Shown here in pieces: positions 1 through 64,000 of a stretch of 64,000 nt of DNA. The stretch is from Apostichopus japonicus. Its lineage: Eukaryota; Echinodermata; Holothuroidea; Aspidochirotida; Stichopodidae. The position numbers and the translations under genes were made by a program. The stretch is from positions 7,165,984 through 7,229,983 of the forward strand of contig NC_092564.1 of NCBI RefSeq assembly GCF_037975245.1, read 5' to 3'. Position 1 is the stretch's first letter; every line of letters begins with the position of its first letter. Under the pieces are notes generated by a model that was not told the origin of the DNA, did not search any database, and saw only the letters and a list, made by a program, of their open reading frames with translations.

Positions 1-3000
1 TCAGGTGGTAGAAAGTGTTACACTTACCTTAAAATAGATCAATGTTCCAGACTTTTAGTTGAAAATTGGATCTTAAAATCTAACTTGAGATACTTTCTAT
101 TGCAATGTAACACAGTGCATGGTTTTTACATACATGATTCTTGCAAGTGATCTGTGACGTCATCATGACAGATCTTCTTCAAAAGCTTGACTTTTGCAAT
201 CTTCTCTGTTGATTTATCCTTTATCTCGGATACCTTTGCCATATTTGCCCTAATATATATCAATGTTCGGTATATTTAGAATTCCATTAAAAGATCACAC
301 TTTCATTTCAACTGTGAATGAGTGAGTTAAATATTTATAAAAGAGAAACCAACACATTTTCAGTACCATTTTGCCACGATGGCATTATTCACTCTGCTGT
401 TGCCAGACGCCATAATTCAAGAAAGATCAACTTTGAAAATTGATATATTCGCCATACAAGATGCTATGATGAAAGATGTGGTTTTTACGTAGAGGTGAAG
501 CACTTTATAAATATTGGTCAAGGGAAGCGGGGTTCAACTTCTGCAACGATTCGCGTCATGAGACCTTTACGAGGATACAACACACAGGTACATCAAATGA
601 ATACAAACGCACAATATCCTATTGTAATCCTTAGGGTAAATACTATTTATTCACCATAAAGTAAACATGGATAACACTATGAATACTTAAAAAACAAGAT
701 AAATCAATGGTAGCCGTCATAATTGAACACTTAGGCTATGGTTTACTATATACCTATGCAGAAGGTGCGTCAATATCATCCTCGCAGGACGGTCCCTCAG
801 TTTACGAGTACGTCTATAAGAGTGGGGGTGCATCTAATCCGTTCTCTCGGGTCACAGGACCATGAGTAGGGTTTCCGGCGTCTACCAAACTCTCCTAAGG
901 GCCTAATGCTGACATTGACCAGTCCCTCAGTAAGATCATGTCGACTATACACATGCACCAAAACTTAAGTACTGTGTGAATTTAAAATTAATACAATAAA
1001 TTTCTAATCATTTTCTGCAGCTCGTCTCTACTGCAGATGTATGGCAGCTTGGAGTGTCTTGGGTGAATGGTTACCACATATTGCTAGTATTGCCAACACA
1101 ATAAGTAATATGAACAATGGACAAGTGGTTAACGATCTCCCTCAATAAGTAAACAAATTAACAAACAAAAATAAAACAAGTATGAACTAATATATACCAA
1201 GCCCAAATTGACATGGGTAGAACCTCCTCAGTACCTAATGCATGTACAAGTAAACAAGAATAATAAGTAAGGGTGACATAAGAACAGTGATTTAGCATAT
1301 GCAAGTTTCAATCTGCTCACCTCATACTGGGTGAAACATAAAGATCATATATATCTTATACCATACCTAGCCGGCGGCATGACAATAGGTAACACTATAA
1401 AGTATATTAATAATAAAGTGAACCCGCAGAGACATACCGTAATATGCAACTGGTCGCCGAAAACACAACTACTTGCCTATGTTGCTCACATAGCAATAAC
1501 ACATTGCTTAATAAATAAGTGGTATGTCTACCCATAGTCGGCGTAGCAGTAGCCTACTGATCTTGGAATGTCGCAATATTATATGTAGCTAGAAGATGGT
1601 TTCCCTAATCCCGCTACGAACACATCCCGATCGAGGCGAGTGATTAACTGTATACAATCATTATACCCTCACATGAGGTTTACTACTATAAGCATAATTA
1701 TTTAGTATATACTAACGGGAAAATCCCTCGGCTAATAACACTCAACAAGTAGCATACTAACTATATACTTCAACCTATGCACAACTACTGACTTAGACCA
1801 AAGATTGCCATGGTAACTAACACATTTTGTTAGGATGCAGGTAGGCCTACCTTAGCATTATATGGGACTAACAGTAGGCTACAAAGCAGAGACGTATCAC
1901 CTAGCCTATCTGCTGTAACTGGCCAGGTGGCGTCGGTACCAATTAAGTGTGACCCACAGGGCTAAAGACATGCTAATGTTCTAACAAAAGCTCAGTAGTG
2001 TATTGGTCCACAAATTACACAATATATCAATATGCTTAAAAACATATTGCTATCACTCTTTCAATATAGAGGTTCACATGAAGTTGAGTTATTCCATAAT
2101 CACCATGGCAACTAGTAAAAGTGTATAGTATTGTATCATGGGATTTAAAGATAGCTCGAATAGGCGATACTTACTATCAACTAAATAATAAATGCAGTTC
2201 AATTTCATTTTATGGACGTGCACCAAACTTATATTAGATGGTCTAATTTTATTCGTGATTATAAACCTAAATTACAGCAATAAATAATCATACAATCTAC
2301 TTAATTCCTTATTCACGATGATCAAATACACTATAGATAATATCTTCTTTTTCTTAACAAGTTTAACCATCTGAAATGCCATAGATGGATCCGATGCCTT
2401 TGTGACTTCACGATATAGACCCGCCATAAAATTCTAGATTGTATTTTATATGTATGCATATAGGTACGTAAGTATACTTGGCAATCGTGTACTTCAGTCT
2501 GTGTATATAGTTAAATGTATAGATATGAATTCCTGGCTACATGTACCGTAGTTCTGGCCCGCGCGTGAAATATTGTTAGAGCGTATGGCTTCACAACCTC
2601 ATCCAACCCCGCTCCCATTCAGGGACGCAAACACCTGTTTGCTATGGAGGGGCTAAGATGTTATATTGTCCTTGGGCCACGGGGGCCGGATCTAAGGGGA
2701 GATGGTTCTGCCAGTCACATTTGTTGGAAATGTTTTTATTTTGTTTTCCTTGCTGGATAATGTCAGGGTTTATCACTGGATAAAGTATATGATAATTCAC
2801 AGTATATATGATAATTCAATCGCTGTTCAATAAGGGAAGGTGTGAATGGATGCGTCACATCAATTAATATACATTTGGAGTTAATTAAAAAGCGGGTGTG
2901 GGTGTGTGTGTGTGTCCTCGGATCGGATTTCTAAGGAATCACCACGTCCTCGAAAGAATGTTATTGTTATCGGGTATTGTTAAGTTTAGGGTACGTGGAT

Positions 3001-4333
3001 TTGAACAATGGGAAAAACAATGGGGTCTTCGGTCTAAATGTATAAAACACACATGTGAGCGTGTGTGTGTGTGTGTTTGTTTAACATGCCAACAAGGGAC
3101 CCACTGGGTTGGGGCGGGGGCAAATGAGCCGAGTGGGTGGGCCGTGTAGGGGACTGTGCCTCAATATTCTTAGTTAAATCATTGAGGCACTGATAAATGG
3201 GATAACAATGAAACTGATTTGCATATACTATATGAAACATAGATGGTGATAAATATATTCATGAACCGTAGTTTCACGTAAGAATGTTTAACTGTTGACG
3301 CATTTTAAATCTTAGGAGCTCTCTACGCATCCGCGATCGTGCATGTACGTGACGGTTGAAATCAGTCTTGTGTTCTTGTTGAAAGCCATTTCTTCAATAA
3401 TTGCCAAGAAACTTGAGGTTGCACATGAGGTTGCACAAAAAATCAGACAAAAATGATATGATCATTTCGCTAATACTAATTGAATAGCGCATACTGTCCA
3501 GGCGTTCACATTATCGTAGGCCTATTTTCATCTAGGAAGTGAAAAATTCACGGGGACAGCTACCCCTCCCCCACCCTCCCCGCAGGCTACGGTCCTGTAC
3601 TCGGCATCACCTATCAAATTTTTGTGAACAAATTGTGAACATAACTACTAAATTAGAACTTGAGGTATAATGAGTAATGAGTAACATGGGACCAACACGA
3701 CTAGCAGCTTAGCACCCAGGCTCATCACCAAATACGTATGTCTCAAAACTCCTATGTAATATATAATTATCTCATAAACCCTAAAAACTATCATGAATAA
3801 TGGCATTGCTAAACAAACTAAATATACATTATAATTTCCATGTAGTATTATATTGCTCACATCACATTGTTTGAGCTCCTTTTATGAGATACACCAGTCA
3901 TTACGAGCCTGATAGGCCTATCGCATACACGAGTCAGGCACTAAACATGGGGAGGACATTTGATATTGTGTCCCCCACCCTTCAGAAAGTGGGGGAACGT
4001 GTCCCCCTGCCCCCCCCTCCCCTCATGATCGATGCCTCTGATTGCTGTAGCCTATAGGCTACAAACGGTTGGTTAGATACAACCATTTTGCGTTAAGCTT
4101 CTCTGTGATCAAATTCATGGTAAGATTGTTTGTCTTTACGACCTTTACACGTTATCGTTGTAGAATCTTCAATACGTTTCATTTGGAGAATATTTTTCCG
4201 GTATAACCAAGTCAGGGGGTCAAGGGTTAAATTAATCTACAGGAGTATGGAGTATTTATTTTATACACTTCACCAGTAATAAAATATACAAAGGTTACGA
4301 AGAACTGATGGTTAATATAGCGTATATGGCATT
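1..4333. other. Gene-free stretch, no supported coding sequence
   Basis: I see no exon that I can assign to a family here. The open frames are short, biased in composition and without flanking splice signals. The stretch holds GT-rich microsatellites near 2893-2914 and 3058-3078, C-rich runs near 3560 and 3990-4020, and three copies of the palindrome TAGGCCTA (1842, 3517, 3913). It may be decayed transposon sequence, but I could not delimit any element before 4334. Confidence 0.5.
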
Positions 4334-4341
4334 GGCTCACA

Positions 4342-5338
4342 CAAGGCCGGCGGAACCGGGGGGGCACAGGGGGCACGTGCCCCCCACTTTTTTCCTCAGG
4401 TTAAAAATGTGCCCTTTTTCTACATAAAAATTTCTAAATAAAAAAGAGTTTACAAAGCGAAACCCACGTCGATTGAAATATTTCGGGAAGTTTTATATGT
4501 TTACTACCATAGGCGTAGGAGCCCAATTTGATTTAGGGGGCTGTAACGACTTGCCCGGAAAATATCACCAAAATTTTTCGCGCGCTCCGCGCGCGTTCAA
4601 TATGTTAATGTGCATATCATATAGGCATGCGTCGGTTATTACATCGCATGCCAATAACATACAATCATTCGCCGTGTTATTACCCTTCCATATTGGTTAT
4701 AATTATTGGGAAAGTCGTTACAATAATAATGATTATAATAATATCAGTTTAACAATTGAAAAACATGTAGCAAATTATTTTTCTTTCAGTAGGTGCCCGA
4801 AAAATTCCCCCACCGCCTCCTACGCCTATGTTTACTACCACAAGGCTTCTAACATTCTGATGAGTGCCATTATGCATATTCAATTTGCCAAAAAAATGCT
4901 AATGCATTTCCAAAAAGCATTGCTTTATTACATTGTGACTTTGTAAAAAGCAGAAGCCATTTATAGCCTACTATGAGTATAGTTTTAATATCCCATAACA
5001 TACCCCATCCTTTCGTATTATATTTCATTTGCTTTCATGCATGTATCGATCGCGTGTGCAGGGACTTTATACTGATTTCACCTCATTTTGTCTAGAAAGA
5101 AATTTTTTCCTTGTTTCCCAATTTGCACATTGGATATTGCAGTGCTAGTATGCATTGTTTCCTTGAGGGGGGGGGGGGGGGCGTTGATGGAGTGAGGTGT
5201 ATACGCAAATAAGATAACACAATAAGAGTTATAAAAGGTACTAAATATCAGGCTGCATCAGTCCAATCGAATTTCTGCAAAGTGCCCTTCGACGTTGGTG
5301 CCCCCCCCCCCAGATTAAAAGTGCTCCCGCCGCCCTTG
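4342..5338. mobile_element. Non-autonomous hAT-type element, GGCGGCGGAACC family, copy 1
   Basis: The ends are imperfect inverted repeats (CAAGGCCGGCGGAACCG on the left, CCCGCCGCCCTTG on the right). The element is flanked by a perfect 8-bp target-site duplication GGCTCACA (4334-4341 and 5339-5346). An 8-bp duplication with a CA...TG-bounded terminus is typical of hAT transposons. There is no transposase, so it must have moved in trans. Two further copies with their own 8-bp duplications lie at 30714-31604 and 31771-32547. A second element (4508-4830) is nested inside. The open frame across 4473-4946 is a by-product of that nesting, not a gene. Confidence 0.9.
4508..4830. mobile_element. Nested non-autonomous hAT-type element, CATAGGCGTAGGAG family
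   Basis: The terminal inverted repeats CATAGGCGTAGGAG / CTCCTACGCCTATG are perfect over at least 12 bp. The element is flanked by the 8-bp duplication TTTACTAC (4500-4507, 4831-4838). The interior starts with a C/G-rich tract, then CTTGCCCGG, then a GC-rich hairpin (CGCGCGCTCCGCGCGCG). It sits within the 4342-5338 element. Related copies are at 24157-24617, 26328-26766, 61373-61754 and, truncated, near 32100-32390. Confidence 0.9.
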
Positions 5339-5888
5339 GGCTCACAACGAGAATGGTTTTAACATGTCATTCGTTATGCAAATATCATCTGTGACACTAT
5401 CCTAGATCCAGCCATATATAGGCCTACCAAACACACTCGGTAGTTTGAAGGTGAGTCCATATACATGTATGTGCACATGCAACATATATAGTTTCTTTTA
5501 ATGACAGACTGGGTATATACTCACTAGGTGGACAATACAGAGAGGAGGGCGCTACGGCTAGACAAATATTCCAGCCTTACAGTATAAAGGATACTCCGGT
5601 TATAAATCCCAACTTTGCCCAGTCACCGAAGAACCGTGCACACTTCTCTACAATACATTGACTTCCCCAACTTCTTACCCTTTCAGAGGAGCAGAATAGT
5701 TCTCTGCAGCGAACATTTAACATTAACGAGTACGTAGTATGTTTTATTATTTTATTTTTAATTTCTCGACAGTCTGTTGACTTTACTACTAACGCAAACC
5801 AGAACTCAGCTGTCATAGACCATATAGTTGGCTACTTCAAATTCAGTTCAAGTGCAACGAGAAGCTACTTCCTGATAGTCCGTGCAAA

Positions 5889-8800
5889 ATGGCAGAGCAA
5901 CCGAGCCGTCAATTGAGGAGTATTTTTCACGATCCAGATTACTACGCCAAATCATTCCGAGCTTACTCCAACCTTTCCTCCAGGCTGCATGTGTTAAAAT
6001 CATGGATCGAAAACATCTTTCCAATGAAAGTCGTGGAAACATTGTCGGCGAATACGGCTAGTGGATCATCTTCAGCAACGTTAAGAATGTTGGGCGTCGG
6101 CAGTGGAACAGGTAAGCAGAATGTGCCGGAAAGGGTGGGGAAGATAATTCAATTGGTTCATCATAGACTAACTGATAAATTATTTTGACATAAAATTTAA
6201 TTCAAACGTTGCGACACATCGCACCATTTTGAGTCTAAGCACCTATAACCATGTAACCCCCCCCCCCTCATCCACACACACCCCAGTACATAGATCAGTA
6301 AAGGTCGGATCATTTGATCTCTACTAACGACCACCCTGGGTCCTCCGCAGTGTCTTGCTCCACAAATCTGAAGCTCTTTCCCTTAATTGTAATCCCTCCT
6401 GATCGATAACCACTGTAATGTATGACCTCACCAATACTGGATCCATGACTGTTCACCAAAAAACTCTAAAAGGAAAATTGCTTGTTCTCTGTTTTATTTC
6501 GTTGCTCATCTTTCTATCTCTCCCTTTCTCTCTTTCTCAAAGTCCTTTTATAAGTTGTGTTCTGTCTTACCCTAATTTCTCTCTGAAGAACAGTTTACAA
6601 CTCACAACTGTCTGTAGAAACACCTTATTCTTTAACTCCAAGGGCGTAGGAACCGGGGGGGGGGGGGGGCTGGGGGCGCCAGCCCCCCCAGTGAAAAATG
6701 TGGAGGGGCGGAAGTATCATTCCGCCCCCCCCCCCCCCGCTTCGCAAGTCAGAAAACCCCTTTTTCATTTCCAAATGAGAAAAAAATCTCATTTGGAGCA
6801 CCAAATTGCATCTAAGGCCAGGTGAAAATACAAAATTAAGTTTACAAAATGGAGTGGGTGTTGAAGTGTGCTATATTGCACCAAATTGCATCTGAGGACA
6901 CCTGGAAATGCAAAAAATTCCAAAGGGGAGGGGGACACCCCCTCCCCCTTAGACCCCTCCCCCAGGCCGGCCATCAGTCTTCAGCCCCCCCACTCAAAAG
7001 TACCTTCCTACGCCACTGTTTAACTCAATACAATACTTGATAATTTTTCATAACAAAACAGAATGGTTGGGCAAACAATAGGATGGCATTTTGAAAGCAT
7101 TTGCCTATTACATAACTTAGCAGGACGGTGCAAAATTGCTAGAGTGCTTTACTCTCTAGAACAATGACCCATTAGCAAAAAGACCATCAATGTTACAAAC
7201 TTATATGAAAACCATGCAAATTTTTGTTCCAAATTGTCATAAACTTCATATAAGTTTGAGCTAAATTTTGTTGATTTCTGTTGCAGTTGCCATGTAACGT
7301 ATCTAGCATTTTTCTTGTGTGTCACTATGTAGTCTCGTGCAGTTATTGCAAAAAAATTCATTCTCCTTTTATTTTCTTCTTCTCTCTTGTTGCATTATAT
7401 TTCTAGGTGAAGCAGATTGTGATATGATATCGCAACTTCTACCGATATTTCCGAAAATTTCTAACACCGTTTTAGAACCCGCACCAGAGCATATCGAAAC
7501 TTATAAACGACTTGTTGCAAGTCGTAGTTTTGCTGGTTTAGAATGGGATTGGCGGCAGCAGACACTTGATGAATACAATAACGACAGTGCACAGACTAAC
7601 AGGGAAAAGTTCCATTTTATTAGCACTATCCATTCACTGTACTACGCTGATGATGCTGAAAAGGCTGTAATGAATATGTATGACATGTTACAAGATGGTG
7701 GCGTTATGATGATCATAGTGTTAGCTGGTGAGTACGAAAGCTCATTAGTGCCATTCGATTATTTTTTAATTCGTAGCAACGAAAACACTAATTCGTTCCA
7801 ACAAATTAATAATTTAGAAAACGTAGCAATGAAGTGACTATTCGTAGCACAGAATAAATACCGGTCTTTCGTGGCAACTAATTATTAATAATTTTTCGAT
7901 TGGCTTAAATTGGCTTTCGTAAGTTAGGAGAGTATTGCATGTCGCTATTTTATTCCCACCCCCCCCCCCTCACCCGGCAATATCATCCGCGGATTCTTTC
8001 TTCCCTTTATTTCCTCATAGTATATCCTGTTTGCCGTCGGGCTAATGAACCATCTGAAATTCAAGTTTACCTACGACACAGAGAATTTATTCATCGGTTC
8101 GGGAGTATAGATCTAAAGTTTTTTTTTCTAATTTGGAGACTGACTTCCAACGATCCAAGGCATTAGAGAGATTACCTGAGAGGAATCGCCCATTACTTTA
8201 TTATTTCATTGATTGGTCCCCCCCCCCTCCTCCCCGTGGGATAAATCGAAGTAGGTTACTGTAGGATGTTTTGCTTTACCAAATAAAAAGACAGAGAGAC
8301 ACCTTCGTAGACCTTACTTCTTTTTTACATATACCAATTTAATTTGGTATATGTCGATCGACATCGGTATATGTCAACCTATATTATACAAATAATGAAT
8401 GGTTTCCATTCGTGCAATAGTGCAAATATTGCATGAGTCGAAAGATGGAATGTTCCATTCAACGAGGCGCAGCCGAGTTGAATGGAACAAATCACATCTT
8501 TCAACTCATGAAATATTTGCACTATTGCACGAATGGAACCCATTCATTATTTGTTTTATACAACATATTATATTAAGATGGGTAAAATGCATTCATGCAA
8601 CAGATTGTTTTGAACAGACAGGTTTCTCTGCTCTCTTACCGTTGAAAAAAAGTGCTACCAAAAATTATAACCCATGGTTCTATTTCATAGAGTGGAATAG
8701 AGCGGATTTTGCATGCAATCAACGAGCAATTGACCAATCAAATGACCAGAATACAATTAGGTGTTGTATAAAGAAAACTACCGATCATCGACCTCATTAA

Positions 8801-9734
8801 CATATTCGATTTCAACGATTTAAGGAATGCTCTGTTGTATTCCAGGATATTTAAAGTTCCCGTTGCAAGAAGGCATGTGACCTTCATAGTTCACAGGAGT
8901 GTGGTAAGACATTGGTAACTGCAGCCTGAGCTGTCGATCATTCTCGAACGTCGTTTATATGAAATATGTTAATGAGGTTAATAGATGATATGTCCATTTC
9001 AACTGGCATATACCGAATTAAATTGACATGTACCGATTTAAACTGACATATATCGAATTAAACTGGTACATCTCGATTTTAACTGGTATAATTAGATTTA
9101 GATTGACATATACCGATTTAAATTGACATATGTTGAATTAATCTGGTATATCTCGTTTTAAACTGGTTTAAGTATATTTAAATTCACATGTACCGATTTA
9201 AATTAACCTATGTCGAATGAAAGTGATATATGTCGATTTAAACTGGTTTAAAGTAGATTTATATTGACAGATATCCGATTTAAATGGCTAGGGCTATTTG
9301 TCGATTCCGCATGATGTGTCACAAACGGCCCGTCATAGGCATAACAAATAGATATTTATAACGTCTTTTTCACCTCTCTCCCAGATGATGGCGGATTTGG
9401 CCGACTGTGGCGTCATTTTCCGATGTTCTCAGATGACCTTCAAAGTCACATTTTGTCCGATACAGTGAAGGATATCTTGACTACCAATGGGATTAAGTAC
9501 GACTTGGTCAAGCAGCCATCACGAGTGGACGTGTCCTGTTGTTTTGAGGAGGGAAATCCCGACGGTGTATTAGTCTCCGATTTTCTTGCTCACGTGATAA
9601 ATGTTCGTGAAAATGCACCCGCCAATGTGGTGGGGGAGTTTTATGAGTATCTGAAAGGTCCAGACTGTTCTATTCAGGAAGGAGGGAGAATAATGTTTAA
9701 TAACTCGTGGGATGCTATTCTTGTGAGAAAATAG
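5889..9734 (+). CDS. HNMT-like: Histamine N-methyltransferase-like SAM-dependent methyltransferase
   Basis: Three exons: 5889-6111, 7407-7727 and 9385-9734, all GT-AG with phase 1 at both junctions, encode 297 aa (human HNMT is 292). The N-terminus has the family's short helix (SIFHDPDYYAKSFRAY). A glycine-rich SAM-binding loop GVGSGTGE (residues 69-76) is completed across intron 1, followed by VLEPAPEHI (about 96-104). The core HFISTIHSLYYADD matches the HNMT pattern of a methyltransferase with LYYV/A before the lid. Exon 3 carries FPMFSDDL, a CCFEEGN segment and the C-terminal FNNSWDAILVRK, close to the FNNTLSFIVIEA-type end of HNMT. The family methylates histamine in the cytosol; whether this copy uses histamine is inference, since invertebrate HNMT-like genes are often duplicated. 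Intron 1 holds a hAT-type element and intron 2 a hairpin element and a 20-bp minisatellite. The start is the first ATG before the conserved block. Confidence 0.9.
6639..7018. mobile_element. Non-autonomous hAT-type element in intron 1 of the HNMT-like gene
   Basis: It begins CAAGGGCGTAGGAACC and ends CTTCCTACGCCACTG, and is flanked by the 8-bp duplication TTTAACTC (6631-6638, 7019-7026). The interior has long C/G runs and the repeated segment CCAAATTGCATCT. A truncated copy in inverse orientation is at 44238-44745. No transposase is present. Confidence 0.88.
8389..8553. repeat. Near-perfect 165-bp hairpin (palindromic MITE-like) in HNMT-like intron 2
   Basis: Two arms of about 75-80 bp (starting CAAATAATGAATGG, ending CCATTCATTATTTG) fold back on each other around a small loop containing GAGGCGCAGC. 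The inner stem is GTTCCATTCAAC / GTTGAATGGAAC. Such full-length palindromes are typical of small foldback MITEs. I could not define a clean target duplication; the flanks are TATA-rich. The open frame across it is an artefact. Confidence 0.75.
9001..9287. repeat. 20-bp minisatellite, about 14 degenerate units
   Basis: Successive 20-bp lines run as variants of AACTGACATATACCGATTTA (for example 9001-9020, 9021-9040, 9041-9060), with two late units of 21 bp. Units differ by a few substitutions each, with GACATATACCGA and GGTATATCTCGA types interspersed. It lies in intron 2 of the HNMT-like gene, just upstream of its last exon. Confidence 0.85.
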
Positions 9735-12308
9735 ATCAAGTTAGTGAAGTCACCGGCCTGTACGGAGCGGGGAATGGGGTTTGCCTGCCAGAGAACTGGG
9801 ACCGACAAGACACGTAATGAGCTACCGAACTTGAATCTATGATATCTTATTCCTTATCATTGCTTAGTATCTATCACGGAGGTGACGTCCAAATTCATAT
9901 GTTTTTAAGTGGCATCCTCCCCTTATCCTTGTATTCTTCACCCACACCCTTCCCCTAACTGTCTTGTGAAAAATCCTGTGCATCTCTCCTTCACATTTGA
10001 TGTATGATAACATCTATGTACAAGGTAAACAGGCCTGCATGCGAAGTCCAGTCTTTGGAAAATGGCAACACAGAACACATGAATTTTCATTTTACTTGTT
10101 ATTATAACCACTTGATAACATAGGAATATTTAGCATGATATTTTTCTCTTTTCTGTACAGAAGTGCTGGTTGTAATGTGAATCTATCAATTGTACTAAAT
10201 TCTTAGTCCCAGTCGACGATGTGGGTATTAACTACATCTGTCGATGTGGTGACTTCAAAATTATGAAGGGGACGACAGGGGGAGGGTGGTGGGGTGGAAG
10301 GGGTCGGCATTATATAGAGGTAGGGCATGTTAGCAAAAATAACAGTATTCACTGGGCACACAGATGTGATGAAAATCACCACAGAACCAATGAAGCTAAC
10401 CTATCGCTTTCTCCACTGAGGATGTGAGAGGGTGAGGGGGGGGGGCATGGATTGGCTTTGTAACATTTAAAATCAGAAAACTATTGGCAATATCTCATAC
10501 AAAATATATCATAGCAGAAAGTCTTGACGAGCGGAAGACATAAAGAAATGCTTCTAAATTAATTCTGCAGTAATTAATCTTGGCAATACACAACACAAAA
10601 TAATCTTTTCTCCACAAATATATATATAATTGTTGATAGGTGCAAACATTTTCTGGTGCAACAACAAGTTGAAAAAAGTACCACTTTTCAGTAGGTGTGT
10701 TTGTCGTGCTGAAGAGAATTATAAACTACAGTTATTTGAACATAATTTGATCTTACTGTTTTAAAAAAAAAAAAAGCTTTCTCTTAGGGTAGAAAAATAT
10801 TTCTTGCAACTATAACATCAACACTAGTGCATTTTGCACTTTGGTTTTGGTAGTATTTTGGTAGTATATTGGATAATCATACCATGTGATTTTCAGGTAA
10901 CAACTATCTCACGTTTATCAATATTTCTGTGAATAAACGTCTATTTACACCTTTAAAAACAACTCTTAGACTTCATATTCATATTAAAGTTGCTTGGTGT
11001 TATTTCACGCTGCAAAAAGCCCACTACAAGAAAGTCCAATAGCTTGACTTGACTTTCATTTTGAAATAACACAGAAGACATTAACAATATTAATTCCAAA
11101 TTTGTGATTTACTTGTGGTATAAACTAATATGAACTTGATCAAGTGCAATCTTGTTTTGAGTATTAACCAGCTTTGATCACAGTGTTGATACTGTAATCC
11201 CAAAGTATGTCTTAAAGTCTCAATACGTGTTTGCTGAAGAATTTCTGAAATCAAATTTCCGAAGCAGATTGTGGTATAAACTAATATGAACTTGATCAAG
11301 TGCAATCTTGTTTTGGGTATTAACCAGCTTTGATCACAGTGTTGACTACTGTAACCACAAAGTATGTCTTAAAGTCTCAATACGTGTTTGCTGAGGAATT
11401 TCTAAATGCACTCTAACCAGGTGGGTTTAATGGAGCAAAGCTGTCGCAACCGATTCACCGTTGAATCACTGTGACCGCCCATATCAGCATGTTCATTACA
11501 CAGATGTAACCTATATACACTTGTATAGTCCACTTTTTTTTACCCAATTCCATGGAGGAAACTTCTGAAAACACCTGTTTATTCATTGCAATGGGAGGAA
11601 ATGATACAATTTTGCAAGCTACATCAGTAAGACCGAAAGAAAGATACTATTCAAGAGAAGGGACCTAACACAGGCTAGCCACGAAAGTGAAAGTAGTCCT
11701 AGGCCGAATGGTCGTAAACAAAACTGAGAGATTTTATTGGTGCATGATCTGTTGGGCGGGGCTTGCAAATTTTGATTGAAGTTTGTAGAATCTACAGACT
11801 CGTTAATAAATCTGGCGAAGTTTATACAGCTCAAAATGTTGAACGACAGATAACTCAATTAAAATAATGAATATTGATATGGAAATTGCATAGAAATGTG
11901 TCATTTTCAGGGAGAATTTAGTGCAGTAAGCTGGGAAAGGTCGGAGTTTAAATTTGGCAAACATGTACTGAGTCTTTAAAAGGAAATTGCAGTGTACTTA
12001 AACCTTTTCCGGCAAATCCAGTTTGCCAAGTTTGAGTGACAACGCAGAGGAATGTGGCTATACACTTAACTACACACACAAATATCTCACACAGTTTTGT
12101 CTTGAAAACAAAAAAAAAGCAAAATTCTTAACTTGGATCTTTAATAGCTCTACCAAATGGTCAAGCGCATCCAACTTTGCAGTTGTCCATCTTTTCTATT
12201 CTCAACATTAACAGTGTTACTTGATGCATCATGTCCACTCACTATCAAGGCCAGCAGGATTCTGCTGGTTTTAACTGTCTTTGAATCCCTGTAGTGGTAG
12301 CCTCTGCT
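9735..12308. other. Intergenic region, HNMT-like 3' flank to RAMAC 3' flank
   Basis: No coding exon was recognised. A possible polyadenylation signal AATAAA for the upstream gene lies at 10932-10937, giving a 3' UTR of about 1.2 kb if used. TTTATT at 11733-11738 is an AATAAA on the minus strand and could serve RAMAC. A 156-bp tandem duplication is at 11113-11406. Confidence 0.5.
11113..11406. repeat. Tandem duplication, two copies at 156-bp offset
   Basis: Copy 1 starts TTGTGGTATAAACTAATATG at 11113 and copy 2 at 11269, with near-identical sequence for about 137 bp (through TGAGGAATTTCT). A few substitutions separate the copies. It is non-coding. Confidence 0.85.
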
Positions 12309-13233
12309 TTACATATAGTGTTTTGTATGTCCACTATCAGGGCCACGACGGTGCTGCTGCTGGTTCCACTGTCTTTGATCCCTGTAGTTGTGGCCTCGAT
12401 TGTTGTGGTGTGATCTTCTGTCATACGATCTCTGATCCGGGTAAGGCTGGTATCTTTGGTCATGTCTTTGCCTGTGTCCTCCGTGGTGTCTTCTATCGTC
12501 GTATCGTCTTTTGTGTCCTTGCCTGTGACTGAAAGAGAGCAAGAAACTAATACGTTTCAATATTTGCAATTTTTTTGATATAAACTAATGTTCTTCAAAT
12601 TTAAAAGAAGCATATTGCAAGATGATTCACTTGATGTTCTTTTGACACATAACAATGGATATTTTATAATATTAGCACCAACAAGAAACTCTTTGAAAAG
12701 CGTCAAAGTTGGGGACCACCAAAATTAAATTCAGAAACTTCACGAATTTATGCTTCTCGGAAACCTCCTCCCTGAAGACCTCTCTCCACAACATCTGCCT
12801 GTGGAGGGTTGCCAAGATGATGAAGGGGTCGCAAGCAATAAATTGTGAATGCCAGTGATCTACATCATTGATGCTGTAATAGCTTGTATAATCTGTGAAA
12901 ATACAATGTTCTGAACTTCTTAATTAAGGCAACCTAAGAAATTGCCCAATTTTTTTAACCAAAATTTCATAAAATAGAGGCATGTTTCCCTGAGGAAGAA
13001 TCTTACTCTGAATTTCTTCGATCATTGTCTCTGTATGATGGTCGACTGTAGAAGTTATCAACAATTGGTGGCGGATCTCCTTCTTTCTTCAGGTAGGACT
13101 GGAAGTTCGGGTCACTTTCTGTATAGCGATCTATAAATTCAGCTTCAAGAAGAGCAAGGGCCTCAGCATATTGTTCTTGGAAAGTTTCAGAACTTGAAGT
13201 TCCTTCAGGTTGAGGGTCACTATCTTCTGACAT
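12309..13233 (-). CDS. RAMAC: RNA guanine-7 methyltransferase activating subunit (RAMAC, FAM103A1)
   Basis: Two coding exons on the minus strand, 13233-13007 and 12528-12309, join in phase (GA|T) to give 148 aa; human RAMAC is 118. Residues about 30-62 carry the RNMT-activating domain: FIDRYTESDPNFQSYLKK, then PPPIVDNFYSR, matching the family's F..RFTENDKEY..YLK and PPIVEEWNSR. The second exon is a low-complexity RNA-binding tail rich in Arg, His, Gln, Asp and Tyr, as in relatives. The family binds RNMT and stimulates methylation of the mRNA cap guanosine in the nucleus. An acidic Ser-rich extension precedes the domain. The start ATG lies 11 bases into an exon whose acceptor is CTTTCAG at 13250-13244, so at least one non-coding 5' exon exists upstream. 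Confidence 0.9.
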
Positions 13234-13243
13234 TCTGCTTCAT
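13220..13243 (-). promoter_or_regulatory. Overlapping upstream ORF in the RAMAC leader
   Basis: The first three bases of the exon after the predicted acceptor are ATG (13243-13241). This ATG opens a 7-codon ORF that ends in TAG at 13222-13220, overlapping the RAMAC start (13233) in another frame. If the acceptor is used as predicted, ribosomes meet this ATG before the RAMAC start, which would be expected to lower translation. Function is inference. Confidence 0.45.
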
Positions 13244-14304
13244 CTGAAAGCAAAATAGGAAAGAAGAGGTTTGAAATTAGGAACAATGGCACTAGAGGAG
13301 CTATTAAACAGGAGGAATTAAATCATGGGGTTCCAAGCTGCACGGTACACGCATCGTGAAGTGCCCCGTCCTACTCCGTATATAGTAAAGGCTTCATAAT
13401 AGCTGCACCTTGGTAATTGACGCACCCTCAAATATTATTAGCAACGATACAGCAGGCAACCTAAACTGTTTGCAGTCAAGCAGAGAACTACATGTTTGAT
13501 GAGTTTTAATCCATTTCAGGTATATGCTGATCAAATTATGGTTTTATTAAGAGCCTTTTAACACCCTCCCCCTAGCTTTGCACATTTTTTTGGCAATTCG
13601 GAAATCTTACTCCCTACAAATAACCAAAATTACCTCAATATGATACCACTACTCTATGGGACCTGACCTGTCTAAGCTTAGAGCCTCAGACTCAGAGCAT
13701 AGCAAACAGCATCCAAAGTCAATGGATGTATACTTAGGCCTACACAAAGTTAGGGGTATGAAAGAACTTGACACGGCAGACATTTTGTGATCTAATTCTG
13801 CTCAATTGTACAATAAATATTTTGAGATCATTACATTTCTGAGGAACTACACATATGGAAAATGGAGATATGCTGGGCTTGCTTTACAGAGTATGCCCTA
13901 CGGTTGGATTCTGAATGAACCATAATTTTTTTACAAAAAGTGCAGGGTTGTGTAGCATTACCCAAGACATTATGGCCAATTGCAGATAACATATATGCAA
14001 TACCATTATCCTATTAATTTGCACAAAACACATGCAACGCTTTGATAGCGATAGCCAAGGACTGGCATAAGCATGTGTAGTAAGTTGAATACCGACTACT
14101 ACTAGGCTAGCCTAACGTTAGGCTACGGTAATATGAGCATGACAAGTATGAGAAAGTTTGATCTATTTTATGAACTAAACAACAAACTGTGTGATTACGA
14201 AACTGAAAAACTAAGTTCGAATTGAATTTCAGTTAGGCCTACCAAAATTTCATTTACGGTTTTACAAAAAGGATTGTGCACACAGAATGTAGTCACTACT
14301 CACA

Positions 14305-14400
14305 AAATACGTGGTTCAATTGTGCGAGAAATAGCACGCCAGACGAGGAACTGGAATAAACGTCAATAGCGCCACTGTAAAAGAAGCTGATAGAATTAAA
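14305..14400. promoter_or_regulatory. Probable bidirectional promoter between RAMAC and HSPBAP1
   Basis: HSPBAP1 starts at 14401 (+). A good donor (GTGAGT, reading down from 14303) on the minus strand could end a non-coding RAMAC first exon at 14304. That leaves under 100 bp between the two leaders in divergent orientation. No TATA box is evident, as is common for housekeeping bidirectional promoters. The transcription starts themselves are not visible. Confidence 0.4.
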
Positions 14401-17400
14401 ATGGCTGCCCCCATGAATCACAACAACAAAGTTACTTTAGCTAAAAACAACCTTGAAAAGTTCAAAGTAAGCTGCGGAATTGATCCGGAGGATGCCAATA
14501 GCCCACATGTTATCCGCGGTGTAACGGAAACTTGGCCATGCATTTCATGGTCCGTTTCCAAGCTTGGTGAATTAGTTGGAAACAAACTTGTGAAGTTTCG
14601 AATTGGTCTTCGGCGAATTCGAAACGGTACTTCTATTCATTTCTATTGCACCTTGTTCCGTAGTATTGTATTGTCATCGATATTCGATATAAATTATCTG
14701 CTTCAAGAATGTAAAACGTCCTACAATAATTGAAATGGCATGTTACAGTACAGCCTACAATATCATAAGTTAGAATACTGAAGCTAGGCTATGTAGTATG
14801 TGTAATACTAGTAATAAAGCTTTCAAAACCAAACTTACTACAATTTACAAACTGCTATAAATCCACTGAAGAGACTGTGTAAGAGAGTGTGTAAAGTCAG
14901 GCCAACTAACTTTTACACAGTAATAAAGATTTGTCTAAAGCCTATATGCCTATCGTTTGCGAAATTTGTAGACTAGGTTACGATCTGATATAAGTTATAA
15001 TGTACAGTAGCATATATGCTAAACTGTCATTGTCAACAGAATGAGTATGCATGTGAATTAATATCATCAATATATTGTGTTTCACATCGTCACAATGTAG
15101 TTGTACCAATCTAATGCTAATAACTTTCACCTGAATTTAAAGGGTCATTATTTGGAGTCACTGCACAATCCAAGCCAGTTTGGTAGCATCAAGAGTACTT
15201 CGCTAAGTTGGCTTATATACTTTTTACTCTTTACCTTAAGCTTAATATACATTTTAGTTGGCTACAGCAGCTTTCATTTGTTTGTGAATGTGATATATCT
15301 GTTCCTTATTTACATAGGTAAAGTTCTGTGGGAGAGCCTGTGTTCCTATGAAGAAGCAAAATTGAGCGATTTTGAAGAATGGTGTTCGCTGTCACAGGGG
15401 ACACTATCTCAGCAAAATCCACTCCGGAAATATGACAGGGAAAAGTTTTGGTGCTATGCTGACTACAAGTATATGAAGGATCTCTTCTGTGATAAGCAGC
15501 AGATATTTGAGGTTTGCCCCTATTATAACTTTGAATATGATCAAATTTTTGCAAAAGCCTAATTAATGACTTAATAAGTGTATCTCCAAAATGGAATGAT
15601 GTTATTGTTCTCTGAGGGGGAGGGGGGTTGTATGGGTGAGGGAGAATCATCACAAGCATATGGACTAAAACATTTGCCCTGTAATGGTTTCCACTTTAAT
15701 TATTTCTTCTTGTTCATGCAATAGTGTATTTATCCTCATTTTTATCAAGTATCAGTAACTTTAAAGTTGATTATAAGAGCTGTTCCTTATGTGCATAGGT
15801 GACTTGTAGAAAGAAACATAGGAAACATACCATTCAATGCAGTAGAATAAATGTTCATCAGTAAATTTTTCTCAAATTGTTTAATATCTACATGACAATA
15901 TGAAGCTTACTCCATGGACATTCAAACACCACAAGACGTGACATAACTGACATTAGGCACAGGTGACAAATTGCTGTCATGCTCTTCAAATTTTCTGAGA
16001 TGCCCTGATCCATTATTTCATTCTGAATAACTTTGTTTACCTAGAATTTGACAATGCTGACAATATTGAAACAGCTACATTAATTTTAACTCTTTCTCTC
16101 TATCTCCCCCCCCCCACCTCCTCCCCAACTTCCTCTCTTACAGGCCATTCCATGGGATTCTCTTGGTCTCAATGGTTACAATGGTGAACAAAGCACTATA
16201 TGGATAGGTTCCAGTAGAGCTCACACAGTTTGCCATCAAGATGCGTATGGTTTCAATCTTGTTGCTCAGATTCAGGGCAGGTATGTTCAATCCCCCCCCC
16301 CCCCCAATTCCTGTTCCTTCCTTTTAGATTTGAAAGATTGAAGGTAAACAGTGCTTTGTACACAGGTGGGCCGTGTACTCAGATTTCAACAGATCTGCAA
16401 GAATATTGTTAAACTCAATTAATGCAGCTCACAAAGCTTTTGATAATATGAGAACAATGCTTTTTATCTGACCATAAATCAACTAAAATTCACTGAATGA
16501 CTGGAAGGTAAAAACTTTGGGGAGTTTGTTCGTGTATGGCCTACTTGTAGTAAGATCAATCATAGCATATGGACAATGGATTACCGATTGGATACAATAT
16601 TTCACAGTGGCTTGCAGGATCAAGCTCTTGCCCACCCTTGATGTAGAAGGTTTGGGTCAATGATCACTCCCGTAGATTAAGAGTTATAGTTCTGTTAAAA
16701 TAGTCTGAAGATTTGATAATTGAGGTTGAGGTTCCTTTTCAGACCAGAAAATACCAGTCTCAGTTACATTCATGCTAATCAACAAATTCAGGTCAATTAG
16801 AGTGCTTTTTGGAGATTAAGTCAACTGTAGATCTGGAGAGAAAAAAAACTGTTTCTGAACCCAATAACTCACAAAGGTCAACTAGTTGACTCATAATATA
16901 AAACAATAACTATGTTAATCTTTCTACTGAGAAAGTGTTAAATTTGGTTTAAGGCACAATTGAACAGCATTGTATCACACGGCTTGTTTTTTTTCCAGTA
17001 ATTTGGTTAGTTGTATGAACATTATTATTAAATACTACTATTATTATTGTTCATATTTATATATTTTTTACCATAGGAAAAAATGGTATCTTTTTCCACC
17101 AGAGCAGACGGACTGTTTGTACCCCACACGTCTTCCATACGAAGAGTCAAGCATTTTCAGTGAGGTGAACATAACAGAGCCGGATTTAACCATTCATCCT
17201 AGATTTCAAGATTCCACGCCACATGTGATTGTCCTAGAACCCGGAGATGTCTTGTACGTGCCTAGACATTGGTGGCATTATGTGGAATGTCTAGATACCA
17301 GTATCAGCGTAAACTGCTGGGTAGAACTGGTAAGTATGAATTTGAATTTATTGTCCACAATTGGAAATTCGGCTTACACAGGTCGTTAATGAAAAACAAA

Positions 17401-20400
17401 AATAAAATAAAAGAAAAGCAATAGTATAAGTATCAATAGACTGCGATAAACATACAGTAATACAAACATATATACAGCAAGTCCTACAAATAAGAAATTA
17501 ATATTCTCACTTGTGAATTATATATATGGATAGAATTAGGCACAAATGACTATCTGTAGCGAGCCCTAAGTTTACGTGGGGGCATAAACGCAGTCCAGAG
17601 CGGTTGTAATTGTAGTGCTCAAACAAAGGGTGTGTTGGGTCTTGCATGATTTATGGAAGTGGATAATGGATTTAAACTCATTCATTCATTGGTGGATATA
17701 TATATATAACTTCATTCATTCTCTTGTTCTTTCATTCATTCTGCAAGCATTCATTCATTCAAACACTTCATCCTTTCATTCATATCTGCCTTCATTCATG
17801 AAACATTCATTCATTGAGCCATTCATTCAACTTATTCATTCGTTCATTCATCGGTTTCCTTACTTGCTTTATTTAACCCTTGATTTTAGTTACTTTAAAT
17901 GAGTTTATTTAAATCTTTGTTTCATAATTACTCTAATCCTCAGACTCATAGGGGTATAAGAAAAACCTGTAAAATGGCTGTACTTATGTGGTTATAAAAA
18001 AACAAAGTAAAATTAATAAGCATATATCATTTTGAAAATTGCCCACAAGGGTTGTTTGTTCAAAGTTTACCAGAAAGGTAATCATCTTTCATTACAGAAG
18101 TCAAACATGCCCCACCTTTGAATTTCATTTCTCTTGCATTTGGTCAATCCCTTCAGTTGGTTGCTTATATGTTTTTTGGGTGAGTTTTTATCTGTAAATT
18201 CTTTTGGTATGTCTTGATCAATCTTCTAGGCTAGAATATATTAAAAATTATTTGTCGTTATCTCTTGTCCTCTGTGTAGCTGGTTAGTTTGCTCGCTAAA
18301 CCTTTTCATAATGATCAAACAGAATTCTAGCCAAAAAGTCCAAATTAAACTAGTCTGTTTTCTGTTCTTGATTTACTTGTAAAACTGAAGTGTCAGATTA
18401 GGATCCTGTACTGACTGCATATTTACATTAAGAAACAAATTCTGTTGGTTAGACAAGAAGTCTTGTCACAGCTTTTCCTTCTGTTTTCCTCGCCCCTAGG
18501 AGAACGATCATCTGAGTCGATTACACGAATCTGTCACAAGGATGTTAGTCTACGGACTTCTCCATCATCACCCGCAGCAGAATGATCTTAATCCTGATTG
18601 GTTAAATCCTACAGAGGTGAGGCTCTACCAACCAATGAATATTATCACCATAGTTCTTAAAAGATGCCTACAGCATCTTTAATAGGCACATGATGTAAAT
18701 AATGAACCATTTCAGCTTTCTGACTGTCCTGTGCTCATGTCTAGAGTTTTGGGTAGGATGAAGTGATGTACATGTCAACATTTGTCAATCTTGAATATGC
18801 CACATTGCAAACCATAAAAAAACAGAAAGCCAGTAAGCTTTGTGATTCATTGCCATCAAATTTGCTCAAAATTCAAAATATTTGTAACTATCTGACTAAT
18901 GTAGAGCAAGGGAGTTTAAATTTGTCCCACATATTAAGTGAGAACCAGATAAAAATTTGAGAAATCCCTTGTGGGCATCAACGACTTCAATCACTCATAA
19001 AGATTTTACAGTATAGAATTTTAAGCCAAATATCCAAAACAGTGTTCATCTTTGACATATACACACATTTTATCAACTTTGAGCTAGCAAACCCCTTTAC
19101 ATAGTTTTTGTTTTTTGTTGGGGGATGGGGGGGGGGGGGAGTTACATGACATTGTATATATAGTGTGAAATACTTTTGAGAAAATGGCCAAGTTTTCCAC
19201 CATTCGAGATAACCGGTTGATCCCTTGAGCCATTTTGCATCCATTTGATCCATTTGAGAACACCTGTTGAACCCTTGAAGCTCAGAGGGAGAAAACCTTA
19301 TAGGAGGTTTAAATGCACATTTAATGCAAGAGTATGTACTCTGGAGAAGATTTTATTACCTGGATGCCAGGTACATATCATTGATGACCTATATAACCCC
19401 TTCACAGGACTAAACTGAACTGAATATGACCAAACTATGTTTGCCAAAAGAAAATCATAGCATTCAAGTATTCACAGATTAATTGTAGCTTTATTTTGGA
19501 GTTATCCTTTTTAAAAGGTTTTCAGACTTTGATGCCTGTTGACCTCATGTGACCTTTGGCTTCTACCAATAGGAATCCTGAACTCACTAAGCTGAACTCA
19601 CTAAGCTGGATATACATACTAAGTATTATGTTCAAGAAAGATGTTCTACTTGTGTTAATTTATTTACATGATTTTCATACTTTCATTTCAATTTTGACCG
19701 CAAGTGACCTTTGACCTCCACCAATTTCGATAGGGTTCTTGTACTCAATAAGCTGAACCTGCATACCATGTATGAAGTTCAAGAAAGATGTACTTTTTGA
19801 GTTATACTGTTCACAAAGTTTTCAAAATTTGACCTCTGTTGACCCCAAATGGCCAGTGAACTTTACTGAAAACAATAGGCTTCTTGTACTTGATAAGATG
19901 GATCCGCATATGGAGGTTATCCACCATTATTTTTTTGAGTTACCCTGTTAACAAGCAAGTGTCATATACTTACGCACGCACGCACACAAACGCCATCACC
20001 ATCGCATAGATTCAAACATGAAGAAATCAGATCATTCGGAAACATGAAGGACTCAATCCTCATTTGAATTTTAATTACTTTTATGATGAATTAACAGGGA
20101 GAAACTCAAAACAACCATTACTTCACGTTTTTTTTTCTTTCTTTTTTGTTGTCCTGTTTTGATTCTACAGACACTCACATCTTATAACACCAACTTATTA
20201 TACTTGGAAAATTCTCTAGAGATTTTGAAGCAGCTGAATGGCCAAAGAAAAGCTAAAGGAGAAGCCAGTGATAAATGGGATGGAAGAGAGGCAGGAATCT
20301 CTTTTAAAAGCCACGAGCCAGTAGAGAGAAAACTCATGTCAGCTGATTCATCTGAAGAACACATTTTGAGAGATGGAATGCTACTGGATGATGAGAAGCA

Positions 20401-20701
20401 AGGCGTCGGTCAAGTTGTAAAGGGTGAAGATATGGAGAGGAAGTCATCTAAGAGAACTCGTTCCAAACTCAGTCTTGAGAGTAGAAAACGAAAACAATGT
20501 GCAATGACAGTTTCTCGGATTCCTCCGATATCTGTCGACGAAATGCTCGGATGCAAGTACACAGAGAATGGGGGAGGTGCATCGAAGGACAAAGATAGAG
20601 AAGACCGGGGTATCATGGAGGTACTTACTCAGTGTGTGACTGATCCTAGGGTTGTTGCCATGGTTACTGATTTATTATTGGAGAAATTGCAAAATAGGTG
20701 A
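14401..20701 (+). CDS. HSPBAP1: HSPB1-associated protein 1 homologue (JmjC-domain protein)
   Basis: Six exons: 14401-14626, 15318-15511, 16144-16280, 17077-17329, 18500-18616 and 20171-20701. All junctions are GT-AG with consistent phases, giving 485 aa (human 488). The JmjC core is intact: YDREKFWCYADYKYMKDLF, STIWIGSSRAHTVCHQD, WYLFPPEQTDCLYPTRLPYEE and VPRHWWHYVE. The Fe(II) ligands of the HxD...H triad are H171, D173 and H253. Residues 400-418 form a basic cluster that could be a nuclear signal. The C-terminal ISVDEML...TQCVTDPRVVAMVTDLLLEKL matches the human tail around DDLLDCLVNPQVTRIVAQLL. In vertebrates the protein binds HSP27; JmjC proteins of this group are 2-oxoglutarate oxygenases, but the substrate is not known to me. 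It is divergent from RAMAC. Confidence 0.96.
17670..17860. repeat. Degenerate CATT/TTCA-rich tract in HSPBAP1 intron 4
   Basis: Runs of ATTCATTCATT with interruptions cover about 190 bp downstream of the fourth HSPBAP1 exon. This is a decayed tetranucleotide repeat, read spuriously as a His/Ser/Phe-rich open frame. Confidence 0.75.
19420..19990. repeat. Diverged repeats of about 170 bp in HSPBAP1 intron 5
   Basis: The block GACCT(T/C)TGTTGACC ... TGACCTTTGACCTCCACCAA ... TTCTTGTACTCA(A)TAAGCTGAA ... AAGTTCAAGAAAGATGT recurs about three times with strong divergence and ends in a CACGCACGCACAC tract. Weaker relatives appear near 22870-23240, 32800-32960, 35110-35290 (inverse) and 39190-39310. 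It looks like an old interspersed repeat family with internal tandem units. Confidence 0.6.
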
Positions 20702-20852
20702 CAAAAACTCTGATCTTTAATGAAGGAGATCACAACTCTCTTAAATGTTATTATCAGTGCCATGATTAGTATTAAAGAACACTTTAAAGCCAAATGTGAA
20801 AAAAAAAAACAGAAATTATTTGAACGGAATCAAATTCATACGACTCTTCCAA

Positions 20853-20858
20853 AATAAA
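20853..20858 (+). terminator. HSPBAP1 polyadenylation signal candidate
   Basis: A canonical AATAAA lies about 150 nt after the HSPBAP1 stop codon at 20701. Confidence 0.55.
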
Positions 20859-21762
20859 TACTATTTTTTTTTAAAGATGACATATGAGGTAAAGCGGGAG
20901 TTTTTTTAGTTGTTGTCAAAAACGGCTTACGTATTATGCCAAAAGAAAACACATGTGTGTGAAATCAATGTTGTTTGTAGGTCAGGTTCCCTGTAAAGAA
21001 ACATTTCAAGCAATGTTTAAAACAGGAGTTTGGGGTGCTTATGTAAACCATCTATTCTTATATAAGTCAAATTCAAAAGATACGTTTTTTTGGGGGGGGG
21101 GGTGGGGGGTGAGATGTATGTAATTAGCACAAAGAAGCAAAGTGTCAAAGACTAAGCAGACTACAATTGAATGGGAAAAGTAAATACTTCCTACTGTACT
21201 TAATGTTTCCTATGTTACAAATAATTTGTACGGCTTCTCAAGTTCCCCTATTGCAGCCCTGGTTACCCAGAATTGGCAAAACTGTGCAAATTGGCATCCA
21301 CATTCAAAGAAAAGTTTGCTTTAAAGATGTTAGAACTTGAAAACTTAATGGGAAGTGAGTAACAGATTTCAATAGATCAAAGCAAACCTGTTTGTATTGG
21401 ATGGTGTAGCTCAGTTTGTTTTAGGTTGTTATATATGTACATGTTATTTTATTATATTCCCTAGAAGTATGCATTTTTCCCACACCCCCCCCCCCCCCGA
21501 TAACGAAAAAGCGGGTTATCCAGAAGTGCTGAAGAGGCGAGAGTTGTTATTTGTTACCTGCAAACACTGGTATAATTGTAGCACTTCACAATTAATTGCT
21601 AGCTTTCAGCAATTTGTCAACCTCTTATAGGTACTGTTGTACTGAAATGTGTTTGCAATTGATTAAGGTAAGACACCCTTGAAAGACTCTTCACTGAAAC
21701 TTATTTGTTTTGCTATTAATTAATGATTCTAGGCGATTATGTTCAATGTGTAGCCCACAAAA

Positions 21763-21985
21763 CAGGGGTAGATCCAGTATTCTGAAAAGGAGAGGATGTG
21801 GCCTGGGTTTGTGTACACTGACTTGTATGTAGGAGAGTTGATTCCCCCCCCCCCATCCTGCAAAGCCCCCCCCCATAAAAAATTAAACATGCACTCTAAT
21901 GACTACTTATATTTTATTTTGGGGGGAGGGGGTTGATACGGGAGGGGGTTGATACGGGAGGGGTACACCCCTGAATCCACCCCTG
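21763..21985. mobile_element. Short element with 5-bp target duplication (hAT5-like)
   Basis: It begins CAGGGGTAGATCCAG and ends CTGAATCCACCCCTG, inverted relative to each other. The 5-bp duplication CAAAA flanks it (21758-21762 and 21986-21990). The interior is mostly C- and G-runs. It contains no coding sequence. Confidence 0.7.
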
Positions 21986-23283
21986 CAAAATATGGTATCA
22001 TTTATGAGGTGGCATACTACTATTAGATTTTATATATAGTCCGCCCGAATGTTCTCCTATCTAAGGAAAAGTGCCAAAAAGCAGTACGAGAACATCTTTT
22101 TTGATATGTTATCAATAAGGATCTAGTTTATTGTGACTTGCATGTTGAAGAGCATGAATGGAAGTACATGTGGTGCAAAAATTGGGTAAATTGAGGTAAT
22201 TTTAGACCCCTTTAAGCCTCCCAGGAGCAGTGTACGAAAAATTGTTTGCTACTGAGTAAAGAGGTTTGTTTACATGTGACGAAAAATTCAGGCTCTCAAA
22301 ATATCTGCATGGTCATGGTACGGAAAGTTGGTGGTGCCATGAAAGGCTGACTTGTGAGCTATCCAGTGATGGGTAGCGGTTAGCTAGTGAGAACTATCTA
22401 GACTTCGAGACTACAATACTTTTGTGATTTAGTGTGTACATCAATGGGGCTTTTAACAGGCGTATGTTAACCGAATTAAGCTGACTTGGCCTTATTGAGC
22501 CATGCGTGTAACAGGTTTGCTAATGAGCCAGATTGTAATGAACTGTTATTGCAAAAGATTTTTTTATTAAAATTAAATGCCTTTTGAGAATAATTGTCTT
22601 TCCAGAGCTTTTTGAAAATCTATACCGAGTTTGAAGGACACTAGAACACTTACTGTATTTATGTTTATTAAAAATATTCTCCAAATTATGTTTTGAGTAA
22701 GGTAGATCAGAGAATAAAATATATTATTATAATTATTATTATATATTATAATATTATTAATATATTATAATAAATTTGTTTCCACAAATCGACTTGAAAG
22801 GTATTTTCATTAATATAACATTTTCCATTCATTGTCACCACAATAAAGCTTTTTATATGGGAAAATGGGACTATTTATTTTGTCCTCAATAATAAACAAC
22901 ACGGATCTTGTACTTACTAAGTTGAGGTACCAAAGGAATTTGAAGTTCAGTCTAAAGTTTATTCCAATTGGGGGATTATCATGTTGGCAAGGTTTAAAAA
23001 ACTTTGAACTTATGATAATTTATGACTTTCTCCACAAAAACAACAATATAATCTTTTCACAATGTGACTGAGGGGGACCTGCTAAATATGAAATTCGTTT
23101 TAAGTTTTACATAGGGGAGTTTTCATGTCTACAAGGATATCAGACTTTGACCTCAGTGAAAAACAGTGGTTGTTCTACTTTGTTGTGTGCTCCACCCACC
23201 AAGAAATTATTCTGAACCCCTCCGTTCTGTACGAGTTTTACAAGCTACAGTGTCACATACATACACATGTCTTGAAGTCATCA

Positions 23284-23377
23284 AAATAGCATAGATTCAT
23301 TCTGTATTAGCAGAAACGCATAGATTAATTCTATCTTTGGCAGAAATGCATAGATTCGTTCTGTATTAGCAGAAATG
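23284..23377. repeat. Minisatellite of about 30 bp, split by a transposon
   Basis: Units of the form GCATAGATTCATTCTGTATTAGCAGAAAT are tandemly repeated. The array resumes at 25289 on the other side of the 23378-25288 element, so that element inserted into the array. Confidence 0.8.
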
Positions 23378-25288
23378 CAGGTGCGTATCCAGGGGGGGGC
23401 GTTGGGGGCGCGCGCCCCCCGGGTAAGGAAAAGAGAAGAAAAAAGGGAAAAGGAGGGGGAAAAAAAGAAAAGGAGGAGAGGATAGAAGGGAAAAGAAAAG
23501 GAGGAAGAGAGAAAAAGGAGAACAGGAGGGAGTAGAAGATAAACGCCAAGACCTCGGGAAGAGAAAGAGGAACAGTGATAATTACAGCGTTGACCCCTAT
23601 AATATACACAGGGTAGCCAGTGACAGATCGAGGATTACGGAGGGGACGTGCGCCTCACCCTATACCCCTTACACCGACAACTCCATTTTTTACGTTTCCA
23701 TTTTTGCTCTTTCACTAATGTATCTATATATATACTATATATGGTCTATCATAACGCGTGTGTGTGTATGGACGCCTTAAACAATTGTGCTATGGAACCA
23801 ACTGTGGCTGGTCTTGAACTCAACGAGTCGTCGGGGAACATGACGCATTTCGGGAAGGGGCGACCGCCCCCCCGAGCAAATTTTCTTTATGATATCGCTA
23901 GTAATTTCAAAAAAGACAATGCTTAGATGCAACTTACAAGGCCTGGGAAGTGTCATTTCCAGCGATCTGGGAGGCATTTTAGGCCAAAATTTTTGGGTAC
24001 GCTTCGCGCCAACACATGGTGGCGCTACGCTTAGATAGTTTGCCTACAGGCTTCGCCATCCCTTGGCAAAGCAAAGAGCAGATATCACATCATATCAGTG
24101 AGCATGAAAATGCATGTTCCAGGGTGAACAGCCTCAAAACTGTGTATCTGTGTAGTAGGAGCCCAATTGGACTTGGGGGCTGTAACGACTTGCCCAAAAA
24201 ATATAACCAAAATTTTTCGCGCGCGATGCGCGCATTCAACATGTTAATGTCAATATCGTATAGGCAAGCATCGGTCATTACATCGCATCGTGTACCGTAC
24301 GGTCCGTGAAAGTTGCGCAGTATACCGCCGGATGCTAATGTAAACAACGAAATGTCTTATGGAGAAAAAGCATACAAGTCCAATTATGTCAAAACTCTCT
24401 TTTACAGTGGTAATGGCGAATTAGTCGGCCAAGCTTAGAACTTTATTTTAATTACCAAGGAGATAATTTTTAAACTATTCATTTCCTTAAGCTACACCAT
24501 TGCTATTAATTTTTCTTTCAGTAGGTGCCCGAAAAATTCTCAGCATATTGCCCGAATTTTCAGGGGAAAAAATCTGGTTGGGGGGGGGGGGCTGCAGCCC
24601 CGCCTCCTACGCCTATGTGTGTAGTGTTCGGTTATCTGATATCGGGAATATCTGCTATTTTTCATTTCCTTCAACCAAGTTTTATAATAGCCGTTATAAG
24701 AGGTTGCAATATTTCTACACCAATAAATTAACTGTGTCTGAATTTTAGAAAATTTCCTCACCAACATTCTTCATCATACTTCCCTCTACTCGTGCAATTT
24801 TGACCTGTCTGTTAGTGCTTGAAGGGGGTTTTTCTATATTGGTTGTCCATAGATGACATTTTGTGCAACATTATGGGTATGTTTTCAAGTGATTTTATTC
24901 ACGAGAAATCTGAATTTTCAAATTCTCAACAAATAATGGGCTTAAAACCATGAAATGTGGGGCTTTCGGATATTGTGGGCCGTGACGTAGAATCACCTAC
25001 AAAAGCAATGATCCACAGGACATGCAATCAGGTCGAACATGATGTGTGACTGCTGACAATCTTCAAAAATGTTATGGATGGAAAAAAAAACTATTGGGAA
25101 ATACTTGGTTCTCAGGCAAAAGTGTACATCTGGTTGGTCATTTTCAAGCCCGAGAAGTGCCATTTCCGGTGATCTGGGGGGTATCAAAACCAGAAATTTT
25201 CTTGTACGCTCCGCGCCAACCGATGGTGGCGCTCCGCTTAGATAGTAATTCGCGCCCCCCGGGTTAGAAAATCCTGGATACGCGCCTG
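23378..25288. mobile_element. 1.9-kb non-autonomous element with 5-bp duplication (hAT5-like), copy A
   Basis: The ends CAGGTGCGTATCCAGG / TGGATACGCGCCTG are inverted repeats, flanked by the duplication AAATG (23373-23377, 25289-25293). Next to the left end is a long purine tract (about 23425-23560). The interior has two copies of a module with a GCGCCA...TGGCGC hairpin (about 23985-24035 and 25185-25245) and a nested CATAGGCG-family element (24157-24617). Copy B is at 25486-27444. No transposase is present. The CAGG terminus and 5-bp duplication fit the hAT5 type; that class assignment is inference. Confidence 0.88.
24157..24617. mobile_element. CATAGGCG-family element nested in copy A, left end degraded
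   Basis: The 8-bp duplication TGTGTAGT flanks it (24149-24156, 24618-24625). The right end CTCCTACGCCTATG is intact; the left end has lost the outer bases and begins AGGAGCCC. The interior shares CTTGCCC, the GCGCG hairpin and GTAGGTGCCCGAAAAATTC with the copy at 4508-4830. Confidence 0.85.
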
Positions 25289-25440
25289 AAATGCATAGAT
25301 TCATCCTGTCTTTAGCAGAAATGCATAGATTCATTGTCTTTAGCAGAAATGCATAGATTCATTGTCTTTAGCAGAAATGGATTCTGTATTTAGCAGAAAC
25401 GCATAGATTCATTCTGTCTTTTGAAGAAATGCAAAAGAAA
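25289..25440. repeat. Continuation of the 30-bp minisatellite
   Basis: Units such as ATAGATTCATTGTCTTTAGC followed by AGAAATGC repeat four to five times. It is the other half of the array at 23284-23377. Confidence 0.8.
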
Positions 25441-25485
25441 TCATATACACAGTCAACTGTCTTTCACTATTTTATTGACCATAAT

Positions 25486-27444
25486 CAGGTGCGTATCCAG
25501 GGGGGGCGTTGGGGGCGCGCGCCCCCCGGGTAAGAAAAAGAGGAGAGAAAAAAAAGAGAAGAAAAAAGGGAAAAGGAGGGTGAAAAAAGAAAAGGAGGAG
25601 AGAAAGGAAGGGAAAAGAAGAAGAAAAAAAGAGAGAAAAAGGAGAAAGGGAGGGAGTAAAAGATAGCCAAGACCTCGGGAAGAGAAAGAGGAACAGTCAT
25701 AGTTAAAGCGCTGATCCCTATTATATACACAGGGTAGCCAGTGACAGATCAAGGATTACGGAGGGGGTGTGCGCCTCACCTTACCCCTTACACCAACAAC
25801 TCCATTTTTGACGTTTTTTCCCCTCTCTCACTGATGCATCTATATAAATACTATATATGGTCTATCATAACGCGTGTGTGTGTATGGACGCCTTAAACAA
25901 TTGTACAATTGTGCTATATGGAACCAACTGTGGCTGGTCTTGAACTCGACGGGGTCGTCGGGAACATGACGCATTTCGGGAAGGGGGCGACCCCCCCCCC
26001 CCCCCCACGAGCAAATTTTCTTTATGACATCGCTAGTAATTTCAAAATAGACAATGCTTAGGTGCAACTTACAAGGCCTGGGAAGTGTCATTTCCAGAGA
26101 TCTGGGAGGCATTTTCGGCCAAAATTTTTCTTGTACGCTTCACGCCAACTCATGGTGGCGCTTCGCTTAGATAGTTTGCATACAGGCTTCGCCCCTCCCT
26201 TGGCAATTACTCGCTACACGCGTCTGTTCGAATTTGTAAAGCAAAGAGCAGATATAACATCATATCAGTGAGCATTGAAATGCCTGTTCCACGATGAACA
26301 GCCTCAAAAACTGTCTATGTGTGTAGTCGAAGGCGTAGCCCAATTGGATTTGGGGCTGTAACGACTTGCCCGAAAAAAAGCCAAAATTTTTCGCGCAAGA
26401 AGCGCGCGTTCAACATATCGACGCCAATATCATATAAGCAAGCATCGGTCATTACATTGCATGGCATCGTGTACCGCACGGTCCGTGAAAGTAGCACAGT
26501 ATACCGCCGGATGCTAATGTAAACAACCAAATGTCTTATGTAGATGGAGAAAAAGTATACCGATCCATTTATGTCAAACTCTCTTTTACAGTAGTAATGT
26601 CGGCCAATCTTAGAACTTTATTTTAATTACCAAGGAGATCATTTTTAAGCTATTCATTGCTATTTATTTTTCTCTCAGTAGGTGCCCGAATAAAATGGGG
26701 AAAAAATTGGCTGCGGGGCGGGGGGTGGGGGCTGCAGCCCCGCCTCCTACGGGACCTACGCCTATGTGTGTAGTGTTCGGTTTCGACATACCTGATATCG
26801 GAAATATCTGCTATTTTTCATTTCCTTCAACCAAGTTTTATAATAGCCATAATAAGAGGTTGCAATATTTCTACACCAATAAATTAACTGTGTCTGAATT
26901 TTCCAAAATTTCCTCACCAACATTCTTCATCATACTTTCCTCTACTCGTACAATTTGTACCTGTCTATTAGGGGTTGAAGGAGGTTTTTCCCTATTGGTT
27001 GTCCATAGATTGAATTTTGTGCAACATTATGGGTATGTTTTTATTGTGATTTTTATTCACGAGAAATGTGAATTGTCAAATTCTCAACAAATAATGGGCT
27101 TAAAACCTTGAAAAGTGGGGCTTTCGGATATTGTGGGCGGGTGACGTAGAATCGCCTACAAAAGCAATGATCCATAGGACATACAACGAGGTCGAACATG
27201 ATGTGTGACTGCTGACAATCTTCAAAAAGATTATGGATGGAAAAAAAAATTGAGAAATACTTGGTTCTCAGGCAAAAGTGTACATTTGGTTGGTCATTTT
27301 CAAGCCCGAGAAGTGTCATTTCCGGTGATCTGGGGGGTATCAAAACCAGAAATTTTCTTGTACGCTCCGCGCCAACCGATGGTGGCGCTCCGCTTAGATA
27401 GTAATTCGCGCCCCCCGGGTTAGAAAATCCTGGATACGCGCCTG
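25486..27444. mobile_element. 1.9-kb non-autonomous element with 5-bp duplication (hAT5-like), copy B
   Basis: It has the same termini as copy A (CAGGTGCGTATCCAGG / TGGATACGCGCCTG) but its own duplication, ATAAT (25481-25485, 27445-27449). It is therefore an independent insertion rather than a tandem duplication of copy A. It carries the nested CATAGGCG-family element at the same internal site (26328-26766) and both hairpin modules (about 26115-26170 and 27340-27400). The purine tract at about 25525-25660 gives long but spurious Ser/Phe/Leu-rich open frames on the minus strand. Confidence 0.88.
26328..26766. mobile_element. CATAGGCG-family element nested in copy B
   Basis: It is flanked by TGTGTAGT (26320-26327, 26767-26774), the same target duplication as in copy A. 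The nested insertion must have happened before the two 1.9-kb copies separated. Confidence 0.85.
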
Positions 27445-28336
27445 ATAATGAAACATTATATATAACGTCACCTATCATTTTCAGTCATTACTTAACATAT
27501 TGAAAATGTCAATCAACCTGTGATAATATCAAAAACAAAAAAACAATTTGTTCAAGAAAACGCTATCAGTATTATCTTACCTTAAACTGATAAGCGTTCA
27601 GGGACGTAGCCAGGGGGGGGGGGGCAGGGGGAGCGACCGCTCCCCCTTTCAGTGTCTATTTTTTTTTTTAAACTCGTTTTTTTAGCATGGTATTTTGTCA
27701 GTGCTCTTTTGATCTTGAATACTCGTCAGCTCCGTTGACTCGATTGTAATCGTAGTAATATTCACGCCTACTGATTCAACTACTTACTTAGTTTGGCAGA
27801 TGCGATTAGCTAAATTTAGCTTATAGCCAATTACAAGCCTACAGTTGGCCACTGCGTAATAAAATACATATTGCCTACCTAACCGCACTCTATGGAATGT
27901 CACGAACTGTATGCACAAAAACGTCAACAACGTTCGTTCAATGAGTCGTCCTAAGTTGTTGCACGAACAGCATGTTATAAAGCTAAGCTAGCAATCGTAC
28001 GTGATACGCACTTCCTATAAATAATTATTACACTGCTAATACACTGCGATAACGATATTTGTTTTTAGGCCACTGCATTTCTGGCTGTATTACAAAATAT
28101 GAAAGTTTATATCCATCAGTTAAGTTCGTCAAATGTATTAAAGTCCAGACATTGGACGATACCCAAGTATCATCTTACTGGAAAACTTGTAAAAGAGCAC
28201 TATGTTTGTCTTTCTGATATATGATGTAAAAGAACATGTAAAAGAATTTAAACAGGAAACAAAATCTGCTGATAATGATATCATATGATCAGGGCGTAGC
28301 CAGTTTGTAGCACTATAGTTTCATTCAACACTCTAC

Positions 28337-30444
28337 TACGGAGAGCCAAACGTTCCATAAATGTCGAAAAAGAAAGTGAAGTGTCCAAGTTAATATATAT
28401 ATGTCCAAATCGATATCAACATGTTACAATTCGATATCAACATGTTACAATTCGATATCAACATGTTACAATTCCATATGAACATGTCGAAACAAAATAC
28501 AATATGTCATTGCGTCTATCGACATGTCAAATTCAACATCAGCATGTCGAAAACTTGTAACAGCATGACACGTACTACACTTGTCATGTCAACATTCCTT
28601 GCTAGATACAATATTGAAGTCGTTCTATAATTTTGGAACATCGGCGCGCGCCAACGTTTCGTTAATGCCCAAAACTGTATCAGTATGTCGAGATTTATAT
28701 GAGAATGTCCAAAACTTGTGTCAGCATGTTGAGAGAAGGAAATAAAATATTCAAGCCAAAGGGATCACGTTGATGCCTTAGTGCAATTTTTAGGCCCTTT
28801 GTCTATTTTCACATGATTAATTCCTGTGTGGGCAATTGGGCCTTTGAGGTTGCTGCATGGGCCCCGTTACAGTTAAAAATGAATTCGTTGGTATTTTTGA
28901 ATACCGCAATGTCCAATAGAGCCAACACCTCTAAAAGAATTATCCTGCTTTTTGTTAACATAATCAAATCATGTGTGGGCCATGGGTCCTTTATGGCTGT
29001 TGTGTGTGGCCCGGTACAGATAAATGTCGTCGATGGTATTTTTTGGTTTCTCCAATGTATAAAGGGTTCAATGCAACTACAGGAATTATCCTTGTGTTTT
29101 TGCATATGAATAAATCACTTGGGCCATGGGCCCTTGAGGTTGTCTGGGCCATGGTAGAGGATAAATTTGCAGTAAATCGACCTGTGACGTCATTATGATG
29201 GCTCGCATCTTGCAGTGATGTGAGCCTAGTTTATTGCATTGCACTGCACTTGGCCTGCGTTTACTTTCAACCCAGTCTGCATCGATGCGATACTCAACTG
29301 GACCAGGAACCCAGAAGATTTGAAAAGAGACAGAGGGTTTGATGGGAAGGTTATGTCCGTTTATGACCAGGATTCAAGGTTATGTACTGCTGCCGTGCCA
29401 CACGATGTGCGTGTATGTAGTCTAAAGGTTCCTTCAATTACAATAGGGGGCTCAAATTTTGATTTAATCATGTGGAAGAGGCAAGGCAATAGCTTTGGAT
29501 AAAACTCAAAGTAAGATACCCAGACAGTAGCCAGAAAGGGCCCGTAGCCCACACATGATTTAATCATGTGAAAAGAGAGCAGGATGATTTCTTTTTATTG
29601 GCGCTGGACCCTATGGTTATCGGGTATTAAAAAAAAGAAAAACCTATGACTACAAATTCATCCTCTACCATGGCCCAGACAACCTCAAGGGCCCATGGCC
29701 CACACGTGATTTAATCATGTGCAAAGACACAAAGATAATTCCTGTAGTTGCATTGGACCCTTTATACATTGGAGAAACCAAAAAATACCATCGAAGACTT
29801 TTATCTGTACCGGGCCCCACACAACAGCCATAAAGTGCCCATGGCCCACACATGATTTGATTATGTTAACAAAAAGCAGGATAATTCTTTTAGAGGTGTT
29901 GGCTCTATTGGACATTGCGGTATTCAAAAATACCAACGAATTCATTTTTAACTGTAACGGGGCCCATGCAGCAACCTCAAAGGCCCAATTGCCCACACAG
30001 GAATTAATCATGTGAAAATAGACAAAGGGCCTAAAAATTGCACTAAGACATCAACGTGATCCCTTTGGCTTGAATATTTTATTTCCTTCTCTCAACATGC
30101 TGACACAAGTTTTGGACATTCTCATATAAATCTCGACATACTGATACAGTTTGGGCATTAACGAAACGTTGGCGCGCGCCGATGTTCCAAAATTATAGCA
30201 CGACGTCAATGTTTTATCTAGCAAGCAATGTTGACATGACCAATGTAGTAGTGGCATGCTGTTACACGTTTTCGACATGCTGATGTTGAATTTGACATGT
30301 CGATAGACGCAATGACATATTGTATTTTGTTTCGACATGTTCATATGGAATTGTAACATGTTGATATCGGATTGTAACACGTTGATATCGTTTTGGACAC
30401 TTCACTTTCTTTTTCGACATTTATGGAACGTTTGGCTCTCCGTA
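28337..30444. mobile_element. 2.1-kb foldback element with arms of about 0.8 kb
   Basis: The left arm (28337 to about 29173) and right arm (about 29656-30444) are near-identical inverted repeats around a centre of about 480 bp. The ends are TACGGAGAGCC / GGCTCTCCGTA, and CTCTAC flanks both sides (28331-28336, 30445-30450). A related sequence at 31087-31130 shows the unoccupied site (ACTCTACCCGTCG). Outer arm parts hold ACATGTC/CGATATCAACATGTTAC repeats; inner parts hold units of about 150 bp around GTGTGGGCCATGGG. Open frames of 98 codons appear in both arms on both strands and are palindrome artefacts. I do not recognise the superfamily; Polinton (also 6-bp duplications) does not fit these termini. 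Confidence 0.85.
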
Positions 30445-30713
30445 CTCTACCCGCCGGAAAAGACTATAGGATCCGATCTTGTCAGTTTTTTAACATGTAG
30501 TTTAGAACCCGTTTACGCAGAGAATATTTCAGTTGAGAAAACACTTGAGAAATTTGCATCAGATGGCAATCGTCGGATAGCTCTCGCCTTCTCTTTTGGG
30601 CTAACTTAAACATTTACTAGCTACAGTTGTATCAAAGACATTTCTGGACTATCTTTGCATCTGCAAGTATCAGAAGTTGAAAAGTAAGTAAGACTACTCT
30701 GTACATGTACCTT

Positions 30714-31604
30714 CAAGGGCGGCGGAACCGGGGGGCACAGGAGGCAAGTGCCCCCCACTTTTCCTCAGGTTAAAAATGTGCCCTTTTTCTACATAAAACT
30801 TGTACTCTTGATCACCTTATTAGGTCAGCAATATTTCAGTAAGAGATCTAATCCTAATTTAGAACTATCAGGGGCGTAGCCAGTATGTAGCACTGTAGGC
30901 CCGGGCCTACACTTTTTTTGGCCAAGTTATCTTTTTTATTAAAACACCCATAATTCAAATCCATAAGCTTGCTGGACGAGTTTAAGAGTCTAGACAGGAA
31001 AAACTATTGAAATGAACGTAGCAAGATTATGGCTAAATTAGGTGACCTATTCTTCTGTCATCTAGGCTGTCATTCATATCTTGTGCCGTTTCATTCAATA
31101 CTCTACCCGTCGAAAAAGACTAGGATACGATCTTGTCAGTTTTTTAACATCTACTTAAGAACCGGTTTACGCAGATAAAATTTCAGTTGAGAACATTCCA
31201 CAGTCAAATAAGCCTATCGTTGATTAACAGACTTTATATGTATAGAGCTGCAGCACTTTGTTGCCTGTTGTTGTCACGATCGGCGTTCCAAGTTCCAAAA
31301 CAGCCTTTTCGATAAACATTTACTAGCTACAGTTTTATCAAAGACAATAACTGGCTATGGTTGTATCAAAGACATTTCTGGCCTATCTTTGTATCTACAA
31401 GTATCAGAAGTTGAAAAGTAAGACTACTAAGACGGGGGGGGGGGGGGCGTTGATGGAGTGATGTGTATACGCAAATAAGATAATACAATAAGGTTTACAA
31501 AGGGTACTAAATATCAGGCTGCATCAGTCCAATCGAATTTCTGCAAAGTGCCCTTTGACGTCGGTGCCCCCTCCCCCAGGTTAAAAGTGCTTCCGCCGCC
31601 CTTG
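30714..31604. mobile_element. GGCGGCGG-family hAT-type element, copy 2
   Basis: Begins CAAGGGCGGCGGAACC and ends TTCCGCCGCCCTTG, with the 8-bp duplication TGTACCTT (30706-30713, 31605-31612). Its interior contains a piece that starts CAGGGGCGTAGCCAG (about 30870-31430) and resembles the inside of the host hAT family, as seen again at 53967-56507. Confidence 0.88.
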
Positions 31605-31770
31605 TGTACCTTGCTAATTTTAATACATTATGTATTATTGAATTACGTACTATTTTAACTCGTGTGTTTTTTGGGTTTAAAAGTGATATTGAATGAGGTT
31701 TCTCAAGTTAGCAAGAGGCCAGGGAACCAGAATGAACATTCGGGAAGGGCTGTTTCCTGCCATCTGGGGG

Positions 31771-32547
31771 CAAGGGCGGCGGAAGCACTTTGAATCTGGG
31801 GGGGCACCAACGTCGAAGGGCACTTTGCAGAAATTCGATTGGACTGATGCAGCCTGATATTTAGTACCCTTTTAACTCTTGTTGTATTATCTTATTTGCG
31901 TATACACATCACTCCATCAACGCAGCCCCCCCCCCCCTCCCCCAAGGAAAATATGCATACTAGCACTGCAGTATCTAATGTGCAAATTGGGAAACAAGGA
32001 AAAAAACAAAATGAGGTGAAGTCATTATAAAGTCCAAGTCCCTGCACACGCGATCGATACATGCATGAAAGCAAATGAAATATGTCAAAATACTGAAAGA
32101 AAAGTAATTTTCTATGTGTTTTTCAATGGTTAAACTGATATTATTATGATCATTATTATTGTAACGACTTTCTGAATAATTATAACCGATTTGGAAGGGT
32201 TATAACACGGCAAATGATTGTATGTTATTGGCATGCGATGTAATAACCCACGCATGCCTATATGATATGTACCTTACTATGTTGAACGCGCGCGAAGCGC
32301 GCGAAAAATTTTGGTAACATTTTTCGGGCAAGTCGTTACAGCCCCCCCCCCAAAAAAAACAAAAACAAATTGGGCTCCTACGCCTGTGGTAGTAAAGAAA
32401 ACTTCCCGAAATATTTCATTTGACGTGGGTTTCGCTTTGGGTTTCGCTTTTTTATTTAGAAATTTTATGCAGAAAAAGGGCACATTTTTAATCTGAGGAA
32501 AAGTGGGGGGCACGTGCCCCCTGTGCCCCCCGGTTCCGCCGCCCTTG
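31771..32547. mobile_element. GGCGGCGG-family hAT-type element, copy 3 (inverse orientation)
   Basis: Begins CAAGGGCGGCGGAAGC and ends GGTTCCGCCGCCCTTG, flanked by TCTGGGGG (31763-31770, 32548-32555). Relative to copy 1 it is reversed. It holds a truncated CATAGGCG-family element at the same internal site as in copy 1: the bases beside its CTCCTACGCCTGTG end read GGTAGTAAA, the complement of TTTACTAC. Confidence 0.88.
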
Positions 32548-32989
32548 TCTGGGGGGTTTGTAAAACCAAAAATTTTCTTGTACGCTCCGCGCCAACCGAT
32601 GGTGGCGCTCCGCTCAGATAGTCGTGCCTACAACTTTGAAAATCCATATCAATCGCAAAAAGTGCTACCTCCCCTTTCAAATTCCTAGCTACGTCGCTGT
32701 AAGCGTTTGACACCCCCCCCCCCTTAAAAAATGCTTAAATTGGACCACATTTCACCTTTATTCAATCATATAATGTACTTCACATTAAGACGCGTTCTAT
32801 CAGGGGTCCTTCAATTGCATAGTAGAATGTGTACGTCATCAACTTCTCGAAATAATTGGAGAATGAAGCTTTTTGGGTACTCAATGATTATATGCTTAAC
32901 TTTGATGTCAATTCTGCACGAAGACCTTTGACCTTCAATCTTGAAAAAAGTCCAGAAGTGTCTGCACACTGATTAAGAGTTTAAAACAC

Positions 32990-33020
32990 AATAATAATAA
33001 TAGTAATAATAATAATAATA
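32990..33020. repeat. (AAT)n microsatellite
   Basis: About 30 bp of AATAAT with one AGT interruption, followed by CCTATTTATATAGCGC, a junction typical of interspersed repeat tails. Confidence 0.7.
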
Positions 33021-34626
33021 CCTATTTATATAGCGCATTATACCGGCGGTCTCAATGCGCTCAATGCAGTAACTTATAATAATCTGAAAATCTTGAATTG
33101 CAATAATTTTGTGAATACAGGTTTCACGATAAATATAACTGTCTTTAAATAAGTTTGAAATGTCACAGGAACTGTCGTAAGAACAAAAACTTTCAAATTT
33201 TATTTTATTTATTAAGACGACTCTTGACTTATTCTTGCCCTTTTCATAATCTCAGCATAAAACTTTAGGAAAGTTTTACATACAGTAATTTTGGTTTGCA
33301 AATGTTTGTGAGCAAGACATTTCGCTTGTAAGTACTACTCATAAAATGTCTTCTACAGTGAATCCCTTACATGATAACTCAAAGCCATTGATAAATCATG
33401 AACAGACCACAATATTGTGGCCTTCGTGATTGTTGACAAAATATACGTAAATCAAGTGCTTGATTCCAGCTTTCTAGGATAATTTCAGAGAAAAACAATT
33501 CATGCATTTCGTTGATGTTATTACCACTCCAAGTCCTACTCTGTAAATACGAATTGGCTTCTCGGTCTCATGTACAAGGGTTGGTAGGGGGGGGGGGGCA
33601 TTGAAAATATCACCGAAAACGCTCTTACCTCAGAAAACATCAGTAAACAAGTAAGGAGGAATACACACGCTTGAAGCGTGCTCAAACTTTCTACTATGTA
33701 TACCCTTTTGTCGTCAAAACTATAATCTTGATATATATTTAGTGCAAAACATTCGTAGATACGGGAGGAAGGGCCCCCTCCCTATATCAGCGCGTTGTCA
33801 TACATTTGCGACGCATAATCGAACTTTCAACCATGCTTTAGCCGACCTGCCTTACTTCAAGGAGTAGACGTCCGAGACTCAAGACAACTTTTTCGTTTGG
33901 TTTGAGCTTCCCTTTACCCTCTTTCCTTCGAAACAGAATCATATTCGAATTTTGATAAAGAAATCAATTCTTCATGAATCTTAGACAATTGTCGGTACAA
34001 TTGAGCCAAGGTAGGTTCTTGTTTTCCCTGCCGCCTCTCTTATTCGTATTCACCTCCAGAGATGCCAACCAGTACGATTTTATCGTATTTGGTACTTTAA
34101 AACAAGTGAAATAATACGATATTACCTCTTGAAAATACGATTTTTCATCTTTCAAAAAAAGGAAGTTTTGTTTCTTTTCTTAAAGGAAGCGGAATCACAT
34201 AGAAACATGTACAAGTAACCCCCCCCCCCCCAAACCCCGAAAAACACGTTGAACAACGAGCCTACATGGGCGGGAAATATGCAGAATCGGCAGCTTTACA
34301 ATTTTCTCATTAAATGTTAATGAAAAAGCAAACATTTAACTTGCCCGTTCTTACCAGTAAAACATTTTACTGGCCCGGGGCCAGTGGTAGTGTCGAGTTT
34401 TCGTGAAAATCTGATTTTTCTCTCCAAAATCTGATTTTTTTTTTTAGGATATTCAGTCTGTTTTTTTTGTGTCAAGAGGTTGGCATCTCTGCACCTGATT
34501 CACATATGTATCATACAATAATATTGCATCATAATAGCATGTTACATCCACAATAATATTGTTGCATATAATATTACGTGTACAATATCATATCTATATA
34601 CTCTAACATGTGAATATAGTGTCGTG

Positions 34627-36941
34627 TCATCTCTTCTCATCAGTGAGGTCATCTAAAGGTCTTGAAGTCTCTTTGTGCAATTCTAGCAGTTGTCCGAGCT
34701 GCTCTTCTCTGAAATCGTTCAATTTGGTTTCATCCAAATTAGATCCGATCTCCTCTATAGAGACATCCGACATCTTGGTTTGCATGTCAATCATATCTGC
34801 ATATTGCTGTCGATGAAATGGAAAAACAGAAGAAAGCAAAATTGATAATTAACAAATAACAACATATGGAATATTATGAGGGGTATACCGGTACTCAATG
34901 TTGACGTATATGGTTGGTGCAGAATGTAGTTATAAGTATTATAAACGTGGTCATTTGATTTTTAATTAAACACATGGATCTGTTTCAGCACATAAAAGAA
35001 AACAAAAGATTCAGGATGCGTTTTTTATTTCTTTCCAAAAGCCAACATGGGAATCTATAAGCGATGGAGATGAAGTGCGTGCGCCCGCGTATGTGTGTAT
35101 GTATCTATATATGTATGTAACGCCCAAATTTCATTAAACACGGTAACTGACAAAATAAACCTCCGATGAACCTCAAACAGAGTGTTAACATCAAGCTGTA
35201 TCGGGGGTAGATGAACCCTATTGAAATTGGTGGGGGTCGTGGGTCATTTGAGGTCAAAGTCTGCAAAAAATGTTGTAAATTATACATAGTGTTCAAAATG
35301 TGCAGCTTCGTCGATAAACTTCCTTTATAGGTATGTAGAAAACCCCTTGGTTGTTGTTGTTCCTCCCTGACGTCATCAAGATGGAGTTTTCGTAATGAAT
35401 GGCGGCTTACTGTGCATTGTGGTTAGGCTCTTAATGTGTATTGTGGTTAGGCCTTAAAAGCCAATTTGCAAAGTTAGCGTATTCAGTCCAACAGAAAGCG
35501 GTTAACTTAAAAATCGAATAATAGATAGTTTTGAGGTTACTGAACAATATAAATTGTCTTTGATCCCTGCCTTCGTTATTCCTTTCATGAAATGTATCAT
35601 ACGCATTCCTACATATATAATGAGCATCATTAGGCCTATACTGTACTGAAACATTTTCAAGAATCAGAAATTCTTAATTTTTAAAGCAAGATATTGGGAT
35701 AAATTGTATTATGTGCATATACTGTATATAAATACACATACAATAGACATACAATTTACCCCATTAACATGCATGAGCTTCAACAACGTAAACTCTTCCA
35801 AAACAAGTCCAGACAACCAAGAAGCCGAATATTGCTGAATATTGACCAACTGTCGATCGTTTCAGCGCAAGTAACCGTGATAAAATCTACATCCATTAAG
35901 TATCCACCAAAACAGGCCTATTATTACTACATCCATTAAGTATCCACCAAAACAGGCCTATTATTAATATACTACGTTGCCTTCACAAAATATTATTAAT
36001 TTCAACAGATCTGAAAGCAGATAACCAAATATATTGCTTTAAAATATACCTTGTCATCATGACCAAGCAAATTTTATTCAACGAAAGACAAAAAAAAAAG
36101 AAGGAAAAAAAACCCCTGCTGAAACCATATTGTACTGTACACATTGATAACAATATACGTGTACGCAGACAATTGCTGTCATATACTAACCGCACAGATT
36201 ACAACGCCTTCTTAATTCTATAACGCCAGAACTGCAATTGTTCGAAATTACTGACCGACTGTATTTTGGACGTCACGGCCAATCGTATATACTTTAAACA
36301 AAATATATATACTAGTGACGTATAGCGTCACGTTACAATACCATCACGTTAAACTTTGCTTCAATTCTTCTTTGCATAGCAAGATAGCATTGACCGATAT
36401 GCTGAATACAATATCGTCTATAGTTTATGTTTGCCAGGTTTAATCTATATATTTGACTTCAGTTCTGTGTTGTCTTATACTTACCAGAAGCTACAGCACA
36501 CCAGACGCTGAGAGATTTTACAACGATTTTGATTTTGCTCAAGAAAAAGACATGACGAAGATAATTATCATCGAGTATTGGTAAGTAATGAATTGCGTAC
36601 TTTTCCCCCCTTAATTATCCCTCACTTATGACGGCTATATTGAATCGGTGACATTTTTAAAGTAAAATATAAAGGATATTACCCGCATACTTAAATTTTT
36701 ACGGGAAGAATGCCATTGACTACAATACGATTTAAAGCAGCACAAATGCTTGACAGCGGTGGCAAGGGAGTATCTGTGTAGTTGGTATATGAATACAAAC
36801 ATATAATTATATTTTTTTCTGCCTGAAGCATTTCATAGTTATGAACTTTAATGATTAATTAAAGTGATCTGAGCAAGAACGATCTATAATAATGCTGGCA
36901 TGAATACAAGGTTTTGTATTTATTTACTTTACTTAACAAGT

Positions 36942-36980
<39 letters not shown>

Positions 36981-36991
36981 ATATATATATA

Positions 36992-37046
<55 letters not shown>

Positions 37047-40000
37047 TATATAGTGTGTAACTCATGTAAGAACGAAGAGAAATTTTCTACTGCAAACAAA
37101 ATATCATTTGACTGACTGGCACGTTTTGTTGTGTGCTCAGCATCCCCAATCAGAAAAATGAGAGGGAGATGCATGGAGTAGAAACATAACCCTATACAAA
37201 CCGACTTTTAAGAGTAGGAGGAACCTAATCATCCACACCTCCCACCCCTCCCCCCTCCCTCCATTCCCCAACACCACTCACATATCCACCGGTTTCTATG
37301 TCTGTAATATATATTAACATCCGTGCATAATTCTATGTTAAATACATATATTTATACCTTCTCAGTGGTGGATGAGGGTACGCCCCTCGCTTCCGGAAGC
37401 TAGCAGACAAAATCAAGGATGCAGTTCCAGAAGCAGAGGTCTCCGGAAAGGTTGGGCGATCCAGTAAGTTTTAACATTCCGAAGTTTCAGAAAGCTTTCT
37501 TTGTTCAGTTTGGTTTTATTTTTCTACATGTCTGATATAACAGTCACATAAAACTGTATAGGCTATTAGCTGGACTTGTCAAGTTTTATGCCAAATATTA
37601 ATTAATAATTTTTACATGTGGGTATACTTCTAGAGTCAGAGGGAGGCATGCAACAGCCCCCCACACACCCCACCCACCTTCAAAAGTTCACAGGATTTTC
37701 ACTCCGGATTTGGAGGAACCTATACATGACCACCTCCACCTGTATAGTTTTCTAGGAATTCGGTGACCACAAATCATATTTTTCTTTGAGATACATAAAA
37801 CCTCAAGAAAATGTAAAACTTGAATATCAACACTGACCTATACGCCTTTTGACAGATGTAACTATCTTCGCAATATTTGCACATAAGAGTCTGGGCTGCA
37901 GGCGTTATTTGTACATCCAGTGTTTTACATGAGTTCCATGATATGAACACATCACCTTTTTAAGCGATTTTGATAGAACAGAACATTGTCACAAACTGAG
38001 AGGGTGAATTGTGTCTCCTAAATGCATAGGGATTACTGAGAATCTATCACAGTGGGGTGAACACGTAGCTTTAAGGGGTTCGTCAGAAAAATAATTTTTA
38101 AGCATCTACTACTGACTGATATCTCAGAATTATCCAATTAGCATATTGATCTATAGTAACTTCCTTTATTCATTTTCAGGGTCTTTTGAGATCACCTTCA
38201 ATGACGCATTGCTGTTCTCAAAGCTGGACGCTGGTAACTTTCCTGAAACTGAGAAGGTAAAAACCAAGTCGAATTGCAAACATCTTTAGTTAATTAATTC
38301 GGTTGCATTCCAATTGTGTACGTTACGTCAGGAACAACTGCATTAGCCTTTGTTTTTTTATTCACTGTTTTTTTTTTCACCGTTAAATTTGAAAGCTCCA
38401 TTAAATGGAATATTCCGGAGTGGCAGAGAAACGTAACGATATGAAAAATACCACCTCATTATCATATGTATGACTCTATATACGGTTATTAGATTGATAT
38501 TATCCATGTTTACCAGATAAATCATTTCTTATAGTACATTTAAGGTGATCTGTAATATCATTATGGTTAGACGTTCTTCAAGAGCTCTTTTCTTTCCTAT
38601 TTTCACACTGCTGTTGATTTATCTTCAAAACGTGATACATTTGGAACCTTTGCTCAGTTGTCACATGTTCTCGCTTTTCACGACGATATGCAAAGTGTTC
38701 AATAGAACATGATTTTCTTCAGTGGATAAACTATTTGTTTTCATTATCAAGAAAACAAAGACTGCTTTGCCATGACGACATCAGTAACTCTATTATTGCC
38801 ATACGCATTCATAAAATAATGACGTTGGATCCTGTGAATTTATTTTAATGTCGATTCCCTACTTTTCAACTTCTTCTGCCTTTCAATTAGAGGACAAACA
38901 TGACGGATAGCCAACACATTAAAAACATTTCGAAGCAAGTGTATTATATATTTAAACATAGTGTGTTCAAGAATGATGGGGCTGGTCGGATTTGTTGCAT
39001 GATCCAAACAAACCAATGTAGTCAGTGTTATGATTCTGCGCAGAGCAGTAACGATGTATGTTCTTTATTTCTTCTGACACATCCCGATTCTCGTTGTGGT
39101 CACGGTAACTAAGGGTGGATATTGGTAATGTTGATCCACGATAGTTCAGGTGTTGTATTATAACTTATTCACACTTGTTTGTTATGAATTTATTTTACAC
39201 ATTAGATATGAAGTTTGCCCATGCTTCCCATTTTGAGATATCGTGTTTACAAGGTTTTCACAGACCCCTGATGACCCTAAATGACCTGAGGTTATTGTGT
39301 TAGTTGTTTATATTTAAACCAAAAATAAAGATTGTGTCATCTTTTTGCTATGTGTGACATGTGACTTTACGTTCAAAGTTCAAAATTACATACCTTAATA
39401 ACATGACAAGCTACACAAGTGTACGTAGTACATATTTTATGCCTCAGAAAATATCTGAAGTTATTACTATCCCAGCTCGGTACCGTTTGTTTAATTTTTT
39501 TTAAATTATTTTCTTCTTTCTTTTTTGATATAAATCTGTTTCCTCAGATCGTGGACTACATCAGGCATCACGATGGAAAAGGTGACGTAGTCCAACTGAA
39601 AGAGACCCAGAAGTCCTCCTGCACAGTTTTGTAAACGTGACGAGGAAGGCTTACAAACCAAGAAACTGAGCTATGCTTTTCAAATTTTAATGTGTTACTA
39701 TCAACGAATCTTCACAGTTATATTATGAGTTACACAGATGAATCCAACCTTTAAAGTAAGACAAATTTACGATTGTGAAAAAAAAACTCCTAAAAACGTC
39801 CAAAACTTTTAACCATGCTTAGGTGTTTTATGAGCGGGATGAACTGACTGTACTGTACTTGTCTCCCCATGATCTTAGGACATTTGCCCTGACCAGTAAC
39901 CTTTTTTAGCATTGTACACTCTTGGAAACCGGTCATCTTCCCCACCCCCCATCCCCACCCCCATCCCCACCCCACCCCCGGTCAAAGACGCCTGTCTTAT

Positions 40001-42631
40001 TTTTTCTATCAGCTAAAGTGTTGCAAAGTGTTTTCTTACGTGAACTCTTGTTATCTCTGTAAATGTGTTAAGAGGTCCGCTTTTTAAGACTTCTCCGGCA
40101 GTCTCTCTGAGACAAAAGAACCAAAAGCTACCTTTGAGGTTATCTTCAGGACAGTCAAGTATATACCGTAATGTAGATGCAGTCATACTGTCCAATTTGC
40201 CTTGTAGGACAAACCCGCACTCGCCGTCCGATTTGGACATCTCTAACGGAAAGACCAGGTGGTTCCAAAAATGAAACCCACCAATTTTACCACAGATAAA
40301 AAAACATCAGGCTGTAAAAAGTTGGACATTACAGACAGCTGATAACGACTGTAGAGTTAAATCATTAATTCATCACAAACTGTAAAAGTTCCTGTATTGA
40401 ATATCATAGAGTGAGGTGGGTTAACTGTTAGAATATATGTATATTTAACAAAACAAAACCTTAAATTTTGTAAGCATAGCTCAGTATTTTTTGAAGATGC
40501 AGCAAAACAAGCCAACTTTCCTAGAAGCTTTGAAATGAATACCTCTCTGATGAAGACTATGGTTAGAAAGGGACCTACATATCCTGGTGCCATGGTCTGA
40601 TGGATGCGAGTTTGGACATCATATTTAAGCTTCATGTGAAAGCGTTTTGTTGTATTCAAACATTTCTGCGATATTTAATTGTTTGTTGAAGAAAAAGTTA
40701 ATATGTGACTGACCAGTGAATGAATGATGTAATTTTGTCATTCAGAGATTCAACATGGAGCAAATAAATCATCAAATAATCATTTTAACAAAACCTTAGA
40801 GAGAGTCTGAAAAGAAGAAAATGAAAGACATAAGTATGTATATTGGCTCAATTGGTTTGATACAAATCCTGTAAATGTGATATTTTTTTATTTTTTATTA
40901 TTAGAATTGAATTTTGCATTTACAGGGTAGACTATAAGTTTTGAGTATCAAATAATTGTCTAAATTTATTGACATTCTTTAGATTGGCTCTTGTTGAATA
41001 TTTGAGCAAATAAAAAGGTGATACAGTCAATGAGTATTCTATTGTCTGGTGTCTTGATTTGCTTCTAACAATGACTTTGAAATTCCACAGACTTATAATA
41101 ACAGAATAGAATTGTATAACCTAGCAGAATATAAGCAGAAAAAAAATAATGTAGATTCAGGTTACAACAGCTGACAAGCCACTGCGACATGATTGGACAG
41201 TTTGACTTAGTCGGCTGTTTAGTTTACAGCATAACCTTTGTCGTCTTAAATCGTACATTTTTTTTTAGAGGAAAAGTGTGGCGCTATACAAGAAGTAATA
41301 TTACATGTTTAATACACTTGTAGAGTAGCACCAAACTGCAAAGTGTACTATACCTGTTAGGCTGTTGAGTTGCCCTCAAATACATACAACATGCCGTACT
41401 TTAATTCTCCTGGCTTGAGCTCCATATATTATCCTCTGTTAAAGCAGCTTTTAATGTCTGGGCATTTAAATATGTGGAAATTTTGATCAAAACTACCAAG
41501 TAATGCTCAAATTGCAATACATCAAACTAAGACTCCTTACTATTCTTACTAAATGTAAGGCTGCTTGACCAAATAACTAATGATTCTAGAAGGTCTTCAA
41601 AAGTGTCAAAGGTGTTCCTTTTCCTCAAAATCCTTTGAGAAAGTCTCTGGAAAGTCATCCCTCCACTTGATTCCTCCAGCTATCTTTGCATGCCGGTAAA
41701 TCATGACCTTTGCATGCAGGTAAATCATGACCTTTTCATGCAGGTAAATCATAAATCATGCTGGTAAATCATGACCTTCTCCCATCAAAGACTGTGCACT
41801 GACAGCTTTACAAAGTGTGTCAGGTTCAGGCTAACAACAAATTTCATGAGGATTCGAAGCTTACAGTATAAACCAATTCTTGTACAGTATAATATTTTTA
41901 ACCAATATTCCTCCATGACATTTAATTATAATTTCAAAATTGTACACACTCGGTTTTGAAAAATTGACGGTCACCTGGATAAAAAGAATATACTGGGAAA
42001 GCTATGGGGGCCTATTTTGAAAGTGCAGAGAAACTGATGGCTAGAAGCAGTTTAAAACTTACAGAATAGATTTCTTTACCAAAGGTTGTCAGAAGTGGCA
42101 AAGCATCTGGTGAATTCAATCGATGAAGCAAAAAACCATGGGTAAGTAACAGATGTATGTATGTACTATGTATGTATGTATGTATGTATTTTAGATCCTC
42201 CTACAAGCAGAAACTTAGGAAGAAGCCATTATTGGCTTATCAAAAGCCGCAAGCTGACTGAAGTCAGTGTCTTAGATTCATATTTAACGTCCATGATTAT
42301 GAATTGTCAGTTGTCAACAACTCTGTAACTGGACGACATACATTAATCTTGGAGTGACTTGAACTCGGGACCTTATGATTGAAACACACCGGTGTGCACT
42401 GAGCTAACATTCCTAAAACAGAAAAAGAAAATGAAGAAGAAAATGAAAACTTACTGTCCATTCTTTCACAAAGTTAGCAGCTTCTGCTTGACCCACTTTC
42501 TTATGAAGTTTGAACTCTGCTCTTGCATATTCATCTCCGAGTGCTTTCATTTCCAGAGGCAACTTTCTGTGGAGTGTTAGAATTCTTCGATACAATACTC
42601 TCACAGACCTTGCCTGTACTGACGAGGCCAT
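34627..42631 (-). CDS. SDHAF3: Succinate dehydrogenase assembly factor 3 (LYR-motif protein)
   Basis: Two coding exons on the minus strand, 42631-42455 and 34806-34627, join at phase 0 to give 118 aa (human 125). The LYR motif is VLYRRILTLHR (L13-Y14-R15), followed by LPLEMKALGDEYARAEFKLHKKVG, NFVKEW|TQYADM across the junction, and LNDFREEQLGQLLELHKET, all matching SDHAF3/Acn9. The family acts in the mitochondrial matrix, helping iron-sulfur cluster insertion into the SDHB subunit of complex II. The intron of about 7.6 kb contains a complete selenoprotein gene on the plus strand. An upstream in-frame ATG at 43703-43701, spliced from 43698 to 42652, would add nine residues (MDQFPYCTV). I chose 42631 because it gives a leader of family length. 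Confidence 0.93.
35887..35966. repeat. 40-bp exact tandem duplication
   Basis: The unit starting CTACATCCATTAAG and ending GGCCTATTATTA occurs twice in a row without change, inside the SDHAF3 intron and upstream of the nested gene. Confidence 0.85.
36552..39634 (+). CDS. Selenoprotein W / MIEN1-like selenoprotein (in-frame TGA = Sec, CaaX end)
   Basis: Four exons: 36552-36580, 37366-37463, 38180-38256 and 39548-39634, all GT-AG with consistent phases, encode 96 aa if TGA at 37373-37375 is read as selenocysteine. The protein starts MTKIIIIEYCGGUGYAPRF: C10 and U13 form the CxxU redox motif at the same positions as in SelW. KLADKIKDAVPEAEVSG, SFEITFNDALLFSKL and FPETEKIVDYI follow the Rdx thioredoxin-like fold. 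The C-terminus SSCTVL is a CaaX box predicting geranylgeranylation, as in human MIEN1 (CxxC, ending CVIL). A SECIS-like stem-loop lies in the 3' UTR. The gene is nested on the opposite strand of the SDHAF3 intron. A pseudogene with a chance nonsense codon is unlikely given the intact frame and SECIS. Known relatives act in redox control; MIEN1 promotes migration at the plasma membrane. Confidence 0.9.
36941..37041. repeat. (AT)n microsatellite in selenoprotein intron 1
   Basis: About 100 bp of alternating AT with one CTGT interruption. It creates Ile/Tyr-only open frames on both strands that are not genes. Confidence 0.95.
37373..37375 (+). other. Selenocysteine-encoding TGA codon
   Basis: In the frame fixed by exon 1 (TAT TG|) and exon 2 (|T GGT GGA TGA GGG TAC), the TGA takes the place of the second redox residue in CxxC/CxxU of the SelW/MIEN1 family. 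Both flanks continue the family sequence without another stop. Confidence 0.88.
40541..40612 (+). promoter_or_regulatory. Candidate SECIS element in selenoprotein 3' UTR
   Basis: ATGA (40550-40553) and TGAT (40598-40601) form the SECIS non-Watson-Crick core. Helix II pairs GACTATGG (40555-40562) with CCATGGTC (40590-40597), eight pairs including one G-U. An unpaired AAA follows at 40567-40569, 13 nt after ATGA, then a small AGGG/TCCT mini-stem, as in type II SECIS. Below the core there is only a short CTC/GAG pairing, so helix I is weak. It lies about 0.9 kb after the stop codon, and I found no AATAAA between the stop and this element. Confidence 0.8.
40763..40768 (+). terminator. Polyadenylation signal candidate for the selenoprotein mRNA
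   Basis: AATAAA about 160 nt downstream of the SECIS candidate; a second AATAAA is at 41009-41014. Use of either keeps the SECIS within the mRNA. Confidence 0.6.
41682..41779. repeat. Short minisatellite, unit of about 25 bp
   Basis: The unit TGCAGGTAAATCATGACCTT, with small indels, occurs about four times inside the SDHAF3 intron. Confidence 0.8.
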
Positions 42632-42652
42632 GACTGTGCAATAAGGAAACTG

Positions 42653-43703
42653 CTGAAAGAAACATACAATTCAAATCACAGCTCAGTTATCTTATGAAAT
42701 GCATTCTCTCGACTTTTGTCCTGAAGCATCACTACAAAAATTGTATTAATCAAAATGTAGCTTTCGTGATCAACACTCAGAAGAACTAGTGTTGATAGCA
42801 TTAACCTCTTATCTGTCATTTTTATCCATTAGTTGTGCATGATAGCAACATCACCCAAGTGGCTAAAGTTTGTTTGGGAAGGCTCTTTTGTTTTGGAATT
42901 TTATTTCCATTTTCCACTTTGATGATCAACCCTTTATGCTAAAAAACTTGATGTCTGCATATCAAAATTTGATAACAGCTGGTTACTTTTTAACTGAATT
43001 TTACTGATATAAGAAAGATAAATGCTGATTTTTTAAACTTTCATGAAACAGTCACAAAATATAAGGTTATGGTGAGGAAATATTTATTTTTTGTCTCTAG
43101 TGTAGTTGTAAATGGGTTTAGTGTAAACGACGGACAATGCTGACATATTCATACAACCCTAATATATGGCATTCAACCCATCTTGATTGACGCAGGCTGT
43201 GTTTATTTGTCTGCAACGTCTGTGGCAGGCAAATGAATTATGACCGTATCAGAGGCACAAGGCAAAAGGCCCTCATTGTAGATCTCCTTCATGGTATGCC
43301 CAGGGTGTCTAAGTAGAGAACATAGTATCTTATACTTAATGGTCTGAATTCCGGTCATGACCCAAAGTTTACCCGCCCACATGATTATAACATGTCACGA
43401 TGTTAGCATTCTGTAGTCTCTTTCAACATTTCACCAAGTAAGAAAATCTCCAGATATAACTTCTCGATAACATATGCATTGTCAACCATAGGGAAAGAAA
43501 ATATGACTGCGAATGAAATAAGACCCCTTCACTCCCCCCTTCCATTGACATTGTTTAACTGCTAACTTTGAATGCTAGTGAATATGCAAGACAGTTTGGA
43601 GGTAACACTGTTTCATGACTTCAGTGTAGTTAAGTATATGCTAGAAGTAGAACATGAAAAAAGTTTAAGTACACAGACGAACAGACTCACTACTTACGTC
43701 CAT
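42653..43703 (-). other. Probable SDHAF3 5' exon junction and first intron
   Basis: On the minus strand a strong donor GAC|GTAAGT (exon end 43698) and a strong acceptor TTTCTTTCAG|CAGTTT (exon start 42652) flank an intron of about 1.05 kb upstream of the LYR-encoding exon. The upstream exon contains ATG GAC (43703-43698) in frame with the SDHAF3 ATG and in good context (A at -3, G at +4). The exon is predicted from splice signals only. Confidence 0.5.
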
Positions 43704-44237
43704 CGTTGAAGTGAAAATTGCTTTAACGTCTTGATTAAAACGTTGTCTGTTAGATGTTCGTGACGTACGTGTGGAAACTTTTTTTTCAGTTTTTGGAAAG
43801 CCGGTCAGGTTATGATTGTAAACACAGACAGAATCCATACATTACATCAATGGTAGCAGTTACGCGAAATATAAACAATCACGTTTTGCCTCAGTTGTGA
43901 TCTTGTTATCATGCAAAGTTTCAGATCATAGGACACTCACCACAGTTTTAACAGACTTTCTGTAGTTACGATTGTTGCACCAAAGAAGAAAGCCCGATAT
44001 TTGCTCGTTCCTGCATAGATATTGACTTACAGTCACACACACACGGTTTCTGCCACTCGATTGTTACACAAACGAATCTGACAAACGTTACGCAATGCTA
44101 AAAGTTACGCAATAAATTCGTGTTTGCTATGTTCCACTGTTTGCAAATTTTAGTGTACGTGGGTGGGAGTGTGTGTTGTGTAAGAGCCCGTAGGTGAGTG
44201 TGTCACCGTTTTATATCGATACAGAGAGACTTCATAC

Positions 44238-44745
44238 CTGTGGCGTAGGAAGGTACTTTTGAGTGGGGGGGGGGGCTGAAGACTGATTGCCGGCCCGGAG
44301 GAGGGGTCTAAGGGGAGGGGGTTTCCCCCTCCCCTTTGGAAATATTTTGCATTTCCAGGTGGCCTCAGATGAAATTTGGTGCAATATAGCACACCTCAAC
44401 ACCCACTCCATTTTGTAAATAATTTTGCATTTTCACCTGGCCTTAGATGCAATTTGGTGCTCCAAATGAGATTTTTTCTGCCAAAATGTTCTGAGCACCA
44501 AGGGCAGTAAGTTCCTTACTGATGATTATCCACAATCGCACAAACAAGTCATCACCATGTTGAGAATAAGATTGGAAAATATAATGACAGATTATTTTAA
44601 TTTTTTAGTGTTATATTAGACTCGATCACTCCCTGATATACAGGATATAGAAATGAAAAAGGGGTTTTCTGACTTGCGAAGCGGGCGGGGGGGGGCGGAA
44701 TGATACTTCATCCCCCTGTATTTTCACTGGGGGGCTGGCGCGATT
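44238..44745. mobile_element. Truncated element related to the 6639-7018 family, inverse orientation
   Basis: It begins CTGTGGCGTAGGAAGG and shares with 6639-7018, in inverse order, the C/G runs, CCAAATTGCATCT-type segments and GGGGTTTTCTGACTTGCGAAG. The far end breaks off near GGGGGGCTGGCGCG without a terminal repeat, and no target duplication remains. A stretch around 44500-44640 is extra relative to the first copy. Confidence 0.7.
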
Positions 44746-45059
44746 ACCTGTTTTAGTGAACACCCCCGTGGGAAGGGGGATCTATTTTTGTATCATCAAG
44801 GGTGCTTATAAACAAACTGGTACAATTTTTCGAAACCGTGTGAATTTTCTTTGTAACATTTGACCACGTTCACCCCTCCCCTTGCGTTCGAGCCTGTTCT
44901 ATGACATATACTGATTTAAATTGTCACCAGCACAAACGAACCCTGACACCATAGGCCTATACTCGAAAGTATTATATGATTTTGGCCAGGGGCGGGATTT
45001 CATGGGTGAAGTGGGGGGTGGGGGTGGTGGGACCTGGGGGAGTCTAGGGGAGGGGATTT

Positions 45060-46535
45060 CATATATAATGTAAATTTCAGAGACAGATTTAAGACAAATA
45101 TCACTACCATAGCACGGCTAGCGGCCCTTACGATCTTCTCTAATTTACCGGAAGAAAAATAAGTCAGCACGCTTTGTATCACTGACTGGTAAAACAGTAC
45201 AAGAATAGTGTTGTCGACTTTAAAATATTTCAGTTTACGTACAAAATACTATCTTTGGCAGGCTTTGAGTTGCATCAACCTGGTCTTTGAAGTTCAGTTT
45301 ACAGTCAAAGATGATGCCTAAATATTAATAGTGGTGCACCTGTTCAACAACCTCAGCATTAACATTGATTTGAGCATGATCACATGGCTGTTTCCTGAAG
45401 TCAAATACTATCTCCTTTAATTTTTTACCAGTTCAATTCTAGGGAGTTTTGGTTGCAGTAAGTAACAAAATCACCATAATCATTCTCATACGGAGTAGCA
45501 ACAGTGTTATGCAGGTAACCGGTTATCACGGTATCATCAGCATATTTAATGATAGAACAGACATCATGTTTACTTTTGCAATAGTTAGTGTACAGGCAGT
45601 AAAGGGCAGGAGACAGACAGCATCCCTGGGGAGCACCTGTATTAACAGACCGAATATCAGAGCAAATACCATTTAATTTAAAGGCATCGAAGACTCTCCC
45701 CAAACCGCGCGCCATCATCTGAAAAAGTTAACTATCCGTTGCTTGCAAGTGAAGTTTTTTTCGTTTCGCTACAAAATGCAGACAGTAATGAAACATGATA
45801 CATGATACATAACCAAACACTCTGGGCTCCCGGTCTACTTGTTATCTTTTATCAAGACCTGAGATGTCCATCGCTGCTATGTACACTGTGTTATGGGTAT
45901 TGACCGTAGCTGCATGCATTGACTGTGCACTAGTGTCTAATTACCGACGGTAGCAACTTACTGTGTGTATTTTCTGGGATCGATGGTGGTGTCAAACACT
46001 TCTGTTACACCTCATTCGAAACTAGGTCGGATTACCGGCATGAGACGTTTCTTTGTGCGCGCGTCTTCAATGCCTTTAAGAAACAGGTCTGTCATCTTAA
46101 ATTATTTAAGATCCAAAACAATAACCTACAATTAACACCCTTAGCTATAACAGTTTATTAGTTAATAAGTGTGGTTCAATGGAACTGAAGGCACTCGAAA
46201 AGTCGACAAATATCGCCCTGACAAAAGAATTTGGTATTTCTAAGTGTTCAAGAATCTTATATGCAAACACAATAGGACTGCATCGTCAACATGTCTATTA
46301 GCTCTATATGTAAATTGCATGAATCTATGGTAACGCCTCTCTCATTCCAAAAGGCCCTAAGTATAAGTTTTTCAAGACATTTCATTATGGTAGAAGTGAG
46401 TGCCACCGTAATCATTTAAGGTAGTAACTGTACGTGACCCTAATAACAGGGATCTCACCAGTATCAATTGTGTCTTGAAATATTTCAGTAAAGATGGGTG
46501 CTAACTGGGCAGAGCATAACTTAATTACTTTATTA
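45060..46535 (-). pseudogene. Decayed non-LTR retrotransposon reverse transcriptase
   Basis: Read on the minus strand in shifting frames: APIFTEIFQDTIDTGEIPV, PVALTSTIMKCLEKLIL, HVDDAVLLCLHKILEHLEIP, IFVDFSSAFSSIEPHLL, then (after foreign sequence of about 350 bp) VNTGAPQGCCLSPALY, the catalytic box KYADDTVITGY, FVTYCNQNSLELNW, IVFDFRKQP, and HHY/YLGIIFDCKLNF. These are the ordered RT motifs of CR1/L2/Rex1-like LINEs. Frameshifts, internal stops and the insertion make it inactive. No endonuclease domain or 3' tail was recognised. Confidence 0.85.
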
Positions 46536-49500
46536 TAGAAAACCCATGCAGACACATATACTTAGGCTATACCCAGAAAACCCACGCAGACACTTAGAGT
46601 TAGGCTGCTCGGAAAACCACTGTCTAAGTAATAGATTTTTCGGAATATCTCTACCTTGTAGAAACATATTTCTTGGAAATTCAAATGAACCATAAAATGG
46701 ATTTTAACTTATTGAACTTTATTACATTGCTTGTTAGCAAACAGAATTTTGCTATTAAATTGAACAAATATCCCGTCGGTTAAAAGTGAGAGAACTTTGG
46801 CATCCGGACTCCGTAGTTATAACATAGAGTGCACGTTCGGTCGATATTTCCTAATAAACTAGGAAAGTCCCCGTATTTGGTATACATGAGCTAGAATTAT
46901 CCTTTATGTAGCGCACTACATGTCTGTATATGGTTGTAGGGGTGGGGGGGGGGGGGATGTTTCCCAAATAGTACCCTTTTCGGCTTTTAAGAATAAGTAT
47001 AGTAACTGACATGTGAAAGACATGTGTTGGAAGCTCAGGATACAAAGGTTACCGGGCTCTTCATTCTCTCTTGACCTAGATATAATCCTCCTAAGATTAA
47101 AATAAATATTGAAGGCAAACATAATGGCATTACCACAAATAACACGTAGGCGAGGTAGTCCGCCTTTCGTGGTGTGAGGGGGCAATGCCAAATTTTGTGT
47201 CGCTGTTTAAAGAGTCAGGTAAATACGGTTTAAATTAACGCCTTTTAGGTATCTTTACATATCACGACATAGGCTCTATACCCGAGAGGTCCAATCACCT
47301 TTGTTTGTTGTGTGCATGGGAGGAATGTTATGTCGCTCAGACTCGCCGCCTTTAATTAAGAAAGTGTGTAACAACGGATGGTGCTTGGATAAAAAATGGT
47401 GATAGATTTTGTCTCCCTTTGAAACAATGTTGAAGACATTTTCGACTGCATATGCTGTACTGCATATACATGCGATATGTTCATGTATTATCTGACAGTG
47501 GGCGTGGGGTGGGGAGGCGGGTGAGGGTCACTCTGATATTTTTTTCTGAGGGTTTAAGTATAAGTGGTTGCGCCCCTGCTCTACCCTCTGACTAGTTTGG
47601 ATTTTTTATAAGGGAAGGAGGCAAGGAAGTTTGGGCTTACATCCTTTCTAGGAAGGGGACTAAGGGAATGGGTTTCTGTCCCCCTTTTAGAAAGTTTTGA
47701 TGCGGTAAGGGAAATGAAATAGAAAATTGTGTTGTCATTTCCATCAATTTTAACTACATTAATGTACTACAACTAAAAATCTTGCCAATGTATACGACTT
47801 AATTAACCTGTGTTCATGTTTTTTTTCTTCTTGCCTTCCCCGTTTCGTCCCCGAAAATGTCTACACTACTGAAAACACATCTAAAATATAAAATAAAACA
47901 TCATTTTTTCAAGGTTAAATGGATGATGTTTGAATGTTCTTCTGTTTACAAGATGCCTGTATATAATTTGTTGAGTTTGTAGTTTGACATTAAATAATTA
48001 TTACTCTGATATCATAATGTTTATTGCTCTGCATATTTTAATAGCAAATAACAACTCGCGCATATAGATCGCAATAGTTCATCAAAGAATATTCCTCAGT
48101 TAAAACTGGGTGTGGCTGCATTACCGATGATATAAAGGCCTTTTGGCCATTCGTTTTTTTACGCCGTCAACATATATGTTACCATTCATCTGTTTTTGCT
48201 TTTTTTTATGAGTCATTTCGATTTAAAGGTTATTATTTCATAAAATCTTAAGTGTGTTTTTCGTCAACCTGGGAATTGGTTTGAACAGATCGGTGGATGA
48301 TATTTCTTTTGCTTTTATTTAATAGCCTGCGGTATTAATACTGATGTCGTGTTATCTCCACATGATATATGGCATATAAAAACTTCCAAATTTGGTGAAT
48401 GGCTGGTCTAATAAGTACATAAAATAACATTGTACACGGACTGACATACTCCTAGAAATTGTGATTTAAATGACATTAAATTGTGTAAGTGCATTGTGTT
48501 GGTGTGGTGTCTGTCTGTCGGTTTGTCTGTTTGTTTGTTTGTTCCTCTTTGTCTTCGGGAGAATTAACTTCGAGTTGAAAGAAGAAGAGTATCCGAAGAG
48601 AGAAATATAAGACAAAAATATAAAGAAAATAGAATGAAAAGAATTGAGGTGCTTTGACCAACTTGAAGGCATTTCAAATAATGAGATGAATGCATACATA
48701 TCGACAGCAGCCGTTAGAACATTACTTCCTTCAAGTGAGTTCCTTGTTTATATCATATAGTTGCCCAGAACACAAGAAACATTCAAATTACAAATGTGTG
48801 TATATAGTTCCCTAATGTATAGACTATATGCCCTTTTCACATTACCGATTTGGGGGAAATTCCCGTACCCAACCACCCAATTTTCCCCTTTAAATAAGGT
48901 TTTTTTTTTAAACAATTTCCCCATGTTTTCCTCAAAATTTGCACTTTGGTTAATAAACAAGTTTTTGTATACCACAACGTCACGATACCTCTGATACTTC
49001 TTGGCTGTCACATAACAGGTTGGTGTGACAAGTGACGTCAGCACCATGTCCAAATTTGGGGAAAAACTCGTTTAACCTTGACGCTCATGTGGCCTTTTTG
49101 TCATCGGAGAAGAACATTTGAACCATCTCGATATACCAGTATACGTGCAAGACTACTCGTGTTGTTCCCACATGTAAAATATGATCGCTTGTTTTTATAT
49201 CTGTGCGTGTTGTTTTGTATAATTTTATTTGGTGATTTAATTCATTATTTTCAATTTTTTGTGGTATGTTCACCGTAGTGGCAGACGCAATACACAGTAA
49301 TTGACTTATACAATATATATGACTATTGTGATGGAGAAGTGTACGTTTTATATTGAGGGGGGTGAGGGGTGGGTGACACAGGACCCTATACTTATATCAA
49401 TCGATTATCGTCAATTGCATGGAGGTAGTTGACGGGTAGAGTAAATAACGTAGCAGTTATTCCAATAATAGAATCGTTAAAACTGGGTAACGTGAATGAC

Positions 49501-52500
49501 GTGGGTAACGTTAAAACGGGGTAACGTGGGTGAGCGGTGGGTAAGGGGTGGGTGACACAGGACCCTAAACTTATATCAATCGATTATTGTCGCTTGAATG
49601 GAGGTAGTTGACGGGTAGAATAAATAACGTAACAGTTATTCCAATAATAGAATCGTTAAAACGGTAAGTTGCGTTTTGACTGATAACAAAGAATGATAAT
49701 CTCTGCAGGCTGCAAGGTGAAACTTGCATAATATGGGGTTTTAGGTCAAAAGATCGCTGTTGTTGTTGACAGTTTTTGACAGTTGTTGACTACTGACGAT
49801 GTCAAAAGTCATGTGTTGTTCAGTTTTATCTCGACGATGTGATTATTTGTAAAGTTTTATGAATCTTTCTGGCAACGTCGTATTTAATGGCGTCATTACA
49901 ACAAGTGAAATAAATAATAAACAAAAATTATTTTATTACGTATTATAACTTACCGATACAAATCATCCTTTCACGAAAGCTGGCAGGCATTCGCACCTTT
50001 ACGGTATTTATGTTAAGATCGTTTGCAACTGACTATACCATTAACGAGCACCCACTATGATTCATTTCCTGCCGCCTGTGTGTAATATATGGTTCATCTG
50101 ACAAAATACGTACACTCAAACAACCATGTCTGGAATTATAATAAAGACATTGTTATTCATGGGGAGGGGGGGGGCACAGTGAGGAATAATTCTTGTTAAC
50201 CCATTTACAAAAGTCACGATGTATTCCCCGCCGGAATATGTCTTTAGATATTTCTATTTCCACAGGGTATGCATATTTGTCCTACTCTCCCGCTCACACA
50301 GACTCCACCCACCTCCCCCTTAACCCACCGGTGCCTGTCCATACACACAGGAGCGACGGAACCAAGGTTGAACAGAGGGCACGTGCAAAAAATCTCAGAA
50401 GTACCCCTTCTTTATCAGTGAATTTAAGTGCCCTCTTATATGTAATAAAGAACCCTTTCCAACATTGTAACTAATAGGTTTAAAGACACTTATTTTAACT
50501 TTGCATTTGTATGAAATAACAAAACAAAGCAATAACGACAACAATCAAATACTACAATGTTTGGTATGGAAAGCTCAGACGATACATTTCGGTTGGAAAG
50601 TTATGAGGTACCTGTGTGGGTTGTCCACTCAAATCATAGTCACACGTCTCATTGTCCCTCGAAATTCGTGCACCACACCCAACCCTTCCCCCTTCATAAC
50701 TTGAACCTCCGTTCCGCTGTCCCTGTTCATGTACCATGTTGGTTGACTTTGCATGAGTCAATTTGATGATAAATGGATGAAGTCAGAACAGTGACATACT
50801 GGAATAATGTCGGTGTTTGTATCATGTGTTAACCACATGTTCCTGGCCATGGAATGTATAGTGACCTGTATACCATATGCTGCTAATGGTTTTAACAAGA
50901 AAGTGTAAGGGATACTTAATACACTTTAAGGTCATCAACAGGAACTATCACATATATCTCAAATATTTGTATACTTTACATCTTCCATCTGTGTTATTGG
51001 CTAAACGCCATACTGACGTCATTCCAACGAACGTTTACGTCATAAACGATTAACCATCGACCATAACCTCAAAACACAAACGTTTTAGAGTCTTGACCGG
51101 ACATTGAAACCGTATATTTTCCGGTATAACAAACATATTTTAATCTATTTTGCTTTCACGAGATTTTTATTTATCTTTATGACGGATTAGTTTTCTTTCT
51201 TTCTTCCGCCGGGAATTCAAAGCATCTTTTGCTTTTTCTTTCTTTTCTAACATTTTTTCCAAATTTTGTTAATACGATTCCAAAATCTGAAAAAGTTGAA
51301 AGAAGTGTTTCTTCTCAATTTTATATGATTATTTGAAATGAAACTTGACATGGCCATTGTTACGAAAGTGGGGCTTTTTATATGCATCAAACAAAACATA
51401 GATCAGAATCAGCCAAAACTTGAAAAATATAAAATCTATTTCATTTTCAAACTTAAAGATGATATGAAATCAAGGCTTTGAATATCTGGTATGACAGGGT
51501 TACACAGAATAAAGTTACGAACTGATTGGTCCATGTTGTCTATTAGCGTTCTTTTTATAATGTTTATATTATTGCTAACGTTTGGGAGATATCCATAAAT
51601 TATGACAATGACATATCCTCGTCAAGATTTAGAGGCGTCTATTGTTTGACCTTCACATAAACAACATAAAAAAATCAATCTAAAAGGTTTTATTATATTT
51701 CACAGTGTAACAATTGGAATTATAGGAAACAATTTAAAAATCTTTCAAACGTCACCGAGTTTATTCTCAAAGAAGAATAAAAAATGGATTCAAAATGACG
51801 TCAACTATATATAGTGCATTGTTTTACCGTTGTGTTGGAAACTCTCGATCCACATAACCAAGAGAAGTTATGGCATTTCAGTGAGCCTCTTCTCTCTGTT
51901 GTCTTGGTGCGTCTAGTTTGTCATTGGGCCCTACTCTATAAGGTGGCTTTGAAGGGACATGTAAGTTGTAGTCTTAACGTGTTCGTATCTAAAGAGACTA
52001 ACTCGACAAATTTGTACTTTCTTCACCGAGTTACACTAACGTCTAATCTTGACAAATATAATCAAAGTTGTCAGATCACGTGCATCGCAGTAACTCGTCA
52101 ATCCTATAATTTTTCGTCATGATGTCATGTTAACGGTAACATGTCAATTCGACCAAATATTATCTTTTTGCCGTAATTTCAAGTTAGGCTCAACACAGCA
52201 ACTCAACGAAAGGGTAGTTTCTGCCAAGACAACATAAAGCGTAACTAATCAATTAGACAAAATATCGTATTTTCGATATGTTGTCGTGCTATATTAACAC
52301 GCAAAGTCTTCAACTAGTCTGTCCCTTCCGGACCACCGTACTTCTCTTCATTGGACAGTACATGTAATTCAAAGGAAAGAAAGGTGATAGATAATCGAAA
52401 CAGTATGTTAGCTTCTCTACACTGTATGAAGATTACTGCATGGTTCCGGCCTGTGGGACCGACTCTGTTTTCTTTGTGTTCTTAATATCCGAACTTTCAT

Positions 52501-53050
52501 CAGCGTTCAGGTTTACTTCGGGTGTTCCCTTTTTGACCTTTTCACCTTTACCCTCTGGTTTGTAGATTCAGTGGAAATTTTACTCTGATTCTTCTTACCG
52601 ATATTTTCTGAAAAAAAAATTGTTTTTATGATATCCTTCCAATGTCAAAAGATCAAAACATGTAAATAACTATTTCACGTTAGTGTTGACACCGCGGTCT
52701 GGATTATTTGATATGCCCAAATACAGAGTCGTGACGTCAGAATAGCACCTCGTAAAACAACTCTTTTTTTTTTTACTTCTTTTCTTCTCGTGTTGGATTT
52801 ATTTTCATTAATCTTATAGTGCTATAACGCTTCAACTGTGATCGTTCAAACTTTATTAACTTCTCGGTGTTTTATGTTAATCACATTGTGAGTATACTTC
52901 GCCTGACTTCCTCTGTAATAGTCTTCGCGTGTTTTATACATCTCGGAACATATTAAAATCGAGGTCGCACTGAGAGGTGTGTTTCAGATCGATTCTGGCC
53001 AATGAAGGGAAAACATATATAGCTGTAATATCATACAGGTGGTCAGTTCA
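46536..53050. other. Gene-free stretch between the LINE relic and the Kazal gene
   Basis: No exon with family-like sequence was found. The stretch holds GTTTG/GTCTG-rich repeats near 48510-48545, a 179-bp tandem duplication at 49361-49661 and C/G runs at about 46940 and 50165. A minus-strand Lys-rich open frame near 52441-52570 is weak and is discussed under rejected items. Confidence 0.45.
49361..49661. repeat. Tandem duplication at 179-bp offset
   Basis: GGGTGACACAGGACCCTA (49371 and 49550) begins two near-identical copies of about 120 bp, through TTATTCCAATAATAGAATCG. Between them lie short GGGTAACGTG repeats. Confidence 0.85.
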
Positions 53051-53054
53051 TAAT

Positions 53055-53063
53055 TATATAAAG
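53055..53063 (+). promoter_or_regulatory. TATA box of the Kazal gene
   Basis: TATATAAAG about 105 bp upstream of the ATG at 53160. A start of transcription near 53085 would give a leader of about 75 nt. Confidence 0.55.
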
Positions 53064-53159
53064 CGAACATCGTCACCATCATAACATTTATAATCGTCAG
53101 CGAATTGTTCGGTTTTTGTTTCGGTATCGAGACTCTTAGCTGAAGGACTCTAAGACACA

Positions 53160-56100
53160 ATGTTTTCTAGGCAACTGATTGTACTCTTAGTACTGTGTTT
53201 TCTAAGTGTCACAGTACTTGGAATGCCGTTTGGTAAGTTCAAACTAAATGATTTATTTATGCATGTTTACTATAAGTTATATACGATACGGGCGGTATTT
53301 AGAGAGACGAGGTGTTATAGATGTAGGGGAGAAAAAAATGGGTAAACCTGAAGAAAAAACGGCGAGCGATTGATTTCAATTTGAATTTTTCGATTATCGA
53401 GCAACGTAAATTTCCGCTGAGGGAAAGGAGTAAAGTTGTCCCATTACATGTGGGATAAGTATGACAAAGGTATTTTAATATTATCATATTTAGCCTACAT
53501 GTATATCTACATATAGTAAATAGAACGTTTGAGAAAAGACTACCAATTAAGAACGCAGTGGTTATTAGCGATCGGTTTCATACAAGATCACCGATTCCGA
53601 AAACTGTCCTTAATTGCTAGTTTTTTTTTGCTATAACTATTATTTTTATTATTAATATAATGCAGTATATTTATTCTATGGTTATTTTCATAACCATTCA
53701 GGTTATCAGATTTCATACGTGGCTTGTAACTAATGTTTAGCCATACGTTAGAGTATTGAACACAGTTCCCGCAAGCCTATTATATTTCATAGGGCTTTTC
53801 TTCAGACCTCTTTTAAGAGTCCATTCGACTGAGACATATAAGGTAAGCAATGCACCAATTCTAGTTTCACATTTAAGAAAACGGTATCGATTAAGGTTTG
53901 CCAATCACTGTTTTTACTTTACAATACATACTTTTACAGCATAAGTGTGTGCCACATAGGCCTAACCAGCGACGTAGCCAGGAATTTGAAATGGGGAGTA
54001 TTTCTGCAATTAATATGGATTTTCAAAGTTGTAGGCACGACTTTCTGAGCGGAGCGCCACCATCGGTTGGCGCGGAGCGTACAAGAAAATTTTTGGTTTT
54101 ACAATTCCCCCAGATGGCCGGAAACGGCCCTTCCCGAGTGTTTATTCTGGTTCCCTTGCCTCTTGCTAACTTGAGACACCTCATTCAATATAACAAACGA
54201 GTTAAAATAGTACGTAATTCAATACTACATAATGTATTTAAAATTAGCAAGGTACATGTACAGAGAAGTCTTACTTTTCAACTTCTGATACTTGTAGATA
54301 CAAAGATAGGCCAGAAATGTCTTTGATACAACTATAGCCAGTAGGCCATATTGTCTTTGATACAACTGTAGCTAGTAAATGTTTAAGTTAGCCTAATAAG
54401 AGAAGGCGAGAGCTACCGTATACGACGATTGCCATCTGATGCAAATTTCTCAACTGTTTTCTCAACTGAAATATTATTTGCGTAAACGGGTTCAAGTTAA
54501 CTAGATGTTAAAAAACTGACAAGATCGGAATCTAGTCTTTTTCGGCGGTAAGAGTGTTGAATGAAACGGCACGCGATAGAATTGACAGCCTAGATGACAG
54601 AAGAATAGGTCACCTATAATTTAGCCATATTCTTGCTACGTTCATTTCAATAGTTTTTCCTGTCTAGACTCTTAAACTCGTCCAGCAGGCTTATGGATTT
54701 GAATTATGGGTGTTTTTTTTTTTTAAAAGGTAACTTGGCCAAAAAAGTGTAGGCCCGGGCCTACAGTGCTACATGCTGGCTACCCCTCTGATCATATGAT
54801 ATCATATTATCAGCAAATTTGGTTTCCTGTTTGAATTCTTTTTCATGTTCTTTTACGTAATATATCAGAAAGACAAACATAGTGCTTTTTTACAATTTTT
54901 ACAGTAGGATGATTCTTGTTTCGGCCTATTGTCCAATGTCTGGACTTTAATACATTTGACAAACTTAACTGATGGACAATATAAACTTTCATATTTTGTA
55001 ATATAGCCAGATATGCAGTGGTGTAACTTTCTAAAAACAAATATCGTTATCGCAATGTATTAGCAGTGTAATAATATTTGTAGGAAATGCGTGTCACGTA
55101 CGATTGCTAGCTTAGCTTTATAACATATGCTGTTCGTGCAACAACTTAGGACGAATCATAGAAAGGATGAGAACGAACGTTGTCGACGTTGTTGTGCATA
55201 CAGTTCGTGACATTCCATAGAGTACGGTTAGGTAGGCAATATGTATTTTATTACGCAGTGGCCAACTGTGGGCTTGTAATAGGCTATAGGCTAAATTTAG
55301 CCAATTGCATCTGCCAATCTAAGTAGCCTAAGTAGTTGGATCAGTAGGCGTGAATGTTACCACTGGCGGATCCAGGGCCTTTGTTTGGGAGGGGCCAAAG
55401 TGGCATTAGAGTGATATGGGGGAGTGGTCTAAGGGGAGGGGGTGCCCCCTCCCCTTAGAAAAATTTTCTATTGCTGAATGCCCTCAGATGCAATTTGGTG
55501 CGACAAAAGTGTACAATGGTGATGTTAATTTACTTCTAAAAAAAATGTTTCCCAGGTGTAATTTTCTAAAATATTTATAAAACAAAGTTGGGATCATCTT
55601 TCTCAAGAAATTTTATTCCTCATAGGTTATAAATTTCTTACAACCAGCCTGTTACTACAAAATGGTGTTAAACTGTAAATCCTCATGCTCATACATTTAC
55701 ATAGCTCCCAACTCTTGAGAAGGCAAATGCCGGTCCATGCCACGAATCGCCGTCCTGGGGGAGGGGTATAAGGGGAGGGGGTGTCCCCCTCCCCTATTGA
55801 ATTTTTTGGAATCCTGGTGATGCCTACATGTAAAATGGTGGCACTTAGAAAGGCTTTTGTCACCCAAAATTTTCTGAGAAATATGCATTTTTTTGTGTGT
55901 AACATCAATAAATTGAATAGTAGGTGATAATTCATTCTTTCCCGTGGCATGAAAATGTTCGCTGCTCGCCCCAATTCAAAGGTTCAAATGATGCTGTAAA
56001 GGAGGTTTTATAGTCTATTATCCTAAATGCTAAAGAAATGATGGTTGCTAAGTCAAAATTTGATGCAAATTTTTTATGTATACTTGACAATTACAATGCG

Positions 56101-59100
56101 GTTTTTTCGGACGCTTGTGCGGGTCAGCGGGTTTGGGTGTTAGACCGCGAATTGCGGGTCAGTTGGGAGCTCTGCATTTAATTTTAAACCAGAAAACGAA
56201 AAGGTTTAGACTAGTCTACCACTGCTATTCCTCTCGATTTTTTAAATTTCCAATCATATGATTTAGCGGATGTTCGGAAACACTTTTTTGCTCACCTTTG
56301 GGGGGGGGCCATGGCCCCCCTTGGCCCCCCCTTGGATCCGCCAGTGAATGTTACTACGATCATAATCGAGTTAACGGAGCTGACGAGTATTCAAGATCAA
56401 AGGAGCACTGAAAAAATACCATGCTAAAAAACGACAATTAAAAAAAAAAATCGACACTGAAAGGGGGGAGCAGTCGCCCCCCCTGCTCCCCTCTGGCTAC
56501 GTCCCTGGGCCAGCTAAATAATATTGTCACCGAAAAAGTGTTTCCAATCATACTCTGTTAAATCTTTATTATGGGGTGCCAGTTGAATTCCATATAGACA
56601 GTAACATCCAGTGAGGAGTTTCGGTTATTTAAAGAATTTGACTTTCTTTCGGGAAATGGATAGATCGCTAATGACGCTTTGAGAAAAAAGTTGGTGTATA
56701 GGGCTGGGGATTGAGTGGGGTATGTGCATAAGGTGCAGTCATAAGCATCAAAGGTGCTAACAATAGTTACCTCAGGTGAGAAGGGAAAATGTTAAGTGGT
56801 TGTAGTTTTACAGCCCAACGCTTCGACTGACATGCATAATAATAATATACGATTATGAATTCAGTTTGTAAGTCACGTAACGGTTCAATTTATAACGGGA
56901 GCTTTTGACACAGACTAATTAAGGACAAGTCCAGAACAGTTTCCAGACGGCCAAATCCACAGCCGTGATTGGATAGTTTTGTACAAGCTGCGGTCATGCG
57001 CATAATGTAATCGATTCGTTCAACTCTAATTGTGTACCATGCAGTGACTAATAGATAAGTGATGTGGAGAGGATGCAAGGTCCTCGATCTCTCGGTTCGA
57101 CGACCATAATTAGTGTTTTAATGAAGTCCAAAGTCGTTTTCTGTCAGGAAATGTTCAGGTCAAGTAATTAACTGTATATGGGAAATGATTTCATTATTTT
57201 GAGATATGTCTAATAAATCATATGTGTATAGTAATACTTTTTGATGCATGAGTGATGACTTCATAAACGTCTACATCTGATACACTTTCCGATTCAGTCC
57301 TTATGATCAATTCCATCATTAGGATATTGATTACAAAAACATATTTAGATAGTTGGACATGCATAGTATGCTTCCTCTGGGAATATTTAGGATATAAAAA
57401 AAAATATCAAATTCTTCATTGCATTTATTTTCCTGTGTATAGGTCATAATGTAAACCTCGGTATGCATCTTTAAACCGACTTTAAGACATCTTCACTTTC
57501 ATACAATGAAATGTGGACATATAAAATAAGAAACAAACATAGGGGGGTTTGAGGGGTTTGAATGGCGGCGCAATTATTTGGTAACCATTCAAAGTCATGC
57601 CTCTGTCACTTTCATTCTCAGGCTGCTTTCCGAGAAGAAATTTTCGTTATAATACGTGGATGAACTTGGTAGTGGCAGTGGAGTCGCTTAAGGCGGGGGG
57701 GGGGTGGGGTGGGAGGTTCGGTCACCACCTGTCACCCCAATGATATTAGCCATGTCCTAGACCCAAATACACAACTCTTTGACTTCTACTGAATAGTTCT
57801 AGAAACGATGGGACCCAAACGCCTCGCTTGCCCCTTGACCTTCAAAGGGCACCATATGAAGGGACCGTCCATGGAGCCCACCGGCCGACAAGGCCTCGCG
57901 CTGCAGACACGCCACAGCTTTTGGTGCCCCCTCCAAATGTTGATGTACCATACCCCCTTCTCACTTCCAAATGTCTGGTGACGCCACTATATTTTCCTAT
58001 TTCGCTAGCTCGTTCGCGTCCATATACCCCTAAATTGTTCCCTAATGATAAACCTGGTCCAAATTTTTGAAAGTTAACGTAAAGTTGCCATACCTACGTT
58101 TACTATTTTTATTTCATTATTTTACAGGGAAGACGAGCTGCTCCTTTCTTTGCGATGCAAACTTTCATCCTGTCTGCGGTGAACTACCTAATGGAGACTT
58201 CAAAGCCTATCCAAACGCATGCGAGTTACATCGTGCATTGTGTTACGGGGACGCTGTGTCCGATGCAGCCGATATCAAATGTGACATAGAGAGAGGTACG
58301 AAAATATAAAATATTTTCATTTACAGTTTCATCGACATTTACGACCAACCCAAACCCACACCCTCACCCCTCCTCAACCTCCCACATTCTTTAAGGTTTA
58401 GACAATTTTGTATTTATAATGTGTAAAAGTAAGTTGGACTGACGTTTCTATCCTAGCAGGTTCTTCTTCAAAGGCTAAATGACAAGTAACATGTAACAGA
58501 AGGGACAAAAACACACACAGAACACAGACAGGTTAATAAGCATGGTGAACACAAAGAGATAGATGTAAGGGGATTAGTAGACAAGGGAGGGGGGAGAAGA
58601 AAGAAAGAAACCGACAGGAGAAGAGGAGGGGCGGGAGATAAACAGTGGAGGGACAAAGAGAGGATTAAGTGAATAAGTTTGTATTATGTCAGATGCATAC
58701 ATCGAAGGAAATCAGAAGCAGATCTATGATTTTAAATGGTAGGGGTTGTGGCCCTAATATCGTTGAAGCCAAAGCCCATATAGGGGGTCCGGGGTCCCCC
58801 TCCCCGCCTCAGAGGAAAACTTACAAGTTTAGACGTGGTATTGTGAATAAATAAAGTCTATACCGGATCTTGATGCACAGTGGCACGTATAAGTACTTTT
58901 ATCTTTGTTTGTGGCGGGGGTGGGTGTGGGTGGGGGGGGGGGGGTGGGCGGGGAGTTTAAAGTGGTGAGGCGCACATCCCACAAATCCTCTGGATCCGCA
59001 CCTGGGAATGTGTAAACTATTAATGAGTGAAATGCCAATAAACGTTTGCCGAAAACTCTGAAACGAGCACCATGTCCATACAATCATGCACCTTCACACC

Positions 59101-60365
59101 GTATCGTGCGTGCCACTCGAAGCAGTGGAGTAGGCGTCACATATGCCTCTATACTTAATTTCAAAATTATTCTATTGTTTATTGCTTTTTCAATTATCAC
59201 ATTCTACTGGTACTATAGCGCCACCGTAAAAAAAGGCTAGTACTTTGAATTGGTGCATGGGGGAAATTCCCAAATTATCTTATACCATATATTTATAAAC
59301 GTGATTTCATATTTCCCCTATTAAATTTGCAATTTGTTATTTCCTATCAAACATGTTATAAACACACTTGAAATACATGCGCCTCGATCCGTTTTGGATT
59401 CAGCAATTCTCGGAAAAGAGGGACCGGGAGACAAGTATCTATTTAGGTACCGTAATTATATATACCGAGAAATATATGAAATATCATATATATGAAAACA
59501 CCGCTAAAAAGTACGGAACTCCAGTCCTCAAAGTCTGCTAACTTATTCCAATAAATACCGCTCATATTTTAGCAAACTCATGTTGTTCTTTAGCGCCCTC
59601 TCTATTCTTCCTCATAAATACTTTAGGTAGGTCTCAAACTGGATCCTTCCCATTTGACTTTATATGCAACAAAGAAACTCGGATCTTTGTGTTATGTTAT
59701 TGAATTTGTTCTTATAAAAGTTATGATAGACTTATTTTTATGTGATGTATTAAAGATGTAGCTGGTAGTGCACTAAACAAAAGTATATGGAAAATTATTT
59801 CTGATTATTCCAAGTCATGTCCATTATAATGGTATCATTATGTGCAAGGTGGTATTGGTGGGAGGTTGGGAGGGGAGGGAGGGGGTGGAAATGAATAGGC
59901 CTCTTTATCACTAGCGAAAATTCTTTGCATAATGGCCTGTATGGTATAAGTTTCATGCCGAAATAAATACTTCACTATCGGACGCGAGAGGGAGGGGGGG
60001 GGGGGGTGGAGCGGGATTATCCATGTTTGAGATTTCAAATAAGGAAAAATTTCAATCAGTTAGTGTGACACAATGATACATGCTTTTGGCTCGAACGGTT
60101 AACTCGAGAATTATGAGTACCTGATACTATAAAGCTATAAACACTCGGAGTTTTTAGGTATAGGTTGGCAATAATCCAAATTATTAAATACAATGCAAAA
60201 TAATGGCTTAAAAATAGTGCTTTTGTTCTGTTCACTAAATGTAGTGAATAAAAAAAAAGAAGATTCGATTATCCCTTTTTCATCTTTTCTTTTATCATTT
60301 CAGAAGAGTTGGTGTTTTCTCACGACATTGTCTTTTCAGGATTTGATGATGGTACCTCAATCTAG
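53160..60365 (+). CDS. Secreted single-domain Kazal-type protein (putative serine protease inhibitor)
   Basis: Three exons: 53160-53232, 58128-58295 and 60304-60365, all GT-AG and phase 1, give 100 aa. Residues 1 to about 21 are a classic signal peptide (LIVLLVLCFLSVTVLG). Exon 2 alone encodes the Kazal domain with six cysteines at 29, 33, 41, 56, 63 and 76 in the order C-x3-C-x7-C-x14-C-x6-C-x12-C, containing PVCGE, the hallmark YPNACEL and ALC. The spacing between C29 and C33 is short, as in some invertebrate Kazal proteins. The last exon gives a short acidic tail ending DGTSI, with AATAAA 55 nt later. It probably inhibits extracellular serine proteases; the target is unknown. Intron 1 (4.9 kb) is largely transposon. 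Exon 3 is the least certain part. Confidence 0.8.
53967..56507. mobile_element. hAT-type element related to the 27599-32699 family, inverse orientation
   Basis: Begins CAGCGACGTAGCCAGG and ends CTGGCTACGTCCCTG. The interior matches, in inverse order, pieces of the 5.1-kb element (TGATACTTGTAGATACAAAG, GTAGGCCCGGGCCTAC, the GCGCCACCATCGGTTGGCGC module at 54036-54100). The flanks GGCCTAAC and GGCCAGCT agree only in the first four bases, so the target duplication is decayed. It lacks the foldback insertion but carries its own nested element at 55361-56346. Confidence 0.8.
55361..56346. mobile_element. Nested 986-bp hAT-type element, CACTGGCGGATCC family
   Basis: The 13-bp terminal inverted repeats CACTGGCGGATCC / GGATCCGCCAGTG are perfect and flanked by the 8-bp duplication AATGTTAC (55353-55360, 56347-56354). 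The interior contains two GGGGAGGGGGTG...CCCCTCCCC hairpins (about 55430-55462 and 55755-55795). It has no coding sequence; the minus-strand frame near 55627-55974 is not conserved with anything I know. Confidence 0.9.
58713..59004. mobile_element. Possible hAT5-like short element in Kazal intron 2
   Basis: The left end CAGAAGCAGATCTATG and right end CTGGATCCGCACCTG are imperfect inverted repeats, with flanks GAAAT / GGAAT that could be a 5-bp duplication with one change. The interior is G/C-run rich. The ends are degraded, so this is tentative. Confidence 0.45.
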
Positions 60366-60420
60366 TTTGCCCGTCAAAGACGCTCTGAAAATCGCAATGT
60401 TCTTTATTTTATTTAAATAG

Positions 60421-60426
60421 AATAAA
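60421..60426 (+). terminator. Polyadenylation signal of the Kazal gene
   Basis: AATAAA 55 nt after the TAG at 60363-60365, which supports 60304-60365 as the terminal coding exon. Confidence 0.65.
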
Positions 60427-61372
60427 CACTAAGTAAGTGCCACGAAGGAAGCTTTTAATCTCATAGCAAGACAAGAAGGAAGCTTTTTAATCTCCTTGCA
60501 ATCAAAGAACGTCAGACAAGCTCGGTCCCGTCGACCAAATATGTGATCTTGGACCAAAATACCTCGCGTGACCTGAGTTGAGAACCGAAATTGGAAGAGA
60601 TTTCTAGAATGCCTCCCAGAGGACCAGATTGTATAATGGCCGTTTATATGTTGGAGTTCTGACTAATTTATCATAATGAATTATTTGAAGAACTGAAAGG
60701 GATTTATGGACGGTTTTACTTATCTGCTTATACACATTGTATTCACTTATCGTCACTTCACATGTAACCGTTGCGCTTCGTGGTAGTGTCCTCAACATAG
60801 ATTAATAGGGGCCTTGTCCGTTGCCGCAGGGCCTCCTTTGTGTGAATGCCTAAAACTAGAAAACTGGAATTTTATAACAGCCACCTCACAAATGGGTTCG
60901 AGAAATTGTAGAAAATGTAGTAGTTACTGATTGAATTAACCATAACAACCTTATCAAAGTATTTATTAGCAACACTTGCGTTGTGGACTACATATATAGG
61001 CCTATATAAGTTATCTGAGTAGAAATATGCCCCATGCACTATTGGTGTCTAAGTTTTTAAAAAGTTCTTTCTAGTGAAGAACACATATAGCCCCCCCCCC
61101 CCACCTGCTCCAAAGGATTCGTCATCAGTGACCTCAGAACAACCCCCACCCCTTATAACAACAATCCTTCAAGCTCTGGGCCTTCTACAAAAGGCCCCCA
61201 TCTTGGAAATCATGTGCACGCCACTGCATTGACCTACATACGACTATCTCCGCATTGAACAAACTACATGATGAGGGTATATTGAACGTCTGTATTCTCT
61301 TTACGACCTGTGGTCATTGTGGTCACACACAGAATGATTTCCCCGTGATTGGGGCTTACGTCTGTTGACACT

Positions 61373-61754
61373 CATAGGCGTAGGAGGCGGGGGTGGGGGC
61401 TGCAGCCCCCAATCCAAAATTGTTGTGAAAATTCGGGCAATATGCTGAGAATTTTTCGTGCACCCACTGAAAGAAAAATAATTTGCAATGTGTTTTTCAA
61501 TGGTTAAACTTCTATCATTATTATCATTGTAACGACTTCCCCAATAATTATAACCAATATGGAAAGGTAATAACACGGAAAATGATTGTATGTTATTGGC
61601 ATGTGATGTAATAACCGATGAATGCCTACCGTATATGATATGCACATTAACATGTTGAACGCGCGCTGAGCGCACGAAAATTTTGGTAATATTTTTCGGG
61701 CAAGTCATTACAGCCCCCCCCCCCCCCCAATCAAATAAGGCTCCTACGCCTATG
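61373..61754. mobile_element. CATAGGCGTAGGAG-family hAT-type element
   Basis: Perfect ends CATAGGCGTAGGAG / CTCCTACGCCTATG and the 8-bp duplication TTGACACT (61365-61372, 61755-61762). Compared with 4508-4830 it lies in the opposite orientation, with the GCGCGC hairpin and TTTTTCGGGCAAGTC near its right end. Confidence 0.9.
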
Positions 61755-61807
61755 TTGACACTTGATTACAGTTGTAGTTGTGAACCGTCGCTAACTACAT
61801 AATGCAG

Positions 61808-61955
61808 GACTGTCGACTACTGCATGCTAATCTGACCGACGTAACATGTTATGTTGAGACGCTTGAAGCCGAATCGACTAAAAGCTGCCTTAATCTTGAA
61901 TATCGTATAATATCGAATGAGCACATTGCACGCGACTGTCCACGATTATCGCCAG
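61808..61955 (+). other. Orphan exon-like open frame
   Basis: A 148-bp open segment between a possible acceptor (TGCAG) and a good donor (CCAG|GTAATG) reads DCRLLHANLTDVTCYVETLE and onward, with four cysteines and one NLT glycosylation motif. It cannot be spliced in phase to the Kazal exon at 58128-58295, because that frame meets a stop at once. The pyrimidine tract before the acceptor is poor. It may be an exon of a gene that continues outside the window, or chance. Confidence 0.25.
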
Positions 61956-61967
61956 GTAATGTGAGTG

Positions 61968-62022
61968 TGGGGAGGGGAGGGAGGGGAGGGGATGGGAGGG
62001 GAGGGGAGGGGAGGGGAGGGGG
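61968..62022. repeat. (GGGGA)n microsatellite
   Basis: About 55 bp of GGGGA units. The Gly/Arg-rich reading frame through it is spurious. Confidence 0.85.
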
Positions 62023-62452
62023 AGATAGATGTTGTGTCGGCCAGGGAGGGATCTAATGGAAGGGGTGGCCCGTTTTTGAGAAAATTATGATAAAGCGGAG
62101 GGTGCTTAGATGCAGAAAAAAATGCAATATCAAAACTTTTGAAACAATGTTGATGAATTTCGACTGTTTAGTGGGTTGTACCTGTCTGTCAGTTGGGGAG
62201 GGGTAGGGAAGTGAACAACCCATCATGCACCCCTGGTTGAGTCGGGTCGCGTTCAGTTGGACAGTATGCGACCGTTTATATGTTGGCAGCTGTGATGGAT
62301 GGAATGTGGATGTTATGAACAGTTTAGAAATTAATATATCCTAAAAAATGAATAATGTATCTTTTGAATTCATGAAAATAAATATTTCTAAATGGAATAA
62401 AAGGTGAGTTCTTCTTTCAAGGCATCTGTTTGGGCTTGGTACATCAGATTCC

Positions 62453-62480
62453 ACCCACCCACCCACCCACCAACCCACCA
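62453..62480. repeat. (CCCA)n microsatellite
   Basis: Seven or so CCCA units in a row, with one CAA interruption. Confidence 0.8.
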
Positions 62481-63567
62481 CCTCCCTCTACCCAAAGGAG
62501 CACACACTTGATAGTAACTATGTGTTTGTAAAATTCATAGGTTGATGATGATACCAGACAAGGTTACAAATACAAGCAGGGTGGGTGAACGGGGGAATCG
62601 GTAACTTGGAGTACAGATATATGGATAAAATCAGGTGTCTGAAGTAGAATATTATTATCCAAAGCGACACAGAAGATACGTTTACACCTAAAATTAAATC
62701 AATAACAGCTTTCATTGCGCCTCCCTGAGAAATCTGTTTATTTATTATTTTATGAACAAAGGATTCTTGTTGTATAGTGTTGCCATAATATGCATGGAGA
62801 AGATTCAATACAATATCTGCATAAAAAGAAGTGGATTTGAAAACTCAGTGCGGGAAGCGGGTACAATCTTGACATAAATGTGGATGGGACGAGAGAGATA
62901 TACCCCTCAGGTACAACTCTTCCCATTCTCCGGCATCGATTGCCCCCAAATCAGCAAAGGGTAAGTGTAAAACATGATCATCTTCACCATTAACTTAATT
63001 GAAAGATGTTAACAACGAATGCCCTCGTTTACCCTTTGCTCCAACTCCTTACCTGCCTGCACCCCCCCCCCCGCTCCATCAGCCCCTCCCAAGCTACCGA
63101 CGAAAAAGGCTGGTTACGCCACTGACATTAAATACCTTAATTACATACAGTGATTTATGGGGAAAAAATGTTCTTTTAGTGATTAATTATTAGATGTAGG
63201 TCAATGTTTCCAGGTCACGAATCGACTTGTGAAATCTTGCGTCAGAATATTCTTATAAGAATATTGCGTCACGAACTCATTAAACCACACATGTTGTGAA
63301 TTTCAAATTTAATATGTGTACGACCTGCTCATGTATGGTGTGCTTCGGTGAGTACAAAGGTCACAAACCAAAGTTTTTTAGCATAAGCTTCAGAAGAAGT
63401 TAAGAACCCCCCCCCCCCCAAAAAAAAATCAGTCATAAGTGAATTTTAAAGACCACTAGTGTTGAAACCAAGTCAAGTTTGCCAATCATGTCAAGTCAAA
63501 TCACAATTCTCATCAAGTTAGAAGAAATCACAAGTCGATCGATTTTATTGCAAGTGAAGTTACAAAC

Positions 63568-63675
63568 ATAGGCGTACGAGGTGGGGGCAGGGGGGGGCAG
63601 ACTGCCCCCCAAATTTCCAGAGGACAAGAAATTCGGGCAAAAGTCCTGAAAAATTCGGGCAGCCTAAGAGGGAAA

Positions 63676-63754
<79 letters not shown>

Positions 63755-63930
63755 TGCAGTAGTTTGCCCGAATCTTTTTCAAATTGTTGCCCGACAATTC
63801 TGTGGAAAGCGTTTTATGTTATTTGTTTTGTGACATTAATATTAATATAGGCCTACTGATTTTCTTTATTTAGCATCATGTTGCCCGAATATTTCCGTGT
63901 AACACCACCGTAAGCGCAGCTCATCTGGGC
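63568..63930. mobile_element. Partial CATAGGCG-family element at the window end
   Basis: ACATAGGCGTACGAGGTGGGG starts a C/G-run and GCCCGAA-rich interior like the other family members (AAATTCGGGCA, GTTGCCCGAATA). No right terminal repeat was found before the window ends, so the element is degraded or continues beyond. It contains the (TA)n tract at 63679-63751. Confidence 0.5.
63679..63751. repeat. (TA)n microsatellite
   Basis: About 72 bp of uninterrupted TA, inside the CATAGGCG-family fragment. Confidence 0.95.
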
Positions 63931-64000
63931 TACCACGCTTTTTGTACTATCAAAAATTTTCTAACTAGTCAACTGTATACCTGGACATCCCCGACATGAG

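Follow-up and report, generated by a model that had tools for sequence, protein, structure and literature searches.

The window, the 64-kb stretch of the Apostichopus japonicus genome that was analysed here (C4:7165984-7229983), carries on its plus strand an intact animal gene encoding a small redox protein akin to human MIEN1. The first coding exon (36552-36580, 29 nt) starts with the ATG, which has a G at position -3, ends two bases into the Cys10 codon and is followed by a GT donor. Exon 2 (37366-37463, 98 nt), bounded by an AG acceptor and a GT donor, holds the CGG-U site, within which an in-frame TGA (37373-37375) forms codon 13, the putative selenocysteine (Sec) of a CxxU motif. Exon 3 (38180-38256, 77 nt) matched the Rdx profile in the genome profile search, and exon 4 (39548-39634, 87 nt) ends in the CaaX-type CTVL codons and the TAA stop (39620-39634), CTVL being the counterpart of the CVIL found in human MIEN1 and in a second copy of the gene described below. 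All three introns are GT-AG, with donors GTAAGTAA, GTAAGTTT and GTAAAAAC and acceptors CTTCTCAG, ATTTTCAG and TTCCTCAG. Joined in phase, the four exons encode 96 residues, MTKIIIIEYCGG(TGA)GYAPRFRKLADKIKDAVPEAEVSGKVGRSRSFEITFNDALLFSKLDAGNFPETEKIVDYIRHHDGKGDVVQLKETQKSSCTVL-stop, and the TGA at codon 13 of 96 is the sole internal stop in this frame; the other two frames contain 5 and 6 stops. An AATAAA polyadenylation signal lies downstream on the same strand (40763-40768), with another at 41009. A tblastn search of the 64-kb window at E values up to 10 found no second copy there, the rows besides the four exons all having an E of at least 3.7. Elsewhere in the window lie a histamine N-methyltransferase-like piece (7307-7834, plus strand, upstream; PDB E 1.2e-10), a cupin/JmjC piece (16964-17386, plus strand, upstream; Cupin_8 E 6.1e-25, factor inhibiting HIF1 E 1.2e-15) and a reverse transcriptase piece on the minus strand (45428-45727); these neighbours have no bearing on the Sec reading.

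When codon 13 was given as U, the product matched Pfam Rdx (PF10262) in a profile search with an E value of 2.4e-17 (63.3 bits against a cut-off of 22.6) and NCBIfam CXXU_selWTH (TIGR02174) with an E value of 1.6e-16 (60.3 bits against a cut-off of 34.2). The best match among solved structures was human MIEN1 (C17orf37, PDB 2ljk; E 5.8e-14, 28 of 90 aligned positions identical), and mouse selenoprotein W (2npb) came next (E 6.4e-4, 18 of 64 identical), so that, in a comparison made among solved chains only, the protein is closer to MIEN1 than to SelW1. The matches to Pfam Rdx, CXXU_selWTH and MIEN1, obtained with U at codon 13, indicate that the joined frame is not a product of chance. In the alignment with 2ljk, the TGA codon is opposite the second Cys in the CxxC of human MIEN1. 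The preliminary description of this locus had proposed, from the letters and their reading frames, a 96-residue, MIEN1-type protein of the Rdx family encoded by four in-phase exons, with a TGA at the second redox residue of C10-G-G-U13, a frame open on both sides of it and Cys at the same position in human MIEN1; the exon coordinates, splice sites, profile matches and structure alignment uphold this account.

We found a selenocysteine insertion sequence (SECIS) element on the coding strand at 40541-40612, an addition to the preliminary description, which had reported none. It has an ATGA quartet from 40550 and a TGAT extending to 40601, a 9-bp helix, an AAA bulge and a 4-bp mini-stem, and the bulged AAA together with the mini-stem makes it a Form 2 SECIS, the form to which, in the accessible text of PMC2746813, each of the 14 SECIS elements from sea urchin belonged. 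The core (40550-40601), located 916 nt past the stop codon and 162 nt before the first AATAAA, scored -15.3 kcal/mol and was the top-scoring match on both strands of the 64-kb window in a scan for an NTGA quartet, a helix, an unpaired AA or CC 8-13 nt on, and NGAN, with a mini-stem admitted. An initial scan rule without the mini-stem had missed this element, and the relaxed rule was written later; the same relaxed rule was applied to dinucleotide-preserving shuffles of 39635-41100, 2 of 2000 of which reached -15.2 and 3 of 2000 reached -14. Over its full length (model positions 1-64), Rfam SECIS_1 aligned to 40541-40612; the 26.0 bits that it scored fall short of its gathering score (35). It was the best family by E value both in a search of 161 bases (E 0.0023) and in one of 1466 bases (E 0.021), each against 4227 families. 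At the gathering level, Rfam gave no matches in the whole 64-kb window, and SECIS_1 was absent from the 10 matches obtained on 39500-43000 at E values up to 10; its absence from these wider scans is presumably due to filters. Helix I of the element is weak (-4.4), and the fold of 113 nt is modest (z -1.66, with 15 of 200 shuffles equally good). Two further candidates were rejected. A GTGA hairpin at 40716 (-8.0 in the initial scan) had a fold equal to that of shuffled sequences (z 0.02), and the 14 Rfam matches to 40650-40800 did not include SECIS_1; the next-best candidate of the window, at 33388 (-13.1), had a single Rfam match, to a family other than SECIS_1.

A search of the genome (671,581,487 bases in 35 contigs) with the joined protein returned six rows, which correspond to three exons of the window gene, two exons of a second gene and one weak match (E 6.72). 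The second-gene rows (E 1.0e-8, with one TGA inside, and E 6.8e-4) lie on the minus strand of the same contig, approximately 21.6 Mb from the window gene. The exons of this second copy are at 28860133-28860102, 28856834-28856737, 28856266-28856190 and 28852338-28852255 (C4, minus strand; 32, 98, 77 and 84 nt); the first was placed by a pattern search, in which it was the sole candidate, and exon 1 of the window gene had no blastn match in the second locus. The second copy has GT-AG introns in the same phases, encodes 96 residues, carries a TGA at the aligned codon and ends in CVIL, the same four letters as in human MIEN1. Exons 2 and 3 are equal in length between the copies (98 and 77 nt), and exon 4 measures 87 nt in the window gene and 84 nt in the second copy. 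Past the TGA, 54 of 82 residues are identical, with a dN of 0.27 against a dS of 1.56, the latter being near saturation, and this ratio indicates that the sequence beyond the stop codon is maintained by selection.

These data bear directly on the reading in which the TGA is a true stop that yields a 12-residue peptide, or in which exon 2 is skipped. A standard gene model would indeed terminate at the TGA, but the 83 codons that follow it keep Rdx sequence, the 82 codons that can be compared with the second copy have evolved under purifying selection, and exons 1, 3 and 4 joined without exon 2 are out of frame (193 nt, remainder 1) and contain several stops. We therefore regard a terminating or skipped TGA as highly improbable and read the frame through codon 13 as coding.

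To have a test of the SECIS that was independent of the scan rule, we compared positions 36000-42000 of the window with a 19,701-base stretch that includes the second copy by blastn. The strongest match between the two loci was not an exon; it was the 3′ UTR block that holds the SECIS (40466-40686, plus strand; 72.5% identity over 222 columns, E 2.9e-31), ahead of exons 2, 3 and 4 (E 1.7e-17, 3.4e-10 and 4.9e-5, respectively). The block is located 3′ of both genes, with the SECIS core 341 nt past the stop codon in the second copy, and the two copies do not differ in the ATGA, in the AAA bulge or in the GA of the second quartet. The element of the second copy is the weaker one: it scored -10.7, the last of three hits that reached -8 or lower in the scan of its strand (the others at -12.9 and -11.0), and matched SECIS_1 with 17.7 bits (E 0.43). 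Nine of the 13 SECIS pairs are invariant, two vary on one side, one is changed on both sides and one is lost in one copy, which leaves 1 of 26 cells unpaired in the two-copy pairing; covariation between only two sequences carries little evidential weight, as 248 of 500 shuffles scored as high. A match at 39142-39199 on the opposite strand (E 3.6e-4) was taken for a dispersed repeat, and all remaining rows of the comparison had an E of at least 0.13. The preliminary description had suggested conservation of the TGA across species as a check; in its within-genome form this check was positive, TGA and SECIS both recurring in the diverged second copy.

The recurrence also weighs on two explanations that dispense with Sec. 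According to the first, the locus is a decaying MIEN1 pseudogene in which the Cys codon turned into TGA while the frame is otherwise still undamaged. A single substitution would be enough to convert a Cys codon into this stop, but the splice sites, the frame, the family residues and the CTVL end are all intact, the second copy has a TGA at the aligned codon and the dN and dS values given above beyond it, and no part of the two loci is better conserved than the SECIS block; decay is, in our judgement, a negligible prospect. According to the second, an assembly or sequencing error struck the Cys codon of an ordinary MIEN1 gene. Here too a single base would suffice, but the error would have to recur in both copies and would not supply each of them with a SECIS, which makes it extremely unlikely. 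A functional gene in which the TGA is genuine and recoded is the reading that we retain.

The genome also encodes SepSecS, the enzyme responsible for forming Sec on its tRNA, with three exon matches on contig C7 in the genome search (best E 1.1e-108). Exons resembling selD, which encodes selenophosphate synthetase, gave eight matches in two neighbouring sets on contig C20 (best E 6.2e-10); none of the eight exceeded the whole-protein cut-off of 125 bits, as is expected of single exons. Given the TGA and the SECIS in both diverged copies, the selection acting after the TGA and the presence of SepSecS in the genome, the sequence evidence argues that the UGA at codon 13 is almost certainly read as selenocysteine. 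With the same high confidence, we identify the gene as an animal SelW2 gene, that is, the Sec-bearing counterpart of MIEN1/Rdx12, and as one of two copies found in this genome. It provides a clear example of a selenoprotein that automatic annotation would truncate or miss, twice in one genome.

In the mechanism that we propose, the mRNA would consist of the four exons followed by a 3′ UTR, at least about 1.1 kb long, with the Form 2 SECIS in it. A SECIS-binding protein, eEFSec and Sec-tRNA would then decode the UGA of codon 13 as Sec, and the product would be a small, thioredoxin-like member of the Rdx family, the C10-G-G-U13 motif of which is predicted to cycle between a selenol and a selenenylsulfide. 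The CTVL end is probably geranylgeranylated and would anchor the protein at the inner face of the membrane, as in human MIEN1.

The C-terminal CaaX box reads CTVL in the window gene and CVIL in the second copy. In the accessible portions of PMC6738349 and PMC3527542, the CVIL of human MIEN1 is described as a prenylation box that is modified by geranylgeranyltransferase I. The presence of Sec and a C-terminal prenylation box in one protein, and in both copies, is the least ordinary feature of the A. japonicus genes. We lean towards the view that they encode a lipid-anchored selenoprotein, in two copies, whose Sec centre is held at the membrane by a geranylgeranylated CaaX box, and that the migration factor MIEN1 probably began in this state. 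If this is true, the original MIEN1 activity was selenium-dependent and membrane-located, and the pairing of a Sec site with a prenylation box would tie selenium to membrane-bound signalling. Our search found no literature joining SelW2 with a CAAX box, which is weak evidence of newness since most subscription papers fell outside the search; within the same bounds, with most subscription papers outside them, it found none on a prenylated or lipidated selenoprotein.

The SelW2 type has already been described in several animals, and the A. japonicus gene is a further member of it. In the accessible text of PMC3316567, SelW2 is a selenoprotein of bony fishes, frog and elephant shark; SelW2 with Sec belongs to the ancestral vertebrate set, and Rdx12 (MIEN1), with Cys, is derived from it and is kept by mammals with Cys at the Sec position. 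The same text reports no change from Cys to Sec among the surveyed vertebrates, regards Rdx12 and SelW2 as remote homologs and describes parts of the tree as confused. Rdx12 is also listed among the mammalian Cys homologues of fish selenoproteins in the part of PMC2397514 that was available. As for other animals, the passages seen name SelW2 in Ciona (PMC2874816) and in planarian, schistosome and Trichoplax (PMC3828610), tabulate six invertebrates with between one and three SelW genes each (PMC3473315) and report that selenoprotein W is raised in regenerating brittle star explants (PMC8718600). No paper on the A. japonicus gene was found among the matches listed, and the accessible part of PMC12693785 contained no passage on it. 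The preliminary description had left it open whether this lineage keeps Sec or regained it; on the published SelW2 record, as far as it is given in the accessible text of PMC3316567, retention is likelier and the suggestion of a regain is not favoured. The gene fits the view that, within the MIEN1 group, the form with Sec is the old one.

Set against known systems, the A. japonicus protein shares its domain and the redox position with mouse SelW1, the solved chain of which (PDB 2npb) shows Cys at this position; the match to it is weaker (E 6.4e-4), and the alignment reaches only residue 68 of the query. The natural mouse protein has Sec at the redox position, and SelW1 is not known to have a CaaX end. 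Human MIEN1 (Rdx12, C17orf37) is likened to the A. japonicus protein by the best sequence match and by the CaaX end (CVIL in human, CTVL here), but it has Cys where the A. japonicus gene has TGA and a longer N terminus, as the alignment begins by pairing residue 5 of our protein with residue 27 of the PDB chain. The SelW2 genes of Ciona, planarian, schistosome and Trichoplax are so named in the passages seen of PMC2874816 and PMC3828610, and it is by this name that they are grouped with the vertebrate SelW2. With the vertebrate SelW2 proteins (SelW2a, SelW2b and SelW2c), described in the accessible text of PMC3316567 and PMC2397514 as Sec-bearing relatives of Rdx12/MIEN1, it has in common both membership of the Rdx family and a CxxU motif with Sec.

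Intron 1 of the SelW2/MIEN1-like gene, between exons 1 (36552-36580) and 2 (37366-37463), holds a TA dinucleotide array of approximately 55 copies (36942-37052). A large inverted repeat lies elsewhere in the window, at 28337-30444, with arms (28669-29121 and 29703-30155) that are 453 nt long, 97% complementary and 581 nt apart; its outward arms include a 145-nt pair (28427-28571 and 30251-30395; 96%) and others. The reverse-strand match to RVT_1 at 45428-45727 (E = 6.7e-8), a reverse transcriptase fragment, is a remnant of a mobile element.

Sequence searches also revealed, on the forward strand, an open stretch at 7307-7834 that resembles histamine N-methyltransferase (PDB 1jqd; E = 1.2e-10) and an exon at 16964-17386 with a Cupin_8/JmjC match (E = 6.1e-25), which, judging by resemblance, could be part of an HSPBAP1-like gene.

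Elsewhere in the genome, eight exon matches resembling selD, the selenophosphate synthetase of the Sec machinery, form two adjoining sets of four (G000:C20:25962397-25978359), one match containing a TGA; the sets are perhaps two adjacent selenophosphate synthetase genes.
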